From an uncultured Akkermansia sp. (lineage in GTDB: Bacteria; Verrucomicrobiota; Verrucomicrobiia; Verrucomicrobiales; Akkermansiaceae), in the NCBI GenBank assembly GCA_900548895.1, contig URLZ01000007.1:1-64000 (forward strand): a DNA stretch of 64,000 nucleotides. Reading direction: 5' to 3'. Both the position numbers and the translations under genes were made by a program. Under the pieces are notes generated by a model. That model saw only the letters and a list, made by a program, of their open reading frames with translations, was not told where the DNA came from and did not search any database. Of the stretch, positions 1 to 64,000 are shown piece after piece. How positions within the stretch are numbered: position 1 is the first letter of the stretch; every line of letters begins with the position of its first letter.

Positions 1-40
1 CCCACCCCCACACACCTCACCCCACACCTGCGTGACGCAC

Positions 41-1441
41 ATGAACAAACCCCTTCTCTCCCGGCTCACCTGGGCCCTGTTGGCTGCCGCCGTCCTGCTG
101 GCCGGCATCCAAGCCTACCTCTTGCTTCGCCCCACTCCGGCGGCGGCACAAGCCGGAGTCCAACCCGGTGATGCCCCCGCCGCCCCCCTCAGCTCTCCTG
201 CAGCCCTTTCTGAGCCCTCCGCCCTCACCGCTTCCTCCATGACGGACGGGCGCGGGCCGGAGGCCCGAGCAGCCGCCATACCCGCTGCTCCGGCGAACAT
301 GAGAGCCGGAGGAGTCGCACCGCTCGCAGCCAACGCCGCAGCCACCGCAGCGGCGCAGCCTCGGCATGGCAAGTCCGCACCGGAGGCTTGCCCGTCGGCG
401 GGGGCGGCGAGCGCTCCTTCGGTTCGCACCCGTGAGGCGCTCTCTTCCGCGGCTCCGCTCGCGATGAGTGAACAAGCGAACCATGCCACTGCGAAAGCGC
501 GGCGGCGCGACGCTGTTCAAGATCGCTTGCGCAGCACCTCCCTTCTAGTTCGGCTGCGCGATCTGTGCCGTCCGGACGCTGATGCGGTGGCTCAGGCGCC
601 CCTCGCGCCCGCCAATAGGGCGGCAGCCCCCCTCTCCGCCGAGGATACCGTCGCCTACGGCACCCCCGAACGCGACACTGGGGCCGACCAGGAAAATGCT
701 GACCAAGAAGAGGCCGACCAGGAAGATGCTGAGGCCCCCGGCTCCTTCGGCAATCCGGGCACCGCTGACACCCGAGACACGGAGCCCCGAAACACCCGCA
801 AGATGCCGGCGCCCCGTGACGCCTGCGTGGCCCGAGGCGCCGGCCATGCCAACGGCTCCACCGGTGCACGCAACAGCTTTCGTGCTCTTGATGCCCGCAG
901 AGCCCGCAACTCCTCCGGTGTCCCCAGCGCGTCGGAGGCGGCCGGGGCAGCCGCCTGCGCCCCCGTTCCCTGCGCCCCGGTGTCCGCTCAGCAACATGAG
1001 TCCGCGGAGCAGGGTCACCCGAGTCCCGCCCCTGTCGATCTGCTGCAAAGCAGCGACGGCGAGCTCAGCCTTGCGGCGGACTTCGCCCTCTACCGCGAGG
1101 CGCTGGAGGGCGTCGACGACCGCCTGCCGGCCCGACGCGGCACGGAGCGCGTGCTCTTCCCTCTTCCCGGAGGTGAGGGTGCTCAAGTGGCTCTGCGCTG
1201 GCAGGCCGACCACGGGCGCATCAGCAGCCTGAGCGCCGATCTGCTGACGGCTCAGGAGACGCGCGACCTGCGCCTCGTCATCCACCTGCTGCGCCAGAGC
1301 TGCGCAGGCGGCGCGGAGGTTCTCGACCTCGGTCTCTACCTCATCCGCCTGCCCGAGCCCGGGCAGAGCGAGGGCTTCGTGCACCGCGCGGCCTTTCTGC
1401 GCCTGAGTGCCGACGGGCAGGCCGTGCGCTTCGGCGACTGA
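41..1441 (+). CDS. membrane-anchored low-complexity protein, function unknown
   Basis: I do not recognise this protein. It starts with a single hydrophobic segment (about residues 9-28) that should act as a signal anchor. A very long Ala/Pro/Arg/Glu-rich low-complexity stretch follows, including an acidic run of ADQE-type repeats encoded by a roughly 15-base tandem unit near 688-736. Only the last 130 or so residues look folded (ELSLAADFALYREALE onward, ending LSADGQAVRFGD). ATG 41 is preferred over GTG 32, three codons upstream in frame. The reverse strand carries a long open frame here, but it is a GC-driven shadow. The gene may begin an operon outside the window or stand alone. Confidence 0.6.
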   Translation: MNKPLLSRLTWALLAAAVLLAGIQAYLLLRPTPAAAQAGVQPGDAPAAPLSSPAALSEPSALTASSMTDGRGPEARAAAIPAAPANMRAGGVAPLAANAAATAAAQPRHGKSAPEACPSAGAASAPSVRTREALSSAAPLAMSEQANHATAKARRRDAVQDRLRSTSLLVRLRDLCRPDADAVAQAPLAPANRAAAPLSAEDTVAYGTPERDTGADQENADQEEADQEDAEAPGSFGNPGTADTRDTEPRNTRKMPAPRDACVARGAGHANGSTGARNSFRALDARRARNSSGVPSASEAAGAAACAPVPCAPVSAQQHESAEQGHPSPAPVDLLQSSDGELSLAADFALYREALEGVDDRLPARRGTERVLFPLPGGEGAQVALRWQADHGRISSLSADLLTAQETRDLRLVIHLLRQSCAGGAEVLDLGLYLIRLPEPGQSEGFVHRAAFLRLSADGQAVRFGD

Positions 1442-1535
1442 AAAGCGTGCCCGGCAAGCGTCGAAGGCCCGAGCCCCCAAGCTCGCCGCGGCGTCTGCGC
1501 AGCGCGGCGGAAGCCGGCGGTGGCGCGGAAATCGT

Positions 1536-1564
1536 TTGCCCTGAGGGAGCCTGTATGCTACAAT
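1536..1564 (+). promoter_or_regulatory. promoter of the octaheme cytochrome gene (leaderless)
   Basis: TTGCCC at 1536-1541, 17 bases, then TACAAT at 1559-1564. Six bases separate the -10 box from ATG 1571, so transcription should begin at the start codon itself. Confidence 0.6.
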
Positions 1565-1570
1565 GCCGCC

Positions 1571-3688
1571 ATGAGGCTTCTCCCCCTGCTGCCGGCTCTC
1601 ACCCTGCTCCTCCCCGCCTGCGATCGCAGCGAGGAGTCGACAAAACCCGCCTACGAGGGGCAGAGTGCCCACTGGAATCAGCAGGCCGTGCCGATCTCCC
1701 TTCAGTGCGCCGCCTGCCACGCCAAGGAGTTTGAGGACTGGGCGGGCAGCGATCACGCCTGGGCCTGGCGCCAGGTTGATCCCGCGCTGGATTCGGAGCC
1801 TTTTCACGGCCAGAGTTACACGGCCCACGGCTCGAAGCTGAGTTTCCGCACGGCGCGCGACGGAGGCCTCGTGATTCAGGACGGCGAATCCGGCAAGAGC
1901 TTCGACGTACACTCCGTGCTGGGGCGCACGCCGCTGGTGCAGTATCTCGTGCGGGGGGAGCGCGGGGCTCTGCACACTCCCAGTGCCGCGTGGGACACGC
2001 AGAAGCTGGAGTGGTTCGATATGTTCGCGGATGATGAGCGTCTGTCGCGCGAGGGCGCGGCGAGCCGCCGAGCGGGCGACTGGGGCCACTGGCTGGGGCG
2101 CGGCATGAACTGGAATTCGCAGTGCGCGTGGTGCCACATGACGGGCTTTCACAAAAATTACGATGAGGCGACGGACGCCTACGCCTCCTCTTGGACGGAG
2201 CCGGGCGTCACCTGCATTCAGTGCCACAAGTTGGCCGCGCACCCCGACGCGAGCGACGGCTGCATGGTGGCGAAGGGCGACCGCAAGCTCACGCCCCGGC
2301 AGATTCACGACAACTGCGCCACCTGCCACGCCCGCCGCGAGGAGCTCGACGATGCGTTCTGCGTCGGCGACAGCTTCGATGAGCACTTTCGCCTCGAGCT
2401 GCCGCTCGTGCGCGGCATTTTCTGGCCCAACGGCATGCAGCGCGATGAGGACTACTGCGAGACGGGGCTGCGCCTGAGCCGCATGGGGCGCACGGGCGTC
2501 ACCTGCCTCGACTGCCATGACCCGCACACGGCGCAGCTGCGCCTGCCGCAGGAGGACAACTCGCTCTGCCTGCGCTGCCACGGCACGGGCACGGAGGTCA
2601 ACGGCGTGGCAGCCCCCGTCATCGACATGGCGACGCACAGCCCCTGCCCCGCCGGTTCTGCCGGCGCCACCTGCGTGGAGTGCCACATGCCCAAGAGCCC
2701 CTACATGGCGCGCGACCCGCGCCGCGACCACTCCTTCAACTCACCGGATCCGCAGCTGAGCCTCGAGCTGGGCATTCCCAACGCCTGCACCATGTGCCAC
2801 CGCGACCGCGATGACGCTTGGGCGGCGGCGGCCGTCGCCAAAACCTACGGCCCGAACCCCAAGATGGCTGCTCAGCGCGATCGCACGCGGGCCGTCTGGG
2901 CCGCGCAGGAGGGCCGGGGCAACGCCGCCGACCTGCTGCGCGCCTATCGGGCGGAGGAGGTGCCGGCCTGGCGCGCCACCCTGCTGGAGCTGCTGGCCCG
3001 CGAGGCGGAGGCGAATCAGCCCGATTCTCCGCTGTACAAGGACATCCTCGCCGAGGCGCGCCGCGCCGCGCAGGATGAAAACGCGATGGTGCGCGCGGCG
3101 GCCGCCCGACTGCTCGGCGCTGAGGCCATCGGCATGATTCACGACCCGAGCCGCCTCGTGCGCCGCGCGGCCGCCTGGCCCCTCGTCGACAGCCTCGTGC
3201 GGATGCCCGATGCCGCCGACGTCGTCCGCGAGCTGGAGGCGACCGCGAAGCATCAGGGCGATCAGCCCACCGGGGCCATGCAGCTGGCCGTGCTCGCCGA
3301 TGCCCGCGGCAAGCTGGACGAAGCCGAGCACCAGTATCAGCGGGCCATCAGCCTCGACCCGCACAGCACCGTGCCGCGCATCGACTATGCGGTCTTTCTG
3401 GATCGCGAGGGGAGGCCCGTGGAGGCGCTCACGCAGATGCTCGAATGCGCCAAGCGCCACCCGCAGGATGCCGAGGTGCAGTACCGCTTGGCGCTCATCC
3501 TCGCCGAGCTGAGGCACTATGAGCCCGCCCTGCTCGCCCTTGACAAGGCGATTCGCATCGAGCCCGGCTTCCTGCAGGCGCGTGCGAACCGCGCCGAGCT
3601 GCTGCGCTTCCTCGGCCGCGAATCGGAGGCCCGCGAGGAGATGCAGCGCATCGAAGAGCTGCGGCAAGCGCCGACAACCCCGGAGTGA
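1571..3688 (+). CDS. octaheme c-type cytochrome lipoprotein with C-terminal TPR repeats
   Basis: Periplasmic electron-transfer protein. The N-terminus is a lipoprotein signal (MRLLPLLPALTLLLPAC), so it is probably membrane-tethered. Eight CxxCH haem-binding motifs start near residues 46, 185, 215, 249, 312, 333, 368 and 406 (CAACH, CAWCH, CIQCH, CATCH, CLDCH, CLRCH, CVECH, CTMCH). The region after about residue 450 resembles HEAT helices, and residues of about 560-690 look like TPRs (EAEHQYQRAISLDP, PALLALDKAIRIEP). This haem-plus-TPR layout is known from large multihaem cytochromes of Planctomycetes and Verrucomicrobia. The electron donor and acceptor cannot be told from sequence; NrfA-like nitrite reduction is not shown. 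The start is fixed by the lipoprotein signal and the promoter spacing. Confidence 0.88.
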   Translation: MRLLPLLPALTLLLPACDRSEESTKPAYEGQSAHWNQQAVPISLQCAACHAKEFEDWAGSDHAWAWRQVDPALDSEPFHGQSYTAHGSKLSFRTARDGGLVIQDGESGKSFDVHSVLGRTPLVQYLVRGERGALHTPSAAWDTQKLEWFDMFADDERLSREGAASRRAGDWGHWLGRGMNWNSQCAWCHMTGFHKNYDEATDAYASSWTEPGVTCIQCHKLAAHPDASDGCMVAKGDRKLTPRQIHDNCATCHARREELDDAFCVGDSFDEHFRLELPLVRGIFWPNGMQRDEDYCETGLRLSRMGRTGVTCLDCHDPHTAQLRLPQEDNSLCLRCHGTGTEVNGVAAPVIDMATHSPCPAGSAGATCVECHMPKSPYMARDPRRDHSFNSPDPQLSLELGIPNACTMCHRDRDDAWAAAAVAKTYGPNPKMAAQRDRTRAVWAAQEGRGNAADLLRAYRAEEVPAWRATLLELLAREAEANQPDSPLYKDILAEARRAAQDENAMVRAAAARLLGAEAIGMIHDPSRLVRRAAAWPLVDSLVRMPDAADVVRELEATAKHQGDQPTGAMQLAVLADARGKLDEAEHQYQRAISLDPHSTVPRIDYAVFLDREGRPVEALTQMLECAKRHPQDAEVQYRLALILAELRHYEPALLALDKAIRIEPGFLQARANRAELLRFLGRESEAREEMQRIEELRQAPTTPE

Positions 3689-3693
3689 CGCCC

Positions 3694-4470
3694 ATGCTCA
3701 TCCCCATCCTGACCATCCTTGTCGGCGCCATCATCTTCTTCACCGTCTTCAAAGGCGTCATCCGCATGCTCCTGCTGGCCGTGGCCATCATCGGAGCCAT
3801 TGCCGTCTGGCTGCTCATTCAGCGCAACGGCTTCACCTTCGTCGCCTTCATCACCAACGCGCCCGCGCCGTGGATGGTTCAGGTGCTGGCCTGGGGCGCC
3901 TCCATTTTCACCTTTTTCGTCTTCTACCACGGCATGGAGTGGTTCTCGCAGCTCTTCACGTGGCGGAAGTTTTCGCTGCCGGGTCTGGTTACCTCCGTGC
4001 TCATGAGCGGCATCATGCTCTGGGTCTTCAGCATCGGGCTCTCCTATTACGGCGAGATTGCGCGGCTGGGCTACTTCCACGACAAGGCCCTCGCTCTGCT
4101 CGGTCAGGGGGAAAATCCCGAAATCCCGTGGGCCTGGAAGGCTAAAAAGACCATGCGAGCCTCCGATCTCACCGCGTGGCTCGAATCCATCGACCCCATG
4201 GAGGACAAGGCGCAGGCCAATCTGGCCAGCCTCGTTGCCTTCGGCTGCACGCTCGACGAAGCCCACTACACCGCCTTTTACCACAATCAGCTGGAGGCCC
4301 TGCACATCCCTCAGGGATCGCGGCTGCTGGAACTCTTCGGCGACACCGGGCTGCGCAAGCTCGTCGCTGACGGCCATTTCGTCACCCTGCTGGAGAACGA
4401 GCACCTCAAGACCTTCCTGCAATTCGGCAACACGCAGGAGATTTTCCGCCAGCTCGAGTTTGAGCTCTGA
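3694..4470 (+). CDS. integral membrane protein with C-terminal soluble domain, unknown
   Basis: Unrecognised protein of about 258 residues. The first 120 residues contain four hydrophobic segments (LIPILTILVGAIIFF; MLLLAVAIIGAIAVWLLI; a third around WMVQVLAWGASIFTFFVF; a fourth around TSVLMSGIMLWVFSIGL). A soluble region follows that looks helical (ASDLTAWLESIDPMEDK, LEALHIPQG, EIFRQLEFEL). It begins right after the cytochrome gene: GTG 3685 would overlap that stop, while ATG 3694 lies five bases after it. It is therefore probably co-transcribed with the cytochrome, and a role as its membrane partner is a guess from context only. Confidence 0.65.
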   Translation: MLIPILTILVGAIIFFTVFKGVIRMLLLAVAIIGAIAVWLLIQRNGFTFVAFITNAPAPWMVQVLAWGASIFTFFVFYHGMEWFSQLFTWRKFSLPGLVTSVLMSGIMLWVFSIGLSYYGEIARLGYFHDKALALLGQGENPEIPWAWKAKKTMRASDLTAWLESIDPMEDKAQANLASLVAFGCTLDEAHYTAFYHNQLEALHIPQGSRLLELFGDTGLRKLVADGHFVTLLENEHLKTFLQFGNTQEIFRQLEFEL

Positions 4471-4771
4471 GCCGACTCTTTCGCAAGGCCTCAGGCCTGC
4501 GCCGCCCCCGCCGCCCCCGCCGGCATGACGCCCCCGCCGCAACGCCCGCCTGAGGCCCCCTGTCGCTGTGCCCGGCGTCCGGCAGCGGTGCGGCTTCTCG
4601 ACCGTCGGCCCGTCATCCACCTGCACTTCGCTCGACGAAACCCCACCCTCAGCGCAAGCGTGTAGGCGCCCTCACCCGGCCGAGCTCCTTCCGCCCGCGA
4701 TCGGGCAACAGACAGCTCGGTCGGGAAAGCTAAAAAGTGCTCTCTTTCAAATTTTTTTTTCGCAAAAAATC
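4471..4771. other. intergenic region before feoA, no gene seen
   Basis: About 300 GC-rich bases without a convincing reading frame. An AGGCCTCAGGCCT inverted-repeat-like sequence sits near 4487-4499, and the sequence turns AT-rich from about 4740 into the feo promoter. I see no clear intrinsic terminator for the upstream gene. Confidence 0.4.
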
Positions 4772-4800
4772 TTGACATGAGAGTTAGTCCGAACTATCAT
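4772..4800 (+). promoter_or_regulatory. feoAB promoter
   Basis: TTGACA at 4772-4777, 17 bases, TATCAT at 4795-4800. This is the best sigma-70-type match in the area, lies in a sharp AT-rich trough, and leaves a leader of about 23 bases before ATG 4830. Confidence 0.75.
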
Positions 4801-4830
4801 TCGTGCGTACGAATTAGTTTTAGCTAACTA
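4782..4830 (+). promoter_or_regulatory. two operator-like inverted repeats in the feo promoter
   Basis: Two elements share the layout AGTT-N6-AACT: one at 4782-4795, in the spacer and touching the -10 box, and one at 4815-4830 (extended to TAGTT-N6-AACTA), ending on the A of the feoA start codon. A related half (AGTTAGTC) recurs at 5088-5095 just before feoB. Position and symmetry fit a metal-sensing repressor. The TTAG...CTAA core loosely resembles DtxR/IdeR boxes, but the identity of the repressor is inference. Confidence 0.45.
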
Positions 4831-5078
4831 TGAAGATCGAATCACCGCTCAAAACGCTGCGCCAGATCCCCATCGGAGGGCGCGCGCGCGTCGTCCGCGT
4901 GGGGGGCGAAGGCCCTCTGCGCCGCCGTTTGCTCGACATGGGGATCACCAATGGCGTCACCCTGCAAGTCCTCAAATCCGCCCCGCTGGGCGACCCCGTG
5001 GAAATCTCTCTGCGCGGCTACCGCCTCTCTCTGCGCAAGAGCGAGGGCGACCGCCTGCAGCTCGATGAAATCTCGTAA
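4830..5078 (+). CDS. feoA: ferrous iron transport protein A
   Basis: Small cytosolic SH3-like protein of 82 residues, the usual FeoA length. It shows the family landmarks PIGGRARVVRVGGEGPLRRRLLDMGITNG and a closing VEISLRGYRLSLRKSE strand pair. FeoA acts with the FeoB transporter, probably by modulating its G domain. It lies 25 bases upstream of feoB in the same direction, behind a strong promoter with putative metal-responsive operators, so it is probably derepressed under iron limitation. No Shine-Dalgarno sequence precedes the ATG. Confidence 0.92.
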   Translation: MKIESPLKTLRQIPIGGRARVVRVGGEGPLRRRLLDMGITNGVTLQVLKSAPLGDPVEISLRGYRLSLRKSEGDRLQLDEIS

Positions 5079-5103
5079 CCCCTCAAGTTAGTCTTTACGA
5101 ACC

Positions 5104-7821
5104 ATGAAACGCATCATTGCACTTGCCGGCAATCCGAACTGCGGCAAAACCCTCCTCTTCAATGAGCTCACCGGTGCCAACCAGCACGTGGGCAACTGGC
5201 CGGGGGTGACCGTCGAGCGCAAATCCGGCACCATGCTGGAGCACGAGGACATCGAGATTCTGGATCTTCCGGGTGTCTACTCGCTCTCGCCCTACTCGCC
5301 TGAGGAGCGCGTCACGCGCCACTACCTGCTGGAGCAAAAGCCGGACCTCATCGTCAACATCGTCGACGCCACCAACCTCGAGCGCAACCTCTACCTGACG
5401 CACCAGCTGCTGGAGACGGGGCTTCCCATCCTCGTCGTGCTCAACATGATCGACCTCGCCGTTCAGGAGGGGATCGACATTGACGCCGACAAACTCAGCC
5501 GAGCGCTGGGTTGCCCGGTCATTGCCGCCAGCGCCCTCAAACTCATCGGCATCGCCGAGCTGCGCGAGGCTCTTTCCGGCGCGACGCTGCCGGCGGCGGC
5601 CCCGATTCCCAGCTTCAACGCTCCCATCGAAGAGGCCCTCGCGGGCATCATCGCTCTGACCGGCTGTGACCGCTGGACCGCCGTCAAGCTGCTGGAGAAC
5701 GATCCCGAGCTCATCGACACGCTCAGCCCCCGCCAGCGGCACGACGTCGCCGCCCTGCGCCTCGGGCTCGAGAGCCGGCACGATGACGACATCGACTCGC
5801 TCATCGCCGCCGGACGCTACGAGTGGATCGAGCCCATTGTGAGCTCCTGCCGCCGAGTGCGCAGCGTGAAGCCCCCGCTGGCCGCCCGCATCGATGCCGT
5901 GCTGACGCACCGCGTGCTGGGTCTCATCATCTTCGCCGCCGTGATGTTCGGCATCTATTACCTGAGCATCAGTACCGTCGGCACTTGGGGAACGGACTGG
6001 GCCAACGACGTACTCTTCGGGCCTATCGTCGGCGGCTGGCTCGGCGGCTTCCTCGGGGCAGAAGCCGTGCCGACGGAATCGCTCGTGCAGCTCAGCGCCG
6101 TGCTGGCCATGATCCTCGTCTTCCCCGTGACGCTGAGGCGCCTGCACGACCTCAACCTCAACGGCTCCTGGCTCTACCTCGCGCTGGCTCCCTTCCTGCT
6201 CGAATACATGTTCCCGCACCTGCCGGATACCCTTCACAGCGTGCTCATGTATGCGCTTTACGCCGTTAACCTCTTCCTGCTGCTCGCCTGCTTCAGCTTC
6301 CGCGGCAACAGCATGACGAACCCCTACGGCCACGTGCCGCGCCGCATCTCGCTCTCGCCGCTCAAGCTCGACGGGCGCGCCGGCCGCCGCGAGTACGCCC
6401 TGTGGTTCGTCGTCATGAGCGCCGTTGCCCTCGGCATCTCCTCCCTCGGCTACCTGCAGCTCGACTGTGACCCGCAGATTCAGGACCTCGTCAGCAACGG
6501 CATTGTCGCCGGTGTGGGCGCCGTGCTGGGCTTCCTGCCTCAGATGGCCGTGCTCTTCCTGCTGCTCGCCCTTCTCGAGGACTGCGGCTACATGGCGCGC
6601 GTCGCCTTCATGATGGACCGCATCTTCCGCTCCCTGGGGCTCTCCGGCAAATCCTTCATTCCCCTGCTGGTGTCGATGGGCTGCGGCGTGCCCGGCGTCA
6701 TGGCCACCCGCACCATTGAGAATGAAAAGGACCGCCGCATGAGCGTCATGCTCACCACCTTCATTCCCTGCGGCGCGAAGATGCCCATCATCGCCCTGCT
6801 CGCCGCGCTCATCGGATCGGACGCCCTCATCTCCACCGTGGCCTACTTCGCCGGCGTGGGCTCGGTGATCCTCAGCGGCATCATCCTGCGCAAGACGCAC
6901 ATGTTCGCGGGCAGCTACACGCCCTTCGTCATGGAGCTGCCGCCCTATCACATGCCCAACGGCGTGAGCATCAACCTGCGAGCCATGGAGCGCTGCAAAG
7001 CCTTCGCCCGCAAGGCCGGTACAGTCATCTTCCTCGCCTCGGCCGCCATCTGGTTCACGCAGAGTTACACCTGGAAGCTCAACTACCTCAACACCTCCGA
7101 AGCGCCTGAGGCCATCGAGCAGAGCATGCTGGCCGACATCGGCCACCAGATGGCGCCGCTCTTCGGCCCGCTGGGCTGGAACGACTGGAAGCCCGCTGTC
7201 GCCACTGTGACCGGCCTCGTGGCCAAGGAGACCGTCATCGGCACCTTCGGCGTGCTTTACAAGGCCGAGGAGGGCGGCGAGGATGAGCCCTTCGACCTGA
7301 CGCCCTCTCAGCCCAAGTTCAACGCCATGTCGGCGCTCACCGTGGGGGTCTGGCAGCTCGACCCCGCTGTCCGCGAGGCGAACTTCGCCGCCGAGGACGG
7401 TGAGAGCAGCGATGAGGCTTTCGCGGCTGCAACCGACGGCGCCGAGAGCGGCGCGGCCGAGGCCGAAGCTCAGGCCGCGGAAGAGGGCGGCGATGAAGAG
7501 GATGTCAGCGGCCTGGCCGCCAACATTCAGGCCGCCGGAACCTTCACCCTGTGGAGCGGGCTCTCCTTCATGCTCTTCAACCTGCTCTGCGCCCCCTGCT
7601 TCGCAGCCTGCGGTGCCATCCGCCGCGAGATGAACAGCGCGCGCTGGACCTGGTTCGCCATCGGCTACATGTGCGTCTGGGCATACATCATCGCCCTGCT
7701 CGTCTACCAGTACGGCAACTGGTGGCAGACGGGAGTCTTCGGCACCGGCCAGCTCGTGGCCATCGCCCTCAGTCTCGGCCTGCTCTACATGCTGCTGCGC
7801 CCCATGCCGAAGCGGCCCTGA
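5104..7821 (+). CDS. feoB: ferrous iron transporter FeoB, enlarged by a DUF805-like insertion
   Basis: Inner-membrane Fe(II) transporter with an N-terminal G domain: G1 GNPNCGKT (residues 9-16), switch region [10 protein letters not shown]3 DLPG (about 57-60), G4 NMID (about 118-121). The Gate/core signatures [27 protein letters not shown] and [12 protein letters not shown] follow. At 905 residues it is longer than the usual 700-800. The extra length lies in two places. Residues of about 330-455 carry [19 protein letters not shown] and [14 protein letters not shown], which match DUF805 membrane-domain hallmarks. A Glu/Ala-rich acidic loop lies near residues 765-800. The first insertion falls between the first core helix and the GIVAGVG helix. 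It is the second gene of feoAB. Confidence 0.93.
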
Positions 7822-8014
7822 CGCTCAGGGCGACAGAGCTCAGGGCGGCGGGTCGGGCCACCCGCCCGCCGCCCGATGAAAAAGAGACCGCCACCCAATA
7901 CGGCAAGCTCCGTCCGAAAGCAAGACCCACCCATCAGGGCCCAGTCACCCGCCTTCTCAGCCTCCTCACGACTCATACAAGCTCACAAGAACACCCAACC
8001 ACATCACCCGAACC

Positions 8015-8236
8015 ATGAATGACCTCATTGCCATCCTGATCCTGCTGGCCTTGGCCGCCTGGGCTCTCTACCGCAGTCTCTTCCCGGCCGGGTTGAGAAA
8101 GCACGCCTGCAGCGGCAGCTGCCACTCATGCAGCGGCTGCGCCCTCGGCAACATCGCCCGGACGGCGGAAGCCACCGCCAAACACAAGCACGGTCAGGCC
8201 GTCCACGCCTCGGCTCACGGCGGCAACGATCACTAA
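8015..8236 (+). CDS. FeoB-associated Cys-rich membrane protein
   Basis: Protein of 73 residues with one N-terminal membrane helix (IAILILLALAAWALY), then a cysteine cluster at about C32, C36, C39 and C42 (ACSGSCHSCSGCALG), and a His-rich tail (KHKHGQAVHASAHGG). This matches the small FeoB-associated Cys-rich family that often follows feoB in anaerobes and takes the place of FeoC. The cysteines may pass or sense iron; that role is known only in outline for the family. It lies 193 bases downstream of feoB in the same direction and is probably part of the regulon. Confidence 0.85.
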   Translation: MNDLIAILILLALAAWALYRSLFPAGLRKHACSGSCHSCSGCALGNIARTAEATAKHKHGQAVHASAHGGNDH

Positions 8237-8441
8237 CGGCTTCAGAGTTGCAGCGGCGGCACCGCCGCCAAAGCGACTCCGATCCCTGCAACCCGACAAC
8301 CCGATAACTTAACCCGGAAGCCTTGAACGGCGACCCGGCCCGACACCCCAGCGCCTGAGGGGAAGCGATTTCTCTGACACCAGCGCCGAGAACACCTCTC
8401 CTCCGGCACCTTCACCATTTCTCTCAAAACATACAACACCA

Positions 8442-9656
8442 ATGAAAACCAAACACATCATCGCAACCGCCCTGACAGGTCTGATGACCCTGCCCGCCAT
8501 CGCTGAGGAAAGCTCCACACCGACGACGGGAGACATCCTCCGCAGCATCAACATGTTCACACCGGAGGAAGGCGACCCCGCCTACAAGGTCAAGCCCTCC
8601 GAGAAGTTCGGCACCGAGTGGGCCCTCGACATGGCCTACGGCTACTGGGGCACCAACAATGCCATGCCCGGGACGAACGGTAAAAACAACTACTTCCTCC
8701 TGCACGGCCAGCTCAACCAGCGCCTCATCGAGGATGCCGAGAACGGCGGCACCTGGCTGCGCTTTGAAATCTCGGGCTCCGTCGCCCTCGACGCCACGAC
8801 GCGCCGCCAGGAGGGCGAGTTCATCGGAGGATACGGCACCATCAACGACGTGCACGGTGACATCTTCGGGCCCCACAAGTTCATCATCCCCGAGCTGGCC
8901 ATCATGCACTATTTCGCCGGCCAGCGCGCCTGCATCATCGCCGGTATGGTCAACCTGACCAACTACTTTGACGCCGTGAGCATCGCCAACGACTCCTTCT
9001 CGGGCTTCACGAACACCGGCTTCATGAACTCGGCCATCCTGCCGCTCGTCGACAGCAATCTCGGCGCCGTCCTCCAGGTCGAGCTCAACCACAGCAACTA
9101 CGTCATGGCCGCCGTCAGCCGCACGGACTGCGAATCCGGCTACAACCCCTTCGATACGCACGGCAGCGGCTACTGCATCGTCGGTGAATGGGGGCACATC
9201 GTCGACGACGGCAAGCTGATTCTGCGCGTCAATCCCTTCTTCCAGAGCATCGAGCAGCAGACGGAGACGGGGACGAAGGCCCGCAAGAATGCCGGCCTCG
9301 TCGCCAGCATCGAATACACGCCCTGCGACTACGTGACCCTCTTCACCCGCGCCGGCTTCAGCGCCAAGCAAGAGCTGGGCAACAGCGCCGAATTCTCGGT
9401 CGGCGCCAACCTGAAGCTCATCCCGGGCCGCGAAGATGACTTCTTCGGCATCGCCTGGGGCGTCTACAAGGGTCAGAACTCACCCGAGGAGCCGACGGCT
9501 CACAACCGCGAATCCACTCTGGAGCTGATGTACAGCTTCCAAGTCAACGATTACATCAAAGTCGTCCCCCACTTCCAATACATCCACAACCCCTCCTATC
9601 GCGACGATTGCCGGGACGAGACGGTTTTCGGCATCCAAACCGTCTTCTCTTTCTGA
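8442..9656 (+). CDS. outer-membrane porin, OprB (carbohydrate porin)-like
   Basis: A signal peptide (MKTKHIIATALTGLMTLPAIAEE) is followed by about 380 residues rich in aromatic and alternating polar residues, typical of a beta-barrel, and the protein ends in phenylalanine (FGIQTVFSF) as outer-membrane barrels do. Segments such as GQLNQRLIEDAENGGTW, GPHKFIIPELAIMHYF and NSAILPLVDSNLGAVLQVEL recall the OprB family. OprB porins pass sugars, but the position directly after the feo genes makes a link to metal supply equally possible. A 205-base gap precedes it, with no obvious consensus promoter that I can define. Confidence 0.72.
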   Translation: MKTKHIIATALTGLMTLPAIAEESSTPTTGDILRSINMFTPEEGDPAYKVKPSEKFGTEWALDMAYGYWGTNNAMPGTNGKNNYFLLHGQLNQRLIEDAENGGTWLRFEISGSVALDATTRRQEGEFIGGYGTINDVHGDIFGPHKFIIPELAIMHYFAGQRACIIAGMVNLTNYFDAVSIANDSFSGFTNTGFMNSAILPLVDSNLGAVLQVELNHSNYVMAAVSRTDCESGYNPFDTHGSGYCIVGEWGHIVDDGKLILRVNPFFQSIEQQTETGTKARKNAGLVASIEYTPCDYVTLFTRAGFSAKQELGNSAEFSVGANLKLIPGREDDFFGIAWGVYKGQNSPEEPTAHNRESTLELMYSFQVNDYIKVVPHFQYIHNPSYRDDCRDETVFGIQTVFSF

Positions 9657-9698
9657 ACTCCGTTTTTATCGGTATTGTGCTGTAACGTGTATGCATAA

Positions 9699-9726
9699 GG
9701 CGTGCCGGGCGAAAGCCCGGCACGCC
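9699..9726. terminator. hairpin between convergent genes
   Basis: A perfect 12-base-pair stem, GGCGTGCCGGGC and its complement, closed by a GAAA tetraloop. It sits between the porin (+) and the small gene on the minus strand. It lacks a clear T-tract on either side but could end transcription from both. Confidence 0.6.
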
Positions 9727-9775
9727 GAACTGCGTCAGGGAAGGCGAAACGCGTTGCCGCAGTCGCCGCAGTCAA

Positions 9776-10096
9776 TCAGGCACGGCGGCTCCCGGCCCCA
9801 CGGCTGCGCAGCAGGCGACGGCTCATGCTGTTCTCCGCACCGCCGGCCTTGTTCGCCAGCGCCGTGCGACTCTCACCCGACTTCTCGGCCTCCTTTTTCG
9901 GAGACTCGCCTTCGGGCTGCGCTTGGCGGCTGCGCTGCAGGCGGCGGCTCGGGCTGTTCTCCGGGCCTCCGGCCTTGTTCGCCAGCGCGCGGTCGAGGGG
10001 CGAGGCCTCAGCAGCGCTCAGGCCGGCTGGGGTGATGAGAAGGGCGGCAGCGGCCAGCAGGATGAGGCCGTTCATACGGAAGGGAATTTTAGTCAT
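9776..10096 (-). CDS. small secreted protein with an internal 21-residue duplication
   Basis: Unrecognised protein of 106 residues. An N-terminal signal peptide (NGLILLAAAALLITPAGLSAAEA) leads to a short basic mature part. This contains two copies of a motif reading LANKAGG-x-ENS-x-SRRL-x-RSR, separated by a Glu/Lys-rich linker. The copies are also similar as DNA (near 9805-9862 and 9930-9986), so the gene grew by internal duplication. ATG 10075 (MNGLILL) is an alternative start. It is convergent to the porin and downstream of the Cys/His-rich secreted gene on the same strand, next to the metal-export genes. A metal-related role is only a contextual guess. Confidence 0.5.
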   Translation of the reverse strand: MTKIPFRMNGLILLAAAALLITPAGLSAAEASPLDRALANKAGGPENSPSRRLQRSRQAQPEGESPKKEAEKSGESRTALANKAGGAENSMSRRLLRSRGAGSRRA

Positions 10097-10235
10097 ATGT
10101 ATCTGGAAGTTAAACGTTAAAAGATGAGATCAAGGGCGGCTTCGAGCCGTCGTGAACAACAGCGCACCGAGCGGTGCACCAACGGCATGGGGGAAGAGAC
10201 GGCGACGTCGCCCTCCCCGCACGGATCTCCAACGC

Positions 10236-10643
10236 TCAACAACGCAGAGGACGACAGCCGGCGGAACGCGGCAGGCAGGCGCAGCGGTCGCCGATCTCCC
10301 ACGCGGAAGTCATCCCGGCAGCGAGCGTGCATCCGGACACGACCTCCGGCGGGGAGTTCAGGGCGTGAGGCAACGCTGTCGGAGCCGTCCGACGACCGGC
10401 GTCATCCAGCAGGCTCAGCGACCGATAGTGGTGGTGATGCGGCTCGAGACTGCCGCAGAAGCCCTCACCGAAGCTCTCTGGCCTTGCCTCATCCACCTGA
10501 TCATACGACGCCACGGACTGAGCCGGGCAGAAGCCCTCCGCATGGCAACAGGGCACCGGCAACTCGAGCGCCGGCCCGAGCAGAAACAGGGGAGCCAGCA
10601 ACCAGAGCAGCAGCGCCATCACCTGTGAGAGCACACACTTCAT
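10236..10643 (-). CDS. secreted Cys/His-rich small protein next to metal repressor
   Basis: Unrecognised protein of about 135 residues. The chosen start (MKCVLSQVMALLLWLLAPLFLLGPALE) gives a clean signal peptide; an upstream in-frame ATG at 10757 would bury it. The mature part has a CCHAEGFC cluster, a PHHHHY tract and later single cysteines ending in CACLPRSAGCRPLRC, so metal binding or several disulfides are plausible. It is transcribed away from the ArsR-type gene and shares its AT-rich intergenic region, so it could belong to the same metal response. GC composition makes spurious frames common here; the signal peptide is the main argument for reality. Confidence 0.5.
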   Translation of the reverse strand: MKCVLSQVMALLLWLLAPLFLLGPALELPVPCCHAEGFCPAQSVASYDQVDEARPESFGEGFCGSLEPHHHHYRSLSLLDDAGRRTAPTALPHALNSPPEVVSGCTLAAGMTSAWEIGDRCACLPRSAGCRPLRC

Positions 10644-10724
10644 CGTCTTTTTGAGGCAATAGCACTCTTCCCCCTCGTTAGTCAATGCAAACTTCAAAAA
10701 AAAGAGATTTTTTTCATTTTGCGC

Positions 10725-10753
10725 TTGCCAAAAGGGGGCAAGAGTTGTATTAA
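10725..10753 (+). promoter_or_regulatory. promoter of the ArsR-type regulator and metal ATPase
   Basis: TTGCCA at 10725-10730, 17 bases, TATTAA at 10748-10753. The predicted start of transcription near 10760 lies inside the inverted repeat described separately, about 16 bases before ATG 10776. Confidence 0.65.
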
Positions 10754-10755
10754 AC

Positions 10756-10775
10756 ATTCAAGCAACCGTTTGAAT
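10756..10775. promoter_or_regulatory. ArsR/SmtB-type operator
   Basis: Perfect inverted repeat ATTCAA-N8-TTGAAT, directly between the -10 box and the start codon. Operators of SmtB, CadC and CzrA are AT-rich dyads of this kind covering the transcription start, so autorepression relieved by metal is likely. Confidence 0.65.
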
Positions 10776-11096
10776 ATGTCCTGTCAATTCACCACGGAAA
10801 TGGCCGAGCAGCTGCCACCGGACGAAGACATCTGCGACTTGGCTGACTTTTTCAAAGTCTTCGGTGACAGCTCGCGGCTCCGCGTGCTCTGGGCCCTGCA
10901 TCAGGGAGAACTCTGCGTGACGCACCTCGCCGAGATGCTCAACATGAGTGCCGCGGCTGTCTCCCATCAGCTCAAGATTCTCCGCCAGAGCCACCTCGTG
11001 CGCACCCGCCGCGACGGCAAAAACATCTATTACTCCCTCGCGGACGACCACGTGCAGAAAATCCTCGACATGGGGCTCGAGCACATCTACGAATAA
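10776..11096 (+). CDS. metal-sensing repressor, ArsR/SmtB family
   Basis: Winged-helix repressor of 106 residues. The recognition region is ELCVTHLAEMLNMSAAAVSHQLKILRQSHLV, followed by the wing RRDGKNIYYSL. The C-terminal helix carries D90, H92, H103 and E106 with the spacing of the alpha-5 zinc/cobalt site of SmtB and CzrA. The CadC-type alpha-3 cysteine pair is absent (CVT instead of CVC), which argues for Zn/Co sensing over Cd/Pb/As sensing. The start at 10776 is set by the operator and promoter; the in-frame ATG at 10719 would place coding sequence over the -35 box. It should control itself and the ATPase 57 bases downstream. Confidence 0.88.
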   Translation: MSCQFTTEMAEQLPPDEDICDLADFFKVFGDSSRLRVLWALHQGELCVTHLAEMLNMSAAAVSHQLKILRQSHLVRTRRDGKNIYYSLADDHVQKILDMGLEHIYE

Positions 11097-11153
11097 ACTT
11101 CTCCCCAACCGCCCTTTGAATCCTCGTCAACCACTCTCAACAATCAAACGCTT

Positions 11154-13250
11154 ATGCAATTATTTAACGCAATAGACACCATTCAGGAAAAGCTCGCCGG
11201 CTGGAAGGTCATCGGGTTTTCAGCCATCTGCCTCGGTCTGAGCCTCTGGGGCAGCCTCGGAGGACCGCAAGCGCTGATTCCCCTGGCTTGGGGCAGCGTG
11301 ATTCTCAACGGCGTGCCGATTCTCATCAAGGCCTTCAAGGTCATCTTTCTGGGGCATCGTCTCAACGCCGCCGTACTGACGTCGATGGGTATGCTCGCCT
11401 CGCTGGCCATCGGGCAGTATTTCGCCGCCGGTGAGATTGCGCTCATCATGGCGATCGGCGAGATGCTCGAACACGGCACGCTGACGCGAGCCCGCCGCGG
11501 TCTGCGCGAGCTCATTGCCCTGAGCCCGGATCAAGCGCGTCGTCTGGTGAGCGAGACGCCGAAGAAGCATTGCTGCTGTTGCTGCGGGAACAAGGAGCAG
11601 AAGAGCTCGGAGGCGGGCGCCTCTGCAGGCGCAGCTCGGGCGGAGGCGGCCTCCGGCAGCTGCTGCTCGATGCCGACCAATGACGAAGAGGCTGTTGCGG
11701 CCCAGAAGGCCCGCAGCGAGCGCGGTGCTGACCTGAGCATCACCGCGGCGGACGAGGAGCTGGTGCCGACGGACAGCCTGCGCCGCGGCGACCGCCTGCG
11801 CATCCGCCCGGGCGAGAGCATCCCGGCCGACGGCGTGGTGCTGAAGGGCGAGAGCACGGTTGACCAGTCCATCCTCACCGGCGAGCCCCTGCCCCTCGAC
11901 AAGGGTGTGGGTGATACCGTCTTCGCCGGCTGCATCAACGGGCCGGGCTGCCTCGAAATCGAGGTGACGCGCGACGCGTCGGACTCCTCCCTCAAGCGCC
12001 TCATTCGCCTCGTGCAGGAGGCCGGGCAGAAGCAGGCGCCGATTCAGCGCGAGGCCGATCGCTGGGCTCAGTGGCTGATTCCCTTTGCCATGCTCCTCGC
12101 CGTGGTCGGCTTCATCGTGCTGCGCGTCAACGGCTACAGCTATGATGAAGCACTGCTGCGCGCGGTGACGGTGCTGGTGGTCTTCTGCCCCTGCTCTCTG
12201 GTGCTCGCCACGCCGACGAGCATTGCCGCCGCCATCGGTCAGGCGACGAAGCACGGCGTCATCATCAAGTCCGGCGAAGCGCTCGAGGCGCTCGGGCGCG
12301 TTGATACGATCGCCTTCGACAAAACAGGCACGCTGACCTGTGGGCGCCCCGAGCTCACCGAGCTCATCAGCGTGGGTTCCCTGGGCCGCGATGAACTGCT
12401 GCGCACGGCCGCTGCTCTCGAAGCCGGCAGCGAGCACCCGCTGGCACAGGCGATCGTGCGGGCGGCAGACGGCCCGCTGCCCCCCGCCGAGCACTTCCGC
12501 GCCACGGCCGGACGCGGCGTTGAGGCGGAGTTGAACGGGAAGCGCTGGATCTGCGGCAGTGAAGAGGCTCTGCGGGAAAGCGGCATCGTGCCGACGGCGG
12601 AGCAACAGGCGCAGCTCGACGCGCTGCGCAACAAGGGCATGGCCACCGTTCTGCTGGGCAGCGAAGGGAAACTCGAGGGCCTGCTGGCGCTCAGCGACCG
12701 GCCGCGCGAGGAGACGCGTGAAGTGCTGGGCGAGCTGACACAGCGCCGCGTCATGCTCACGGGTGACCACGAGCTGGCCGCGAACCACCTGGCCGAGACG
12801 CTGGGCATCGACAGCGTGCACGCCTCGCTGCTCCCCGGGCAGAAGTCCGCCATCGTCGAGGCGCTCCAGCGGCAGGGCTGCCGCGTCGCCATGGTCGGCG
12901 ACGGCATCAACGACGCGCCCGCGCTCAAGGCCGCGCAGGTCGGCATCGCCATGAGCAAGCCCGGCAGCGACATCGCCACCGAGGCCGCGGACGTGGCCCT
13001 GATGCAGGACGGCCTGCGCCGCCTGCCCTACCTCATGCGCCTCGGGCGGGCCACCATCAACACCATCCGCTTCAACATCAGCCTCTCGCTCATCATCAAC
13101 ATCATCGCCGTGACGATGAGCCTCATGGGGCTGCTCAACCCCGTCACCGGCGCCCTGGTGCACAACGCCGGCTCCGTCCTCGTCGTCTTCAACGCCGCCC
13201 TGCTCTACGACCGCCGCTTCGACAAGTTGAAGAAGGAGCAGCAGGCCTGA
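11154..13250 (+). CDS. P1B-type heavy-metal-exporting ATPase
   Basis: Inner-membrane ATP-driven metal exporter of 698 residues with no N-terminal HMA domain. Visible motifs: TGE actuator loop (SILTGEPLPLDKG), CPC in the sixth helix (C345-P-C347), phosphorylation site DKTGT (D389), SEHPLAQAI, and MVGDGINDAPALK. Between the second helix and the actuator lies a metal-binding-like loop with CCCCC (residues 140-144) and a CC pair (170-171), which may replace the HMA domain. The last helix reads ALVHNAGSVLVVFNAALLYD; the Asp of ZntA/CadA-type pumps is not there, so the substrate (Zn, Cd, Co, Cu) is uncertain. It follows the SmtB-like repressor and is probably in one operon with it. Confidence 0.88.
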   Translation: MQLFNAIDTIQEKLAGWKVIGFSAICLGLSLWGSLGGPQALIPLAWGSVILNGVPILIKAFKVIFLGHRLNAAVLTSMGMLASLAIGQYFAAGEIALIMAIGEMLEHGTLTRARRGLRELIALSPDQARRLVSETPKKHCCCCCGNKEQKSSEAGASAGAARAEAASGSCCSMPTNDEEAVAAQKARSERGADLSITAADEELVPTDSLRRGDRLRIRPGESIPADGVVLKGESTVDQSILTGEPLPLDKGVGDTVFAGCINGPGCLEIEVTRDASDSSLKRLIRLVQEAGQKQAPIQREADRWAQWLIPFAMLLAVVGFIVLRVNGYSYDEALLRAVTVLVVFCPCSLVLATPTSIAAAIGQATKHGVIIKSGEALEALGRVDTIAFDKTGTLTCGRPELTELISVGSLGRDELLRTAAALEAGSEHPLAQAIVRAADGPLPPAEHFRATAGRGVEAELNGKRWICGSEEALRESGIVPTAEQQAQLDALRNKGMATVLLGSEGKLEGLLALSDRPREETREVLGELTQRRVMLTGDHELAANHLAETLGIDSVHASLLPGQKSAIVEALQRQGCRVAMVGDGINDAPALKAAQVGIAMSKPGSDIATEAADVALMQDGLRRLPYLMRLGRATINTIRFNISLSLIINIIAVTMSLMGLLNPVTGALVHNAGSVLVVFNAALLYDRRFDKLKKEQQA

Positions 13251-13644
13251 GCGGCCCCCTGACAGGATCCGAATTCAAAGGACACCGAAGGACCCCGAAA
13301 AAAATCCCTCGCCCTCTCTGTCGGCGCCGCAGCCGAGCCCTCCGCTCGCCGCGGCGCAACGCCCGAGCCTCACCGCAGGCCTCCGGGCGGGCAGAGCGGG
13401 CGGGGGATTTCAAGATTTTCCCGATTCCCTGCGGACGTCACCCCCTGTGATCAAGAGGGAGCAAAGGGACGCCGAAAAAGGGACGGCCGCGGGAACGCAC
13501 ACGGCCCTCGAAGCCGCGGACGCGATGATCGACGCAAGAGGCCCGACCTCGTGTAGCTCTGCAACGGGTTGACCTCCGGCCCGGCGCGGCAGAGCACTCG
13601 CCTGCCGCGCCCTTTCGTCCTCGGCCGTCAACTCTCCCCGAAGC
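13251..13644. other. intergenic region between convergent genes, with hairpin
   Basis: No gene seen. It holds a 10-base-pair hairpin at 13583-13611 (GGCGCGGCAG, 9-base loop, CTGCCGCGCC) and a longer inverted pair (ATCCC-T-CGCCC near 13306, GGGCGGGGGAT near 13400). Neither has a strong T-tract. They may end the two converging transcripts. Confidence 0.4.
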
Positions 13645-14523
13645 TCAGGGCCGGATGGTGTGGGGATTGTTCGAAGGATTATTGCTCGCCGGCAGCTCGC
13701 CGCGAGGGCGCAGGCCTGAGGCTCGAGCGGGGCGAACCACCGGGCGCACAATCGTGCGCGGGTGCACAATCGGCCGCGGCCCGATCGCGGGCCCGTAATA
13801 ATAGGGCGGCACCACGATCGAGGGACGCGAAGGCGGAACCACCACCGTCGTGTTGCCCGTATTTTTCTGCACCTTCTCCAACTGCTGGCGCAGCGATTCA
13901 TTGTCGCGGCTCAGGCGCTTGTTGTCATCCTGAGCGGCGTCGAGCTTTTTCTCCAGCTCGGCAATCTGATCGCGCAGCGCCTTCTCGGAACGGGCGCGAT
14001 CCAGATACTCCTTGCGGGCATCATCGTAAAAAGCCTGAGAGGACTTGACGGCGTCGGCGAAGCGCTCGGCTTCGGAGGCCAGCCCGAGGCGCTTCGCCTC
14101 GCGCTGATTCCAGAGCGAGGCCACATACTCCGCCACGCGCGCGTCCAGCGACACGAGCGGACTGCACATGCCCAACACATCCGTCCCCGTCATGTAGCGC
14201 GGGTGCAGCCCGGCATCCGAGAGATTTTGCCGCACGAGCGCCTCCTTCTCCAAGCGTCGGGCCTCGCGCTGCTCCGCCTCGCGGCGGATGGCATCCCGGC
14301 GCGCCTGAATGTCCTCGGGGCGCATCTCGAAGCGCTCCTGAAGCTCCTGGGGCAGCAGATCCGCCTTCACCTTGCGCATGCCGTCGCGGTAGCGCACCTG
14401 CACAAAATCCATCCCGCGGCGAATCACCTCGGCATCGGGCAGAACCGTCGAGTCATTGAGTTGAAAATCCTCGGCCAAAGCGGCGACCGAGCCGAGAGCA
14501 AGCAACAGGAGAGCGCGTTTCAT
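13645..14523 (-). CDS. periplasmic coiled-coil protein, unknown
   Basis: Unrecognised protein of 292 residues. It has a signal peptide (MKRALLLLALGSVAALAEDF) and a short N-terminal beta-like domain typical of verrucomicrobial secreted proteins (LNDSTVLPDAEVIRRGMDFVQVRY). A long charged helical region follows (about residues 60-105 and again 165-230), with a clear coiled coil ending DNESLRQQLEKVQ. The C-terminal tail is rich in Pro, Val, Tyr and Arg (PPSRPSIVVPPYYYGP). Its start codon overlaps the stop of the ankyrin gene by four bases (ATGA), so the two are translated from one mRNA. Confidence 0.7.
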   Translation of the reverse strand: MKRALLLLALGSVAALAEDFQLNDSTVLPDAEVIRRGMDFVQVRYRDGMRKVKADLLPQELQERFEMRPEDIQARRDAIRREAEQREARRLEKEALVRQNLSDAGLHPRYMTGTDVLGMCSPLVSLDARVAEYVASLWNQREAKRLGLASEAERFADAVKSSQAFYDDARKEYLDRARSEKALRDQIAELEKKLDAAQDDNKRLSRDNESLRQQLEKVQKNTGNTTVVVPPSRPSIVVPPYYYGPAIGPRPIVHPRTIVRPVVRPARASGLRPRGELPASNNPSNNPHTIRP

Positions 14524-15335
14524 AGTGTCGGGTATACGGGTGGGGTGTCAAGCAGGCGATTGATATCCGTGAGCGTGGAGAAACTGGAAGCATTGCGGCC
14601 CTCGGCATTGCAGCGCTTCGGGTCCGCCCCGGCCTCGAGCAGCAGGCGCACGCAGGCGACATCCTGCGCCATCGCCGCGTAAATCAGCGGCGTCGAGCCC
14701 TCGGCATCGGCGAGATCGGGGTCCGCGCCGCGGCTCAGCAGCAGCGTCACCACGGGAGCGCAGGAATTCTGGGCAGCGGCGCAGAGCAGCGTGCTGCCCT
14801 CAACGGGCTCATTGACGCCCACCCCGGCATCGAGCAGCATGGCCAAACTCTTCTCCCGGCGGGCGGAAGCCGCCAGCAGCGCCGCGCGCGCCTTCAGCTC
14901 CGCCGGCAAGGCCGCGGGATTCTCCAGCAGGCGCTTCAGCACATCCACCTTGCCGAGAGAGGCCGCCAGCGTCAGGAGACAATCGCCGGACTCATCAACC
15001 GCGCAGGGATCCGCTCCCTGCCTCCAGGCATCGTAATGGCTCCGATACGCCTCCGCGAGCGCATCATCGGCAGAGCGCTGCATCGCCACCGAGATGAGCA
15101 CGCCCGCCATCATCAGATACAGCACCCCCCAGACCACTCCCGCGGATCCGCCGCGGCGCGCGAGCACGCGCGCCACCGCCACCGCGATGTAGCTCACCGC
15201 CAGCGTCACGCAGAGCGTCAGCAGCACGGCATCCGCCACACTGCCGACCTCCTCATCCGCCACGGCCGACATCGTGCGGCTGAGCACCGCGCAGAGCACC
15301 ACCAGCAGCAACAGGGGGTTGAAAAACTTAGCCAT
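14520..15335 (-). CDS. membrane-anchored ankyrin-repeat protein
   Basis: About 271 residues. Three hydrophobic segments span roughly residues 5-90 (PLLLLVVLCAVL; AVLLTLCVTLAVSYIAVAVA; GVVWGVLYLMMAGVLISVAM). About four ankyrin repeats follow (CLLTLAASLGKVDVLKRLLE; GSTLLCAAAQNSCAPVVTLLLSRGADPD; GSTPLIYAAMAQDVACVRLLLEAGADP). The repeats probably bind a partner protein on one face of the membrane. The start at 15335 (MAKFFNPL) is supported by a promoter just upstream on this strand (TCGACA rc at 15368-15373, TATACA rc at 15345-15350, 17-base spacer). The gene is divergent from the deaminase gene and translationally coupled to the coiled-coil gene. Confidence 0.78.
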   Translation of the reverse strand: MAKFFNPLLLLVVLCAVLSRTMSAVADEEVGSVADAVLLTLCVTLAVSYIAVAVARVLARRGGSAGVVWGVLYLMMAGVLISVAMQRSADDALAEAYRSHYDAWRQGADPCAVDESGDCLLTLAASLGKVDVLKRLLENPAALPAELKARAALLAASARREKSLAMLLDAGVGVNEPVEGSTLLCAAAQNSCAPVVTLLLSRGADPDLADAEGSTPLIYAAMAQDVACVRLLLEAGADPKRCNAEGRNASSFSTLTDINRLLDTPPVYPTL

Positions 15336-15387
15336 CTGCCTCGTTGTATACCAGAATCCGCGCGCCCTGTCGAGCAGAATTTCAGCC

Positions 15388-15415
15388 TTGTCTGACAGCA
15401 ACTTTCTGCTATAGT
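15388..15415 (+). promoter_or_regulatory. leaderless promoter of the dCMP deaminase gene
   Basis: TTGTCT at 15388-15393, 16 bases, TATAGT at 15410-15415, then six bases to ATG 15422. It overlaps the divergent promoter of the ankyrin gene (15345-15373), so the two could interfere with each other. Confidence 0.65.
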
Positions 15416-15421
15416 AAGGCC

Positions 15422-15988
15422 ATGAGCCGCCTCTCCATCCCTCAGTACGTGATGGCCCTGGCGCACGTCGCTGCCCTGCGCTCAGAAGACCCCTACCGCA
15501 AAGTGGGTGCCGCCGCCCTCGACCGCGACAACCGCGTCATCGGCACCGCCTACAACGGCCTCTTCCCCGGCTTCACGGCGCCGAAAGGCTTCTGGACCTC
15601 TCGGCACGATCGACAGAAATACATGCTGCATGCGGAAATCAACCTCTGCAGCCTCTTCCGGCGCGGGGAAGCGCGCATCGTCGCCTGCACCACCATGCCC
15701 TGCACCTCCTGCATGCAGGCGCTGTGCGCCCACGGCGTGCGCACCATCTACTACGGGGAGACCTACGCCGACTCCGAGGCGCCGGCCATCGCGGCCATGT
15801 ACGGCGTCGAGCTCATCCAAGTCTCGGACTACCCGCTGGCACACGACTTCACCCTCGTGCACGACAGCCTTCCGCCCGTCGACGAGGTAACCCTCTCAGA
15901 CGGCACCGCCCCGCAGCAGCACCCCGAGGGCAGCGCGCCGGAGCGGCAGCATCAGCCCCATGACCAATCCGCCGAATCAGACGCTTAG
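15422..15988 (+). CDS. deoxycytidylate (dCMP) deaminase family protein
   Basis: Cytosolic zinc-dependent deaminase, likely converting dCMP to dUMP for thymidylate synthesis. The catalytic HAE is in MLHAEINLC and the second zinc motif is PCTSC in TTMPCTSCMQALCAHGV; the N-terminus SIPQYVMALAHVAALRSEDPYRKVGAA is typical of the dCMP/ComEB group. The 40 C-terminal residues (from about SLPPVDEVTLSD) are Gln/His/Pro-rich and look disordered. The end overlaps the next gene by 29 bases. The start at 15422 is fixed by promoter spacing; upstream codons in frame would lie over the promoter. Confidence 0.87.
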   Translation: MSRLSIPQYVMALAHVAALRSEDPYRKVGAAALDRDNRVIGTAYNGLFPGFTAPKGFWTSRHDRQKYMLHAEINLCSLFRRGEARIVACTTMPCTSCMQALCAHGVRTIYYGETYADSEAPAIAAMYGVELIQVSDYPLAHDFTLVHDSLPPVDEVTLSDGTAPQQHPEGSAPERQHQPHDQSAESDA

Positions 15989-16955
15989 CCCCCGTCAACG
16001 GGCCCTGCACGAAGCGGCTCTGCACGACCGCATGCGCGGCTGCCTGCTCGGCCTCATGTGCGGGGACGCCCTCGGCGCTCCCGTCGAGCGCAAGGATCGG
16101 GCGGAGCTGCACCGGCGCTTCCCCGAAGGGCTCCCCGGCCTCATCAGCGGCTGGGGCAACACCGCCCGCGTTGCCGCCGGCGACGTCACGGACGACAGTG
16201 AAATGGCCATCTGCCTGCTTGAAAGCCTCTGCCGCTGCCGAGGCTACCGAGCCGAAGACGCCCGCCGCAACTACGTGCGCTGGCTCAACACCGAGCCGCC
16301 CACCGTCGGCAGGACCACCGCCGCCGCGCTGCGGGGTGACGCGCAGCCCGACTCGCAGGCGAACGGTGCGCTCATGCGCATCGCCCCTCTGGCCATCTAC
16401 TCCTGCCTCGACGCCGGGCTCGACTGGAGCCGCGCCGCCGCGCAAGACGCGGCCATCACCCACGTGCACCCGCGCTGCGCCCACGCCAACATCATCTTCA
16501 CCGAGGCACTGCGGCTCGCCCTCAGCGGAGCCGGAACCGAGGCCATCCACCGCCGAGCCCTTGCGCGCGCCGAGCAGCTCGGCGACCGAGCCCTCGAACA
16601 GCGCCTGCTCGACGCCCGGCAAGGCCTGCCCGCGCTCGAACCGCGGGCCGGGTGGGTCGAAATCGCCTTTCAGGCCGCCTTCCGCCTGCTGCTGCTCTGC
16701 CGGGAGGCCTCGGACGTCGCCCCAGCGCTCTGCCGCCTCGCGGCCGAAGGCGGAGATCCCGACACCAACGCCGCCATCGCCGGAGCTCTCCTCGGCGCCC
16801 GCTTCGGCACCGCGGCCCTACCCGAAGACTGGCAGCAGAGCGTCCTTCGCGGCTCGACGACGCGTCCGGCCGACCTGAGGCCGGCGCGGGCCCTCGAATG
16901 CCTCAACGAAGCGATCCGTCAAAGCGGCGCCCCCCAAGGCGGCGCCTGCGCCTGA
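15960..16955 (+). CDS. ADP-ribosylglycohydrolase family protein
   Basis: All-helical hydrolase of the DraG/ARH family, 331 residues, which removes ADP-ribose from proteins or small substrates using two Mg or Mn ions. Metal-binding and family motifs are visible: GDALGAPVE, GDVTDDSEMA, NGALMRIAPLA, THVHPRC and the closing DTNAAIAGALLGARFG, which supplies metal-binding Asp. The start overlaps the dCMP deaminase gene by 29 bases, so the pair is translationally coupled. The substrate cannot be told. The ATG-proximal region (TNPPNQTLSPRQ) is unconserved; a later start is possible. Confidence 0.88.
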   Translation: MTNPPNQTLSPRQRALHEAALHDRMRGCLLGLMCGDALGAPVERKDRAELHRRFPEGLPGLISGWGNTARVAAGDVTDDSEMAICLLESLCRCRGYRAEDARRNYVRWLNTEPPTVGRTTAAALRGDAQPDSQANGALMRIAPLAIYSCLDAGLDWSRAAAQDAAITHVHPRCAHANIIFTEALRLALSGAGTEAIHRRALARAEQLGDRALEQRLLDARQGLPALEPRAGWVEIAFQAAFRLLLLCREASDVAPALCRLAAEGGDPDTNAAIAGALLGARFGTAALPEDWQQSVLRGSTTRPADLRPARALECLNEAIRQSGAPQGGACA

Positions 16956-17064
16956 GGGCCTTCCCTGCCCTCGCTCGGAGCGTCTCCGACTATCCGCCTC
17001 GACGCCGCGCCCTCTCTTGGAGCGCGCCCGATCGCTGCCCGCCGGAAAAGCTCAGCGCCGGGGC

Positions 17065-17100
17065 ACAAAAAAGCAGGGGATTCGCCGGAGCGAATCCCCT
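17065..17100 (-). terminator. intrinsic terminator of rpsF
   Basis: An 11-base-pair stem (AGGGGATTCGC with its complement, CGGA loop, 17075-17100), followed on the minus strand by T6 (complement of 17067-17072). It lies 30 bases beyond the rpsF stop. Confidence 0.88.
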
Positions 17101-17129
17101 GTGAAAACGAACAGTACGGAAGAGAGCCC

Positions 17130-17408
17130 TTACTTGACGCGGTAGTACTGGTAGTGAACGCGGTCGTCGATGGAGAGAGCCTCACGAGCAGCACGGGGAA
17201 CGGAGGGCTCTGCCTCGAAGGAGAAGCTCATGTACTGACCGAACTTCTGGTGGTCAGACTCATAAGCGAACTCGCGGCGACCGAGGTTCTTGGTCTCCGT
17301 AACCTTGGCGCCGACGGACTCAAGCTTCTCCGTCATCGCGGCGGTCAGCTCGTCAAGCGTGGCAGATCCCTTCATGTTCAGGACGATCAGTGCTTCGTAC
17401 TTTCTCAT
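17130..17408 (-). CDS. rpsF: 30S ribosomal protein S6
   Basis: A 92-residue ribosomal protein that binds S18 and 16S rRNA in the small-subunit platform. The start MRKYEALIVLN, the middle GRREFAYESDHQKFGQYMSF and the end VHYQYYRVK match the family. In many bacteria rpsF is followed by ssb and rpsR; here a strong terminator follows at once and it stands alone. A possible promoter on the minus strand (TTGCAT, 17 bases, CATCAT) gives a leader of about 55 bases. The high AT content upstream (17410-17470) fits strong expression. Confidence 0.93.
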   Translation of the reverse strand: MRKYEALIVLNMKGSATLDELTAAMTEKLESVGAKVTETKNLGRREFAYESDHQKFGQYMSFSFEAEPSVPRAAREALSIDDRVHYQYYRVK

Positions 17409-17521
17409 AACTGTGTTTGATGTAAGATATCGGGCTTTTTACGTAAAGCGGTGGCGTATGATGCACCTTTTCCGCACGGAATGCAAGTCTAAAATGCGCT
17501 CCGCATCAATTTTTCAGCACC

Positions 17522-17548
17522 GAAGCCGCGCCTCAGGGGCGCGGCTTC
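17522..17548. terminator. hairpin after kdsD
   Basis: An 11-base-pair stem (GAAGCCGCGCC and its complement, 5-base loop), 27 bases past the kdsD stop on the minus strand. No T-tract follows, so termination here is plausible but not certain. Confidence 0.5.
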
Positions 17549-17574
17549 AGCGACTCACGGAGCCCGTGCGGGGC

Positions 17575-18543
17575 TCAAATGAGCTTCAGGCGCACGAGAT
17601 CCTGCGTGTCGATGAGACCCACGGGCACGCGCTTGTCGTCGAGCACCACGAGGTCGTCAATGCGGCGGTCGCGCAGGGTCTTCACCGCCGTGATGGCGAG
17701 CTTGTCCGCCTCGACGTAGACCGGATTCTTCGTCATGAGCTGCGCCACTGGCGTCTTGCCGCAGGACTCGTCCTTCTGGTAGGCGCGGGCGAAGTCGCCG
17801 TGCGTGAAGACGCCGGCGAGCGTGCCGTCCTCATGCGTCAGCACGCAGGCACCGGCGCGAGCCGCCGTCATGGCGATGATGCATTTGGCCACCGTCGCCG
17901 TCTCGGGCAGGCAGGCGAACTCGCGGCGCATGATATCGCTGATGCGCGTGAGCAGGGCGCGGCCGAGCGAGCCGCCGGGGTGGCTGCGGGCGAAATCCTC
18001 CTTCGTGAAGTGGCGCGCCTCCAGCAGGGCCATCGCGAGGGCATCACCCATCACCAGCATGGCCGTCGACGACGAGGTCGGCGCGAGATTCAGCGGGCAG
18101 GCCTCGTGATCCACGGCCGTGTTGAGCACCACGTCGGAGAGCTGGGCGAGCGTCGAGCCGGGCTTGCCCGTCATGCCGATGATCGTCATCTCATAGCGCT
18201 TGAGGAAGGGCATGAGCGTGAGCAGCTCCGCCGTCTCACCCGAGAACGACATCGCGATGCAGGCATCGCCGTCCTGCACGATACCGAGATCGCCATGCAG
18301 CGCATTCATCGAATCGAGCACAATGGCCGGAGCCCCGGTGGACGTCAGCGTCGCGGCGATCTTTTCGCCGATGATGCCGCTCTTGCCGACGCCGACCACG
18401 ATGATCTTGTGCCCGCTGTCAATCGCCTTGCGCAGCGCCTCCACCGCCTGGCAGAACGTCTCATCCAGCCGCGCGGCGATCGCCCGGAGGGCCTCAATCT
18501 CATCCTCAAAAACCTTTTTGCCTCGGATCGTGTGATCTGTCAT
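17575..18543 (-). CDS. kdsD: arabinose-5-phosphate isomerase (KpsF/GutQ/KdsD)
   Basis: Cytosolic enzyme of 322 residues that turns ribulose-5-phosphate into arabinose-5-phosphate, the first step toward Kdo for LPS. The SIS domain covers about residues 35-170 (KIIVVGVGKSGIIGEKIAATL; HGDLGIVQDGDACIAMSFSGET; NLAPTSSST), followed by SHPGGSLGRALL and two CBS domains to the end (ISDIMRREFACLPE; VAQLMTKNPVYVEADKL). It is consistent with the LPS assembly genes elsewhere in the window. Its promoter on the minus strand is TTGCAG (complement of 18593-18598), 17 bases, TAGAGT (complement of 18570-18575). Confidence 0.92.
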   Translation of the reverse strand: MTDHTIRGKKVFEDEIEALRAIAARLDETFCQAVEALRKAIDSGHKIIVVGVGKSGIIGEKIAATLTSTGAPAIVLDSMNALHGDLGIVQDGDACIAMSFSGETAELLTLMPFLKRYEMTIIGMTGKPGSTLAQLSDVVLNTAVDHEACPLNLAPTSSSTAMLVMGDALAMALLEARHFTKEDFARSHPGGSLGRALLTRISDIMRREFACLPETATVAKCIIAMTAARAGACVLTHEDGTLAGVFTHGDFARAYQKDESCGKTPVAQLMTKNPVYVEADKLAITAVKTLRDRRIDDLVVLDDKRVPVGLIDTQDLVRLKLI

Positions 18544-18569
18544 AATTCGGAAGTTTATTTACGTCCCCC

Positions 18570-18598
18570 ACTCTATCACAGCCTCCCCTTCCCTGCAA
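18570..18598 (-). promoter_or_regulatory. kdsD promoter
   Basis: On the minus strand TTGCAG, 17-base spacer, TAGAGT; the leader to ATG 18543 is about 20 bases. Confidence 0.6.
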
Positions 18599-18780
18599 TA
18601 AAAAAAGGCCTCGCCGCCGCGCCCCGCGCGAGCCGCCACGCCGAGGACAGCCCCGGCGCGGCACGCGAGCCGAGCGAGCCGAGGTCCGACAGGCCGAGGA
18701 GGAAAACGGAGCGCAGGACAGGCCGACGCAATCAGCGCAGCCGGAGGGGGAGGAGCCTGGCGTTCCGCTCGCACAAAGAG

Positions 18781-18817
18781 AAACCGCAGCCACCCGGGCT
18801 TCGGGCGACTGCGGTTT
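18781..18817 (-). terminator. terminator of tRNA-Ser
   Basis: A stem AAACCGCAG / CTGCGGTTT encloses a second G/C-rich stem; on the minus strand it is followed by TCTCTTTG. It begins about 11 bases past the tRNA 3' end. Confidence 0.6.
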
Positions 18818-18827
18818 GCTGCGCTAA

Positions 18828-18915
18828 CGGACAGGGAGGGATTCGAACCCTCGGTACGCTTTTGACGTACACACGATTTCCAATCGTGCTCATTCGACCA
18901 CTCTGACACCTGCCC
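18828..18915 (-). tRNA. tRNA-Ser (anticodon GGA)
   Basis: An 88-base cloverleaf with the long variable arm typical of serine tRNA. The acceptor is GGGCAGG paired with CCTGTCC (one G-U), the discriminator base is G as expected for serine, the anticodon loop is TTGGAAA and the T arm contains GGTTCGAATCC. CCA is not encoded. The promoter on the minus strand is TTGCAT (complement of 18972-18977), 17 bases, TATAAT (complement of 18949-18954). Confidence 0.95.
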
Positions 18916-18948
18916 TCTGTTCGGGGGCTCCGTCAGGAGCGCGGGCGG

Positions 18949-18977
18949 ATTATAGCGGAAGAGGCCCTGCCATGCAA
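18949..18977 (-). promoter_or_regulatory. tRNA-Ser promoter
   Basis: TTGCAT, 17 bases, TATAAT on the minus strand, ending about 34 bases before the tRNA 5' end. Confidence 0.7.
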
Positions 18978-19028
18978 GCATTATTTCGCCAACGGGGCGA
19001 ATTTTATGATTTTTCCGTCGCCGAGCCG

Positions 19029-19793
19029 TCAGTTCAGGCGGCGCCGGAGCAAGTCGGCGTAGCGGACACCGTGCCCGCCGAAGAGATCGAGCGCGCTGCC
19101 GACGGTCGCGTCGATCCGACCGTCGCTGAGCCGATCGATGAGCTCGAAGTCGCCGAGGCTGCTGATGCCGCCGGCGTAGGTCATCGGGCAACCGCGCCAG
19201 CCGGCCAGCAGGGTGACGAGCTCGCGGTCAATGCCGCCGCATTTGCCCTCGACGTCGGCGGCGTGGATGAGGAATTCGTCGCAGGAGGAAGCCAGAGCAT
19301 CGAGGGTGGCGGGGGTGACGTCGAGATCGGTGAGGGTCTGCCAGCGGTTCATCGCCACCGTCCAGCCGTGGCGGGTGCGGCGGCAGCTCAGATCGAGCAC
19401 AAGGCGGCGGCGCCCGACGCGCTCGCCGAGCTGCGCGAGCACCTCCGGCAGAAATCGGCCCTCGGCGCTGAAGAGAGCGCTGGTGACGATGACGTGCGAG
19501 GCCCCGGCCTCAATCCATGCCTCGGCGTTGTCGGCGTTGATGCCGCCGCCAATCTGCATGCCGCCCGGCCAGGCGGCGAGCGCAGCCCGGGCAGCCTCGT
19601 CGTTGCCGGGGCCAAGCTTGATGATGTGGCCGCCCCGCAGCCCGTCGGCCCGGTAGCGCTCGGCGAACCAGGCGGAGCCGTGCTCAGAGACGAAGTTGGT
19701 GCGCAGGGCTTCCCCGCTGTCGGTGAGGGTGCTGCCGACGATTTGTTTCACCCGGCCGTTGTGGAGATCGATGCAGGGGCGGAAGTGAGTCAT
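19029..19793 (-). CDS. hisA: HisA-type isomerase of the eukaryotic (His6) subtype
   Basis: Catalyses the ProFAR to PRFAR Amadori isomerisation in histidine synthesis. The sequence follows fungal/plant His6 rather than ordinary bacterial HisA: RPCIDLHNGRVKQIVG, TNFVSEHGSAWFAE, HIIKLGPGND, QIGGGIN, VVLDLSC-like LVLDLSCRRT, AMNRWQTLTDLD, EFLIHAADVEGKCGGID, YAGGISSLGDFELID and GSALDLFGG. At 254 residues it has the usual TIM-barrel length. The start at 19793 is set by a near-perfect promoter ending seven bases upstream. No other his gene is adjacent; hisI is 16 kb away. Confidence 0.88.
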   Translation of the reverse strand: MTHFRPCIDLHNGRVKQIVGSTLTDSGEALRTNFVSEHGSAWFAERYRADGLRGGHIIKLGPGNDEAARAALAAWPGGMQIGGGINADNAEAWIEAGASHVIVTSALFSAEGRFLPEVLAQLGERVGRRRLVLDLSCRRTRHGWTVAMNRWQTLTDLDVTPATLDALASSCDEFLIHAADVEGKCGGIDRELVTLLAGWRGCPMTYAGGISSLGDFELIDRLSDGRIDATVGSALDLFGGHGVRYADLLRRRLN

Positions 19794-19800
19794 GGCCCCC

Positions 19801-19828
19801 ATTATACGGGCTGCCCCGCACTTGGCAA
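19801..19828 (-). promoter_or_regulatory. leaderless hisA promoter
   Basis: On the minus strand TTGCCA (complement of 19823-19828), 16 bases, perfect TATAAT (complement of 19801-19806), then seven bases to ATG 19793. Confidence 0.7.
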
Positions 19829-20019
19829 GCCTAAGTTGCCCGCAGCAGCCGAGTCCATGAGGGGATGGGAGGACGGGAGCGGCGTGCCGCCTGACTCTGC
19901 GGCAAACATCCGGCACCACCCTCGTTCCCCCTTCTCCCCCGGCGACTGCGTCTAGGGTCCGCCAACTCCGGACGGCCGGACGGGCGCCGGACGGGCACCT
20001 GTCCGCCCCCCCCGACCAC

Positions 20020-20053
20020 AAAAAACCCCGCTCCGGCATGGCACGGAGCGGGG
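20020..20053 (-). terminator. intrinsic terminator of fabI
   Basis: A 10-base-pair stem (CCCCGCTCCG / CGGAGCGGGG), followed on the minus strand by T6 (complement of 20020-20025), 66 bases past the fabI stop. Confidence 0.85.
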
Positions 20054-20118
20054 GCTTTTGACATCGGGCGCCTCACGATGCCCGGCGGGCACGCGAGACG
20101 TCCGCGGAGGGGGGGGGC

Positions 20119-20913
20119 TCACATGCCGACGATTTCGTAACCGCCGTCCACGTAGAGCACCTGACCGGTGACGCTGGCGGCGCCGTCGCTGGCGAGGAAG
20201 GTCGCCGTGGCGCCGAGCTCGTCGAGGGTGCAGGAGCGCTGCAGGGGGCTGCGCTCTTCGTAGACCTTGAACATGCCGGTGAAGCCGGAGACGCCGCGGG
20301 CGGCGAGCGTCTGCACGGGGCCGGCGGAGATGCAGTTGACGCGGATGGGCTTCTCGCGGCGACCGAGATCAAAGGCGAGGTACTTGGCGCAGGTCTCCAG
20401 CGCGCTCTTCGAAACGGCCATGAGGTTGTAATTCGGCACGACCTTCTGGCTGGCGTAATACGTCAGCGCGGTGATGGAGCCGCCGTTGACCATGAGCGGA
20501 GCGACGGCGCGGCTCAGGGCAATGAGCGAGTAGGCCGAGATCTGCAGCGAGAGGTTGAAGGCGTCGCGGGGAATGTCCGAGAAATGGCCTTCGAGGGCGC
20601 CGGGGGCCTTCGGGGCAAAGGCGATGGCGTGCAGCAGCATGTCCACGTGGTCAGTGTGCTGCGCGACGAAGGAGAAGAAGTTGGCGATGGACTCGTCGCT
20701 GGAGACGTCGAGCTCACAGACGGGCGTATCTTCGCCGAAGGTCTCTTTGACGAGCTTGATGACGCCGTCCTTGAGGCGCTCACCCTGATAGTTGAAGATG
20801 AGCTTGGCGCCGGCTTCATGCCAGGCCTTGGCGATGCCGAAGGCGATGCTGCGCTTGTTGGCGACGCCGGTCACGACGCCGACTTTTCCTTCCAATGGTT
20901 TTTCGAGTGACAT
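20119..20913 (-). CDS. fabI: enoyl-[acyl-carrier-protein] reductase (NADH)
   Basis: Short-chain reductase of 264 residues that performs the last step of each fatty-acid elongation round. It starts GKVGVVTGVANKRSIAFGIAKA (the FabI form of the NAD-binding loop) and has the active site Tyr-x6-Lys in NYNLMAVSKSALE, preceded by TYYASQKVVP. It ends with ISAGPVQTLAARGVSGF and the substrate loop, then YVDGGYEIVGM. Start 20913 (MSLEKPLEGK) fits family length; the frame stays open upstream but that part has no FabI-like sequence. It is the triclosan/isoniazid-target class of enzyme. A strong terminator follows. Confidence 0.95.
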   Translation of the reverse strand: MSLEKPLEGKVGVVTGVANKRSIAFGIAKAWHEAGAKLIFNYQGERLKDGVIKLVKETFGEDTPVCELDVSSDESIANFFSFVAQHTDHVDMLLHAIAFAPKAPGALEGHFSDIPRDAFNLSLQISAYSLIALSRAVAPLMVNGGSITALTYYASQKVVPNYNLMAVSKSALETCAKYLAFDLGRREKPIRVNCISAGPVQTLAARGVSGFTGMFKVYEERSPLQRSCTLDELGATATFLASDGAASVTGQVLYVDGGYEIVGM

Positions 20914-20959
20914 AAGCTGAATGTGTCTGGGGTGGGGAAAATGTGTCCGAGTGAGAAAA

Positions 20960-21415
20960 TCAACGGCAGGGGAACTCCTGCGAGATGATGCGCGAGTAGG
21001 TGACGGACATAGCGATGCCCATCTGCTCCATGTGAGCGATGCGGCGGTCGATCTCCTCAACGGGCATGTTGTAGTCATCCACCACGAACTTGAGGCGGTA
21101 ATAGACGAAGCCGCCCTCCCGATCCAGCAGCAGCTGGCCCTCGGGGAGGTTGGCGTTGAGGGTGAGCAGCAGCATGCTCAGCTCGGTGAGATCCTCGCGG
21201 GCAATGCGCAGGGCAAAGTGGGCATCAAAGACGAGGCTGCAGGGCTCCAGCAGCTCGGTGAACATGAAGGTGCAGGGCAGGCCGGTGGCGTCGATGGGCA
21301 GGTAGGCCAAGCCGATTTTCTCGGCATTCGGCCCCATGGTGATCCACTCGTACTCCTCCCCTCGGTTGAGGAGGTGCTGGCGCACGCGCGCCAAGAGATT
21401 CGGTTGTTTCGGCAT
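20960..21415 (-). CDS. YbjN-domain protein
   Basis: About 151 residues resembling the YbjN / type III secretion chaperone-like fold. The pattern is an N-terminal helix (LLARVRQHLLNRGEEYEWI), a set of strands (GLAYLPIDATGLPCTFMFTEL, SLVFDAHFALRI), the helix DLTELSMLLLTLNANLPEGQLLLDREGGFVYYRLKF compressed in the family hallmark, and a C-terminal helix. The precise function is unknown in the family. The start at 21415 (MPKQPNLL) fits a promoter on the minus strand, TTGACG (complement of 21494-21499), 17 bases, TAATAT (complement of 21471-21476). It is 46 bases upstream of fabI and may share its transcript. Confidence 0.68.
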   Translation of the reverse strand: MPKQPNLLARVRQHLLNRGEEYEWITMGPNAEKIGLAYLPIDATGLPCTFMFTELLEPCSLVFDAHFALRIAREDLTELSMLLLTLNANLPEGQLLLDREGGFVYYRLKFVVDDYNMPVEEIDRRIAHMEQMGIAMSVTYSRIISQEFPCR

Positions 21416-21470
21416 AAAAAAAGGGGGGCTGTTCCGCAGGCCGTTGCGGCGCTGCTTCTCTACGCCGACG

Positions 21471-21499
21471 ATATTACACCCCGCCGGGCTCTGCGTCAA
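21471..21499 (-). promoter_or_regulatory. promoter upstream of the YbjN-like gene
   Basis: TTGACG, 17 bases, TAATAT on the minus strand; leader of about 50 bases. Confidence 0.55.
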
Positions 21500-21527
21500 C
21501 CGAAAATGTATGCACTCGCGGGGCTCT

Positions 21528-22016
21528 TCAACGGCCCGAGGCCGGGCAGGCGTCGCGGAGGCTCTGAAGTTTGAGGGCGACGCGCTCGATGGTGGCGAGT
21601 TCTTCAGCACTGAAGTTGTCCGCCATCTCATCAATGCGGCGGCGGAAGTTGCCGTAGACAGACTCAAAGACTTCATGCCCCTTGGGCGAAAGCTTAATGC
21701 AGACGGAGCGGCGGTCGTTCGGGTTGGGGCGGCGCTCAAAAAAGCCCTTCGAGACCATGGACTCCACGAGAAGCGAGGTGGCGGGGACGGTCATTTGCAG
21801 CCGCGTGGCGAGTTGCTTGAGAGAGATGCCCTGCGGCACGTCCGTCGTCAGCAGGCGCAGCTGGGTGAGCGCGGCTCCCTGGCGCACCGTCAGGACGTGC
21901 ACCTTGCGCAGATCCGGCGAATCGGAGTGGCGGATGCTGTCGCGGCGGATGTCGTCGAGAACGTAGAGCAGGCGCTGAAAGGCAACGTGCGGGGCGTGGG
22001 CTTGCGGAGCTTCCAT
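21528..22016 (-). CDS. MarR-family transcriptional regulator
   Basis: Winged-helix dimeric regulator of 162 residues. The DNA-binding core is TQLRLLTTDVPQGISLKQLATRLQMTVPATSLLVESMVSKGFFERR in pieces, followed by the signature wing NPNDRRSVCIKLSPKGHEVFE. The C-terminal helix (SAEELATIERVALKLQSL) completes the dimer interface. I choose ATG 22016 over 22025 because a promoter (TGGACA, 16 bases, TAAGAT) ends seven bases before it and overlaps the upstream ATG. A 12-base direct repeat in the promoter may be its own operator. The target genes are unknown; it sits back to back with alr. Confidence 0.85.
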   Translation of the reverse strand: MEAPQAHAPHVAFQRLLYVLDDIRRDSIRHSDSPDLRKVHVLTVRQGAALTQLRLLTTDVPQGISLKQLATRLQMTVPATSLLVESMVSKGFFERRPNPNDRRSVCIKLSPKGHEVFESVYGNFRRRIDEMADNFSAEELATIERVALKLQSLRDACPASGR

Positions 22017-22023
22017 GGCTTTC

Positions 22024-22061
22024 ATCTTACACGCTCAGCCTGTTTTGTCCAGCCTGTTTTG
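22024..22061 (-). promoter_or_regulatory. marR-type gene promoter with 12-base direct repeat
   Basis: Promoter on the minus strand: TGGACA (complement of 22046-22051), 16 bases, TAAGAT (complement of 22024-22029). CAGCCTGTTTTG occurs twice (22036-22047 and 22050-22061), in direct orientation with a 14-base period, across the -35 region. Confidence 0.5.
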
Positions 22062-22162
22062 ACGGATGTGTGCAGGGATACCGCCCTTCGCGCCCCGGCG
22101 AGCGCGTTAGATCGTGCACCTTCCGTCCGGCGCAATATCTGCCGCGAAGCTGCGCCTGCGGC

Positions 22163-22191
22163 TTGCCAAACGCAGTGCGAGGTGATAGAGT
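22163..22191 (+). promoter_or_regulatory. leaderless alr promoter
   Basis: TTGCCA at 22163-22168, 17 bases, TAGAGT at 22186-22191, then seven bases to ATG 22199. GGAGGG lies between, but it is too close to serve as a normal Shine-Dalgarno sequence. Confidence 0.65.
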
Positions 22192-22198
22192 GGAGGGC

Positions 22199-23302
22199 AT
22201 GCAGCATCAGAGTCCGCCGCGCGCTTGGGTTGAAGTTGATTTGGAGGCCATTGCTCACAATCTCGATGTGGCGCGCCAGGCGCTGCCGGAGACGGAGCTG
22301 ATGCCGGTGGTGAAGGCCGGAGCCTACGGGCACGGCCTAGAGCCCGTGGCGCGCCGGCTCGACACGAGCGGCATTGCCTTTTTCGGCGTGGCGAACGCCG
22401 GTGAGGCGCGCCGCCTGAGCCTCGCGGGGGTGCGCACCAAGCCCTTCATTCTGGGGCCGACGCTGCCCGACGAGCGCGAGGAGATCGTGCTCAACGGCTG
22501 GGGCTGCACCGTATCCTCGCTCGAGGAGGCTCAGCAGTTTCAGAGCCTCGCGGAGCTCTACGACAAAACCTTTCTGGTGCACCTGGCGGTGGACACGGGT
22601 ATGGGGCGCGAGGGCTTCCTGCCCGAGCAGCTGGGATCGGTGGTCGAGCCGCTCAAGGCCATGAAGCACCTGCTGGTCGACGGGGTGATGTCTCACTTCC
22701 CCGTGGCGGATGAAGATGTCCCCTTCACGCAGGCGGAAATCGGCGTCTTCCGCGACTGCGTCCGCGAGCTCAGCCGCCACTTCCGCCTGCGCTACCGCCA
22801 CATCGCCGCCAGCGCCGGCGAGCTGGGCTACGAGGTGCCGGAGGCCAACCTCGCCCGCCCGGGCCTGCTGCTCTACGGCGTGGGGCCCATGGCCTCGATC
22901 TACGACAGCGTGCTGCGCCCGACGCTCAAGCTGCGCTCGCTGGTGACGCTGGTGCGCGAGCTGCCCGCCGGCCACGGCGTCTCCTACGGGCGCGAGTTCG
23001 TGACACCGCGCCCGATGCGGGTGGCCACGATCGGCATCGGCTACGCCGACGGCTGGAGCCGCCGGCTGGCCAACCGCGGCACGCGCTTTTACATCAACGG
23101 GCAGTACTGCCCGATGCTGGGGCGCGTGACAATGGATCAGGTGATGGCCGACGTGTCAGCGCTGCCGGAAGTCAAGCCCGGCGACGAAGTCGAGCTGATC
23201 GGCGAACACATCCCCGTCGCGGAAGTCGCCGAGCGCGCCGGCACCATCGTGTGGGAAATCTTCACCGGACTCGGCCCGCGCCTGCCGCGCCTCTATCACT
23301 GA
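22199..23302 (+). CDS. alr: alanine racemase
   Basis: PLP enzyme of 367 residues that makes D-alanine for peptidoglycan. The PLP lysine is in PVVKAGAYGHG, where Gly replaces the usual Asn (KANAYGHG). Further landmarks: HLAVDTGMGREGF, VDGVMSHFPVADE, RPGLLLYGV, the second catalytic tyrosine region HGVSYGREF, IGIGYADGWSRRL, GRVTMDQVMADVS and the closing WEIFTGLGPRLPRLYH. Length and domain order (TIM barrel, then beta domain) are normal. The start is set by promoter spacing. The MBL gene follows after 47 bases. Confidence 0.93.
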   Translation: MQHQSPPRAWVEVDLEAIAHNLDVARQALPETELMPVVKAGAYGHGLEPVARRLDTSGIAFFGVANAGEARRLSLAGVRTKPFILGPTLPDEREEIVLNGWGCTVSSLEEAQQFQSLAELYDKTFLVHLAVDTGMGREGFLPEQLGSVVEPLKAMKHLLVDGVMSHFPVADEDVPFTQAEIGVFRDCVRELSRHFRLRYRHIAASAGELGYEVPEANLARPGLLLYGVGPMASIYDSVLRPTLKLRSLVTLVRELPAGHGVSYGREFVTPRPMRVATIGIGYADGWSRRLANRGTRFYINGQYCPMLGRVTMDQVMADVSALPEVKPGDEVELIGEHIPVAEVAERAGTIVWEIFTGLGPRLPRLYH

Positions 23303-23349
23303 AAGCCGGAACCCCGCTGAGCGCCGTCCCCCGACCTCCGCCTGACACC

Positions 23350-24336
23350 ATGACAAACGCCCCCACCCCCTGCCCCCTTCCCTCTGCAGGAGCGCCGCAC
23401 GCCGCAACCGAAGCACCGAACGCCGCAGCAGCAGGATCTCCTGCCCCGGCTGACACCTCGACCGCGGCCCCGACATCCGCCTCTGCCCCCGCATCCGCCA
23501 CGACCGCCGGCAGCCCCGCGCCGTCAGAGGCGTCCGTGCAGCTCACCATGCTCGGCACCGGCAACGCGGCGGTGACGCGCTGCTACAACACCTGCTTTGC
23601 GCTGCGCTTCGGCGCGCGCGTGCTGCTGGTGGACGGCGGCGGCGGCAACGGCATACTCCCCCGGCTGGAGGCGGCCGACATCACCCTGCGCGACATCTGC
23701 GACGTCTTTCTCACCCACACGCACACCGACCACATCTTCGGGCTCGTGTGGGTGCTGCGCATGGTGGCGCAGGCCGTCAACGCCGGGCAGCAGCGCGAGC
23801 CGCTGCACGTCTACGGGCACGCCGAGGGCCTCCGCGCGCTCGAGAGCATCTGCCGCCTGACGCTGCCGGGCAAAGTCTGCCGACAATTCGGCGCCGCCAT
23901 TCTCTTCCGCCCGCTGGAGGACGGAGAAACCTTCAGCGCCGCCGGGATGCAGCTTCGCGCCTTCGACATCGGCTCGACGAAGGCCAAGCAGTTCGGCTTC
24001 ACCCTCGCGCTGCCCGGCGGCGGTACCCTCGCCTGCCTCGGAGACGAGCCCTTCGCCGAGCGCACGCGCCCCTTCGTTGAGGGGGCGGACTGGTTGCTCT
24101 GCGAGGCCTTCTGCTGCTACGAAGATCGCGAGCGCTTTCACCCCTACGAAAAACACCACAGCACCGCGCAGGACGCCGGGCGTCTGGCCGCGGGCCTCGG
24201 CGCCAAACACCTGCTGCTCTACCACACGGAGGATGCGGACCTGCCTCGCCGCCGCGAGCGCTACAGCCGCGAGGCCTCCGCCTTTTTCCCCGGCCCCGTG
24301 CTGGTGCCCGACGATGGAGAAAGCCTGTGGCTCTGA
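23350..24336 (+). CDS. MBL-fold metallohydrolase, RNase Z-like
   Basis: About 328 residues. The first 60 or so are Ala/Pro/Thr-rich and probably disordered. The fold begins at VQLTMLGTGNAAVTRCYNTCFALRFG and continues with LLVDGGGGNGI. The metal-binding motif is HTHTDHIFGL; later come a LGDEPF element with Asp, EAFCCYED, and KHHSTAQDAGRLAA and LLLYHTED with further His ligands. This pattern is nearest the tRNase Z/arylsulfatase-type branch of the superfamily; the substrate is unknown. It lacks an obvious RNase Z exosite arm, so tRNA processing is not claimed. It may be transcribed with alr. Confidence 0.8.
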   Translation: MTNAPTPCPLPSAGAPHAATEAPNAAAAGSPAPADTSTAAPTSASAPASATTAGSPAPSEASVQLTMLGTGNAAVTRCYNTCFALRFGARVLLVDGGGGNGILPRLEAADITLRDICDVFLTHTHTDHIFGLVWVLRMVAQAVNAGQQREPLHVYGHAEGLRALESICRLTLPGKVCRQFGAAILFRPLEDGETFSAAGMQLRAFDIGSTKAKQFGFTLALPGGGTLACLGDEPFAERTRPFVEGADWLLCEAFCCYEDRERFHPYEKHHSTAQDAGRLAAGLGAKHLLLYHTEDADLPRRRERYSREASAFFPGPVLVPDDGESLWL

Positions 24337-24393
24337 GGCCGAGGGGCAGCGGCGGTACCGCGAATTTTTCTCCTCTGCGGTCACACATTTGGC

Positions 24394-24422
24394 TTGCCAA
24401 TCGGGGGGCATGCTGGTATTTT
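24394..24422 (+). promoter_or_regulatory. leaderless promoter of the cyclophilin gene
   Basis: TTGCCA at 24394-24399, 17 bases, TATTTT at 24417-24422, then seven bases to ATG 24430. Confidence 0.6.
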
Positions 24423-24429
24423 CTCGCGC

Positions 24430-24957
24430 ATGGCTACCGACAAGAAGATCACGATCAAGACGAACAAAGGCGATATTAACCTCACGGTCTTCGCTTCCAA
24501 GACGCCGATGACCGCCGCGAGCTTCCTCAACCTGAGCAAGCGCGGGTTCTACGATGGTCTGACCTTCCACCGAGTCATCGCCGACTTCATGATTCAGGGC
24601 GGCGACCCCGAGGGCACCGGCTGCGGCGGCCCCGGCTACACCTTTGACGACGAGTGCCGCCCCGACCTCAAGTTCACGAAGCCCGGCCTGCTCGCGATGG
24701 CCAACGCCGGCCGCTCGTGGACGGGAGCCGGCACCAACGGCTCGCAGTTCTTCATCACCCACGTGCCGACTACCTGGCTGAACGGCAAACACACCATCTT
24801 CGGCGAAGTGCTCAGCCCGGCCGATCAGGACGTCGTCAACTCCATCCGCCAGGGCGACACCATCCTGACGATCGAGATTCACGACGATTGCGAGGACCTC
24901 TTCACCGAGCAGGCCTCGAACCTCAAGCGCTGGAACGGCAAACTGGGTGCCCGCTAA
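24430..24957 (+). CDS. cyclophilin-type peptidyl-prolyl cis-trans isomerase
   Basis: Cytosolic foldase of 175 residues. The cyclophilin core is clear: TNKGDINLTVFASKTPMTAASFLNL, GFYDGLTFHRVIADFMIQGGDPEGTGCGGPGY, GLLAMANAGR, GSQFFITHVPTTWLNGKHTIFGEV. The active-site Arg and Phe of FHRVI and the QFFIT element are intact. There is no signal peptide. ATG 24430 is preferred over an upstream in-frame start because the promoter ends seven bases before it. The ABC-F gene begins only 11 bases after the stop, so the two are probably one transcript. Confidence 0.93.
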   Translation: MATDKKITIKTNKGDINLTVFASKTPMTAASFLNLSKRGFYDGLTFHRVIADFMIQGGDPEGTGCGGPGYTFDDECRPDLKFTKPGLLAMANAGRSWTGAGTNGSQFFITHVPTTWLNGKHTIFGEVLSPADQDVVNSIRQGDTILTIEIHDDCEDLFTEQASNLKRWNGKLGAR

Positions 24958-24968
24958 GCTACTGAATC

Positions 24969-26987
24969 GTGGTCTTTGCCGTTCAGGATCTGCACATCGA
25001 GTTCGGCCCGCGTGTGCTCTTTGACTCTCTCTCCTTCGTCGTCGAGAGCGGGGAGCGCATCGCCTTCGCCGGGCAAAACGGCGCCGGCAAGTCGACGCTC
25101 ATGAAGTGCATCGTCGGCGTGATGGAGCCCGACCGCGGCCGCGTGCTGCTGCCGGCCCACACGCAGGTGGGCTACCTGCCGCAGGACGGCATCCACATCT
25201 CGGGCACGCCCCTTCTCGATGAAGTCATCGGCTCGGCGGGCAACGCCGCCGAGCTTCAGCAGCGCGTCGACGAACTCTCCGCCGAAATCCAGAGCCTGCC
25301 GACGGACTCTCCCGAGTACCGCGAAAAGCTCGATGAAATCGGGCGGCTCGAGCTGCTCCTGCACGACCGCGACGCCGCCGCCCTGCGCCCGCGCGTCGAA
25401 TCCATCCTGCGCGGCCTCGGCTTCTCCGCCTCAGACTTCACGCGCGACTGCGGCGAATTCTCCGGCGGCTGGCAGATGCGCATCGCCCTGGCCAAGCTGC
25501 TGGTGCGCGAACCCGAGGTGCTGCTGCTCGACGAGCCGACGAACCATCTCGACATCCAAAGCCAGCGCTGGCTCGAGCAGTACCTGCGCCACTACAGCGG
25601 CGCCATCTGCATCATCAGCCACGACGTCGCCCTGCTCGACGCACTCGTATCGCGCACCATCGCCTTCCACAACGGCCGCGCCGAGGAATACGCCGGCAAC
25701 TTCTCCTATTACCTGCGCGAAAGCAAAGCGCGCAAAGAAGCCCTCGCCCGCCGCGCCAAGGCCCAGCAGCGCGAGATCGCCAAAACGCAGGAGTTCATCA
25801 ACCGCTTCCGCGCCAAGGCCACGAAGGCCACCCAGGTGCAGAGCCGCATCAAGCAGCTTGAAAAAGTCGAGCTCATCGAGGTGGAGCAATACGACGCCGT
25901 CATGAGCTTTCACTTCCCCCCGCCCCCGCCGGGCGGGCACACCGTGGTGAGCATGGAGAAAGTCTGCAAAGCCTACGGCGACATCATCCTGCTCAAGGAC
26001 TACGACTTCACCATGGCGAAGGGCGACCGCATCGCCATCGTCGGCGTGAACGGCTCCGGTAAATCCACCTTCACGCGCCTGATCTCCGGCACCGAGCCGC
26101 CCGACTCCGGCAGCGTCGTGCCCGGGCACCACACGCAGGTGGCCTTTTTCTCGCAGACGCATGCCGACGTCCTCAACAACGAGCAGACCGTGCTCGAATG
26201 CGTCGAAGCCGCCGCGAGCCGCGAAACGAGGCCGCTGGTGCGCAACATCCTCGGCTGCTTCCTCTTCCGCGGCGACGACGTCTTCAAGAAAATCGGCGTC
26301 CTCTCCGGCGGCGAGCGCTCGCGCGTGGCGCTGGTCTGCATGCTGCTCAAGCCCGCCAACTTCCTCATCATGGACGAGCCGACCAACCACCTGGACTTTC
26401 AGAGCCAGGATGTGCTGCAAGCGGCTCTGGCGGAGTACCCCGGCTCCTACTGCATCGTCTCGCACAACCGCCGCTTCCTCGACCCGATCGTCAACAAAGT
26501 GCTCGAGTTTCGCCCCGGCCAGCCGCCGCGGCTCTTCCACGGCAACGTCACCCAGTACCTCGAAACCGTCGAGGCCGAGCAGCGTCGCCTCGCGGCCTCA
26601 GCGCAGCCTGCAAGCGCCCGCCCCGCGACGGCGGGAGACAGCGCCGGCATGCCCCCCGCCAACGCCTCGGGCAACCGCCGCGACCTGCGACGGCAGCGCG
26701 CGCAGGAGCGCGAGCGGCGCTCCCGCATCCTCAAGCCCCTGCAAAAAGAGCTCGCTGAAGTCGAAGCCTCCATCGCCTCGCTGGACGAGCGCAAGGCCGC
26801 CATCACCGCCGAGCTCGAAAAGCCCGAAAACCTGAGCGACAACCAGAAGCTCATGGAGCTCACCCAGAGCTTCCGCGAGCTCGATCGCGCCTCAGAAACC
26901 CTCTTCTCGCGCTGGGAAGAGCTCTCCACCGAAATCGAGCAGCACGAGGCCCGCTTCCGCGCCGAAGACGAAGCCGCCGCCGAATAA
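24969..26987 (+). CDS. ABC-F family ATPase (Uup/EttA-like)
   Basis: Soluble twin-ATPase protein of 672 residues without membrane segments, of the class that acts on ribosomes or in translation-associated roles. Domain 1: Walker A GQNGAGKST (about residues 37-45), signature SGGWQMR, Walker B LLLDEPTNHLD. The P-site-interaction-like linker is Lys/Arg-rich (about residues 245-300). Domain 2: GVNGSGKST, LSGGERSRVAL, LIMDEPTNHLD. The C-terminal coiled coil (from about residue 580, RRDLRRQRAQERERRSR to HEARFRAED) is the Uup-type DNA/RNA-binding arm. The start is GTG at 24969, 11 bases after the cyclophilin stop; translation coupling is likely. Confidence 0.9.
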   Translation: MVFAVQDLHIEFGPRVLFDSLSFVVESGERIAFAGQNGAGKSTLMKCIVGVMEPDRGRVLLPAHTQVGYLPQDGIHISGTPLLDEVIGSAGNAAELQQRVDELSAEIQSLPTDSPEYREKLDEIGRLELLLHDRDAAALRPRVESILRGLGFSASDFTRDCGEFSGGWQMRIALAKLLVREPEVLLLDEPTNHLDIQSQRWLEQYLRHYSGAICIISHDVALLDALVSRTIAFHNGRAEEYAGNFSYYLRESKARKEALARRAKAQQREIAKTQEFINRFRAKATKATQVQSRIKQLEKVELIEVEQYDAVMSFHFPPPPPGGHTVVSMEKVCKAYGDIILLKDYDFTMAKGDRIAIVGVNGSGKSTFTRLISGTEPPDSGSVVPGHHTQVAFFSQTHADVLNNEQTVLECVEAAASRETRPLVRNILGCFLFRGDDVFKKIGVLSGGERSRVALVCMLLKPANFLIMDEPTNHLDFQSQDVLQAALAEYPGSYCIVSHNRRFLDPIVNKVLEFRPGQPPRLFHGNVTQYLETVEAEQRRLAASAQPASARPATAGDSAGMPPANASGNRRDLRRQRAQERERRSRILKPLQKELAEVEASIASLDERKAAITAELEKPENLSDNQKLMELTQSFRELDRASETLFSRWEELSTEIEQHEARFRAEDEAAAE

Positions 26988-27053
26988 AGCCGACAGCCCC
27001 CCCCCTTCCCCCTGTGGCTCAACGGCCCTTGTTGACCTCATGGCCTCAAAAAC

Positions 27054-27105
27054 AGGCCTCAGAGACAGGCCTCAGAGACAGGCCTCAGAGACAGGCCTCA
27101 GAGAC
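27054..27105. repeat. four perfect 13-base tandem repeats at the end of the DUF2851 gene
   Basis: The unit AGGCCTCAGAGAC occurs four times without a mismatch. The last copy contains the stop codon of the minus-strand DUF2851 gene (27098-27100), so the array looks like slippage duplication of that gene's end. It lies between two convergent genes. It is too short and has no spacers, so it is not a CRISPR array. Confidence 0.9.
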
Positions 27106-28495
27106 TAAGCCGCCAGCCCGCCAGCGCCGACGGAAAGCGCCCCGAAGCCCCGGTAGACGCCCGGCCGAAGTCATCATCCAATTGCAGCAGCCCCTGCTGC
27201 GCGTAACAATGGCGCAGCAGCTCGGGCAAATCCGCGCGATCCCCCAGCAGCGCCTGCGCCGCGCGCTGCACCCGCGTCGGCACACTGTGCACCCGCAGGC
27301 GCAAATACATCCGCCACGACGCCTCCGAGTCATCCTGCACGCAGACGTGATTGACGATAAAATCCTTGATGCGCTCGCGACCCACCAGAGCAAAGGCCGA
27401 CTTCAGCGTCTCTGAGGGCAGGCTGCAATGGCGGCTCCAGTAATCGTGCCGCAGCCCCGCAAGCTTGCCCAGCAGCGCCGGAGCCTGCTCAGCCGTCATC
27501 AGCGGGCGCAGCTCTGCCCAGCGAGCCGCCGTCACCGCCAGCGCCGCCACGCGGCGATGCGGGTGATTGAGAGGGCGCACCGACGAAAACATCCAGAGAA
27601 GGCTCCGTGAATCCGCCAGCCGATAACGCTCGCTCCGCGGCCACCAGCCATCCCAAACGCGGCGGTGATACGCGCGCGCCTCCTCACCCGCGCGCTCCGG
27701 CAGCACCGCCTCCAGAAACCCCGCCGTGCCGAAGAGCACCGCCTCCGCATCATCGCCCAGCTTTTCCAGCTCATGCAGCGGAGCACGGCGCGCCAGCATG
27801 CGCATCGCCAGCTTGTTCACGCGATAGCCCAGCGTCTCCGCCCAGCACTCAAACCAAGCCTGATCCTCCCCCAAGCGCTCCGCTCGGCGGCGAAAAAGCC
27901 CCCGTCGCAGCTGCATCCGGCGCGCCGCAGCCGCCAGCAGCAAAGCCCTGACCTGCCCGCCCGACAGCCCGCGAAGCGGGGCCGGCCCGCAGTCGAGCCC
28001 CTCCACCGACCAAGGCGACGGATACCCCAGCGCGCGGCGCAGCTCAAGCTCATCGAGCACCAGCAGCGGCACCTCCGCGTGGCGCAGATTGCGCGTAAAC
28101 CAACCCGGCGGCGGCGGCTCCGCCACCACATGAAGCGCAACACCCTCAAAAGCCGCATCGCAGCCGCAGCCCCGCTCCTCCCAATCCTCCGCACGCCGCG
28201 TCAGCACCACATCACCCCGCAGTCGGCGGCCATCCAACTCCAGCTCAGCACCCAAGCAATCAGGCCCCTCCGCCCGATTCCACACACCGAAATCAAACAC
28301 CCTCAGCGAACCGTGGTGCAGCGTCTCACCCGCACAGCCCAGCTCCCCCGACATCCAGCTGCACAGCAGCTCATCAGCACCGGGCGCAGAAGGCAACGCC
28401 TCAGCCTCAGCCGCCGAGAAAGCAGCCTCATGCCGCAGCCCGTCATACATCGCGGCATACGCCGCAGCCAGGTCTGCGCGCTCGGGACATTTCAT
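27098..28495 (-). CDS. DUF2851 family protein
   Basis: About 465 residues matching the DUF2851 family known from Bacteroidetes and Verrucomicrobia, function unknown. Family-like segments: LLCSWMSGELGCAGETLHHGSLRVFDFGVWNRAEGPDCLGAELELDG, LRGDVVLTRRAEDWEERGC, ALHVVAEPPP and the C-terminal helical part (LFECWAETLGY-like WFECWAETLGYRVNKLAMRMLARRAPL; HPHRRVAALA). The start at 28495 (MKCPERADL) gives the expected beginning. It lies 55 bases downstream of the STAS gene on the same strand and may be co-transcribed with it. Confidence 0.8.
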   Translation of the reverse strand: MKCPERADLAAAYAAMYDGLRHEAAFSAAEAEALPSAPGADELLCSWMSGELGCAGETLHHGSLRVFDFGVWNRAEGPDCLGAELELDGRRLRGDVVLTRRAEDWEERGCGCDAAFEGVALHVVAEPPPPGWFTRNLRHAEVPLLVLDELELRRALGYPSPWSVEGLDCGPAPLRGLSGGQVRALLLAAAARRMQLRRGLFRRRAERLGEDQAWFECWAETLGYRVNKLAMRMLARRAPLHELEKLGDDAEAVLFGTAGFLEAVLPERAGEEARAYHRRVWDGWWPRSERYRLADSRSLLWMFSSVRPLNHPHRRVAALAVTAARWAELRPLMTAEQAPALLGKLAGLRHDYWSRHCSLPSETLKSAFALVGRERIKDFIVNHVCVQDDSEASWRMYLRLRVHSVPTRVQRAAQALLGDRADLPELLRHCYAQQGLLQLDDDFGRASTGASGRFPSALAGWRLSL

Positions 28496-28549
28496 GGCAA
28501 CGCTCGCCCGCGAAAGAGAGCCCCCTCCGCCGGGCACCGGCCGGCGAAC

Positions 28550-29089
28550 TCAGGACTCGCTGTGGCGCATGAGATCCTCCTCAAGCGTCTCACAGACATA
28601 GCCGAAAGTCTCCGCATTCTTGTGATTCATCGAGCGCAGCGTATTGTGAGCCTCCAGCACGTGGCGCGTGCGGGCCACCTCAGACATCGGCGCGCCGCCC
28701 GTTCCCTCCGCACTGTGCTCATCCTCCGCGAGCACGCGGCGGCGATCCTCGAGATCCGAGCGCCAGAAAGCCTCCGGCGGGTCAATATCAATCAGCATAT
28801 CAAGCCCGAGACTCTCCATCGCCTGGCGCGTGCGATCCGTCGGCGTCGCCACCTGAAGCGCCCCGCCCTTGCTCATGCAGCGGTTGGCGAGGCCCGCCAT
28901 CGTCCCCATGAAAGTCGAATCGACCCCCGAGCACTTCTCCAGATCAATGACAACATTCTGCCCTCCCTGTTCGAGGTATTTGTCCGCGAGCGACTTGAGC
29001 GCCGGGCTGTTGACAAAACTGCCCCGACTCGCGCAGCGAATCCAGAGACAATCGGGGAACGTATGGTGGGTCAGGCAGGAGTCCGTCAT
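28550..29089 (-). CDS. STAS-domain anti-sigma factor antagonist
   Basis: Protein of 179 residues. The STAS fold covers about residues 10-105: CLWIRCASRGSFVNSPALKSLADKYLEQGGQNVVIDLEKCSGVDSTFMGTMAGL contains the phosphorylatable Ser region (VDSTFMG), followed by GGALQVATPTDRTRQAMESLGLDML. Family members bind anti-sigma kinases and are switched by phosphorylation; the partner is not in this window, though a PP2C phosphatase is. The remaining 70 residues are an acidic helical tail. The start at 29089 follows a promoter with 17-base spacing. Confidence 0.82.
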   Translation of the reverse strand: MTDSCLTHHTFPDCLWIRCASRGSFVNSPALKSLADKYLEQGGQNVVIDLEKCSGVDSTFMGTMAGLANRCMSKGGALQVATPTDRTRQAMESLGLDMLIDIDPPEAFWRSDLEDRRRVLAEDEHSAEGTGGAPMSEVARTRHVLEAHNTLRSMNHKNAETFGYVCETLEEDLMRHSES

Positions 29090-29106
29090 AATTTCTTTGC
29101 ATCCCC

Positions 29107-29135
29107 ATTCTAATGGCAGGAATGAGGCTTGGCAA
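29107..29135 (-). promoter_or_regulatory. promoter of the STAS gene
   Basis: On the minus strand TTGCCA (complement of 29130-29135), 17 bases, TAGAAT (complement of 29107-29112); leader about 10 bases. Confidence 0.65.
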
Positions 29136-29341
29136 GGAAAAAGTGTTTTGTTTCCCGAAAAACCACCGCATCCCCGCTCGACCATCCCTTCCGCCGCCGC
29201 ACCACACGCCGCACCACCCGCCGCACCGACGGCGCACAGCCTCACCAGCGGCCACGCAGACATCGTGTGAGAAAGCCGCGAAATGCGTGTTATCACATCC
29301 CTGCCATTTAGATCGCCAAGCTTCCGCAGCGCTCTTTTTCC

Positions 29342-29370
29342 TTGTCATTTTCCCCTCTCTGCGATACACT
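29342..29370 (+). promoter_or_regulatory. leaderless promoter of the lipoprotein gene
   Basis: TTGTCA at 29342-29347, 17 bases, TACACT at 29365-29370, then six bases to GTG 29377. Confidence 0.5.
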
Positions 29371-29376
29371 AAGCGC

Positions 29377-30360
29377 GTGAAGTACACCACCCCGGCAACC
29401 CTGGCACTGGCAGCGCTGCTTCTCACCTCCTGCGGATCCTCGCTGGAATCCGAGAGCGGGCTCTACGACGTTGAACTCAAGCACTCCATTAAAGTGCCGA
29501 TCGACGGCTGGTGGTCCTGGGGCAAAGGGCCCGTCTTCAAAGACAAGAAATCCGGCTACGTCTACATCGCCCCCCTTGACATCAGCCTCGTCAAAGAGGA
29601 CGAGCCCGAGCTCAGCGCCCTGCTCGTTCCGCAGATGCACGACTACATGGTCGCGTACCTGACGCGCGTCCTCGACGAAGCCAACAAAGCCAACCACACC
29701 CGCTGGAAAATCACCACCGACCCCTCCAAGGCCGACTTCCGCATGGACATGGCCGTCGTCTCCCTCCGCCCGCAGCGCCCGGTGCTGCGGTGGATCTTTT
29801 TCGTCGGCAGCTTCTTCTCCCCCATCCCCGGCACCGGCACCATCGCCGGCAAATTCACCAACGGCGACATCTGCATCGAGTTCACCATCCGCAACAACCG
29901 CACCGGCGAGCTGCTCTACGCCATGAAGGACTCGAACCGCGCCACCACGCGCCTCTACAAATCCGAAGCCTACAACAGCGAAGGGCAGGCCGACAAAAAC
30001 CTCCAATTCTGGGCCCAGAAGATCGCGCGGCTCGTGCGCTTCTACACCTCGGATAAATACAGCAACCAAGACATCAGCGACCTCGTCAACAACACCTCCG
30101 TCGTCCGCGCCCTCTTCTACCGCATTGAAACCGGCGTCGAAGACGAAAACATGGCCTCACAAAACGCCCCGGAGATCGATGGCCCCACCCAAGCCGACGG
30201 CGCGAAAGCCCCCGCGAACAGCAAGAGCAGCCGCGGCGAGAGCAAGCCCGCCGAGGAGAAAGCGCACGAGGACAGCTCCGCAGCCTCCCAGAATGCGCCG
30301 GAACTCGAAGCCCCCGCCAAATCCGAGGAAACCACCGACAGAGCCGAGAAACCGGCCTAA
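29377..30360 (+). CDS. DUF3313-like lipoprotein
   Basis: About 327 residues. The start at GTG 29377 yields a lipoprotein signal (KYTTPATLALAALLLTSC) with the lipidated Cys near residue 19. The mature domain (YVYIAPLDISLVKEDEPELSALLVPQMHDYMVAYLTRVLDEA ... FRMDMAVVSLRPQRPVLRW ... GDICIEFTIRNNRTGELLYAMKDS) resembles DUF3313-type outer-membrane lipoproteins. The last 80 residues, from about ENMASQNAPEIDG, are a low-complexity tail with two imperfect copies of ASQNAPE. The function is unknown. An upstream ATG in frame would remove the signal peptide and is rejected. Confidence 0.68.
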   Translation: MKYTTPATLALAALLLTSCGSSLESESGLYDVELKHSIKVPIDGWWSWGKGPVFKDKKSGYVYIAPLDISLVKEDEPELSALLVPQMHDYMVAYLTRVLDEANKANHTRWKITTDPSKADFRMDMAVVSLRPQRPVLRWIFFVGSFFSPIPGTGTIAGKFTNGDICIEFTIRNNRTGELLYAMKDSNRATTRLYKSEAYNSEGQADKNLQFWAQKIARLVRFYTSDKYSNQDISDLVNNTSVVRALFYRIETGVEDENMASQNAPEIDGPTQADGAKAPANSKSSRGESKPAEEKAHEDSSAASQNAPELEAPAKSEETTDRAEKPA

Positions 30361-30393
30361 TCGCCCCCTGACGCCGGACACGCCCCATCCCCC

Positions 30394-32640
30394 ATGGACA
30401 CCCCGCTCAGGGAACGCCTGCTTGCCCTGCTGCGCGCCCCGCACTACCGACCGCTGGACGCCTCGGCCCTCGCCCGCGCCCTCGACCTACAAGGCAGCGA
30501 GCGCGCCGAGCTGCGCCGCCTGCTGCGCGACGGTGAAGAACGCGGCGAACTTGTGCGCCTGCGCCGCGCCTGCTACAAACTGCGAGACGCCGCCCCCGCC
30601 CCCCTGCGCGGGCGCGTGCGCGCCCTGCCCCACGGCAAATACCTCTTCGTCCCCGACGCCGACGGCCAGGAAGCCCTGCGCCCCCTCGCCCCCGAAGGCG
30701 GCCTCATCGAACTGCCCGTCGAGCGCCACCGGCACCACGGCGCCATGGACGGCGACCTCGTGCTCGCCACCGTGCGGCACAACGCCCCGCGCGCCTACCG
30801 CCGGCACCACCGCGGCCGCCCCCAAGCCGCCGACCTGCAAGCCGAAGCCCGCATCGACGACATCCTCGAGCGACGCTCCGGCAGCTGGGTAGGCACCTAC
30901 CGCCCCGAAGGCGGGCGCTACGGCAGCCTCATCGGCGACGGCCACAGCAGCCCCGAACACGTACGAATCACCGAGCCCCCACCCCCCGGCCTACTCGCCG
31001 GCATGAGCATCGTCGTGCAGCCCCTCAGCTACCCCCTTGCACAAAACGAAGCCACCGGCCGCATCGAAGAAATCCTCGGCTGGCCGGAAGACGAAGGCGT
31101 CGACATGCTCAGCGTCATGCGCCGCCACGGCCTGCGCAGCGAATTCCCCGCCCCCGTGCTCGACGAAACCACCCGCCTGCCCGACAGCGTATGCAGCAAC
31201 GAACGCATCGGGCGAGACGACTGGCGGCAGCACTGCGTCTTCACCATCGACCCCGCCGGCGCGCGCGACTACGACGACGCCATCTCCGTGCAGCGCCACG
31301 GCAGCAGCTGGGAACTCGCCGTCCACATCGCCGACGTCAGCCACTACGTGCGCCCCGGCAGCGCCCTCGACCTCGAAGCCGCCCAGCGCGGCAACTCCAC
31401 CTATCTGCCCGACCGCGTCCTGCCCATGCTCCCCCCGCGGCTCTGCGACGGCATCTGCTCCCTCGTGCAAGGCGAAGAGCGCCTCACCAAACTCTGCCTC
31501 ATGCGCCTCGACCGCGCCGGCAACATCACGCACACCGACTTCCGCGACGCTCTCATCCGCTCGCGGCGGCGCCTCAGCTACCCGCAGGCCCTCGACATCC
31601 TCGAAAACCGCGGCAGCAGCGGAGACGCCGAAGTCGACACCATGCTGCGCGACGCCCGCGAACTCGCCGAGCTGCTGCGCGCCCGCCGCATGAAAGCCGG
31701 GGCACTCGACCTCCAACTACCGCAACTCGAACTCGAACTCGACACCCACGGCCACCCCATCGCCCTCCACAGCAGCCGCAGCGACGCAGCCCACAGCCTC
31801 ATTGAAGAATTCATGCTCGCCGCCAACGAGCAAATCGCCCGCGCCCTCAAAGCCGCCCTCCTGCCCACCCTCTACCGCATCCACGAAGCCCCCGACCCCA
31901 CCAAACTCAACGACCTCGCCCACACCCTGCGCAGCTACGGCATCAACGCCGGCGACCTCACCGTGCGCGACGAACTGCGGCGCGCCATGGCCACCATCGC
32001 CGGGCACCCAAACGAGCAACTCCTCAGCCTCGCCCTGCTGCGCTCCATGATGCGCGCCCGCTACTCCCCCAAAGCCCTCGGGCACTACGGCCTCGCCAAA
32101 GGCGACTACTGCCACTTCACCAGCCCCATCCGCCGCTACGCCGACCTCATCGTCCACCGCAGCCTCAGCCACCTCATCAACAAAGAAAACGCCCCCACCC
32201 TACCCGGCCCCGCCACCCTCAACAACCTCGCCGACCACCTCTCTGAAACCGAGCGCAACTCCGCCGCCGCCGAGCAAGAAGCCCAACGCCTCAAACTCAT
32301 CGAATACCTCAGCCTGCAATGCAGCACCGACAGCCCCTGCCAACTATCAGCCATCGTCACCGACGCCTGGCCGCAGGGCCTCGCCGTCGAGCTGCCCGAG
32401 CTGCACCTCAAAGGCTTCGTCTCCGGCGCCGAGCTGCCGGAAAACACCCACTGGTATTACGAACGCCACAACAGCAGCTGGAGCAGCACCGACGGCCGCC
32501 GCATCCTCCCCGGCAGCCGCGTCGAACTCATCCCCCTGCGCATCGACCCCGCCAGCGGCTTCCTCGAACTGCGCCCCGCCACCGAAGCCACAAGCGCCCC
32601 GACGAAACCCGAAGCCGGCAAGCCCCCGGCAGCCCCCTGA
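30394..32640 (+). CDS. rnr: ribonuclease R family 3'-5' exoribonuclease
   Basis: Processive exoribonuclease of 748 residues acting on structured RNA. The N-terminal winged-helix-like domain (RERLLALLRAPHYRPLDASALARALDL) is followed by cold-shock-like domains. The RNB catalytic core starts near residue 280 (CVFTIDPAGARDYDDAISVQR, with the metal-binding Asp residues) and continues with ELAVHIADVSHYVRPGSALDLEAAQRGNSTYLPDRVLPMLP in family order. HYGLAKGDYCHFTSPIRRYADLIVHR closes the core, and a C-terminal S1 domain follows (LSAIVTDAWPQGLAVELPELHLKGFV). Length fits RNase R. It begins 34 bases after the lipoprotein gene. Confidence 0.92.
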   Translation: MDTPLRERLLALLRAPHYRPLDASALARALDLQGSERAELRRLLRDGEERGELVRLRRACYKLRDAAPAPLRGRVRALPHGKYLFVPDADGQEALRPLAPEGGLIELPVERHRHHGAMDGDLVLATVRHNAPRAYRRHHRGRPQAADLQAEARIDDILERRSGSWVGTYRPEGGRYGSLIGDGHSSPEHVRITEPPPPGLLAGMSIVVQPLSYPLAQNEATGRIEEILGWPEDEGVDMLSVMRRHGLRSEFPAPVLDETTRLPDSVCSNERIGRDDWRQHCVFTIDPAGARDYDDAISVQRHGSSWELAVHIADVSHYVRPGSALDLEAAQRGNSTYLPDRVLPMLPPRLCDGICSLVQGEERLTKLCLMRLDRAGNITHTDFRDALIRSRRRLSYPQALDILENRGSSGDAEVDTMLRDARELAELLRARRMKAGALDLQLPQLELELDTHGHPIALHSSRSDAAHSLIEEFMLAANEQIARALKAALLPTLYRIHEAPDPTKLNDLAHTLRSYGINAGDLTVRDELRRAMATIAGHPNEQLLSLALLRSMMRARYSPKALGHYGLAKGDYCHFTSPIRRYADLIVHRSLSHLINKENAPTLPGPATLNNLADHLSETERNSAAAEQEAQRLKLIEYLSLQCSTDSPCQLSAIVTDAWPQGLAVELPELHLKGFVSGAELPENTHWYYERHNSSWSSTDGRRILPGSRVELIPLRIDPASGFLELRPATEATSAPTKPEAGKPPAAP

Positions 32641-32731
32641 ACCAAGCGGCAGCCTGCCGAGCACACGGCAAGCCCCCGCCGACACCAACGAGCCGGCACC
32701 ACCGCGGCGAGAAAAAGCCGGGCGCAAAGCC

Positions 32732-33463
32732 TCAGCCCTGCGCCCCCTCAGCCCCCTCAGTCGGAGACAGAGCCGCCGCACGCGGCGCATTCACCCCGCC
32801 GATCAGCAGCACCATCTCACCCTTCGGCGGATGTTGGCGAAACTCCTCAGCCAACTGCTCCGCCGAGCCGCGGTGATACGTCTCAAACACCTTCGTCAAC
32901 TCACGCGCCACACAAATCGGAGCCTGCGGATCCAAGCGAGCCACCTCCTGCACCGACTTCAGAATACGGAACGGAGACTCATAAAAAATACTCGTATACG
33001 AAGCCGCCAGCGCCTGCTGCAACACCTGCGAACGCCGCCCCGACTTCACCGGCAAAAAACCGCCGAAAAAAAACGCATCACTCGGCAAGCCCGACCCCAC
33101 CAGAGCCGTCACCACAGCCGAAGGCCCCGGCAGCACCGTAAACGGCACCCCGCGCCCCTTCAACTCCTGAATCAAGCGATACCCCGGATCACTCACCCCC
33201 GGCATCCCCGCATCCGTCACCACCGCGAAACGCTCCCCCGCCTGAGCACGGGAAGCCACCTCCGGCGCACGCTGCAACTCATTGTGCTCATGCAAACTCA
33301 GCAAAGGCTTGCGGATACCGTAATGCGCCAGCAGCATCCCCGTATTGCGCGTATCCTCGCAGCAAACACAGTCAACAGACTCCAGCACGGCCAGAGCACG
33401 GCGCGTAACATCCTCGCGGTTACCGATCGGCAACCCCACAAAACTCACGGGATAATCAATCAT
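32732..33463 (-). CDS. rsmI: 16S rRNA (cytidine-1402-2'-O)-methyltransferase
   Basis: Tetrapyrrole-methylase-fold enzyme of 243 residues that methylates C1402 in the decoding centre. It shows the family order VSFVGLPIGNREDVTRRAL, VDCVCCEDTRNTGMLLAHYGI, LSLHEHNE, VVTDAGMPGVSDPGYRLI, VLPGPSAVVTALVGSGLPSDAFFFGGFLP and IFYESPFRI. Position 14-15 reads LPIGN where TPIGN is commonest. The start overlaps the lptE stop by four bases, so translation is coupled to the lptE-bamD cluster. Confidence 0.93.
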   Translation of the reverse strand: MIDYPVSFVGLPIGNREDVTRRALAVLESVDCVCCEDTRNTGMLLAHYGIRKPLLSLHEHNELQRAPEVASRAQAGERFAVVTDAGMPGVSDPGYRLIQELKGRGVPFTVLPGPSAVVTALVGSGLPSDAFFFGGFLPVKSGRRSQVLQQALAASYTSIFYESPFRILKSVQEVARLDPQAPICVARELTKVFETYHRGSAEQLAEEFRQHPPKGEMVLLIGGVNAPRAAALSPTEGAEGAQG

Positions 33464-33984
33464 GGAGAAGTCAAGCGAGCCGCAATCTCATCAGCCGCCT
33501 GCCGAGCCGCATAAGAAAGCGCATTGATACGGGCATTCTGCACATTAACACCATCCTGATTAAAATAACTACTCTCCGTCGTAAACACCCCCGACGTCAA
33601 CTCCTCACCCGACTTACCATCGCGCACCACATAACGCACCTTCAGCAGAAGACCAATCTCCGAACTCCGATACGTATCGCGCCAATCCGTCGTCAGAGAA
33701 ACCGGCGTAATCGACACCACCTGCCCCGACACCACAAAATCCGCCGCACCGCGGCGCACCAAGCGATACGTCCCGTCACTCTGCAACGCATCCGTCAGCG
33801 CCGACGTCAACTGCATCGACACCTGCGGCTGCGTCGTCGTATTCGTGAACATCTCCACGCAGAACGAATCCATCCGGCTCAGCGCCGCCGGTTTCACCCC
33901 GCCCACATGATAGCCGCAGCCGCCCAAGCCCGCCGACGCGAGCCCCAGCAACACAGCCGCACCGAGAACCGAAAAAGCCTTCAT
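33460..33984 (-). CDS. lptE: LPS-assembly lipoprotein LptE
   Basis: Outer-membrane lipoprotein of 174 residues that plugs the LptD barrel and helps insert LPS. The signal ends at a lipobox (AGLGGC) followed directly by GYHVGG, the family hallmark. The conserved domain follows (FCVEMFTNTTTQPQVSMQLTSALTDALQSDGTYRLV ... ADFVVSGQVVSITPVSLT). The start at 33984 (MKAFSVLG) is preferred over the upstream in-frame ATG because it gives a normal signal peptide. It sits between bamD and rsmI; its partner lptD is at 50.7 kb. Confidence 0.86.
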   Translation of the reverse strand: MKAFSVLGAAVLLGLASAGLGGCGYHVGGVKPAALSRMDSFCVEMFTNTTTQPQVSMQLTSALTDALQSDGTYRLVRRGAADFVVSGQVVSITPVSLTTDWRDTYRSSEIGLLLKVRYVVRDGKSGEELTSGVFTTESSYFNQDGVNVQNARINALSYAARQAADEIAARLTSP

Positions 33985-34020
33985 AACGCAACAAAAGGAC
34001 ACTTACGGCGCCGCAACCCC

Positions 34021-34992
34021 TCAGCCTCGCGCCTCGCGAGCCGCCAACTGCGCCGCCCGCTCATAAAGCACCTTCGCCTCGCGGGCTGCCTCCGGATTCA
34101 CCGACGCCTGCGCCTGCACATTGCGGAAGCACTGCGCCGCGGCAGAATACAAATGCGCGCGCTCCAGATAATAGCGCCCCGTCTCCAGCTCCTGCTCCAC
34201 CAGCAGAGCGCGCATTTCGCCCACCTTTTGGCGAGCCAGCCCCGCGCGGCGATCATTCGGGAAGCGCAGCAAAAACTCCTCATAAGCCTCCTGAGCCTTC
34301 GAAAGATACACCAAATTATTATTGCCGCGCGTCCCCTCCGAAGCCCAAAGCTGAGCCACCATCAGCTGAGCCGCCGGCACCATCGGACTGTTCGGGTAGC
34401 GCTGCACCAGCGTCTGATACGTCGCGCGCGCGCGCGCCGGCTCATTCAGCCGCGTCAGTTGAAACTTCGCCAGCGCCGCCAGAGCCGTCGACGCCATATC
34501 ACTGTAAGGCGCATTCGCCGCAATACTCTGCAACCACTCCTCCACCACAGAAGCCTCCATATCCGTCTTCCAGAGGCCCCAAGCCACATCCGTCTTCATC
34601 TCACCGTTCACCGCCTTCATCGCCATCTGCAACTGGCGGTTGAGCGCATCCTCATAGAGCGAACTGCTGTGATAGCGCTCAATGAGCTTCTGATACTCCT
34701 TGAACGCCTGGCGATAATCGCCGTCGCGCTCATACAGATCACCGAGCAGCAGGCGCGCCCGCGGCGCCACCGTCGACAGCGTGTGCTGCGTCACCACCAC
34801 ATCGAGCTTAGAGATCGCATCATCCAACTTGCCCGAGCGGGCCAGAGCCTCCGCCTCCGCATACAAGCGCTCCGCCTCCGCATCGCGAGGCTGCACCATA
34901 CCCGCAGGCATCAAATCATTATCATTCTGCTCGCACATCGTCAGCGACAGCGCGGCAAGCGGCAGCAGACAGCAAAAGGGAAAAGCTTTCAT
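34021..34992 (-). CDS. bamD: outer-membrane assembly lipoprotein, BamD/YfiO-like
   Basis: About 323 residues. A lipoprotein-type signal (MKAFPFCCLLPLAALSLTMC) leads to consecutive TPR-like helices: AERLYAEAEALARSGKLDDAISKLDVV, RARLLLGDLYERDGDYRQAFKEYQKLIERYHSSS, RARATYQTLVQRYPNSPMVPAAQLMVAQ, and KAQEAYEEFLLRFPNDRRAGLA. This matches BamD, the essential lipoprotein of the beta-barrel assembly complex. It is longer than E. coli BamD (about 245). It is followed by lptE and rsmI on the same strand, so these envelope genes probably form an operon. Confidence 0.82.
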   Translation of the reverse strand: MKAFPFCCLLPLAALSLTMCEQNDNDLMPAGMVQPRDAEAERLYAEAEALARSGKLDDAISKLDVVVTQHTLSTVAPRARLLLGDLYERDGDYRQAFKEYQKLIERYHSSSLYEDALNRQLQMAMKAVNGEMKTDVAWGLWKTDMEASVVEEWLQSIAANAPYSDMASTALAALAKFQLTRLNEPARARATYQTLVQRYPNSPMVPAAQLMVAQLWASEGTRGNNNLVYLSKAQEAYEEFLLRFPNDRRAGLARQKVGEMRALLVEQELETGRYYLERAHLYSAAAQCFRNVQAQASVNPEAAREAKVLYERAAQLAAREARG

Positions 34993-35155
34993 ATCAGCAC
35001 AGCAGGGAAAGGGAGAAAAAAGGCAGAGGGAAAAGAACGGGAAAAAGAACAGGAGAGAAGGACGTGAAAACCGAAGCCCCCTCAGCGGAACCTCGGCAGA
35101 GGCGAGCCCCCCGGCCCTCGAGCCGAAGAGCCTCGCCCCTGCGCGCGTAAAAAAC

Positions 35156-35626
35156 TCACTTCTTGCCGTAAACAGCCTCGGCATCAAAGCAGCAACCCTC
35201 ATCGGCCGCCTCGAGCGCCACGGGCTCACCGTCGCGCACCGCATCGCCGAAGGGCACCGAGCGGAAGAAGCAGGAGTGATGGCCCGTGTGGCAAGCACCG
35301 GCGCCCACCTGATCGACCAGCAGCACGAGAGCATCCTGATCGCAGTCAATGAGAATCTGATGCACCTTCTGAATGTGGCCGGAAGTCAGGCCCTTGTGCC
35401 AAATCTCCTGGCGCGAGCGAGAGTAATACACAGCCTCACCGATTGCAAGCGTCATCTTGAGAGACTCCTCATTCATATAGGCGAGCATGAGCGGCTCCTT
35501 CGTGCGGTAATCCACAGCCATAGCCGGAATAAGACCCTTCTCATCAAACTTCGGCATGAGCAGCATGCTCTTCTCAACCTCCTTGTAACTGCCGCGGGGG
35601 GCAAAGACAATTGTTTTATCGGACAT
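35156..35626 (-). CDS. hisI: phosphoribosyl-AMP cyclohydrolase
   Basis: A 156-residue enzyme of histidine synthesis that opens the purine ring of PR-AMP. The core is LIPAMAVDYRTKEPLMLAYMNEESLKMTLAIGEAVYYSRSRQEIWHKGLTSGHIQKVHQILIDCDQDALVLLVDQVGAGACHTGHHSCFF in conserved pieces, with zinc ligands D-x-D and the CHTGHHSCF motif intact. It stands alone, without a fused HisE domain. A promoter on the minus strand (TTGATT, 16 bases, perfect TATAAT) ends ten bases before the ATG, giving a very short leader. Confidence 0.94.
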   Translation of the reverse strand: MSDKTIVFAPRGSYKEVEKSMLLMPKFDEKGLIPAMAVDYRTKEPLMLAYMNEESLKMTLAIGEAVYYSRSRQEIWHKGLTSGHIQKVHQILIDCDQDALVLLVDQVGAGACHTGHHSCFFRSVPFGDAVRDGEPVALEAADEGCCFDAEAVYGKK

Positions 35627-35636
35627 AACGCGCACG

Positions 35637-35664
35637 ATTATAGCGCAAGCGCGCCAAAAATCAA
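35637..35664 (-). promoter_or_regulatory. hisI promoter
   Basis: TTGATT (complement of 35659-35664), 16 bases, TATAAT (complement of 35637-35642); leader of only about four bases. Confidence 0.65.
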
Positions 35665-35864
35665 GCCCGTATCGCGTCACAAGGACAAGCCGCCCGAAGC
35701 CGCCCCCGCGGAAAGCCCGCAAGCACCCTTCCGGCACCCGGCGCCGCGAGCTCCGCACCGAATTTTCTCCGCCGAGCGTGAGCGAGCAAGGGCACACCGC
35801 CTACCACATAGCGACAACAAACTATCATTGCGTTAGAAAAAAGAAAATACCACCATTTTACCCT

Positions 35865-35893
35865 TGACATTGATGCCGCTTAGAGTAAGATAA
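35865..35893 (+). promoter_or_regulatory. promoter of the first PEP-CTERM gene
   Basis: TTGACA at 35865-35870 in a strong AT-rich trough. The -10 is ambiguous: TAAGAT at 35886-35891 (15-base spacer) or AGATAA at 35888-35893 (17). The leader is about 60-65 bases. Confidence 0.5.
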
Positions 35894-35961
35894 ACCCGTG
35901 CGAGGCATCAGCGTCGCACTCTGCGGCTCCCCTTGCTAACGCGAACACTCATCCCAAACTC

Positions 35962-36654
35962 ATGAAAAGAACTCTCATCACCTCGGCCCTCATCGCCGCC
36001 CTGGCCGCCCCGGCCGTCATGGCGCAAGACACCGCCGAGCAAACAAGTGACTACACCATCGGGCTTAAATCCGGTTACGCGTCAGGTGACGGCAACTACA
36101 ACGGCTGGACGATGGCGCTGACCGACAGCTTCCTCGACGCCACCGAGACCAACCTCGGCACTCTGAGCAGCGTCGTGCTCGACAGCGTCACCATCAATAA
36201 TCGCACCAGTGGCGATCAGACGTCCGGAAGCGTCTACTTGGCCGTCTACCTGTATTCCGAAGACTACACAACCGGCACCTTCGTTGGCGTCTCCGACAAT
36301 GTCGCCACCAACGGCAATGTGAACGGCTCGAACACCTTCACCTTCACTGATGTCACGCTCGTCCCGAACGAGCAGTACCAGTATCTCTTCGTGACGAGCA
36401 ATGATACAACAACGCTCGCGACCTTCGAAGGGTACAAAAGCGTTGCCCATCAGTTCGGGCTTAACGTTGCAAACATCACCGGGGGCACGCTTCCTACCGG
36501 CGATGGAACGTACAAAGGCAACGGTCTCGATACTTGGGAGAGCTCTTACATGCCCAACGTCAGCGTCGCCGTGAGCGTCACCCCCGAGCCGACGACGGCC
36601 ACGTTGAGCCTGCTGGCTCTGGCCGGCCTCTGCGCTCGTCGCCGCCGCAAGTAA
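35962..36654 (+). CDS. PEP-CTERM-type secreted protein, paralogous set copy 1
   Basis: Protein of 230 residues with a signal peptide (MKRTLITSALIAALAAPAVMAQD). The beta-rich middle is unrecognised (TIGLKSGYASGDGNYNGWTMALTDSFLD). The C-terminus is a sorting-signal-like tail: PEPTT, about ten hydrophobic residues, then LCARRRRK. Such tails are cut and anchored by exosortase-type enzymes in Gram-negatives, or simply act as membrane anchors in Verrucomicrobia; no exosortase is in the window. The tail is almost identical to those of the next two genes, although the middles are not alike. Confidence 0.85.
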   Translation: MKRTLITSALIAALAAPAVMAQDTAEQTSDYTIGLKSGYASGDGNYNGWTMALTDSFLDATETNLGTLSSVVLDSVTINNRTSGDQTSGSVYLAVYLYSEDYTTGTFVGVSDNVATNGNVNGSNTFTFTDVTLVPNEQYQYLFVTSNDTTTLATFEGYKSVAHQFGLNVANITGGTLPTGDGTYKGNGLDTWESSYMPNVSVAVSVTPEPTTATLSLLALAGLCARRRRK

Positions 36655-36685
36655 GCGCACCACGCCACAGAGCATCGCTCTTCTT

Positions 36686-36719
36686 CAACACCCCGGCCGC
36701 ACAAGCGACCGGGGTGTTG
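36686..36719 (+). terminator. terminator after PEP-CTERM gene 1
   Basis: An 11-base-pair stem (CAACACCCCGG / CCGGGGTGTTG), followed by TTTG, 32 bases after the stop. Confidence 0.75.
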
Positions 36720-36973
36720 TTTGATCACTCTCCCGCGTGAGCCGATGGCACGTTGCGGCGGCGCCTCGGCCAGAGGACCATCCGCAGGCCCTCTCGACTG
36801 CTGCACCACTTAAATACGCGCGGTCGACACTACCCAAGCAACCTCCCCGAGCCCAAACTCAGGAACAACCCTGCGCAGAAGAGTCTGGAGAGGCTCTCCC
36901 ACCAGCGGCTCATGCAAGCGGAGAGCCGATCGGATGGGGTGAGAGTTTTTTTGCTTCTCTGTGCTTTTTATGC
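36720..36973. other. intergenic region between PEP-CTERM genes 1 and 2
   Basis: About 250 bases with no gene that I can support. It contains an imperfect AGAGGCTCTC / GAGAGCC inverted repeat near 36890-36925. Confidence 0.35.
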
Positions 36974-37002
36974 TTGATAGTCACACATGCACGGGCTACA
37001 AT
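36974..37002 (+). promoter_or_regulatory. promoter of PEP-CTERM gene 2
   Basis: TTGATA at 36974-36979, 17 bases, TACAAT at 36997-37002. The leader of about 55 bases can form a small hairpin (ATCCT-GAAAAG-AGGAT). Confidence 0.65.
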
Positions 37003-37063
37003 GGCGCAGGTTTGATAGGCAACCCATCCTGAAAAGAGGATAACTTACACCTTAGGTACCTCT

Positions 37064-37738
37064 ATGAAAAAGACACTATTCCTGATCGGCGCCCTGTTCG
37101 TGGGAAGCGCCGCCTTTGCAGCTGAAGACACAACCGTGGGCTTCAGCTTTGGAACCACCAACGACCTCAACTCCCTTAGGCTCAGCGCGACCGATTCCGT
37201 GCTCTCCATTCAGAACGCCGCGATCGACGTCACCGGCACCAAGACTCTTCAGGGTAATAACAACGCCGCTGCCCCGAGTGGCACTTATATTGCCCCGGAT
37301 GTTAATATCGGGACAGGCGGCACTTGGAAGATAACTTTTGACCTCACCAACAATTCGGGTCAAGATGTTATTATCACCGGTCTCAACCTGAATGTTCTCA
37401 CTTTCAACGCTTCCGCTCTTCCACAAAATGACACGACGGGGCGAGACGGCTCCTTCAGCGTCAGCTTGGACACCACGAGTTTCTCCGGTGGCGAGGATGT
37501 CACTCTGGCGAGTCTGTATCAGACCACGACTGTCAACACAACCGGCTCGTACACTCTCGGAGCCAACAGCACCGTCACAGTCACCATTGACGCAGCTAAG
37601 GCGCCCAATGAGCCCGACGGCTTCTATGTCGCTCTGCAGGGCGGCTCCATCAGCTATCAGGTCACGCCCGAGCCGACGACGGCCACGCTGAGCCTGCTGG
37701 CTCTCGCCGGCCTCTGCGCCCGTCGCCGCCGCAAGTAA
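37064..37738 (+). CDS. PEP-CTERM-type secreted protein, copy 2
   Basis: Protein of 224 residues: signal peptide (MKKTLFLIGALFVGSAAFAAE), then a beta-sandwich-like middle (TWKITFDLTNNSGQDVIITGLNLNV; YTLGANSTVTVTIDAAK) and the same PEPTT...LCARRRRK tail as its neighbours. The role is unknown; the fold suggests an adhesive or carbohydrate-binding surface protein. It has its own promoter and terminator, so the three tandem genes are separate transcription units. The middle is less GC-rich than the surrounding housekeeping genes. Confidence 0.84.
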   Translation: MKKTLFLIGALFVGSAAFAAEDTTVGFSFGTTNDLNSLRLSATDSVLSIQNAAIDVTGTKTLQGNNNAAAPSGTYIAPDVNIGTGGTWKITFDLTNNSGQDVIITGLNLNVLTFNASALPQNDTTGRDGSFSVSLDTTSFSGGEDVTLASLYQTTTVNTTGSYTLGANSTVTVTIDAAKAPNEPDGFYVALQGGSISYQVTPEPTTATLSLLALAGLCARRRRK

Positions 37739-37778
37739 GCGACAACAGTACACGAGACTTTTCTCATCCCGAATCAAG

Positions 37779-37810
37779 GCGGGGCAGGTTTCGGCCTGCT
37801 CCGCTCTTCT
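37779..37810 (+). terminator. terminator after PEP-CTERM gene 2
   Basis: Stem GCGGGGCAGG / CCTGCTCCGC with a TTTCGG loop (37779-37804), then TCTTCT. It is nearly the same sequence as the terminator of gene 3. Confidence 0.75.
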
Positions 37811-37960
37811 TTGCGCAGCGCAAGGCCCCTTGTACCCTATCAGACACGCGATGCCGACGCGCGCCTTCCTCGCCCCGATCGGTGCCCGCAGGAGATTCCC
37901 GGGCTCTCTCTGCATCAACGACGGCGAGCACGAAAAAATAAATCTCGACCTCTATTCCTC
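37811..37960. other. intergenic region between PEP-CTERM genes 2 and 3
   Basis: No gene seen; becomes AT-rich toward the promoter at 37961. Confidence 0.35.
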
Positions 37961-37989
37961 TTGACTCTCTCCTCCCGCTCGAGTATACT
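37961..37989 (+). promoter_or_regulatory. promoter of PEP-CTERM gene 3
   Basis: TTGACT at 37961-37966, 17 bases, TATACT at 37984-37989; leader about 70 bases. Confidence 0.7.
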
Positions 37990-38066
37990 CGCCTCAAGCA
38001 GTGCGGTGGGGAGGCTATCTCATCGAAGAATTCCCTCCGTCGCGAAACAACTCTCAACGAACAACA

Positions 38067-38765
38067 ATGAAAAAGACACTTATTACTCTGTCGCTCATGG
38101 CGGCGACATCCGCAGCAATGGGGGACGTCATTGATTTGACGGGCAGCGCCTTCCAAGAAGCTGCATCTGCCACTAACGCAAATGGAATCACAGCTTCTGA
38201 TGTGTTCGGCTACAATTCAGGCGTATGGCACGTATCCATCCCGAGCGCCAGCGCTAGTGGTTTTGCTGGTGTCACCCTGTCCGATGAGGGCCAAGGTTCG
38301 ATTTTCCTCCAAGGCGGTGCGGCTATCAACGGAACTGCAGGTGTCTTTGCTGCAGTGAAAATTGATGCGACTCAGATCGGCAACACGACGCCTGTTTCCC
38401 TGAATTTTGATTGCGTCAAAAGTTCGGGATGGAGCGGAACGACATCGGATACTTTTGAGGTCACCGTTCAGTTCATTGCCTACAACGAGAGTGGTGAATC
38501 CATCGGCGAGACTAAGACTTGGACACAAACCGTAGATTGCACTACTTCAACTGGCACCCTTGCTTCAGGCGTTAAAATGGCACTCGATCTCACGGGAGAG
38601 TACGACTCCTATGGAATTATCTTGTCGGCCTCAAGAGACGGTGGTAAAGGCGGAGCTGTCGTGCAGCTTGAGAACCTGACGCTGGTGACGACCCCCGAGC
38701 CGACGACGGCCACGCTGAGCCTGCTGGCTCTTGCCGGTCTCTGCGCTCGTCGCCGCCGCAAGTAA
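38067..38765 (+). CDS. PEP-CTERM-type secreted protein, copy 3
   Basis: Protein of 232 residues with a signal peptide (MKKTLITLSLMAATSAAMGD). The middle resembles a jelly-roll/carbohydrate-binding-like domain (VTLSDEGQGSIFLQGGAAINGTAG; VSLNFDCVKSSGWSGTTSDTFEVTVQFIAYNESGE). The tail PEPTT...LCARRRRK is shared. Start 38067 (MKKTL) is preferred over an upstream in-frame ATG, which lacks a signal sequence. The 3' flank after the tail (stop, short spacer, GGGGCAGG hairpin) is also shared with gene 2, pointing to duplication or gene conversion of the 3' ends. Confidence 0.85.
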   Translation: MKKTLITLSLMAATSAAMGDVIDLTGSAFQEAASATNANGITASDVFGYNSGVWHVSIPSASASGFAGVTLSDEGQGSIFLQGGAAINGTAGVFAAVKIDATQIGNTTPVSLNFDCVKSSGWSGTTSDTFEVTVQFIAYNESGESIGETKTWTQTVDCTTSTGTLASGVKMALDLTGEYDSYGIILSASRDGGKGGAVVQLENLTLVTTPEPTTATLSLLALAGLCARRRRK

Positions 38766-38804
38766 GCGAGTCTTCCACGAGAGATTTTCTCATCCCGCAT
38801 CAAG

Positions 38805-38837
38805 AGCGGGGCAGGTTTCGGCCTGCCCCGCTTTTTT
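38805..38837 (+). terminator. terminator after PEP-CTERM gene 3
   Basis: An 11-base-pair stem (AGCGGGGCAGG / CCTGCCCCGCT), loop TTTCGG, then a T6 tract. Confidence 0.9.
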
Positions 38838-38964
38838 GTGTCGAGAAGGCGCGAGACGACCAGCGAACTCTGGAGACCTCGCTCCCTCCCTGCCCCGCCG
38901 CGGGGGAGCTCCGGGGGCGGCAGCACAAGCCCTATCTGCGTCGACGGGATTGCAACGCACCCGG

Positions 38965-39004
38965 ATAAAATGGCCCCCGCCGTCGCGGAGCGAGGGCGGG
39001 GGCC
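38965..39004 (-). terminator. terminator of the broken autotransporter copy
   Basis: Stem GGCCCCCGCC / GGCGGGGGCC (38972-39004), followed on the minus strand by ATTTTATCC. Homologous to the terminator at 40509-40548. Confidence 0.75.
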
Positions 39005-39078
39005 GAGGGGTGGGCAGGACTGAGTCCGTCGGGCACCGAGGCTGCGCAGGGCGGGACGCGGCTCTCGCCGGCGGGGCC

Positions 39079-39372
39079 TCAGAAGTTGATGCGCCAACCG
39101 ACGGTGGCGTTGAGGTTGCTGGAGTCGGCGCGCAGTTCGACGGAGCCATCGACGAAGAGCTTGCCGCTGCTCCGGCCGAGCGGCACGCTGAGGCCGACGC
39201 CGGCTTCGACGCCGCAGACGCCGTATTCAGCCGAGCGGATGCGGCCGCCGGAGCCGGGCAGCATGGCGAGGCTGCTGCTCAGGCTGCTGTGCCGATCGCC
39301 GAGGTCGAATTTGGCCAGCAGGCGGCCTTCGAGCAGGGAGCTGCGGTTATAGATGTTTTCGCCGATGAGGGT
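39079..39372 (-). pseudogene. autotransporter fragment (last ~97 residues of the beta-barrel)
   Basis: The frame reads TLIGENIYNRSSLLEGRLLAKFDLGD and continues to NATVGWRINF, matching the C-terminal end of the 1,406-residue autotransporter at 40604-44824. The open frame extends to 39396, but its first eight residues are unrelated to that protein. Signal peptide, passenger and most of the barrel are missing, so it cannot work alone. Either a second autotransporter gene lost its 5' part to the neighbouring DUF3800 module, or the 3' end was duplicated when that module arrived. Confidence 0.8.
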
Positions 39373-39418
39373 TTTTGGGGCAATTCGCTTGGACATTGGT
39401 CCGCAGTCAAAATTTATC

Positions 39419-39446
39419 TTGACATTCGCCGAGACAGCTATATAAT
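39419..39446 (+). promoter_or_regulatory. consensus promoter of the non-coding RNA
   Basis: Perfect TTGACA at 39419-39424, 16 bases, perfect TATAAT at 39441-39446. It is the only promoter in the window I found with both hexamers perfect, and no protein gene follows on that strand. Confidence 0.8.
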
Positions 39447-39452
39447 GGGTGC

Positions 39453-39589
39453 GACGCTGGAGGTTTGTCCGGCAAGGGCAAGCGTCTGGGGAAGCCCAAG
39501 GCCAACGTCTTTTTTTGCGTCTCGTGTCGAGGTCTCACCAAGAGGCGAGAGCCTGTGCCGCAGAAACTCGGGGGCTGCGTTTTTCTTTT
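39453..39589 (+). ncRNA. structured small RNA convergent to the DUF3800 gene
   Basis: Predicted to start near 39453, seven bases after the -10 box. The 5' section can close on itself: GACGCTGG (39453-39460) pairs with CCAACGTC (39502-39509) with one mismatch, encloses two small hairpins (one is TGGG-GAAG-CCCA) and is followed by T7 (39510-39516). A bulged hairpin follows at 39530-39554 (AGGTCTC with GAGAGCCT), then a terminator hairpin with a T-tract at 39559-39589. So a 64-base form and a 137-base form are possible. No reading frame of note lies inside. Structured RNAs near DUF3800 genes have been described by comparative genomics (the DUF3800-numbered motifs); whether this is one is untested. 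Confidence 0.6.
39559..39589 (+). terminator. terminator of the non-coding RNA
   Basis: Stem CGCAG / CTGCG (39559-39579), then TTTTTCTTTT (39580-39589). The T-tract reaches the stop codon of the convergent DUF3800 gene. There is no T-tract on the other strand. Confidence 0.7.
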
Positions 39590-40356
39590 CAATGTGCGCT
39601 GAGCTTCTGAGGGTCAATCCAGCGCAGTGTGCTCATGGCTCGCCCGTAGTTGTCTTTCCACGTGTAGAAGAGGCGGTGGAGGTGCGCGTACAGCTCCTTG
39701 ATGCCGGGTTCTCCCGCTGCATACAGGCCTATGATTGTGGTGACAATGTCGGCCAGTTGCAAGCCTATGTTATTTGCTTGAGAGATGGCAAAGAGAGGGA
39801 TTTCAAGAAGTGAGCTTCGCATGTTGTTGCCGGTCTTGCTGCGAACGAGGTAGTTGGTCACGGCCCGCGCATTCCGTTCATTCGTTCCCTCATCTTGACT
39901 GTCAAAGACGATGATGGCTTTCTGGTTCGGATGTTCACGCTTCATGTACATATTGATGCGTTCGCAAAGGCTTTTGAATGTGCCGGCCAGGGCTGTGTCT
40001 TTATCGCTGGTGAATTTGTAGGCTTCTTGATCAAAGCAAACGCAGCCGAAAACGGGGAGTTTGTTTCTTTCCAGAATGCGAACCAGGGTTTCGACAAAAT
40101 TCAGATTTTTAGTTTCTTCCTCAGGATGCTGTTTGAGGCGACGGAAGGTTCTGGGTGACAGTAGTTTCTTTCCTTTCAGCTCACTTTTTTCCGCATAGTT
40201 CTTGCCGAGAGCATTGAGCTTTGCCTTGAATACGGCGGTTGCGATTTTTGTGTAGATTTCTATGGGTATGCCAACGCCGCAAAGCGCTCCGAAATCTACT
40301 TCTCCGCCTTTTTTGGTCTGAGCCTTACGGAATGTTTCGTCTATAAAGATGAGCAT
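39589..40356 (-). CDS. DUF3800 domain protein
   Basis: Protein of 255 residues. The DUF3800 pattern is clear: an acidic pair in the first strand (MLIFIDETF, D6/E7), a conserved Asp after a central strand (KAIIVFDSQDEGTNERN) and a late NIGLQLADIVTTIIGLYA motif. This suggests an RNase H-like fold with an acidic active site; activity is not established for the family. Such genes are common in mobile and defence-associated DNA. Base composition is clearly lower in GC than all neighbours, which indicates transfer. It has its own promoter and probably a leaderless mRNA, and it runs head-on into the non-coding RNA. Confidence 0.85.
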   Translation of the reverse strand: MLIFIDETFRKAQTKKGGEVDFGALCGVGIPIEIYTKIATAVFKAKLNALGKNYAEKSELKGKKLLSPRTFRRLKQHPEEETKNLNFVETLVRILERNKLPVFGCVCFDQEAYKFTSDKDTALAGTFKSLCERINMYMKREHPNQKAIIVFDSQDEGTNERNARAVTNYLVRSKTGNNMRSSLLEIPLFAISQANNIGLQLADIVTTIIGLYAAGEPGIKELYAHLHRLFYTWKDNYGRAMSTLRWIDPQKLSAH

Positions 40357-40361
40357 ATCGA

Positions 40362-40390
40362 ATTCTATAACGGGGAGAATATGGTGTCAA
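40362..40390 (-). promoter_or_regulatory. leaderless promoter of the DUF3800 gene
   Basis: On the minus strand TTGACA (complement of 40385-40390), 17 bases, TAGAAT (complement of 40362-40367), then five bases to ATG 40356. Confidence 0.72.
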
Positions 40391-40459
40391 CCTTTCTTTT
40401 CGTAAATCACAGTTGCTTTTTTTCACGTGGTTTTCACTGCGTGGAAGCTCGGCGCGGCG

Positions 40460-40915
40460 GGGCCGGCGCATGCCTTATCCGCATCCTCGTGATTGCAACG
40501 TGGTCTGATAAAAAAGGTCCCCGCCGTCGCGGAGCGAGGGCGGGGGCCGTGGGATGGGCCGCGGGATGAACGCAGAGCCTCCGTGCGGCTCTCGGCGGCG
40601 GGCTCAGAAGTTGATGCGCCAGCCAACGGTTGCGTTGAGGTTGTGGTAGTCGGCGCGCAGTTCGACGGAGCCGTCGATGAAGAGGTTGCCGCTGTTCTGG
40701 CCAAGCGGGACGCTGAGGCCGACGCCGGCTTCAAATCCGCAGACGCTGAGTTCGGCGGAGTGGATGTTGCCGGCGCTGCCGGGCAGCAGGGCGAGGCCGG
40801 CGGCGGTGCTGCTGCGGCGGTCGCCGACGTCAAAGGTGGCCAGCAGGCGCCCTTCGAGCAGTGAGCTGCGGTTGTAGACGTTTTCGCCGATGAGGGTCTG
40901 GGCGCGCAGGCCGAC
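40460..40915. repeat. right copy of the duplicated autotransporter 3' end
   Basis: Partner of the block at 38920-39372, in direct orientation; together they flank the DUF3800/RNA module of about 1.1 kb. This copy is continuous with the intact autotransporter gene. Confidence 0.72.
40509..40548 (-). terminator. terminator of the autotransporter gene
   Basis: Stem GGTCCCCGCC / GGCGGGGGCC (40516-40548, one G-T pair), followed on the minus strand by T6. Confidence 0.85.
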
Positions 40916-43900
40916 GCCGAGGGTGAGGGTGTTGATGCTCTGGTCGCCGAAGCGCAGGGCGAGGTCGCTGCCGCTCTCGCTGTAGGCGTCGAGGGTGCTG
41001 TGGGTATAGCTGATGTTGAAGATGGGCTGCAGGCAGGTGCTGCCTTCTTCGTTCATCGGGATGGTGTAGCCGACTTCATACATGAGGCCGAGGCCGTAGC
41101 CGTCCGTGTCTCCGCTCATGGTGTAGGTTTTGCCGCCGATGGTGACGTGGCGGGTGAGGGAGGTGTCGGCGATGCCGAAGGTGGCGATCAGGCTGTGCGT
41201 CCAGGCGCTGGAGCTGTAGCGGGCGAAGGCGGTGAGGTACCAGGTGTCGAGGTCGCCGTCGGCGCTGTCGCTGCTGCGGGAGCTGTAGTCGCCGTACATG
41301 GCGGTGAAGGCGAGGCCGCAGGTGAGGCTGGTGTTGATGTCGACGTCGGCTCCGACGGTGCCGCCCCAGCTGTTGTATTCGTAGCCGCTGTTGGTGCCGT
41401 CTGCATCAAGGGTGCGGAAGTTGGCTTCGGCGTTGATCCAGGCGTTGAAGTAGGGCATGTCGGGGTTGATGTATTGGTCGCTCACACCCATGTTGCTCAT
41501 GCGGTTGCGGATGCCGTTGAGCTGGCGGCGCAGGTCGCCGGAGAGGGCGATGCCCATGCCGGTGGCGGAGGCGCCGGAGATGGCGGCGAGGTTGCGATCA
41601 AGGCCGCTGAGGTCTCCGTCGGCGAGTTGCTCGCGCAGGCTGGTGATGACGGCGGCGAGCTCGCCGTCGGGGTCATTGACGGCGGGGTTGAGGGCGGCTT
41701 CTGCTTGGTCGATGAGGGTGCCGCCGGTGATGCCGTTATGGCTGGTGGCGCTCCGGCTCAGGGGGTTGGCCTGGCTGCTGTCGCCGACGAGGACGAGCTG
41801 GCCTTTGTTGTTCCACACGAGGCTGTAGCCGCTATCGGGGGCTTTGAGGGTGATGGTGCCGGTGTCGGTGCTCTCGATGCTGCCGTTGACGCGGAGCACG
41901 ATGCTGCTGGTGCCGGGCTGGAGGGTGAGGCCGGTGGCGTCGAGCACGTAGTTGCTGCCGCTGAGGTTGCCGCTGATGCTCAGGGCGCTGTCGCCGACGC
42001 CGCCGAGGACGAGGGTGGCGCCGTTGCCGAGGGTGAGATCTCCGCCGATGCTCTGGGCGCCGACGATTTGCAGGGTGCAGTCGGTGGCGACGCTGACGTT
42101 GCCGGTGCCGAGGGCGCCGTTGCTCTGGCTGATGAGGGTGCCGCCGGTGATGCTGACGCCGCCGCTGTAGTTGCCGCCTTGGGTGAGGGTGAGGGTGCCG
42201 CTGCCTTGCTTGCTGAGGGCGATGTTGCCGCTCAGGGTACCCGCGAGCTTGGTGTCACCGCTGTTGGTGACGGCGAGGGTGAGGGTGCCGCTGCCGCTGT
42301 TGCTGATGGCGCCGCTGTAGCCGGTGGTGTCACCGCTGAGCTTGAGTTGCAGGTTGTGGGTGCCGGTGTCGACGCTCAGGGCGCCGCTGCCGCTGAGGCT
42401 GCCGCTCAGGCTCAGCTCGGTGTCGCTGCCGAGGTTGCCGAGGGTCCAGCCGCTGCCGCTCAGGACGAGGTCTGAGGCAATGCTGCTGGTCGCGATGGAG
42501 GAGCTGAGACCGTTGAGGTCGATGGTGGAGTTTGCGTTGCCGAATTGGCTGAGGTCAAGGTTCCCGGCGCTGCCGCTCAGTTCGATGGTGCCGCTCCAGG
42601 TGTCGAGCTTGAGGTTGCTGCCGCCGTCGGTGCCGTTCAGTTCGAGGGCGACGGTGCCGGAGCCGCTGAGGGTGGCGGCGAGGCTGTTGTCATACCCGCT
42701 GAGCTTGAGGGTGGCGCCGCTGTCGATGTTGTAGCGGCGGTCCTGCGCGTAGGCGGTGCTGAGGGTGCCGCCGGTGAGGTGGAGGCCGCCCTTGAAGCCG
42801 TTGCCGAGGGTGAGGCTGTTGTCGCTGCCTTCGCCGGCGCTGACGGCGAGGGTGGTGCCGTCAGCGGCGCTCAGTTGGCTGAAGTCGGCGCTGCCGCTGA
42901 GGGCAGCGGTGAGGCTGAGGGTGCCTTCGTTGAGGCTGAAGGCTTGGCTGAGGATGTTCTGGCTGACGGCGAGTTCACCGGCTCCTTCTTTGCTGAGGGT
43001 GGCGCCGCTGCCGAGGCTGATGTTGTTGGCGGTGAGGCTGGCTTTCTGGCCTGCTTCCACGGTGAGGGCGACCTCGGCGTTGTCAAGCAGGGTGAGGGTG
43101 CCGACGACGAGCTCTCCTTGCAGGATGGGGTTGCTCTGCCCGGCGCTGAATTTGACGTTGGTGCCGTTTTCAAAGGTGGCGCTGCCGGCGGCACCGCCGG
43201 AGCTGTTGGCGAAGTTGCTGCTGGCGCCATCGCTCCAGATGTTGTTGCCTCCGCTGACCCAGTAGACGCCGAGGTCTCGGGAGACGGTGACTTGCAGGCT
43301 GTTGTTGACGATGCTGCCGGTGCCGATGAGGTCTTGCCCGAGGATGAAGTTGAGGTTGCCGAGGGTGCTGTCATCAAGGCCGGTGATGGTGGTGCCTTCT
43401 GCCCAGCTGATGAGGGTGTAGGTGTTGCCTTCAGTGGCGAAACTCTGCACGTTGATGTTGGTCAGACCTCCGATGCTGAGGCTCGAGCCGCTGCTGAGGC
43501 TCAGGGCTTTTTCTCCGCTCAGGGTGAGGGTGCTGCCTTCGGCGAAGCTCAGGCTACCCTTATCTGCCACGACGAGGCTGCCGCCGGTGGCGAGGCTGAG
43601 GCTGCCGCCGTTTTCAACGCTGAGGGTTTTGGCGTAGCTGTCGATGGTGGTGTCGATGGTGAGGGTGCCGCCTTCTTTGACGGTGCTGCTACCGAAGTAC
43701 TGGATTTCGGCGTTTTTTGTGGCGAGTCTGCCGTAGACGTTGAGGTTGGAACCCTCGGAGAACGAAGATCCTTTGGTGTTGCGGATAATGCCGGTGGCGC
43801 CGAAGCTGCCGCCGTGGTAGTTCACGGTGTAGCTGCCGGTGTGGCTGCCGCTTGTGGCGAGGGAGCCGATGATGTCTCCGTTGTAGGTGCCGCCGTTGAG

Positions 43901-44824
43901 GTTGATGGTGACGTTGCCGGTGAGGCTGCCATGGCCGTTGCCGGCGATGCCGTTGTAGGTGCCGCTGTTGATGTTGAGGGTGATGTCGCCTTTGACGCTG
44001 CCCAGCGCCCCGGTGACGGTGGCAGGGCCGCCGACGACGTAGCCTTCAAAGCTGGGGCCGTTTGTGCCTTCTTTGCCGAGGTTGAAGGTGATGTTGCCGT
44101 TGATCGCGGGGCCTTTGAGGCCGGAGGTGAGGGAGTTCGTTCCGCCGTCGCAGAGGCCGTAGGTTCCGGTGAGGATGTCGGCTTGGATGTTGCCGTTGAC
44201 GGTGATGGCTTTTTCATAGTTGGATTGCCCGGTGAGGCTGAGGCCGCCGAACTGGCTGCCTTCATTGCCGTTGATGCTCACGCCGATGTTGCCGTAGATG
44301 GTGACGTTGCCGGCTTTTTGCCCGGAGTAGCCCAGGAGGCCGAGTTTCTCGCCGAAGGTGCTGATGCTGGTGTCTCCGCTGATGTTGAGGTTCAGATCGA
44401 GGGGGGCGTCTGCCGTGCCGAGGGTGCCGCTTACCGGGCCATCGCTGTTGCGGGTGAAGCTGATGTTGCCGTAGCTGCCGCCGGTGATGGTGATGGTGGT
44501 GGCAGCAGTGGGGAGCTTGCCGATTTCCGGTCCGGCGGTGATGTTGAGGCCCGTGGCGCTAACCTCAGTGGTGGAGCCTCCCTCGTAGCTGTATTGGTAG
44601 CCGCCACTCTCTGCGGTGCCGATGGTGATGCTGTTACTGTTGGCGTAGAGGGTGTTGGAGGCTTGGTCGTAATAGGGGTTGCCGTCTTCTCCTGCGGCGA
44701 GTGCGCTGCTGCTCAGCGCAAGGGCGCCGAGGGTGGCGGTGGCGAGGGTACCGAGGGCAGGGAGGCTGAGGCAGAGGGCGGCCAGAAGGGCGCGCCGCAG
44801 GGGGAGGGGAAGGCAGATTTTCAT
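40604..44824 (-). CDS. autotransporter (type Va-like) with beta-helical passenger
   Basis: Outer-membrane protein of 1,406 residues. The start at 44824 gives a long signal peptide (MKICLPLPLRRALLAALCLS to ALAAGEDG). The passenger, to about residue 1080, is Gly/Ser/Thr/Leu-rich with repeating strand patterns (SGTLTLAVTNSGDTKLAGTL, NGGTYNGDI-type units), typical of a beta-helix. The last 280 residues form the autotransporter barrel: NPDMPYFNAWINAEANFRTLDADG, GGTVGADVDINTSLTCGLAF, and a C-terminal aromatic end, GWRINF. Akkermansia relatives carry many such genes. A promoter lies on the minus strand (TTGACA, 17 bases, TACCCT). A degraded relative of its 3' end lies at 39079-39372. Confidence 0.92.
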   Translation of the reverse strand: MKICLPLPLRRALLAALCLSLPALGTLATATLGALALSSSALAAGEDGNPYYDQASNTLYANSNSITIGTAESGGYQYSYEGGSTTEVSATGLNITAGPEIGKLPTAATTITITGGSYGNISFTRNSDGPVSGTLGTADAPLDLNLNISGDTSISTFGEKLGLLGYSGQKAGNVTIYGNIGVSINGNEGSQFGGLSLTGQSNYEKAITVNGNIQADILTGTYGLCDGGTNSLTSGLKGPAINGNITFNLGKEGTNGPSFEGYVVGGPATVTGALGSVKGDITLNINSGTYNGIAGNGHGSLTGNVTINLNGGTYNGDIIGSLATSGSHTGSYTVNYHGGSFGATGIIRNTKGSSFSEGSNLNVYGRLATKNAEIQYFGSSTVKEGGTLTIDTTIDSYAKTLSVENGGSLSLATGGSLVVADKGSLSFAEGSTLTLSGEKALSLSSGSSLSIGGLTNINVQSFATEGNTYTLISWAEGTTITGLDDSTLGNLNFILGQDLIGTGSIVNNSLQVTVSRDLGVYWVSGGNNIWSDGASSNFANSSGGAAGSATFENGTNVKFSAGQSNPILQGELVVGTLTLLDNAEVALTVEAGQKASLTANNISLGSGATLSKEGAGELAVSQNILSQAFSLNEGTLSLTAALSGSADFSQLSAADGTTLAVSAGEGSDNSLTLGNGFKGGLHLTGGTLSTAYAQDRRYNIDSGATLKLSGYDNSLAATLSGSGTVALELNGTDGGSNLKLDTWSGTIELSGSAGNLDLSQFGNANSTIDLNGLSSSIATSSIASDLVLSGSGWTLGNLGSDTELSLSGSLSGSGALSVDTGTHNLQLKLSGDTTGYSGAISNSGSGTLTLAVTNSGDTKLAGTLSGNIALSKQGSGTLTLTQGGNYSGGVSITGGTLISQSNGALGTGNVSVATDCTLQIVGAQSIGGDLTLGNGATLVLGGVGDSALSISGNLSGSNYVLDATGLTLQPGTSSIVLRVNGSIESTDTGTITLKAPDSGYSLVWNNKGQLVLVGDSSQANPLSRSATSHNGITGGTLIDQAEAALNPAVNDPDGELAAVITSLREQLADGDLSGLDRNLAAISGASATGMGIALSGDLRRQLNGIRNRMSNMGVSDQYINPDMPYFNAWINAEANFRTLDADGTNSGYEYNSWGGTVGADVDINTSLTCGLAFTAMYGDYSSRSSDSADGDLDTWYLTAFARYSSSAWTHSLIATFGIADTSLTRHVTIGGKTYTMSGDTDGYGLGLMYEVGYTIPMNEEGSTCLQPIFNISYTHSTLDAYSESGSDLALRFGDQSINTLTLGVGLRAQTLIGENVYNRSSLLEGRLLATFDVGDRRSSTAAGLALLPGSAGNIHSAELSVCGFEAGVGLSVPLGQNSGNLFIDGSVELRADYHNLNATVGWRINF

Positions 44825-44891
44825 GATGTTAGGCGGGGGTGGGGATCCGGTGGAATGCGCCGTCTCTCGTCTCGGCAGCATCACGATGAGC

Positions 44892-44920
44892 AGGGTAATG
44901 TATGGCAGAGGGCATGTCAA
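44892..44920 (-). promoter_or_regulatory. autotransporter promoter
   Basis: TTGACA (complement of 44915-44920), 17 bases, TACCCT (complement of 44892-44897); leader about 60 bases. Confidence 0.55.
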
Positions 44921-45132
44921 GGCAAATCGCCGGGCCCGGGTGTGTTTTCTGCGCTTTCTCCTGTTGATTCATTAACAATCATTTTAGGGCGAAGGCTCTT
45001 GCGCGGGAGAGAGAGCGATGTCGGGATCGTTGCCCGACGTCGAAACGTTTAGGCCGACGGGAGCGGCGATGGCTCCGTTGGTCTCTTATTGACAGCCGAT
45101 TGTTGGGATGGGAGCGCGGCTGATGAAGGAGA
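44921..45132. other. intergenic region upstream of the autotransporter
   Basis: No gene seen. It has a short AT-rich patch (44966-44990) without a good promoter match. Confidence 0.35.
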
Positions 45133-45170
45133 GAGAGACTGCTGCCCCGGGATAGGGGCAGCAGTCTCTC
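45133..45170 (-). terminator. long hairpin after tRNA-Arg
   Basis: A perfect 16-base-pair stem (GAGAGACTGCTGCCCC and complement) with a 6-base loop, 45 bases past the tRNA 3' end. On the minus strand it is followed by a pyrimidine-rich TCTCTCCTTC rather than a clean T-tract. Confidence 0.65.
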
Positions 45171-45214
45171 ACAGGCAGCAGGCTCGGGGCCTGCAATGCA
45201 GGGGCAAGGTTGAG

Positions 45215-45288
45215 CACTCCGGCCGCGGCTCGAACGCGGGACCCCAAGCTTAGAAGGCTCGTGCTCTATCCAACTGAGCTACCGGAGC
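45215..45288 (-). tRNA. tRNA-Arg (anticodon TCT)
   Basis: A 74-base cloverleaf: acceptor GCTCCGG with CCGGAGT, D arm GCTCAGTTGGATAGAGC, anticodon stem CGAGC/GCTTG with loop CTTCTAA, T arm GCGTTCGAGCCGC, discriminator G, no encoded CCA. It decodes AGA. The promoter on the minus strand is TTGCCA (complement of 45344-45349), 17 bases, TACAAT (complement of 45321-45326). Confidence 0.95.
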
Positions 45289-45320
45289 GTTGTGCGGGGC
45301 GCCGGGCGCGCCGCGGGGCG

Positions 45321-45349
45321 ATTGTAACAGGGTGCGCGGGGCTTGGCAA
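45321..45349 (-). promoter_or_regulatory. tRNA-Arg promoter
   Basis: TTGCCA, 17 bases, TACAAT on the minus strand, about 33 bases before the tRNA. Confidence 0.65.
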
Positions 45350-45352
45350 GTT

Positions 45353-45796
45353 TTATTTCGGGCAGTAGCGTGCGACGAGGGGCTCTTGGACGGCGAAGAG
45401 GGCGGCGCGTTCGCTGTCGCTTGCGTCGAGGTAGCCCTGAAGATGGGTGAGGCCGTGGACGAGGTAGCGGAAGAGTTCTTCGCGGCGCTCGAGGCCGTGG
45501 GCGGCGGCGTAGCGCTCGGCGGTGTCGCAGCTGACGAGGATTTCTCCGTAGGGGAAGGTGATGGCGTCGGTGGGGGCGGGGTCGTTGAGGTAGTCGGCGT
45601 GCACGCGGGCGATGGTGGGGTCGTCGACGATGCTCAGTTCGACGTGGTCGAGTTCGGAGAGGACGTGGTCGGGCCCGGGGGGGGCTTGCAGCAGCTCGGG
45701 CAGCAGGGCGTTGAGGGCGCTTCGGTAGGCGTCGAGCAGGGCGGGGCTGAGCCAGTCTCGCTCGGCGTGGCAGTAGAGCTCGAGGGTGGGGGTCAT
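45353..45796 (-). CDS. ybeY: endoribonuclease YbeY (rRNA maturation factor)
   Basis: A 147-residue metalloprotein that processes 16S rRNA and takes part in ribosome quality control. Family features: VELSIVDDPTIARVHADYLNDPAPTDAITFPYGEILVS and the metal motif HGLTHLQGYLD near residues 114-124. The usual motif is HG-x-LHL-x-GYDH, with three His ligands; here the third His position is replaced by a Leu-Asp pair, as in some other phyla where Asp takes over. It lies downstream of tadA on the same strand (45-base gap), a plausible operon for RNA maturation. Confidence 0.85.
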   Translation of the reverse strand: MTPTLELYCHAERDWLSPALLDAYRSALNALLPELLQAPPGPDHVLSELDHVELSIVDDPTIARVHADYLNDPAPTDAITFPYGEILVSCDTAERYAAAHGLERREELFRYLVHGLTHLQGYLDASDSERAALFAVQEPLVARYCPK

Positions 45797-45841
45797 GGGG
45801 AGGATGGCGGTGAGGGGTGGGCGGACGGTTTCGGGCGGGGC

Positions 45842-46474
45842 TCAGCCGTGGGCGGCGGGACCGGCGGAAGGGGCGAGGCCGCCGAGGGTGTCGGGGCCGC
45901 CGGTGGCGCTTGCGGGCTGGCCCGGCGAGTTCTCTGCGGAGGGCGAGGGGGGGAGTTGGTCGGCGGCTTCGGCGGCGGCGCGGGCGGCAAGTTTGCGCTC
46001 TTTTGCGGCGGCGCGGGCGGCGCGGAAGAAGCTGCGGAATTGCTCGAGGCAGGCGTCGGCGAGCACGCCGCCCTGCACGTCGCAGCGGTGGTTGAGCGGG
46101 GGGTTGGAGTCCAGCAGGTTGATCCAGCCGCCGCAGGCGCCGCCTTTCGGGTCCGGGATGCCGAAGACGACGCGATCGGGCCGGCAGTGGACGAGGGCGC
46201 CGGCGCACATGGGACAGGGTTCTTTGGTGACGTAGACGGTGCAGCCTTCGAGGCGCCAGTCGCCGACGGCGGCTTCAGCGGCGGTCAGAGCGAGCATTTC
46301 GGCGTGGGCTGTGGCGTCTTTGAGGGTTTCGACTTGATTCCACCCGCGGGCGATGACGCTGCCGTTGCGCACGATGACGCAGCCGCAGGGGACTTCGCCG
46401 ACGGCGCGGGCTTTTTCGGCTTCGCGCATGGCGAGGCGCATGTAGTGCTCGTCGTCGGGGGGGGCGGAGATCAT
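45842..46474 (-). CDS. tadA: tRNA-specific adenosine deaminase
   Basis: Zinc deaminase of 210 residues that makes inosine at tRNA position 34. Core: YMRLAMREAEKARAVGEVPCGCVIVRNGSVIARGWNQVET, catalytic TAHAEMLAL (HAE), and TKEPCPMCAGALVH with the PCxxC zinc motif, followed by FGIPDPKGGACGG and LNHRCDVQGGVLADACLEQFRSFF. After about residue 155 a low-complexity tail (AKERKLAARAAAEAADQLPPSPS) extends past the normal family end. Start 46474 (MISAPPDDEHYM) is the first in-frame ATG that makes sense for the family. Confidence 0.92.
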   Translation of the reverse strand: MISAPPDDEHYMRLAMREAEKARAVGEVPCGCVIVRNGSVIARGWNQVETLKDATAHAEMLALTAAEAAVGDWRLEGCTVYVTKEPCPMCAGALVHCRPDRVVFGIPDPKGGACGGWINLLDSNPPLNHRCDVQGGVLADACLEQFRSFFRAARAAAKERKLAARAAAEAADQLPPSPSAENSPGQPASATGGPDTLGGLAPSAGPAAHG

Positions 46475-46687
46475 GGCGGGGTGGCTGGTGGGAGTAGATG
46501 GATACCGGGAAGTGGATAGGCACCGGAGTCGGCAGAGAACAGTCCGAGGGAAGCCCGGTGTGCGAGACGCCGCCCGGCCCGAGGTGGGGCGGGGCGGCGT
46601 CGGCATAGGGCGCGGCGTGCAGCCCGGTGTGCGGCGTTGGAGGTGCTGCGGCACGGGGCCGACGCTCGCCGGCTTGCTCCCGTCGGC

Positions 46688-47185
46688 TTACTTGATGGTG
46701 ACGCGCTCGTCGTTCGCGAGGATGTCGGCGAGCTCGGGCCAGCCTTCGTCCGTCTGGTTCTGGAACATGTGCAGGTAGATGGAGACAGCGCCGGCGGGGT
46801 AGTTGGCGAAGAGATAATCGACGGCTTCGCGGAGTTTGTCGGCGTCGAGCTTCTCGGGCAGGACGTCGACGACGCCGTGGCCGTTGTGGGCGATGCCGAG
46901 CTTGTCGAGGAAGCTGATGAGCATGAGCTCGTGCTTGCGGATGAGCCAGACCTGCAGCAGGTGGTCGGCGATGGTCTCGGCGGGTTTCCAGCAGAGCATC
47001 TTGCGGATCCAAGCGTACTGCTCGGTCAGAGGTTTCTGCTGCATGAACTGGGGGCGCAGTTTCTTGAGGGCGCCCAGCTCGCGCAGGGCGGCGCGGTAGA
47101 CGCCGCGCTCCTGGTTGCGCATCCAGTCGAGGAATTGGGTGACGGTTTCGTCGTCGGCTTTCTGGAAGATGGTGTAGGACTTCAT
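46688..47185 (-). CDS. conserved-looking cytosolic protein, unknown
   Basis: Unrecognised protein of 165 residues. It has no signal peptide or membrane segment. It is predicted mainly helical and well mixed in composition, which argues for a real gene: SYTIFQKADDETVTQFLDWMRN, ALRELGALKKLRPQFMQQK, AWIRKMLCWKPAETIADHLLQVWLIRKHELMLISFLDKLGI, and a C-terminal YPAGAVSIYLHMFQNQTDEGWPELADIL. A hairpin (GTGCCGC / GCGGCAC, 47217-47235) lies in the leader. It stands 213 bases upstream of tadA on the same strand. Confidence 0.6.
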   Translation of the reverse strand: MKSYTIFQKADDETVTQFLDWMRNQERGVYRAALRELGALKKLRPQFMQQKPLTEQYAWIRKMLCWKPAETIADHLLQVWLIRKHELMLISFLDKLGIAHNGHGVVDVLPEKLDADKLREAVDYLFANYPAGAVSIYLHMFQNQTDEGWPELADILANDERVTIK

Positions 47186-47470
47186 GGTCGTGAAGGAGAA
47201 TGGTGTGAGAAGGGGGTGCCGCACAGAGCGGCACGCAGCGCGCTTATTGAATCACAGTCATCGAGCTTTGTCGAGCATAACTATCGGTTGTAGACGAAAG
47301 CTGTCGGAGTTTTGTGTGCGTTGCGCTCGAAATAGGAGTCTCTTCACCCGCTTCGGGCGGCTCCCATGACCTCTGCATGGCGAGACGGATGGCCCGCCGG
47401 AGCATGGAGCGGGCTCCAGAGCTCTGCGCACAACGCTCTCTGCGGAACTCAAGCGGTTGGGTGTGTTTTC
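47186..47470. other. intergenic region, no gene seen
   Basis: About 285 bases between divergent genes. The left part has the leader hairpin of the minus-strand gene, preceded on that strand by a weak promoter-like pair (TCGACA, 17 bases, TTCAAT, near 47244-47272). Confidence 0.35.
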
Positions 47471-47499
47471 TTGACAGGGGGCTGAGGGAAGGCTAAAAT
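47471..47499 (+). promoter_or_regulatory. leaderless promoter of the small membrane protein gene
   Basis: Perfect TTGACA at 47471-47476, 17 bases, TAAAAT at 47494-47499, then six bases to ATG 47506. Confidence 0.72.
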
Positions 47500-47505
47500 G
47501 ACGCC

Positions 47506-47775
47506 ATGAGAACCTGCTTGGGCATTCTGCTGATGGTGCCGGCGCTCATCGGTCTGGCCATCACCGGCATCTACCATGTGTCGGTCAATTCTCAACTGCG
47601 CTTTGAGAAGGTGGACACGCAGGATGCCTACATCAACAAGCAGCGCAGCTATCGGGCGCCTCAGCCGGGTACCGAGCCCGGGGCGACGGCGGAGAGGACG
47701 GGGGATGCCGCCCTGCCGTCGGCGGCTCCGGCTCCCGCATCAGCTTCTGCCCCCGCACATCACTCCGCATCATGA
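47506..47775 (+). CDS. small single-span membrane protein upstream of pdxA
   Basis: Unrecognised protein of 89 residues with one N-terminal hydrophobic segment (GILLMVPALIGLAITGIYHV). A charged stretch (LRFEKVDTQDAYINKQRSYRAP) and a Pro/Ala/Ser-rich tail follow. Its stop overlaps the pdxA start (ATGA), so the two are translated from one mRNA. The tail is low-complexity. A good promoter with leaderless spacing supports the gene and its start. Confidence 0.65.
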   Translation: MRTCLGILLMVPALIGLAITGIYHVSVNSQLRFEKVDTQDAYINKQRSYRAPQPGTEPGATAERTGDAALPSAAPAPASASAPAHHSAS

Positions 47776-48665
47776 GTCTGACATCTCCTGTTATCGGCTA
47801 CACGCTCGGGGATCAGGCCGGCATCGGCCCCGAGATTATCCGCAAGGCGCTTGAGGTTCTGCCCCGAGGGCCGGAGTATCGCCTGATCGGCCGTCACTTG
47901 GACTGCTGCCCGGGGCGGCCGACTGAGGCGACGGCTCAGGCGGCGTGGGATCACTTGGAGCTGGCGGCGGAGGCGCTGCGCGAGGGTTCGATTGATGCGG
48001 TGGTGACGGCGCCGATCTGCAAGGAGGGGCTGCATCACTTGGGCTTCCCCTTCCCCGGGCAGACGGAGTTTTTCGCGAATCGGCTCGGGGTGCGCGATTT
48101 CGCGATGTGCCTGACGGGCCAGCGCCTGACGGTGGCGCTGGCGACGACGCACGTGGCGCTGGCTGATGTTCCCCGCCTGCTCAAAACCGAGGAGCTGGTG
48201 CGCATCGGGGCTCTGCTGGCGCGCTTTTTGCGGCGCACGGGGGTGGAGATGCCCCGCGTGGCGCTCGCCGGGCTCAACCCGCACAACGGCGAGGGCGGCG
48301 CCTTCGGTGATGAAGAGCCCCGCCTGATTGAGCCGGCGGTGCGGCAGCTCTGCGAGGCTCTGCCTTGGGCTCGCTTCTCGGGGCCCTGTGTGCCGGACTG
48401 CGTCTACCGCGATGCGGCGAACGGGCTCTACGATGCTGTGCTGGCTCCCTACCACGACCAGGCTCTCATTCCGCTCAAGCTCATTGATTTTGAGACGGCG
48501 GTCAACGCGACCATCGGGCTGCCGCGCCTGCGTGTGAGCCCGGATCACGGCACGGCCTTCGCCATCGCCGGCAAGGGGTTGGCCAACCCGTCGAGCACGA
48601 TCAGAGCCTTTGAGCTGGCGCTGCGCAGCGTCGCAGGTGACGGCACCGCTCACAGAAGGGGCTAA
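47772..48665 (+). CDS. pdxA: 4-hydroxythreonine-4-phosphate dehydrogenase
   Basis: NAD-dependent enzyme of pyridoxal phosphate synthesis, 297 residues. Landmarks: VIGYTLGDQAGIGPEI (usually GDPAGIGPE; Gln replaces Pro), SIDAVVTAPICKEGLHHLGFPFPGQTEFFA in pieces, RVALAGLNPHNGEGGAFGDEE, GLYDAVLAPYHDQALIPLKL (metal-binding His) and LPRLRVSPDHGTAFAIAGKG (second His). It is slightly shorter than E. coli PdxA (329). The alanine racemase and other PLP enzymes would use its product. It overlaps the small membrane protein gene by four bases. Confidence 0.93.
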   Translation: MSLTSPVIGYTLGDQAGIGPEIIRKALEVLPRGPEYRLIGRHLDCCPGRPTEATAQAAWDHLELAAEALREGSIDAVVTAPICKEGLHHLGFPFPGQTEFFANRLGVRDFAMCLTGQRLTVALATTHVALADVPRLLKTEELVRIGALLARFLRRTGVEMPRVALAGLNPHNGEGGAFGDEEPRLIEPAVRQLCEALPWARFSGPCVPDCVYRDAANGLYDAVLAPYHDQALIPLKLIDFETAVNATIGLPRLRVSPDHGTAFAIAGKGLANPSSTIRAFELALRSVAGDGTAHRRG

Positions 48666-48742
48666 GAGCCTCCGCTGCGAGAGGCGTTTGGACGAGAATT
48701 GCAGATTCTCGCAACGGAAATCCCAGCACGAAAGGTTTGAAA

Positions 48743-48771
48743 TTGACCTCGGCCCCGCTCTGTGTTACTCT
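48743..48771 (+). promoter_or_regulatory. promoter of the OlsF-like gene
   Basis: TTGACC at 48743-48748, 17 bases, TACTCT at 48766-48771; leader about 50 bases to ATG 48829. Confidence 0.5.
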
Positions 48772-48828
48772 TGACTTCAGGACAGTGTCGGCTCTGCCGC
48801 CTTGCTCCCGTCAGCCTTTTCCCCTGCT

Positions 48829-50691
48829 ATGAGACCTAAAATGGTAGACCTGCGAGACTACGTCCCGGGCGGCAAACGACTTCCCTCTTGGCTCATCAAC
48901 CTCGGCGAGCGCTTTCTGGGCTTTCACGCCCTCAACAAGGCACACGCACGCATCGAAGATGACTGGGATGCGGGCAGCAGCGAGAATTTCTTTCGACTTG
49001 CCTGCCATTATCTCAAGCTGCACTACGATCTCACGGGGCTGGAGAATATCCCCCGTGAAGGTCCCTGCGTGATTGTGGCCAATCATCCGCACGGCATGTC
49101 CGACGGCCTGATGTTCGGCGACATTGCCATGCTCGTGCGCGATGACATCCGCATTGTGGTCAACGAGTTTCTGGACTGCGTGCGCGGCATGCGTCCCTAC
49201 GAGATCAAGGTAGATGTCTACGGCGGCGAGGAGGCGACGCGCGCCAATCTGGCTGGCATGCGCGAGATTCTCAAGTGGCTCAAGGGGGGGCACTGTCTGC
49301 TCGTTTTTCCGAGCGGTTCGGCGGCGACGTGGTCGGGGCGCGACGGCTGCGTGGTGGATGACCCCTGGCAGAAAAACATTGCGTCGCTAATCCGCAAGAC
49401 AGGGGCAACGGTGGTGCCGATGCACATCTCAGGGCACACGGGGACGCTCTTCCAGCTCGTCAGCGTGGTGGCCAAGGAGAAGCGCTCCGGGCTGCTGGCG
49501 CGCGAGATCAAGCGCGACGGGCGCATGCGCCACAGCATTCACCTCGGCAAGCCGATTTCGCCCTCAGAAATGCGCCTGCTGGAGGATGATCAGGCTCTCT
49601 CCGACTACCTGCGCTTGCGCACGATGCTGCTGCGCTATCCGGGCACGCCTCACGGGCCGGTGATTTCTATGCCTCCGAAGGACAAGAGCGACGCGAAAGC
49701 GCAGCCCGCATCTTTGGCCGGCAGCGAGCCGTCGCGCCCCGCAGGGCAGCCTGACGCTCCCGCGCAGGAGCCCATCGCCGAAGGCGCCCGGGCCGATGAG
49801 CTGGCAGCCGAGATTGCGCGTTTGCCCGAGGAGTGTCTCATCTACCGATCGGACGCCAATCCTCTTTGCGTCTACGCGCTGGAGGCCCGGCACTCGGAGC
49901 TGCTGATGCGCGAGCTGGGCATTCAGCGCGAGCGCACCTTCCGCGCCGTGGGTGAGGGGTCGGGGCGCAGCTGTGATCTCGACCGCTGCGACGCCCACTA
50001 CACGCAGCTTGTGATGTGGGATGCCCGCGAGAAGCGCCTCGCCGGGGCCTATCGCGTGGGGCGCGTGGATCAGATTTTGAAGCAGCGGGGGCTCGAGGGG
50101 CTCTACAATGCGGAGTTTTTCCGCTTCGGCGAGCGCATGAAGGAGATTTTTCCGCGCAGCTTGGAGCTGGGGCGAGCCTTCATCACCCCCGAATATCAGC
50201 GCCTTGCCACCTCGCTGGATACGCTCTGGATGGGCATCGGCCATTTCATTAACCGCTATCCGGACTACCGCTATCTCTTCGGCACCGTCAGCATCTCCGG
50301 CGCCTACAGCGACACCTCCCGAGCCCTCATCATGGCCTTTCTGCAGCAGCACTACATGTGCAGCTCGCTGGCGGGGGATGCCACCGCACTCACGCCGCCG
50401 ACTCACCTCAAACTGCGCAGTGAGGACCTGCGACTGCTGCCGACGGCCCTCCCGGATCTCCAGACGCTCAACACCGTCGTTGCCGGCATTGAGGCCGATG
50501 GCAAGGGCATCCCCGTGCTGCTGCGCCAATACATCCGCTTGGGCGGACGCATGGTGGCCTTCAACATCGACGCCAGTTTCGGCAACACGCTCGACTGCCT
50601 CGTCGTCACGGATCTGGAGCAGACGCCCGAGCGTCTCTTCCGCCGCTACCGGGGTATTCGCCTTCAGAAGTCTGAAGAAGAGAAGGCTTGA
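48829..50691 (+). CDS. bifunctional acyltransferase, OlsF-like (PlsC domain + OlsB/GNAT domain)
   Basis: About 620 residues in two parts. Residues of about 50-270 are a PlsC-type acyltransferase: GPCVIVANHPHGMSDG (H-x4-D), then LLVFPSGSAATW and VVPMHISG. A low-complexity linker (about 285-325) follows. Residues of about 330-590 resemble the OlsB/hemolysin-type GNAT N-acyltransferase: ELLMRELGIQRERTFRAVGEGSGRSCDLDRCDAHYTQLVMWD in pieces, IAGAYRVGR-like LAGAYRVGRVDQIL, and LELGRAFITPEYQR. Such fusions (OlsF) make ornithine or related aminolipids by two acylations. The amino-acid substrate is not known here. It lies upstream of lptD, which fits an envelope-lipid context. Confidence 0.85.
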   Translation: MRPKMVDLRDYVPGGKRLPSWLINLGERFLGFHALNKAHARIEDDWDAGSSENFFRLACHYLKLHYDLTGLENIPREGPCVIVANHPHGMSDGLMFGDIAMLVRDDIRIVVNEFLDCVRGMRPYEIKVDVYGGEEATRANLAGMREILKWLKGGHCLLVFPSGSAATWSGRDGCVVDDPWQKNIASLIRKTGATVVPMHISGHTGTLFQLVSVVAKEKRSGLLAREIKRDGRMRHSIHLGKPISPSEMRLLEDDQALSDYLRLRTMLLRYPGTPHGPVISMPPKDKSDAKAQPASLAGSEPSRPAGQPDAPAQEPIAEGARADELAAEIARLPEECLIYRSDANPLCVYALEARHSELLMRELGIQRERTFRAVGEGSGRSCDLDRCDAHYTQLVMWDAREKRLAGAYRVGRVDQILKQRGLEGLYNAEFFRFGERMKEIFPRSLELGRAFITPEYQRLATSLDTLWMGIGHFINRYPDYRYLFGTVSISGAYSDTSRALIMAFLQQHYMCSSLAGDATALTPPTHLKLRSEDLRLLPTALPDLQTLNTVVAGIEADGKGIPVLLRQYIRLGGRMVAFNIDASFGNTLDCLVVTDLEQTPERLFRRYRGIRLQKSEEEKA

Positions 50692-50724
50692 CAGTGAAGC
50701 GAAACTAAGGCAGAATCAAGCGCG

Positions 50725-53169
50725 GTGACTCCACCATTTCACAGCTCACGCCCGCGGCTCGGGCTCGGCCTGCTCAGCGGCCTTCTGTCGGCAGCCCTTC
50801 CGCTGTCGGCTCAAACGGAGGAGCGACCTCCTCTGCTGCCTCTGCCCGGAGAGGCGTTCGCGTCCCCTGACACGTCTGATCCCTTCGGCGACCCGGCTCT
50901 GCGAAGCGTGGGTGATACCGGCTCGATTGTGCCGACGCAGCTGCCGGACAAAGCGCAGATTCTCAGTGAGAACGGCACGGTGGAGTACCGGGCCGACGGC
51001 AAGAGCATCATCTACAGCAACCCTCGCTCGGGCGTGCGCATGGTAACCGAGGACGGGCTTGACATGCAAAGCCGCAGTATTCGCATGGATCTCGGCGAGA
51101 AGGTCTCTCGGCTTGAGGGCCCCGTGACGATCTATCAGGGCGAGATGCTCATTCTGGCGGATTCCGCCACCTACGACTGGCAGAAACAGTCCGTTCAGGC
51201 TCAGGGTGTGAAGGCGAAGATGCAGGGGCTGATCGTGCGCAGCGATCGGGCGGATTTCACCACTCTGCCGGACAAGCGACAGCGCGTGAGCTTTCTGGAC
51301 ACCTTCGTCTCGACGGATGACTCTGAGTCGCCCGATGCTTGGCTCGGAGCCAAGGATCTATCGGTCGTTGCGGGAGAAACCATCACGGTGGGCGGTCTGA
51401 GCTTCGCAGCGGAAGACTACCAAATGCGCGTGCCGATTCTCGGCTGGTTTACCTTCACCCATTCGCTCAACCCGCGCGAGGGCTATCTGCCCATCATCGG
51501 CTCCAAATCCATCTGGGGAGCCTACTGGCTCAACCAGTACGGCTTTCTCATCGGCAACCGCCGCGTGGAGAACGGGATTCCGACGGCGGACTACCTCGTC
51601 ACCACACGGCTCGACGGCAGGACGCGCCGCGGACTCGGCTATGGTCTCGATGCCGAGGAGACGGCCATGGCCAAGCTGTACCCGGAAATGACCGGGCTCT
51701 CGCTCTACTTCGCCGATGACATTCACCCGAACATCAACCCGACGAACATCCCGCGCGAGCCCATCGACCGCTTCCGCTACCGACTCGCGCTGCAAACCTA
51801 CCACAAGCTCGTCGACGAGGGGCGCGAGGGAACGCTGAGTCTGGCCACCAACATCAACGTGCTGAGCGATCGCTACATGCTGCGCGACTTCTTTGAAGAC
51901 CTCAGTCGCGTGGATGACAAGCCTGACAACACGGTGCGACTCGAGTGGGTGCAGCCTACGGGGCAGCTGATGTTCAACACGCGCTTCGCTCCCAACGACT
52001 ACTACCCCACCGAGACGCGGGCCGAGCTCTCCGCCTACCGCGTGCGCTCCGTCATCGGCAACACCGGCATCGCCTATGAAACCAACAACGCGATGGGCTA
52101 CCTCAGGCAGGAGGTGCCGGCCTTTCAGCGGGCCGCATACAGGGAGGCCCTCAGCCGCATCACGGACTCTGATGTTCGCAACTATTACGAGCGACTGCTC
52201 AACGAGCAGGGCTTCTTCCGCATCAACAGCACGCACGAACTCTCGACGAGCTTCAAGGTATTGGAGTTCCTCAACGTCACGCCGAAGCTCGGCGGCGCGT
52301 ACTCCGGCTACTTTCACGTCGATCGCGTCGGCACGGACAACCGCTTCCTCGGCTACGCCGGCTGCGACTTTGACATCAAGTTTCACCGCACGTTCGAAAG
52401 CTTTAGCCTGCCGAGCCTGCGCATGCGCACGCTCACGCACCTGATCCACCCCTACGCGACCTTCTCCAGCGGCACCCTCTCCTCCTCCAATCCGCTTGTC
52501 CCTCAGCTGGACAGCTGGTCGAGCACGCTGAGCGGCTCCACCAACAACCCCATACCGCTGGATCTCTGCAGCTTCACCGGCATCGACAGCTGGGATAACT
52601 GGACAATCTGGCGCATGGGCGTACACAACCGCTTCACAACCCTCGTCGACGGCGAATCACGCGCCCTGTTGGACTGGAACGCCTTCATCGACTACAACGT
52701 CTCCAACCCCAACACCACCAACGAATTCTCCAACCTCTACTCGCTGATCCGCTTTACGCCAACGGAGCGCCTCACGCTCCGCCTGGAAACTCAGTTCCCT
52801 GTCATCGGCAGCAGCGACGGCTTCAACCAGTATAACATGGATCTCTCCTACATGCCCTATCGCTGGCTGGAGACCTCCATCGGCCTGCGCTACATGAGCG
52901 GTCACCCGATTCTCGAAGACAGCAAGCAGACCTACATTCAGGCTAACCTCCGCATCAACGATCGCTACACCGTGGCCGGGCGCTGGAACTGGGATATCGA
53001 GCAAAATCGCATGCCCATCCAGCAGTACTCCATCTTCCGCCACTCGGGCCCCTGGCACATCGGCGCCACGCTCTTCTTCCGCGACAACGGCGGCAAAAGG
53101 GAAACGGGATTCGGCATCTCCTTCACGCTGAGCGAGACCGGCACCGCCCTTCCCATCAACTTCCTCTGA
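50725..53169 (+). CDS. lptD: LPS-assembly outer-membrane protein LptD-like
   Basis: Outer-membrane protein of 814 residues. Signal peptide ([19 protein letters not shown]); the N-terminal OstA/LptA-like jelly-roll (about residues 75-190) has [37 protein letters not shown] in pieces and [31 protein letters not shown]. The rest is a large beta-barrel ending [19 protein letters not shown]. The barrel sequence is far from proteobacterial LptD, but the domain order fits; LptE is encoded at 33.5 kb. Start GTG 50725, 34 bases after the OlsF-like gene, suggests one transcript. An alternative reading is a generic OstA-domain barrel. Confidence 0.8.
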
Positions 53170-53203
53170 TTCCCCTCGCATCCAACCCACACCAACCTCA
53201 CCC

Positions 53204-54793
53204 ATGACAACGAAGAGCAGGACAGCATCCCCGAGCCTGCTCAGAGAGTTGGCAGGCGACAGCTTGGAGTTGCGCGTGCTCTCGGATATCTCTCGCGTGC
53301 TCGTCGGGCAGCGCGAAGTGGCCGGTCTACTCGAGCACATCTTTCAGGTACTGGAAGACCGACTGGGCTTTCGCCAAGGAGCGCTCTGCCTGCTGCAGGG
53401 CGAACAGCTCGTCATCGAGGCCAGCTACGGGCTCTCGGAAGAGGAGAAAGCCCTCGGCACCTACCATCTGGGCGAGGGCATCACCGGGCAGGTCGGGCAG
53501 ACGGGTGAGCCGGCCGTCATCCGCAACACGGCGCAGAACAGCCACTTCCTCAATCGCACAGGCGCCCTGCACGACGACATGTGTGAGTCCTTCCTCTGCG
53601 TGCCCATCAAGCACAGCGGTGCCATCATCGGCACGCTCTCGCTGGCCTTCCCGGTGCTGCCGGAGGAGACGCTCAGCAAGCTCATCAACCTGATGGAGGT
53701 CGTGGCCAACATCTTGGCCGATGCCGTGGCCTCCGTCCGCGAGCAGGTGGAAGAGCGCCAGCAGCTGGAGCGCGAGAACGATCGCATGCGCTACGAACTC
53801 GGGGAAAACACCGTCTTCCGCAACATCATCGGGCACTCGTCCGCCATGCGCAGCGTCTATCTGGAGATGGCCAAGGTGGCGCGCTCATCAGCCACCGTGC
53901 TGCTGCTCGGCGAATCCGGTACGGGCAAGGAGCTGCTGGCGCAAAATATCCACTACGCCTCCGATCGCCGGGACGGGCCCTTCGTCGCCGTCAACTGCGC
54001 CGCCCTGCCCGAGGGCCTCATCGAGTCGGAGCTCTTCGGGCACGAGAAAGGAGCCTTCACGGGCGCCATCAAGCAACGCATCGGCCGCTTTGAAGAAGCC
54101 TCCTCCGGCACACTCTTTCTCGATGAAATCGGCGACATCCCCGTGCAGACGCAGGTCAAACTGCTGCGCGTTCTGCAAGAGAAAGTCTTTGAGCGCGTCG
54201 GCTCCCAGCAGCCCATCCGCACCAACGCCCGCATCATCGCTGCCACCTCGCGCAACCTTGAGCAGATGAAAGAGCAGGGCAGCTTCCGCGAAGACCTCTA
54301 TTACCGCCTCGCCGTGCTGCCCATCGTCGTGCCGCCGCTGCGCAGCCGCAAAGTCGACATCATCTCGTTGGCCGACTACTTTCTGACCAAGTACAACAAG
54401 CAGTATCACAAAAACGTGCTGCGTCTCTCCACGCCCGCCATCAACATGCTCATGAGCTATCACTGGCCGGGCAACGTGCGCGAGCTTGAAAACATGATCG
54501 AGCGCGCAGTCATCATGTCGACCAGCAGTGTCATCAACGCCGTGGATCTGCCCCCTTCCCTTCAGACGGCCGCGGCCACCGGCACCGAAACCATCAAGAC
54601 CGAGGCCGGGCCGAACCGCGAGGGAGCGGGCATTGAAACTCTCACGGCCGCCTTCGAGACCGAACTCATCACCGAGGCGCTCAAGCGCACGCGCGGCAAC
54701 GTCTCCGCCGCTGCACGAGAGCTCAGCACCACCCTTCGCAAGCTGCATTACCGCATCCGCCAGCTGCACATTGACCCCTCTCAGTATCGCTGA
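53204..54793 (+). CDS. sigma-54-dependent activator, NifA-like (GAF-AAA-Fis HTH)
   Basis: Transcription activator of 529 residues. A GAF sensor domain covers about residues 20-180 ([68 protein letters not shown]), followed by a short coiled linker. The AAA+ domain spans about 205-440, with Walker A GESGTGKE, the sigma-54 contact loop GAFTGA, Walker B LFLDEIGD and PLRSRKVDI. The C-terminal Fis-type helix-turn-helix is [34 protein letters not shown]. It should drive genes with -24/-12 promoters; I found no convincing one in the 414 bases after it. The signal is unknown. Confidence 0.92.
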
Positions 54794-55207
54794 GAATGAG
54801 CACGACTGAGGCGACGCTAGCGCCGCGGGGGAGGCTCCCGCTCGGCGCGGCGCGCACCGGCTCATTCGTGCCGTTGCGGCACCGCTTCAGCCAGCTGCGC
54901 GTCGCGCTAGATCGGGTATCCTGTGGCTCTGATGAACAGATTCACTTCCGCCCTCCCTCGACACCTCAGAGGGGATGCTCCGTCGTCGCCTCGACTGAAA
55001 CGAAGCGTGAGCCGATCGGTCGGGGACGTCTGCGTGGCAGCCGGCCTTCCCCTACCGAGCTCTTCGTGCTAGACGAAAACGCCGCTTCCGCCGCCCGGAG
55101 CCAAGGCCGTACGGGCGTGAACGGGAGCGGCAGAGCCCCCGTTTCCGCCTACATATTTTTATATCGTGTATTATATTTTATCCTTGCTATTTTGCGCTGA
55201 ATAGGGC
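54794..55207. other. intergenic region after the sigma-54 activator
   Basis: No gene that I can support. The first 330 bases are GC-rich with short frames only. The last 60 (55147-55190) form one of the most AT-rich stretches in the window, which probably carries the promoter of the next gene, but no clear -35/-10 pair or sigma-54 GG-N10-GC element stands out. Confidence 0.4.
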
Positions 55208-56743
55208 ATGATGCTCGCAGCAAGGGATGAGACCATGCAAAACGGCAATCTGAAGATCGGCATCATTCAAAGTTTCCCCGCCACGGCGGACTTCTCCGGC
55301 AACCTGCGACGCATCGTCCAAGGATATCGTGAATGCCTGGATCACGGCGCAGAACTCATCATCGCACCCGCCACAGCCCTCTGCGGTCTGGCCCCGCTGG
55401 CTCTCACCGGCCGCCGCTCCTTTATGATACAAACGCGGGCGGCGCTCGATGCCCTCGCCGCCGAGCTCAGCAGCGTCCCCCTGCTGCTGGGAGCCTATGC
55501 CCCCCTGTTGCCGGATGAGGCAGACGCCTGGGCGCGAACGCTGCCGGACTTCGCGACGGATCCGCTCGTACGCGTGGAGAGCGCTACCCCCGCCATGAGC
55601 ATCGTACCCTTCGAGCTGCGCAACAACTCCGTCCGCGAGCTGCCCGACGCCGGGCTGAGTCAAATCTGCGGCCTTGTCGCCTACATCGATATCAACGACG
55701 AGCCGACCCTCCTCGATGACAAAACGCCGGTCGACCTGATCATCCACCTCTCGACCGGGGCCTGGCACCGCCGCAGCCGCCGGACCGAGCAGAAAAACCG
55801 CCGCTGGGAAGCTACCCACAACCACTGCCCCGTCATCTGCTGCCACGCCGTCGGAACGGCCGAGGGACAGGTCTACGGCGGGGAATCATCGGCCCTCGAT
55901 GAGAACGGCCGAGAGCTGCTGCTCATGCCCGCCTTCCGCGAGAAAAACTGCGTCTTCACCCTGGGCAGCGGCGCCCGTCCGGTCGAAGAGCAGCGCGACG
56001 ATCTGACGCAACTGCACGAAGCCCTTCTGCGGGGCCTTCTCGACAGCGCCCGCAGCCACGCCGTCGAAGGCGCCTGCCTCTGCCTCGATCATGCGCACGC
56101 TCCCCTGCTGGCCAGGCTCGCCGTCGAGGCCTTCGGTTCCCGTAATGTGCTGGGCATCAGCTTCGGAAAGCCCGCCGTGCCGGCGGAGCAACTCGGTATC
56201 AACTCTCAGACGATTGAGCTGACGCCCCTGCTCAACGCCCTTCCCGACGTGCTGGATGAGGTCGCGCGCGAGGCCATGGCGGCCCGGCTGAGCGGCGGAA
56301 TGCTGGCCAGTCTGGCCGAGCAAAAGGGGCTGCTCTTGCTCTCCCCCCTCAGCCGGCACGACATCATGACCGGAGCCTTCACCCTCTACGGGGAAAGCTG
56401 CGCCCACCTGCTGCCCTTCGGCGATCTCTACGAGAGTGATCTGGAGGCCCTGAGCCGCAGCCTCGGCGTGCCGTCCGCTCAGGCGCAAGCCACAGCAAGC
56501 GCCGACGCCAAGGCTCGCGTGCTGCGCATGGACAACATCATCCACGAGCTGGCCAACCTCAACCACAGCCCGGGAGCTCTCATCAACCTTGCGGCCGACA
56601 TCTACCCCGAGAACGAGGTGCGCTACGTGCAGCGGCGCATGGCGACCAGCGAAGAGAGCCGGCGCCAGTTGCCGCCGGTGCTGCGCGTCGTGCCGGACTC
56701 GCAACAGCTCGCCTTCCCCATTCGCCACCGCCTCGACGACTGA
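55208..56743 (+). CDS. NAD-synthetase-like protein with degenerate catalytic sites
   Basis: About 511 residues with the layout of glutamine-dependent NadE: an N-terminal nitrilase-like domain (LKIGIIQSFPATADFSGNLRRI; ELIIAPATALCGLAPLALTG) and a C-terminal NAD-synthase-like domain (QKGLLLLSPLSRHDIMTGAFTLYGESCAHLLPFGDLYESDLEALSRSLG). Key residues are missing. The nitrilase PE motif reads PAT, no Lys/Cys catalytic signature is evident, and the P-loop SGGIDS is replaced by CLCLDHAHAP. It is therefore probably a pseudoenzyme, perhaps regulatory. ATG 55235 (MQNGNLKIG) is an alternative start. It lies downstream of the sigma-54 activator, same strand. Confidence 0.7.
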   Translation: MMLAARDETMQNGNLKIGIIQSFPATADFSGNLRRIVQGYRECLDHGAELIIAPATALCGLAPLALTGRRSFMIQTRAALDALAAELSSVPLLLGAYAPLLPDEADAWARTLPDFATDPLVRVESATPAMSIVPFELRNNSVRELPDAGLSQICGLVAYIDINDEPTLLDDKTPVDLIIHLSTGAWHRRSRRTEQKNRRWEATHNHCPVICCHAVGTAEGQVYGGESSALDENGRELLLMPAFREKNCVFTLGSGARPVEEQRDDLTQLHEALLRGLLDSARSHAVEGACLCLDHAHAPLLARLAVEAFGSRNVLGISFGKPAVPAEQLGINSQTIELTPLLNALPDVLDEVAREAMAARLSGGMLASLAEQKGLLLLSPLSRHDIMTGAFTLYGESCAHLLPFGDLYESDLEALSRSLGVPSAQAQATASADAKARVLRMDNIIHELANLNHSPGALINLAADIYPENEVRYVQRRMATSEESRRQLPPVLRVVPDSQQLAFPIRHRLDD

Positions 56744-56924
56744 GCTCGGCGGGCATCACGCCACATCGGCCGGGGAGCACGGGGACAAGATCCGACCGAG
56801 AGACGGGAGACGCCGCACTGAACGGGAGACGTCTCGCTGACGGCTTTCTGACTCGGACCGCAGACTGAGCCCCTCCCCTCACGCGCTCAAGCGGCAGAGA
56901 AAGGGCTCAGCAGCAGGACCGGGC

Positions 56925-57491
56925 TCAGGAGGCCTGGGACTTGCTGATCGGGCGCCCGCCGTCTCGCGACGACAGCGCGACGAAGAGCAGCGTCCAGCCC
57001 GAGAAAATCATCTCGACGGCAATGAGCGTTCCGATGAACCAGAGCGAGCTCTCGGGCCAGCCCCAGCAGACCATCACACCCAGAATCACCGAAATGATCG
57101 CGTTGAAGAAGCGCCACGGGCTGCCCGGCAGGCGGCGCATGGAAATCGCCACCGCGAAACGGATCAACCCGCCGATGAGCAGCGCCAGCCCGATCACCAG
57201 CGTCCAGAGTTGAAGCGACGCCACCGTCATCGAAATCATTGCCCAGCCCAGCACGAGGTAAACCACGCCGGCCAGCAGATTCCAGAGGCGGCTGCCGCGG
57301 CGCAGCACCTGCACCAGCCGCAGGACGCCGGCAGCCATGAGCACAAAGCCGCCCACCCAGACGGCGGAAGCCCCCAGCAGGAACGGGAAGCTCAGCAGAA
57401 TGAAGCCGAGAAAGAGCTCGGCAATGGCCATGATCGCCATCACCCAGGGATTGGTGAAAAAGCGACGAAGCGGGCAAGATGAATCACTCAT
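56925..57491 (-). CDS. HdeD family membrane protein
   Basis: Inner-membrane protein of 188 residues with six hydrophobic helices in the HdeD/DUF308 pattern (WVMAIMAIAELFLGFILLSFPF; WVGGFVLMAAGVLRLVQVL; LLAGVVYLVLGWAMISM; LVIGLALLIGGLIRFAVAI; FNAIISVILGVMVCWGWP; IGTLIAVEMIFSGWTLLFVAL). HdeD is linked to acid resistance in enterobacteria; the role elsewhere is unclear. Its start overlaps the superoxide dismutase gene by eight bases, so the two are co-translated. Confidence 0.85.
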   Translation of the reverse strand: MSDSSCPLRRFFTNPWVMAIMAIAELFLGFILLSFPFLLGASAVWVGGFVLMAAGVLRLVQVLRRGSRLWNLLAGVVYLVLGWAMISMTVASLQLWTLVIGLALLIGGLIRFAVAISMRRLPGSPWRFFNAIISVILGVMVCWGWPESSLWFIGTLIAVEMIFSGWTLLFVALSSRDGGRPISKSQAS

Positions 57492-58125
57492 GGCAGCAGC
57501 AACGTTGATAACGCTCTTCGACAACACACCAATCGACCGCCTTCAGGAAGGCCTCGACGTAGCCCGCGCGATTATTGCGGTAGCGCAGGTAATACGCGTG
57601 CTCCCACACGTCGCAGACCAGCAGGGGGCGCAGCGCCGGCACGAGAACATCCTGGTGACGGCAGATTCCCGTCACCATCAGGCGGCCGCTGACGGGATCC
57701 ACCCCCAGCATGCCCCAGCCGCTGCCCTGCACCGCCATCGTCACCGAGCGAAACACGCGCAGCAGACCCTCCATCGAACCGAAGGCCGTGTTGATCGCGT
57801 CGGCCAGGCGCCCCGTCGGGGCCGGAACCGGGTGCGGACTGAGATTCTCCCAGTACAGGCAGTGCAGAATGTGCCCGCCGAGGTTGAATGCGAGATTCTG
57901 CTGGGCCGCCGGGGCCGCATCGGGACTCAGCTCACCCAAGCCCACGCGCCGCAGCACATCGGCAGCGGCATTCGCGCCGGCCACGTAGGCGGCGTGATGG
58001 CGGTCATGGTGCAGCAGCACCGTTTCCGCGTCCAGAAAGGGCTCCAGCGCATCCGGAACCCAGGGAAGAGGCGGCAGCACATAGTGCCCCTCCGCAAATC
58101 CTTGATTCAAACAAAGGCAGTTCAT
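57484..58125 (-). CDS. superoxide dismutase, Fe/Mn family
   Basis: About 213 residues, cytosolic. Metal ligands are visible in order: LLHHDRHHAAYV (first His), NLGGHILHCLYWENL (second His), and CDVWEHAYYLRYRNNRAGYVEAFLK (Asp and third His). GSGWGMLGVDPVSGRLMV replaces the usual GSGWAWLV segment. Fe versus Mn specificity cannot be set by eye. Start 58125 (MNCLCLNQG) is chosen for family length. It ends in a Cys-rich CCCHE tail. It is overlapped by the HdeD gene and probably forms a stress operon with it. Confidence 0.9.
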   Translation of the reverse strand: MNCLCLNQGFAEGHYVLPPLPWVPDALEPFLDAETVLLHHDRHHAAYVAGANAAADVLRRVGLGELSPDAAPAAQQNLAFNLGGHILHCLYWENLSPHPVPAPTGRLADAINTAFGSMEGLLRVFRSVTMAVQGSGWGMLGVDPVSGRLMVTGICRHQDVLVPALRPLLVCDVWEHAYYLRYRNNRAGYVEAFLKAVDWCVVEERYQRCCCHE

Positions 58126-58250
58126 GGTAAAGGGGACGACACCGCGGACGGCAGATTCGCTCAATAACAAACAGATTTTTTTTCATTCCCCGCCCGCTGT
58201 TTCCTGAACAAACGCCGGAGGAAAAGCCGAAGGAGGGGGTAGACTGAGCC

Positions 58251-58979
58251 TCACTCCACGTCAATCGTCACCACCGTCGTGTTGTCCGCCGCCTCGAGGC
58301 CGAGGTTGCGGCAGGCCTCCACGATGAGCGAAGCCAGCGGAGCGCTGTGATCGCCGAGCAACTGCCGCGTCGAAAGAGGCAGAGAAGTCGGCTGCAGCAA
58401 ATCATCCGTCCCGTCCGTGGCGAGGATGATGCGATCGTGAGGCAAGAGCAAATAGGGCGTCGGCGGCGCATCCACCATGGGAATGCGCTCACCCGTCAGC
58501 GCCGAGCGCAGCTCGTGGCCGCGGCTCATCGCCTCGGCATGCGCCATGGTGCCCGCCTGCACGAACTCCTGATAGACCGCGCGCATCGAGTGATCTGCAT
58601 TGAGGCGCACGAGGCGCTTGTTGCGCCAGACGAAGAGAGGCGAATCGCCCACGCTCACCCACCACAGCACCCCCGCCCCGACAAAGGCCGCCAGCAAGGT
58701 CGTGCCGCCGAAGACCCCCGCGCGCTCGCAGACATCCCCCACAGCCTCATTCGCGTCCTCCAGCGCCCAGCAGAGCCTCTCGGAAACCGAACCCTCTGAG
58801 CGCTCCTCGAAGGCCGCCACAAACTCATCGGCCGCGCGCCGGGCCGAGCTCGCCCCGCAGGCATGCCCGCCCATGCCGTCGCAGACGACGGCGAGCAACC
58901 CGTTGGGGTAACATCTGACGACGTAGGCGTCCTCCTGCTTTTTCCGCCGTCCGATCCACTGAGCAATGTGCGCCTTCAT
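58251..58979 (-). CDS. PP2C-type serine/threonine phosphatase
   Basis: Metal-dependent protein phosphatase of 242 residues. Motifs in order: GRRKKQEDAYVV, LAVVCDGMGGHACG, GGTTLLAAFVG, VSVGDSPLFVWRN, LNADHSM, ILATDGTDDLL and the C-terminal metal-binding DNTTVVTIDVE. It has no membrane segment. PP2C enzymes of bacteria reverse Ser/Thr kinase signalling or act on STAS-type antagonists; a STAS protein is encoded at 28.6 kb, but linkage is not shown. The initiating Met is close to the QEDA motif, so the domain begins at once. Confidence 0.92.
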   Translation of the reverse strand: MKAHIAQWIGRRKKQEDAYVVRCYPNGLLAVVCDGMGGHACGASSARRAADEFVAAFEERSEGSVSERLCWALEDANEAVGDVCERAGVFGGTTLLAAFVGAGVLWWVSVGDSPLFVWRNKRLVRLNADHSMRAVYQEFVQAGTMAHAEAMSRGHELRSALTGERIPMVDAPPTPYLLLPHDRIILATDGTDDLLQPTSLPLSTRQLLGDHSAPLASLIVEACRNLGLEAADNTTVVTIDVE

Positions 58980-59006
58980 GAGACTCCTTCCCTAGCATAA
59001 AATGAA

Positions 59007-59035
59007 CCCCGGAGCAAGGATAAACTGCTCCGGGG
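59007..59035 (-). terminator. terminator of lysS
   Basis: A perfect 10-base-pair stem (CCCCGGAGCA / TGCTCCGGGG), 17 bases past the lysS stop on the minus strand, followed by TTCATTTTA. Confidence 0.75.
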
Positions 59036-59051
59036 CCCACGAAAGACGATC

Positions 59052-60533
59052 TCAGGCGCGGGATTTGAGCTGAGGGAAGAGAATAACGTCTCTCACCGAG
59101 CCGGCACCCGTCAGCAGCATACAGAGGCGATCAATGCCGATGCCGATGCCGCCGGCGCTGGGCATGCCGGACTCCAGCGTCTCGACGAAGTCGTAGTCGA
59201 TCTTCTGCGTCTCCTCGCCCGCCTGATGCTTGAGGCGCTCCAGCTGCTCCACGGGGTCATTCTGCTCCGAATAGCCCGGGCAGATCTCCTGACCGTTCAT
59301 CACCAGCTCAAAGACATCCACCACCTCGGGATTCTCGGGGTTCGCCTTGGCCAGCGGCACGAGATCGCGGGCGACGTGGCAGACGAAGAGCGGGTTCACC
59401 TGCTTCTCCTCCACCAACTTCTCGTAGACCTGCTGCGTCACCCCCGTGTCATCGAGCTGCTCGCCGATTTGCACCTGCAGCTGCTCCACGGCGCGCGTGC
59501 GGCGCTGCTCGGGCGTCAGCTCGAACCAGTCATCGCCGGCCACCTCGCGCACGAGGTCGTTGTAGTCCGCGCGGCGCCAGGGGCGCGTGAGATCAACCGT
59601 CCAACGCAGATTGCCCTCGTCGTCGAACTGATCAAACTTCAGCGTGCCGAACACCTTCTGAGCAATCGTCGTGATCATCTCCTCCATCATGTCGGCCATC
59701 GTCTCGTAGTCACCACCGGCCTCGTAGACCTCCAGCACCGTGAACTCCGGGTTGTGGCGTCGATCCACACCCTCGTTGCGGAAATTGCGGTTGAGCTCGT
59801 AGACCTTCGGGAAGCCGCCCACCAGCAAACGCTTGAGGAACAGCTCCGGCGCAATGCGCAGCGTCACCTCCTTCTTGAGCGCGTTGTAATAGGACTCGAA
59901 GGGCTTGGCCGCAGCCCCGCCCGCCACATCCTGCAGCATCGGCGTCTCCACCTCCAGGAAGCCGCGGGCATTGAGATAATCGCGAATCTCGCGCACAATG
60001 CGCGAGCGCGCCACGAAGCGACGCGCACTCTCCTCATTGCTCATGAGGTCGAGGTGGCGGCGGCGGTAGCGCATATCGGCATCCGCCAAGCCGTGATACT
60101 TGTCCGGCATCGGGCGCAGAGCCTTCGAGAGCAGCTTGAAGGCATCCACGCGCACCGAGGGCTCGCCCGTGCGCGTCACGAAGGTCTCACCCTCAATGCC
60201 GACCCAGTCACCGCGCTCCAAAAGCTTCCAGAGCGCCCACGACTCCTCCGAGCAGGACTTCTTCGTGAGCATGCACTGCACCGAGCCGCACACATCACCC
60301 ACCGTGAAAAACTGCGTGCGCCCCATATCGCGCAGCGCCGTAATGCGGCCGAGAAACTTCACCTGTTTACCCTCCTGAAAATCCGCCTTGATTTCCGCCG
60401 GAGTCGTAGTGATATCGAACCGCCCGCCATAGGGATTGACCCCCAGAGCGCGGATCTTGCTCACCTTCTCACGGCGCACGGCAATCAGTTCCTCCTCAGA
60501 GGAACCCGGAGCAGTATGAGGTGCATCTGACAT
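59052..60533 (-). CDS. lysS: lysyl-tRNA synthetase, class II
   Basis: Enzyme of 493 residues that charges tRNA-Lys. The N-terminal OB fold binds the anticodon (KQVKFLGRITALRDMGRTQFFTVGDVCGSVQCML in pieces). Class II motif 1 is near RRFVARSRIVREIRDYLNARGFLEVETPML, motif 2 is KVYELNRNFRNEGVDRRHNPEFTVLE, and motif 3 is GIGIGIDRLCMLLTG. In the motif 1 region SYYNALKKEVTLRIAPELFLKRLLVGGF the LysS-typical residues are present. The family's usual GGA-A-KPF element is GGAAAKPF here. A TATAAT (complement of 60543-60548) ends nine bases before ATG 60533. Confidence 0.96.
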   Translation of the reverse strand: MSDAPHTAPGSSEEELIAVRREKVSKIRALGVNPYGGRFDITTTPAEIKADFQEGKQVKFLGRITALRDMGRTQFFTVGDVCGSVQCMLTKKSCSEESWALWKLLERGDWVGIEGETFVTRTGEPSVRVDAFKLLSKALRPMPDKYHGLADADMRYRRRHLDLMSNEESARRFVARSRIVREIRDYLNARGFLEVETPMLQDVAGGAAAKPFESYYNALKKEVTLRIAPELFLKRLLVGGFPKVYELNRNFRNEGVDRRHNPEFTVLEVYEAGGDYETMADMMEEMITTIAQKVFGTLKFDQFDDEGNLRWTVDLTRPWRRADYNDLVREVAGDDWFELTPEQRRTRAVEQLQVQIGEQLDDTGVTQQVYEKLVEEKQVNPLFVCHVARDLVPLAKANPENPEVVDVFELVMNGQEICPGYSEQNDPVEQLERLKHQAGEETQKIDYDFVETLESGMPSAGGIGIGIDRLCMLLTGAGSVRDVILFPQLKSRA

Positions 60534-60542
60534 AGCGCGGCT

Positions 60543-60548
60543 ATTATA
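60543..60548 (-). promoter_or_regulatory. -10 box of lysS
   Basis: Perfect TATAAT on the minus strand, nine bases before the ATG, giving a leader of about three bases. No good -35 box is visible. Confidence 0.45.
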
Positions 60549-60808
60549 CGCGCCCGCGGGCGAAAAGCCAGCCTAAATTCTGCGGCTTGGCAGAAAAACG
60601 AGCAGTCGAAGCCGGCAGAGACTCCCGCACCGCCGACCGCCCCCCCCTGTCAGCGAATCAGCTCAAAGGTGGGACAAAAACACCTGCGAAAGCGAAGACA
60701 AACTCTTGGGGGTGCGGCAAACATAGCCCGAGAGATCTCGGGCGCCCCACCCGACCACTGCATCCTCGTCCGCCAAACACCTCGTCCGACAACTGCCGCC
60801 GCGGGTGC
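60549..60808. other. intergenic region between oppC-like gene and lysS
   Basis: About 260 bases with no gene that I can support. It holds a palindrome CCCGAGAGATCTCGGG at about 60728-60743 that could fold into a hairpin after the opp operon. Confidence 0.35.
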
Positions 60809-61762
60809 TCAATCGCGCGACGAGCGCGGATCGAGCGCATCGCGCAAGCCGTCGCCGAGAAAATTGAGCGCCAGCAGCGTCAGACAAAAACAGAGCGAGG
60901 GAAAAATGAGCAGCTCCGGCGTCACCTCCATGCGATCCGCCCCCTCCTTGATGAGCGTCCCCCAAGAGGAGTTGGGCGCCTTCACCCCAAGGCCGATGAA
61001 ACTCAGCGTCGACTCCGTCAGGATGATGCCCGGCACCGCCAGCGTCGTGTACACCACCACCGTCCCCATCAGATTCGGCGCGATGTGGCGCAGCAGAATG
61101 CGCAGATGCCCCAGCCCCAGCGAGCGAGCCGCCAGCACATACTCGCGCGACTTGATCTCCATCGTCTGCGTGCGCACAATGCGCGCCAGCGTCAGCCAGC
61201 CCAGCGCCCCGATCGCAATGAAGAGCGGTACGAGCCCCAAGATCGGCGCCACCGTCTCGCGCGGCAGGCCGAGCGACTCGACCATCCATTGCGTCAGCCG
61301 CTGACTCGGCTCCTCAATGCTCAGCGAAAACACAATCACGAGCACCATGAACGGCAGAGCAAAGAGCACATCCACCGCCCGCATCATCAACGCATCCGTT
61401 CGCCCCCCCACATAGCCCGAAATCAACCCGTAAATCACACCGATCACCAGCGCCACCCCCGTCGCCACCACACCCACCAGCAGCGAAATCCGGCCACCGT
61501 AGAGCACGCGAGCCAGCAGATCGCGCCCCAGCTGATCCGTGCCGAAAGGATGCTCCCAGCTGCAATTGGCCGCAATGTCGGCGAGGTTCGTCGCGTTCGG
61601 GTTCGCGATGAAGGGGAAGAGCGGCAGCACGAAGCAGGCCAGCACCATGAGCAGCAGAAACACCAGCGACGCCATCGCCGCCCGGTTGCGGCACAAGCGC
61701 GCACGGGCATCATCCCAGAGCGAGCGCCCCGCCTCAAATCTTTTCGCAGAAGCCTTCATCAT
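60809..61762 (-). CDS. peptide ABC transporter permease, DppC/OppC family
   Basis: Inner-membrane permease of 317 residues. Six hydrophobic segments; the N-terminus has the family pattern ARLCRNRAAMASLVFLLLMVLACFVLPLFPF, then HPFGTDQLGRDLLARVLYGGRISLLVGVVATG in pieces. The EAA loop contacting the ATPase is EYVLAARSLGLGHLRILLRHIAPNL. The end is FLGDGLRDALDPR, a DppC/OppC hallmark. The substrate is probably short peptides. It is the third gene of an operon with the DppB-type permease (nine bases upstream) and the binding protein; ATPase genes are not in the window. Confidence 0.92.
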   Translation of the reverse strand: MMKASAKRFEAGRSLWDDARARLCRNRAAMASLVFLLLMVLACFVLPLFPFIANPNATNLADIAANCSWEHPFGTDQLGRDLLARVLYGGRISLLVGVVATGVALVIGVIYGLISGYVGGRTDALMMRAVDVLFALPFMVLVIVFSLSIEEPSQRLTQWMVESLGLPRETVAPILGLVPLFIAIGALGWLTLARIVRTQTMEIKSREYVLAARSLGLGHLRILLRHIAPNLMGTVVVYTTLAVPGIILTESTLSFIGLGVKAPNSSWGTLIKEGADRMEVTPELLIFPSLCFCLTLLALNFLGDGLRDALDPRSSRD

Positions 61763-61771
61763 ACCGAAACA

Positions 61772-62701
61772 TCACACCGTTCCCTCGGCGCGCAGCCGAG
61801 GATTGAGATAGAGCAGCAGCAGATCCACCGCCAAGTTCGCCAGCACAATCAGCACCCCGTAGCAGAGCACCAGCCCCTGAATCAGGAAGTAATCGCGATC
61901 CGTCGTCGCGTTGACGAAGTGCAGCCCCATGCCCGGCACCTGAAAACAAGTCTCCACCACGAAAGAGCCCGTGATGAGAGCCGCGAAGGCCGGGCCGAGA
62001 TACGACACGGCCGGCAGCAGACCACTGCGCAGCGCATGCACAAAGAGCACGCGCAGCGGGCGACAGCCCTTCGCCCGCGCCGTGCGGATGAAATCCTGCG
62101 TCAGCACCTCCGCCATGCCCCCGCGCGTCAGACGCGCCAGATACGCCGCATTGATCAGCCCGAGCGTCAGCGCCGGCAGCAGCGCGCAGAGCGGATCATC
62201 CCAGCCCGCCACACTCAGCCCCGGCACGTGCATCCCCAGCGTCAGCCCCAGCACCGGTGCAATCACGAAGGCCGGCAGACAAATCCCCGCCATCGCCAGA
62301 CACATCACCAGCGCATCCGGCCAGCGGTTGCGGTAGCAGGCCGCCAGCATCCCCGCCGGGATACCAACACCCACCGCAATGAGCATCCCCAGCACCCCCA
62401 GCAGAAGAGACACCGGGAAAGCCTGTGCAATAATCTCACTGACCTGCACCCCCTCACGCACCAACGACGGGCCGAAATCCCCGTGCAGCAAAATCCCCTT
62501 CCAGTAGTTCGCGTACTGCACCAGCGGCCCCTCATCGAGGCCATAGAGCGACTGCAACTGCGCCATCACGTGCTCCGGCAGCTTGCGCTCCCCCAAAAAG
62601 GGATTACCCGGCAGCAGGCGCACCAGAAAGAACGTCAGCGTCTGGAGCACGAAAATTACCCCGACGCCCTGCGCCAAGCGCTTCAGCAGCAAGCGCATCA
62701 T
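61772..62701 (-). CDS. peptide ABC transporter permease, DppB/OppB family
   Basis: Inner-membrane permease of 309 residues. N-terminus: LLLKRLAQGVGVIFVLQTLTFFLVRLLPGNPF, the DppB pattern. It continues with YGLDEGPLVQYANYWKGILLHGDFGPSL in pieces, the helices IPAGMLAACYRNRWPDALVM, and the EAA loop DFIRTARAKGCRPLRVLFVHALRSGLLP. Then comes ITGSFVVETCFQVPGMGLHFVNATTDRDY. Its start overlaps the stop of the binding-protein gene by four bases, so translation is coupled. Confidence 0.93.
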   Translation of the reverse strand: MMRLLLKRLAQGVGVIFVLQTLTFFLVRLLPGNPFLGERKLPEHVMAQLQSLYGLDEGPLVQYANYWKGILLHGDFGPSLVREGVQVSEIIAQAFPVSLLLGVLGMLIAVGVGIPAGMLAACYRNRWPDALVMCLAMAGICLPAFVIAPVLGLTLGMHVPGLSVAGWDDPLCALLPALTLGLINAAYLARLTRGGMAEVLTQDFIRTARAKGCRPLRVLFVHALRSGLLPAVSYLGPAFAALITGSFVVETCFQVPGMGLHFVNATTDRDYFLIQGLVLCYGVLIVLANLAVDLLLLYLNPRLRAEGTV

Positions 62702-64000
62702 CGCCCGGCCCTCCCCTCTTCCTCCGCGTCCGCGGCCACTGCGGCACCCGCCGGCAGCAGCTCCACCGCATCCAGCGGATGATTATCCAGCATCAGCGGG
62801 AACCAGCCCCGCACCCGCGGACTCTTCAAATACGTGCGCTCACTCCAGTAGAGCGGAATCACCGGCTGCTGTTCAAGCATCAGGCGCTCCGCCCGGCGCA
62901 GGCAGTCCAAACGCAGCCCCGCGTCCGCCGAAGAGCGAGCCTGCTGCACCAGCGCATCGAAGGCCGGCTCACGCCACCCCGTGCAATTATTGCCGCTGCC
63001 GCTGCACCAAAGCTCCACGAACGTCGCCGGATCCAGATAATCCCCGCTCCACGACGAAGATGAAATATCGTAGTCTCGGCTCTGCTGCGCCGCCTTGTAG
63101 GCCGACCACTCGCAGGAGCGAATCTCCACATGCACCCCCAGCACCCGTGCCCACATCGCCTGAATCGTCTCCGCCATCAGCCGCTGCACGTCGCGGGACG
63201 AGGTCATCAACTCCAGCGCCGGGAAACCGCGCCCCCCCGGATAGCCCGCCTCAGCCAGCAGGCGTCGAGCCTCCTGCTCGCGCTCCGCCTGCGAGCGGCG
63301 CGACTCCCCGCCGTCACCCGCATCATAGCCGCCCCCCGGCGGCGTCAGCGCGAAGGCCACCTTGCCCGCACCGCGCACCACGCGCCCCACCAACTCCTCG
63401 CGATCAATCGCCAGCGAAAGCGCGCGGCGCACCCGGCGATCCGTCAGCGGAGCCCGCGTCGTGTTGAGGCGGTAAAAAATCGAGCAGTAGTAATCATCGC
63501 GGCAAAACTCCTCGGGAGCGCGGCGCTGCGCCATCTCCAGCATCTCCGGCGGCACATTGTTCGTAATATGCAACTTACCGCCGAAATACATCCGCGTCTC
63601 CGTGTACCCATTCACCACCGGCAAAAAACACACCCCCGCATTCTTCACCTCCCCGGCGCGCCAGTAAGAGCGATTCGGCCTCACCAGCAAATGATCATTG
63701 AACACCCGCTCCGCCAGCACATACGCCCCATTGCCCACCCAGCAGCCCGGGCGCGTCCAGGCACTGCGGCGATCCAGCATCCCGCCCTGCGCCTCCACCG
63801 CATGCTCCGGCACCGGGAACCACGTAAAATGCAGCAGCAACTGCAGGAAATGCGGCATCGGCCCCGTCAGCGACAACACCAGCGTGCGATCATCCGGCGC
63901 CTTCACCCCCACCGCATCCCAGTCACCCTCCCCGCGATTGTACGCCTCAGCCCCCCGCAGCACATAGAGCATCTCCGCATACTTCCCGCCGAAAGACGGA
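62698..64000 (-). CDS. peptide ABC transporter substrate-binding protein (N-terminus outside window)
   Basis: Partial gene. The frame stays open to the right edge (codons upstream of 63972 read SFGGKYAE), so the N-terminus and signal peptide lie beyond 64000. What is visible (about 434 residues) is the C-terminal two thirds of an SBP family 5 protein: WDAVGVKAPDDRTLVLSLTGPMPHFLQLLLHFTWFPVPEH in pieces, NGAYVLAERVFNDHLLVRPNRSYWRA, CSIFYRLNTTRAPLTDRRVRRALSLAIDRE, and LYWSERTYLKSPRVRGWFP. It delivers peptides to the DppB/C permeases that follow. A short Ala/Glu-rich tail ends the protein. Confidence 0.92.
   Translation of the reverse strand, partial: PSFGGKYAEMLYVLRGAEAYNRGEGDWDAVGVKAPDDRTLVLSLTGPMPHFLQLLLHFTWFPVPEHAVEAQGGMLDRRSAWTRPGCWVGNGAYVLAERVFNDHLLVRPNRSYWRAGEVKNAGVCFLPVVNGYTETRMYFGGKLHITNNVPPEMLEMAQRRAPEEFCRDDYYCSIFYRLNTTRAPLTDRRVRRALSLAIDREELVGRVVRGAGKVAFALTPPGGGYDAGDGGESRRSQAEREQEARRLLAEAGYPGGRGFPALELMTSSRDVQRLMAETIQAMWARVLGVHVEIRSCEWSAYKAAQQSRDYDISSSSWSGDYLDPATFVELWCSGSGNNCTGWREPAFDALVQQARSSADAGLRLDCLRRAERLMLEQQPVIPLYWSERTYLKSPRVRGWFPLMLDNHPLDAVELLPAGAAVAADAEEEGRAGR

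Follow-up and report, generated by a model that had tools for sequence, protein, structure and literature searches.

A 64-base structured RNA convergent with a DUF3800 gene of Akkermansia: a possible two-gene RNA-protein defence module

The window (the whole stretch of 64,000 nucleotides from an uncultured Akkermansia sp. analysed here) carries on its minus strand a DUF3800 gene with a GC content of 0.492, against 0.645 for the window, whose 255-residue product matches the PF12686 profile with E=1.2e-11 and 45.9 bits (gathering cutoff 21). Facing it on the plus strand is a short transcription unit, predicted from a perfect -35/-10 pair to start at about 39453. The low-GC gene, its own strong promoter and the perfect TTGACA-N16-TATAAT promoter of the opposing unit had all been pointed out in a preliminary description of this DNA, and all three were recovered (Table 1); the two promoters are the only promoter-like sites in 38700-40900 (shuffle mean 0.3). 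The -10 element of the DUF3800 promoter ends 5 nt from the ATG in the window and 5-7 bases from it across 5/5 Akkermansia-type loci (promoter score 9-11 of 12), and, because of this closeness, the DUF3800 mRNA is probably leaderless. Beside the module lie three successive genes for small secreted-type proteins (35962-36654, 37064-37738 and 38001-38765), all ending in TPEPTTATLSLLALAGLCARRRRK, a PEP-CTERM-like tail.

Table 1. Features of the DUF3800-RNA locus, in window coordinates.
Feature	Position	Strand	Basis or remark
Autotransporter 3'-end remnant	39064-39363	minus	82% identical to 40589-40888; flanks RNA side
RNA promoter TTGACA-16-TATAAT	39419-39446	plus	promoter scan
Conserved 64-base RNA (three-way junction and T7 tract)	39453-39516	plus	conservation and alignments
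P1 closing stem, 5' arm	39453-39460	plus	pairs with 39502-39509
Hairpin P2	39463-39483	plus	8 pairs; loop GGCAA in window, UGCCC in relatives
Hairpin P3	39487-39498	plus	4 pairs; tetraloop GAAG in window, GAAA in relatives
T7 tract, presumed terminator of 64-base RNA	39510-39516	plus	
Window-specific spacer, second hairpin and T-tract up to DUF3800 stop	39517-39588	plus	absent from four close relatives
DUF3800 gene	39589-40356	minus	ORF and PF12686; 255 aa; conserved D6, E7, D152, D203
DUF3800 promoter TTGACA-17-TAGAAT	40390-40362	minus	promoter scan
Full-length autotransporter gene (40604-44920 as listed), 3' end	40589-40888	minus	flanks DUF3800 side

The structure model of the DUF3800 protein is confident and globular (pLDDT 85.2), and fold comparison predicts an RNase H fold of the RNase HII type. 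In an alignment of 59 DUF3800 sequences D152 and D203 are invariant, and D6 and E7 are at least 90% conserved. The protein thus resembles RNase HII and RNase H2 in its predicted fold and in the adjacent Asp-Glu pair on the first strand, which we take to be the RNase HII motif, but differs from them in lacking a sequence match: Pfam at E up to 0.01 returns DUF3800 only, with no RNase HII profile, and a PDB sequence search gives no match below E 0.2. On the strength of the model, the product may be an RNase HII-like nuclease with these four positions as candidate catalytic residues.

The facing RNA had been described as a unit of about 137 bases, with a 5' section closed by GACGCTGG/CCAACGTC before a T7 tract, followed by a further hairpin and a terminator touching the DUF3800 stop codon. 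The 5' fold is present, although the fifth pair of its closing stem P1 is C-A in the window (U-G in four relatives) and its energy is weakly better than that of shuffled sequences (z about -1.7); it is because of its conservation, and not of folding energy, that we regard the 64-base RNA as more than chance. The second hairpin and its T-tract are also there in the window, but the stretch 39524-39588 has no folding advantage over shuffled sequences (z +0.8) and this part is missing from 4/4 Akkermansia relatives, in which the first T-tract itself runs into the DUF3800 stop codon. We therefore discarded the idea that the 137-base transcript is the functional unit: the conserved unit is the 64-base RNA, separated from the gene in the window by an extra 72-base spacer. 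A simple terminator scan reported neither of the two RNA terminators, nor any other on the plus strand; the same scan found no DUF3800-strand terminator between gene and RNA.

A scan of one genome per species gave four relatives of the DUF3800 protein at 67-70% identity, all from Akkermansia bins (water buffalo, goat and cattle gut), and the same RNA stands on the opposite strand beside the gene in all four (4/4), as would be expected of a genuine companion in the preliminary description's own test of conservation beside close homologues. Between these relatives and the window 50-51 of the 57 bases of the RNA core are identical (88%), against 63-66% of the DNA of the neighbouring gene and 34-39% of its third codon positions; among the four bins the RNA is identical at 55-57 of 57 bases, with no variable segment. 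The RNA promoter scores 10-12 of 12 in 5/5 Akkermansia-type loci. In 260 genomes of the family of one of these relatives (G002), taken to be Akkermansiaceae, the protein found seven matches, namely the four close ones, one at 45% identity (G167) and two weak ones, and an RNA model built from the Akkermansia group (R1) found ten, four of them strong and lying in the four close-match genomes. The other six R1 matches (E 0.0026-0.087) were counted as chance; four of the six were aligned, none with a whole P2. Covariation is seen in 0/20 pairs of the window's own RNA group, because the sequences are too conserved there to show any.

Compensatory changes, the other test put forward at the outset, come from further afield. 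Four more genomes (G409, G735, G928, G939) came from overlapping samples of 384 genomes of the class, 387 of the phylum and smaller sets close to the matches, and in these and in G167 an RNA of the same plan stands at the same place and on the same strand beside DUF3800, with P1 of 8 pairs, P2, P3 of 4 pairs and a T-rich end. In the alignment of these five loci 97.8% of the cells pair and 7 of the 18 pairs change on both sides; 0/500 shuffled alignments were as good, which with n=5 is a strong control and not a probability, and one of five measures (the number of further pair types) was no better than shuffles (307/500). Among 35 distant homologous proteins, that of G167 included, ten have a tail that translates the complement of the RNA, five in each of two frames, a pattern to be expected only under conservation of the nucleic acid itself. 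Altogether, a structured RNA adjoins DUF3800 in 10/10 loci of the subfamily. The RNA promoters of the distant group and of an orphan RNA described below are weak (7-9 of 12; 20-255 of 500 shuffles as good).

A model of the distant group (R2), run on 154 genomes, gave 24 matches with E up to 0.01, three of which are DUF3800 loci (E 8e-25 or better) and one an orphan RNA beside hsdR in genome G918 (48.8 bits; E 1.6e-12), in which DUF3800 has no match at E 1e-30. The other 20 (best E 7e-5) were counted as chance or terminators; four were seen aligned, the fullest of them (L103) lying inside a coding region. Whether the two groups make one family is only suggested by cross-scoring. R1 ranks 4/6 distant RNAs first (12.5-17.7 bits), with the other two among noise (6.1-6.3); R2 gives the four Akkermansia relatives 14.7-18.3 bits, ordinary terminators at the same loci 15.8-17.8, and the window RNA 7.4, below an unrelated terminator at 11.2. 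We treat the two as sister RNAs sharing a plan, and they are likely to be homologous. DUF3800 matches of other subfamilies were left out of the pair counts: R1 found no RNA in eight such loci, and of seven searched with R2 a single one, locus L074, gave a weak hit (14.6 bits), which fell on its DUF3800-VI RNA. Another convergent RNA stands at the 3' end of DUF3800 in four loci of a different subfamily (L080, L082, L083, L072), with a core GTTCGG...GATATGG...CCCAGCC, a T-rich end and no Rfam match at E 0.05; over its four sequences 2/16 predicted pairs are compensatory and seven are broken in one sequence.

The neighbourhood of the pair is mostly one of defence or conflict-type genes, found with it in 7/9 genomes (the window not being among the nine). 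In three of them (G409, G928, G939) the order is hsdM, hsdS, an accessory gene (Fic, bSEFIR or KAP NTPase), DUF3800, RNA and hsdR; in G167 the pair follows a type III res gene, with a mod fragment beyond (by eye); in G001 it follows a gene whose domains are AEP-TOTE, helicase and PLD, and in G003 and G004 the helicase-PLD portion of a gene of this type, the remainder of which was not seen on their contigs. A literature search for the phrase 'TOTE conflict system' returned nothing. No defence gene was recognised next to the pair in the window, in G735 (where it lies behind mutS) or in G002, where it directly follows ppdK, with an apparent remnant of the ppdK end. As a separate observation, two matches to the abiF RNA lie between the Fic gene and DUF3800 of G409 (L069:2315-2351 and 2369-2405, minus; 35.1 and 38.5 bits against a gathering score of 37); they share the strand of DUF3800 and are upstream of it.

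Since the relatives keep the pair together, mostly in antiviral gene clusters, the RNA is probably the dedicated partner of the DUF3800 protein, and perhaps its off-switch. Our preferred reading, advanced tentatively and at somewhat under even chances, is a defence module of two genes, one for a protein and one for an RNA. From the promoter close to its ATG the DUF3800 gene would express an RNase HII-like nuclease, and the facing promoter would give the 64-base three-way-junction RNA, which would stop where the DUF3800 gene ends or, in the window, 72 bases short of that point; the folded RNA would bind the nuclease in trans and hold it inactive, as RNA antitoxins of type III and AbiF systems do, until a phage takeover led to loss of the short RNA and freed the nuclease. 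Restraint of this kind fits the constancy of the RNA, the 10/10 co-occurrence, the restriction slot and the one orphan, on which the antitoxin-like asymmetry (RNA without protein) rests. The preliminary description had read the RNA as a substrate, guide or antitoxin-like partner of the protein; this reading is supported in part, the RNA standing beside DUF3800 in the four close and five distant relatives, but a reprogrammable guide is disfavoured because the RNA has no variable segment.

The main rival, which we consider unlikely without dismissing it, is that the RNA licenses the nuclease, as a required cofactor or fixed-target guide with which it would attack phage RNA or RNA-DNA hybrids. 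It draws on the predicted RNase H fold, on the nearly invariant P2 loop of the distant group (CUU(U/A)CUUGU), and on the company that DUF3800 proteins keep elsewhere: in the portions of the sources drawn on here, they occur with a Cas12a2 branch and at some VI-F and V-A2 loci, and a role in interference or crRNA processing has been suggested for them in one paper (PMC10910872, PMC12669027). Nevertheless, the near-identity of the RNA in the four Akkermansia bins sits poorly with a guide, as does an orphan RNA without its effector. The distant P2 hairpin pattern is matched exactly, in antisense, in one phage gene (a terminase by eye) seen in two contigs (L091:2691-2711, L092:2416-2436), with a rough chance expectation of 0.2, and we read this as probably chance and rejected the phage link. 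DUF3800 relatives were absent from viral contigs, phages and plasmids, and the Akkermansia-type RNA pattern from viral contigs.

A purely cis-acting role is less likely still. Here the convergent RNA would pair with the 3' end of the DUF3800 mRNA, or the two transcriptions would collide, lowering expression without any binding of the protein; the abutting or overlapping arrangement in the relatives, comparable to convergent type I toxin-antitoxin pairs, and the lack of a scanned DUF3800-strand terminator before the RNA (by a scan that misses the RNA terminators too) would suit it. Complementarity alone, however, needs neither a conserved three-way junction nor 88% identity amid scrambled synonymous sites, and in the window the extra spacer holds the RNA away from the gene. 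Improbable, too, is that the RNA is merely a terminator or 3' UTR structure. It does place a stem and T-tract at a gene end, and terminators score like it with R2, but it has three helices with conserved loops and junctions and its own near-consensus promoter in 5/5 Akkermansia-type loci; additionally, the G-U pairs of both groups fit the RNA strand, opposite to the gene, in 21 cells, against 1 for the gene's strand (related sequences sharing many of these).

Both the window and the close relatives carry repeats around the pair. On the far side of the RNA in G001-G004 there is a copy of the ppdK 3' end, so that the pair and its surroundings there resemble an element that has inserted at the end of this gene; the contigs of G001 and G002 also carry the intact ppdK (with 30 identical bases in G001), those of G003 and G004 do not. 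The autotransporter 3'-end copy of the window (Table 1) occupies the same relative place, and together the repeats are suggestive of integration at gene ends on one plan. Several Akkermansia genomes (loci L059, L064, L065) have variable large genes after ppdK, some defence-like by eye, and a hotspot of integration may lie at the 3' end of ppdK. That the pair is itself the mobile unit, the RNase H-fold protein and RNA directing insertion at gene 3' ends, is nonetheless highly improbable, even with no recombinase recognised among ORFs of at least 90 aa in the 4.1 kb interval of G001, for the repeats come from two sites only, a lost or trans-acting site-specific integrase or recombination between tandem genes explains them, and distant members sit inside restriction operons.

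Returning to the restraint of a nuclease by its RNA, the locus may exemplify a new class, a proposal we make with slightly less confidence than the module itself: an RNase HII-like nuclease that a convergent three-way-junction RNA either holds or licenses, placed in the hsdS-hsdR slot of restriction operons or behind TOTE-type genes, with other DUF3800 subfamilies each having a convergent RNA of their own. If true, DUF3800 proteins would make up an extensive family of RNA-tethered RNase H nucleases. The locus offers an RNA with clear ends that consistently accompanies a putative RNase HII-like protein for which candidate catalytic residues can be named, and some of its relatives lie in restriction operons, so that the question of why DUF3800 genes have RNAs becomes testable at the bench.

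Type I toxin-antitoxin systems consist of a small hydrophobic toxin peptide repressed by an antisense RNA, from which the module differs in its protein of 255 residues with a confident globular model. With type III systems (ToxIN and others), as the part of the source used here presents them (PMC12373285), it would share an RNA that inhibits the protein directly, but the window RNA has no tandem repeats and is not co-transcribed with the gene; no tandem-repeat antitoxin RNA was found upstream on the same strand in 38000-42000, where there is a single convergent RNA. In the same partial account, the RCd22 RNA binds AbiF and neutralises its toxicity, so that here too a protein of defence type has a small structured RNA of its own (PMC12373285). 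RCd22, however, holds two abiF motifs upstream of the gene, against one convergent copy in the window, and AbiF is an Abi_2/Cas13-linked protein, DUF3800 one of predicted RNase H fold. DarTG2, which by the portion of the report consulted sits between hsdS and hsdR, uses the same type I restriction operon slot as the distant DUF3800-RNA pairs, but joins a protein toxin to a protein antitoxin (PMC12255303). The closest parallels are the DUF3800-associated RNAs of Rfam (DUF3800-VI, RF02915; DUF3800-VII, RF02967; and others), for which we found no function in the literature. The window RNA matched none of them in the kind of covariance search that the preliminary description had proposed: Rfam gave only two tRNAs over the whole window and, when 39360-39640 was searched at E up to 10, two families that are unrelated and score far short of their gathering thresholds. 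Because no Rfam family matches, we regard it as a new RNA of a known but unexplained kind, sharing with those families the position of a small structured RNA beside DUF3800. The DUF3800-VI RNA of L074 lies on the same strand as its gene and near the gene start, unlike the convergent window RNA, but its family is a 52-base three-way junction, as is the fold of the window RNA, and in L073 the DUF3800-VII RNA (2176-2090, minus) has the convergent arrangement of the RNA described here, lying right against the stop codon of its DUF3800 gene (which ends at 2088).
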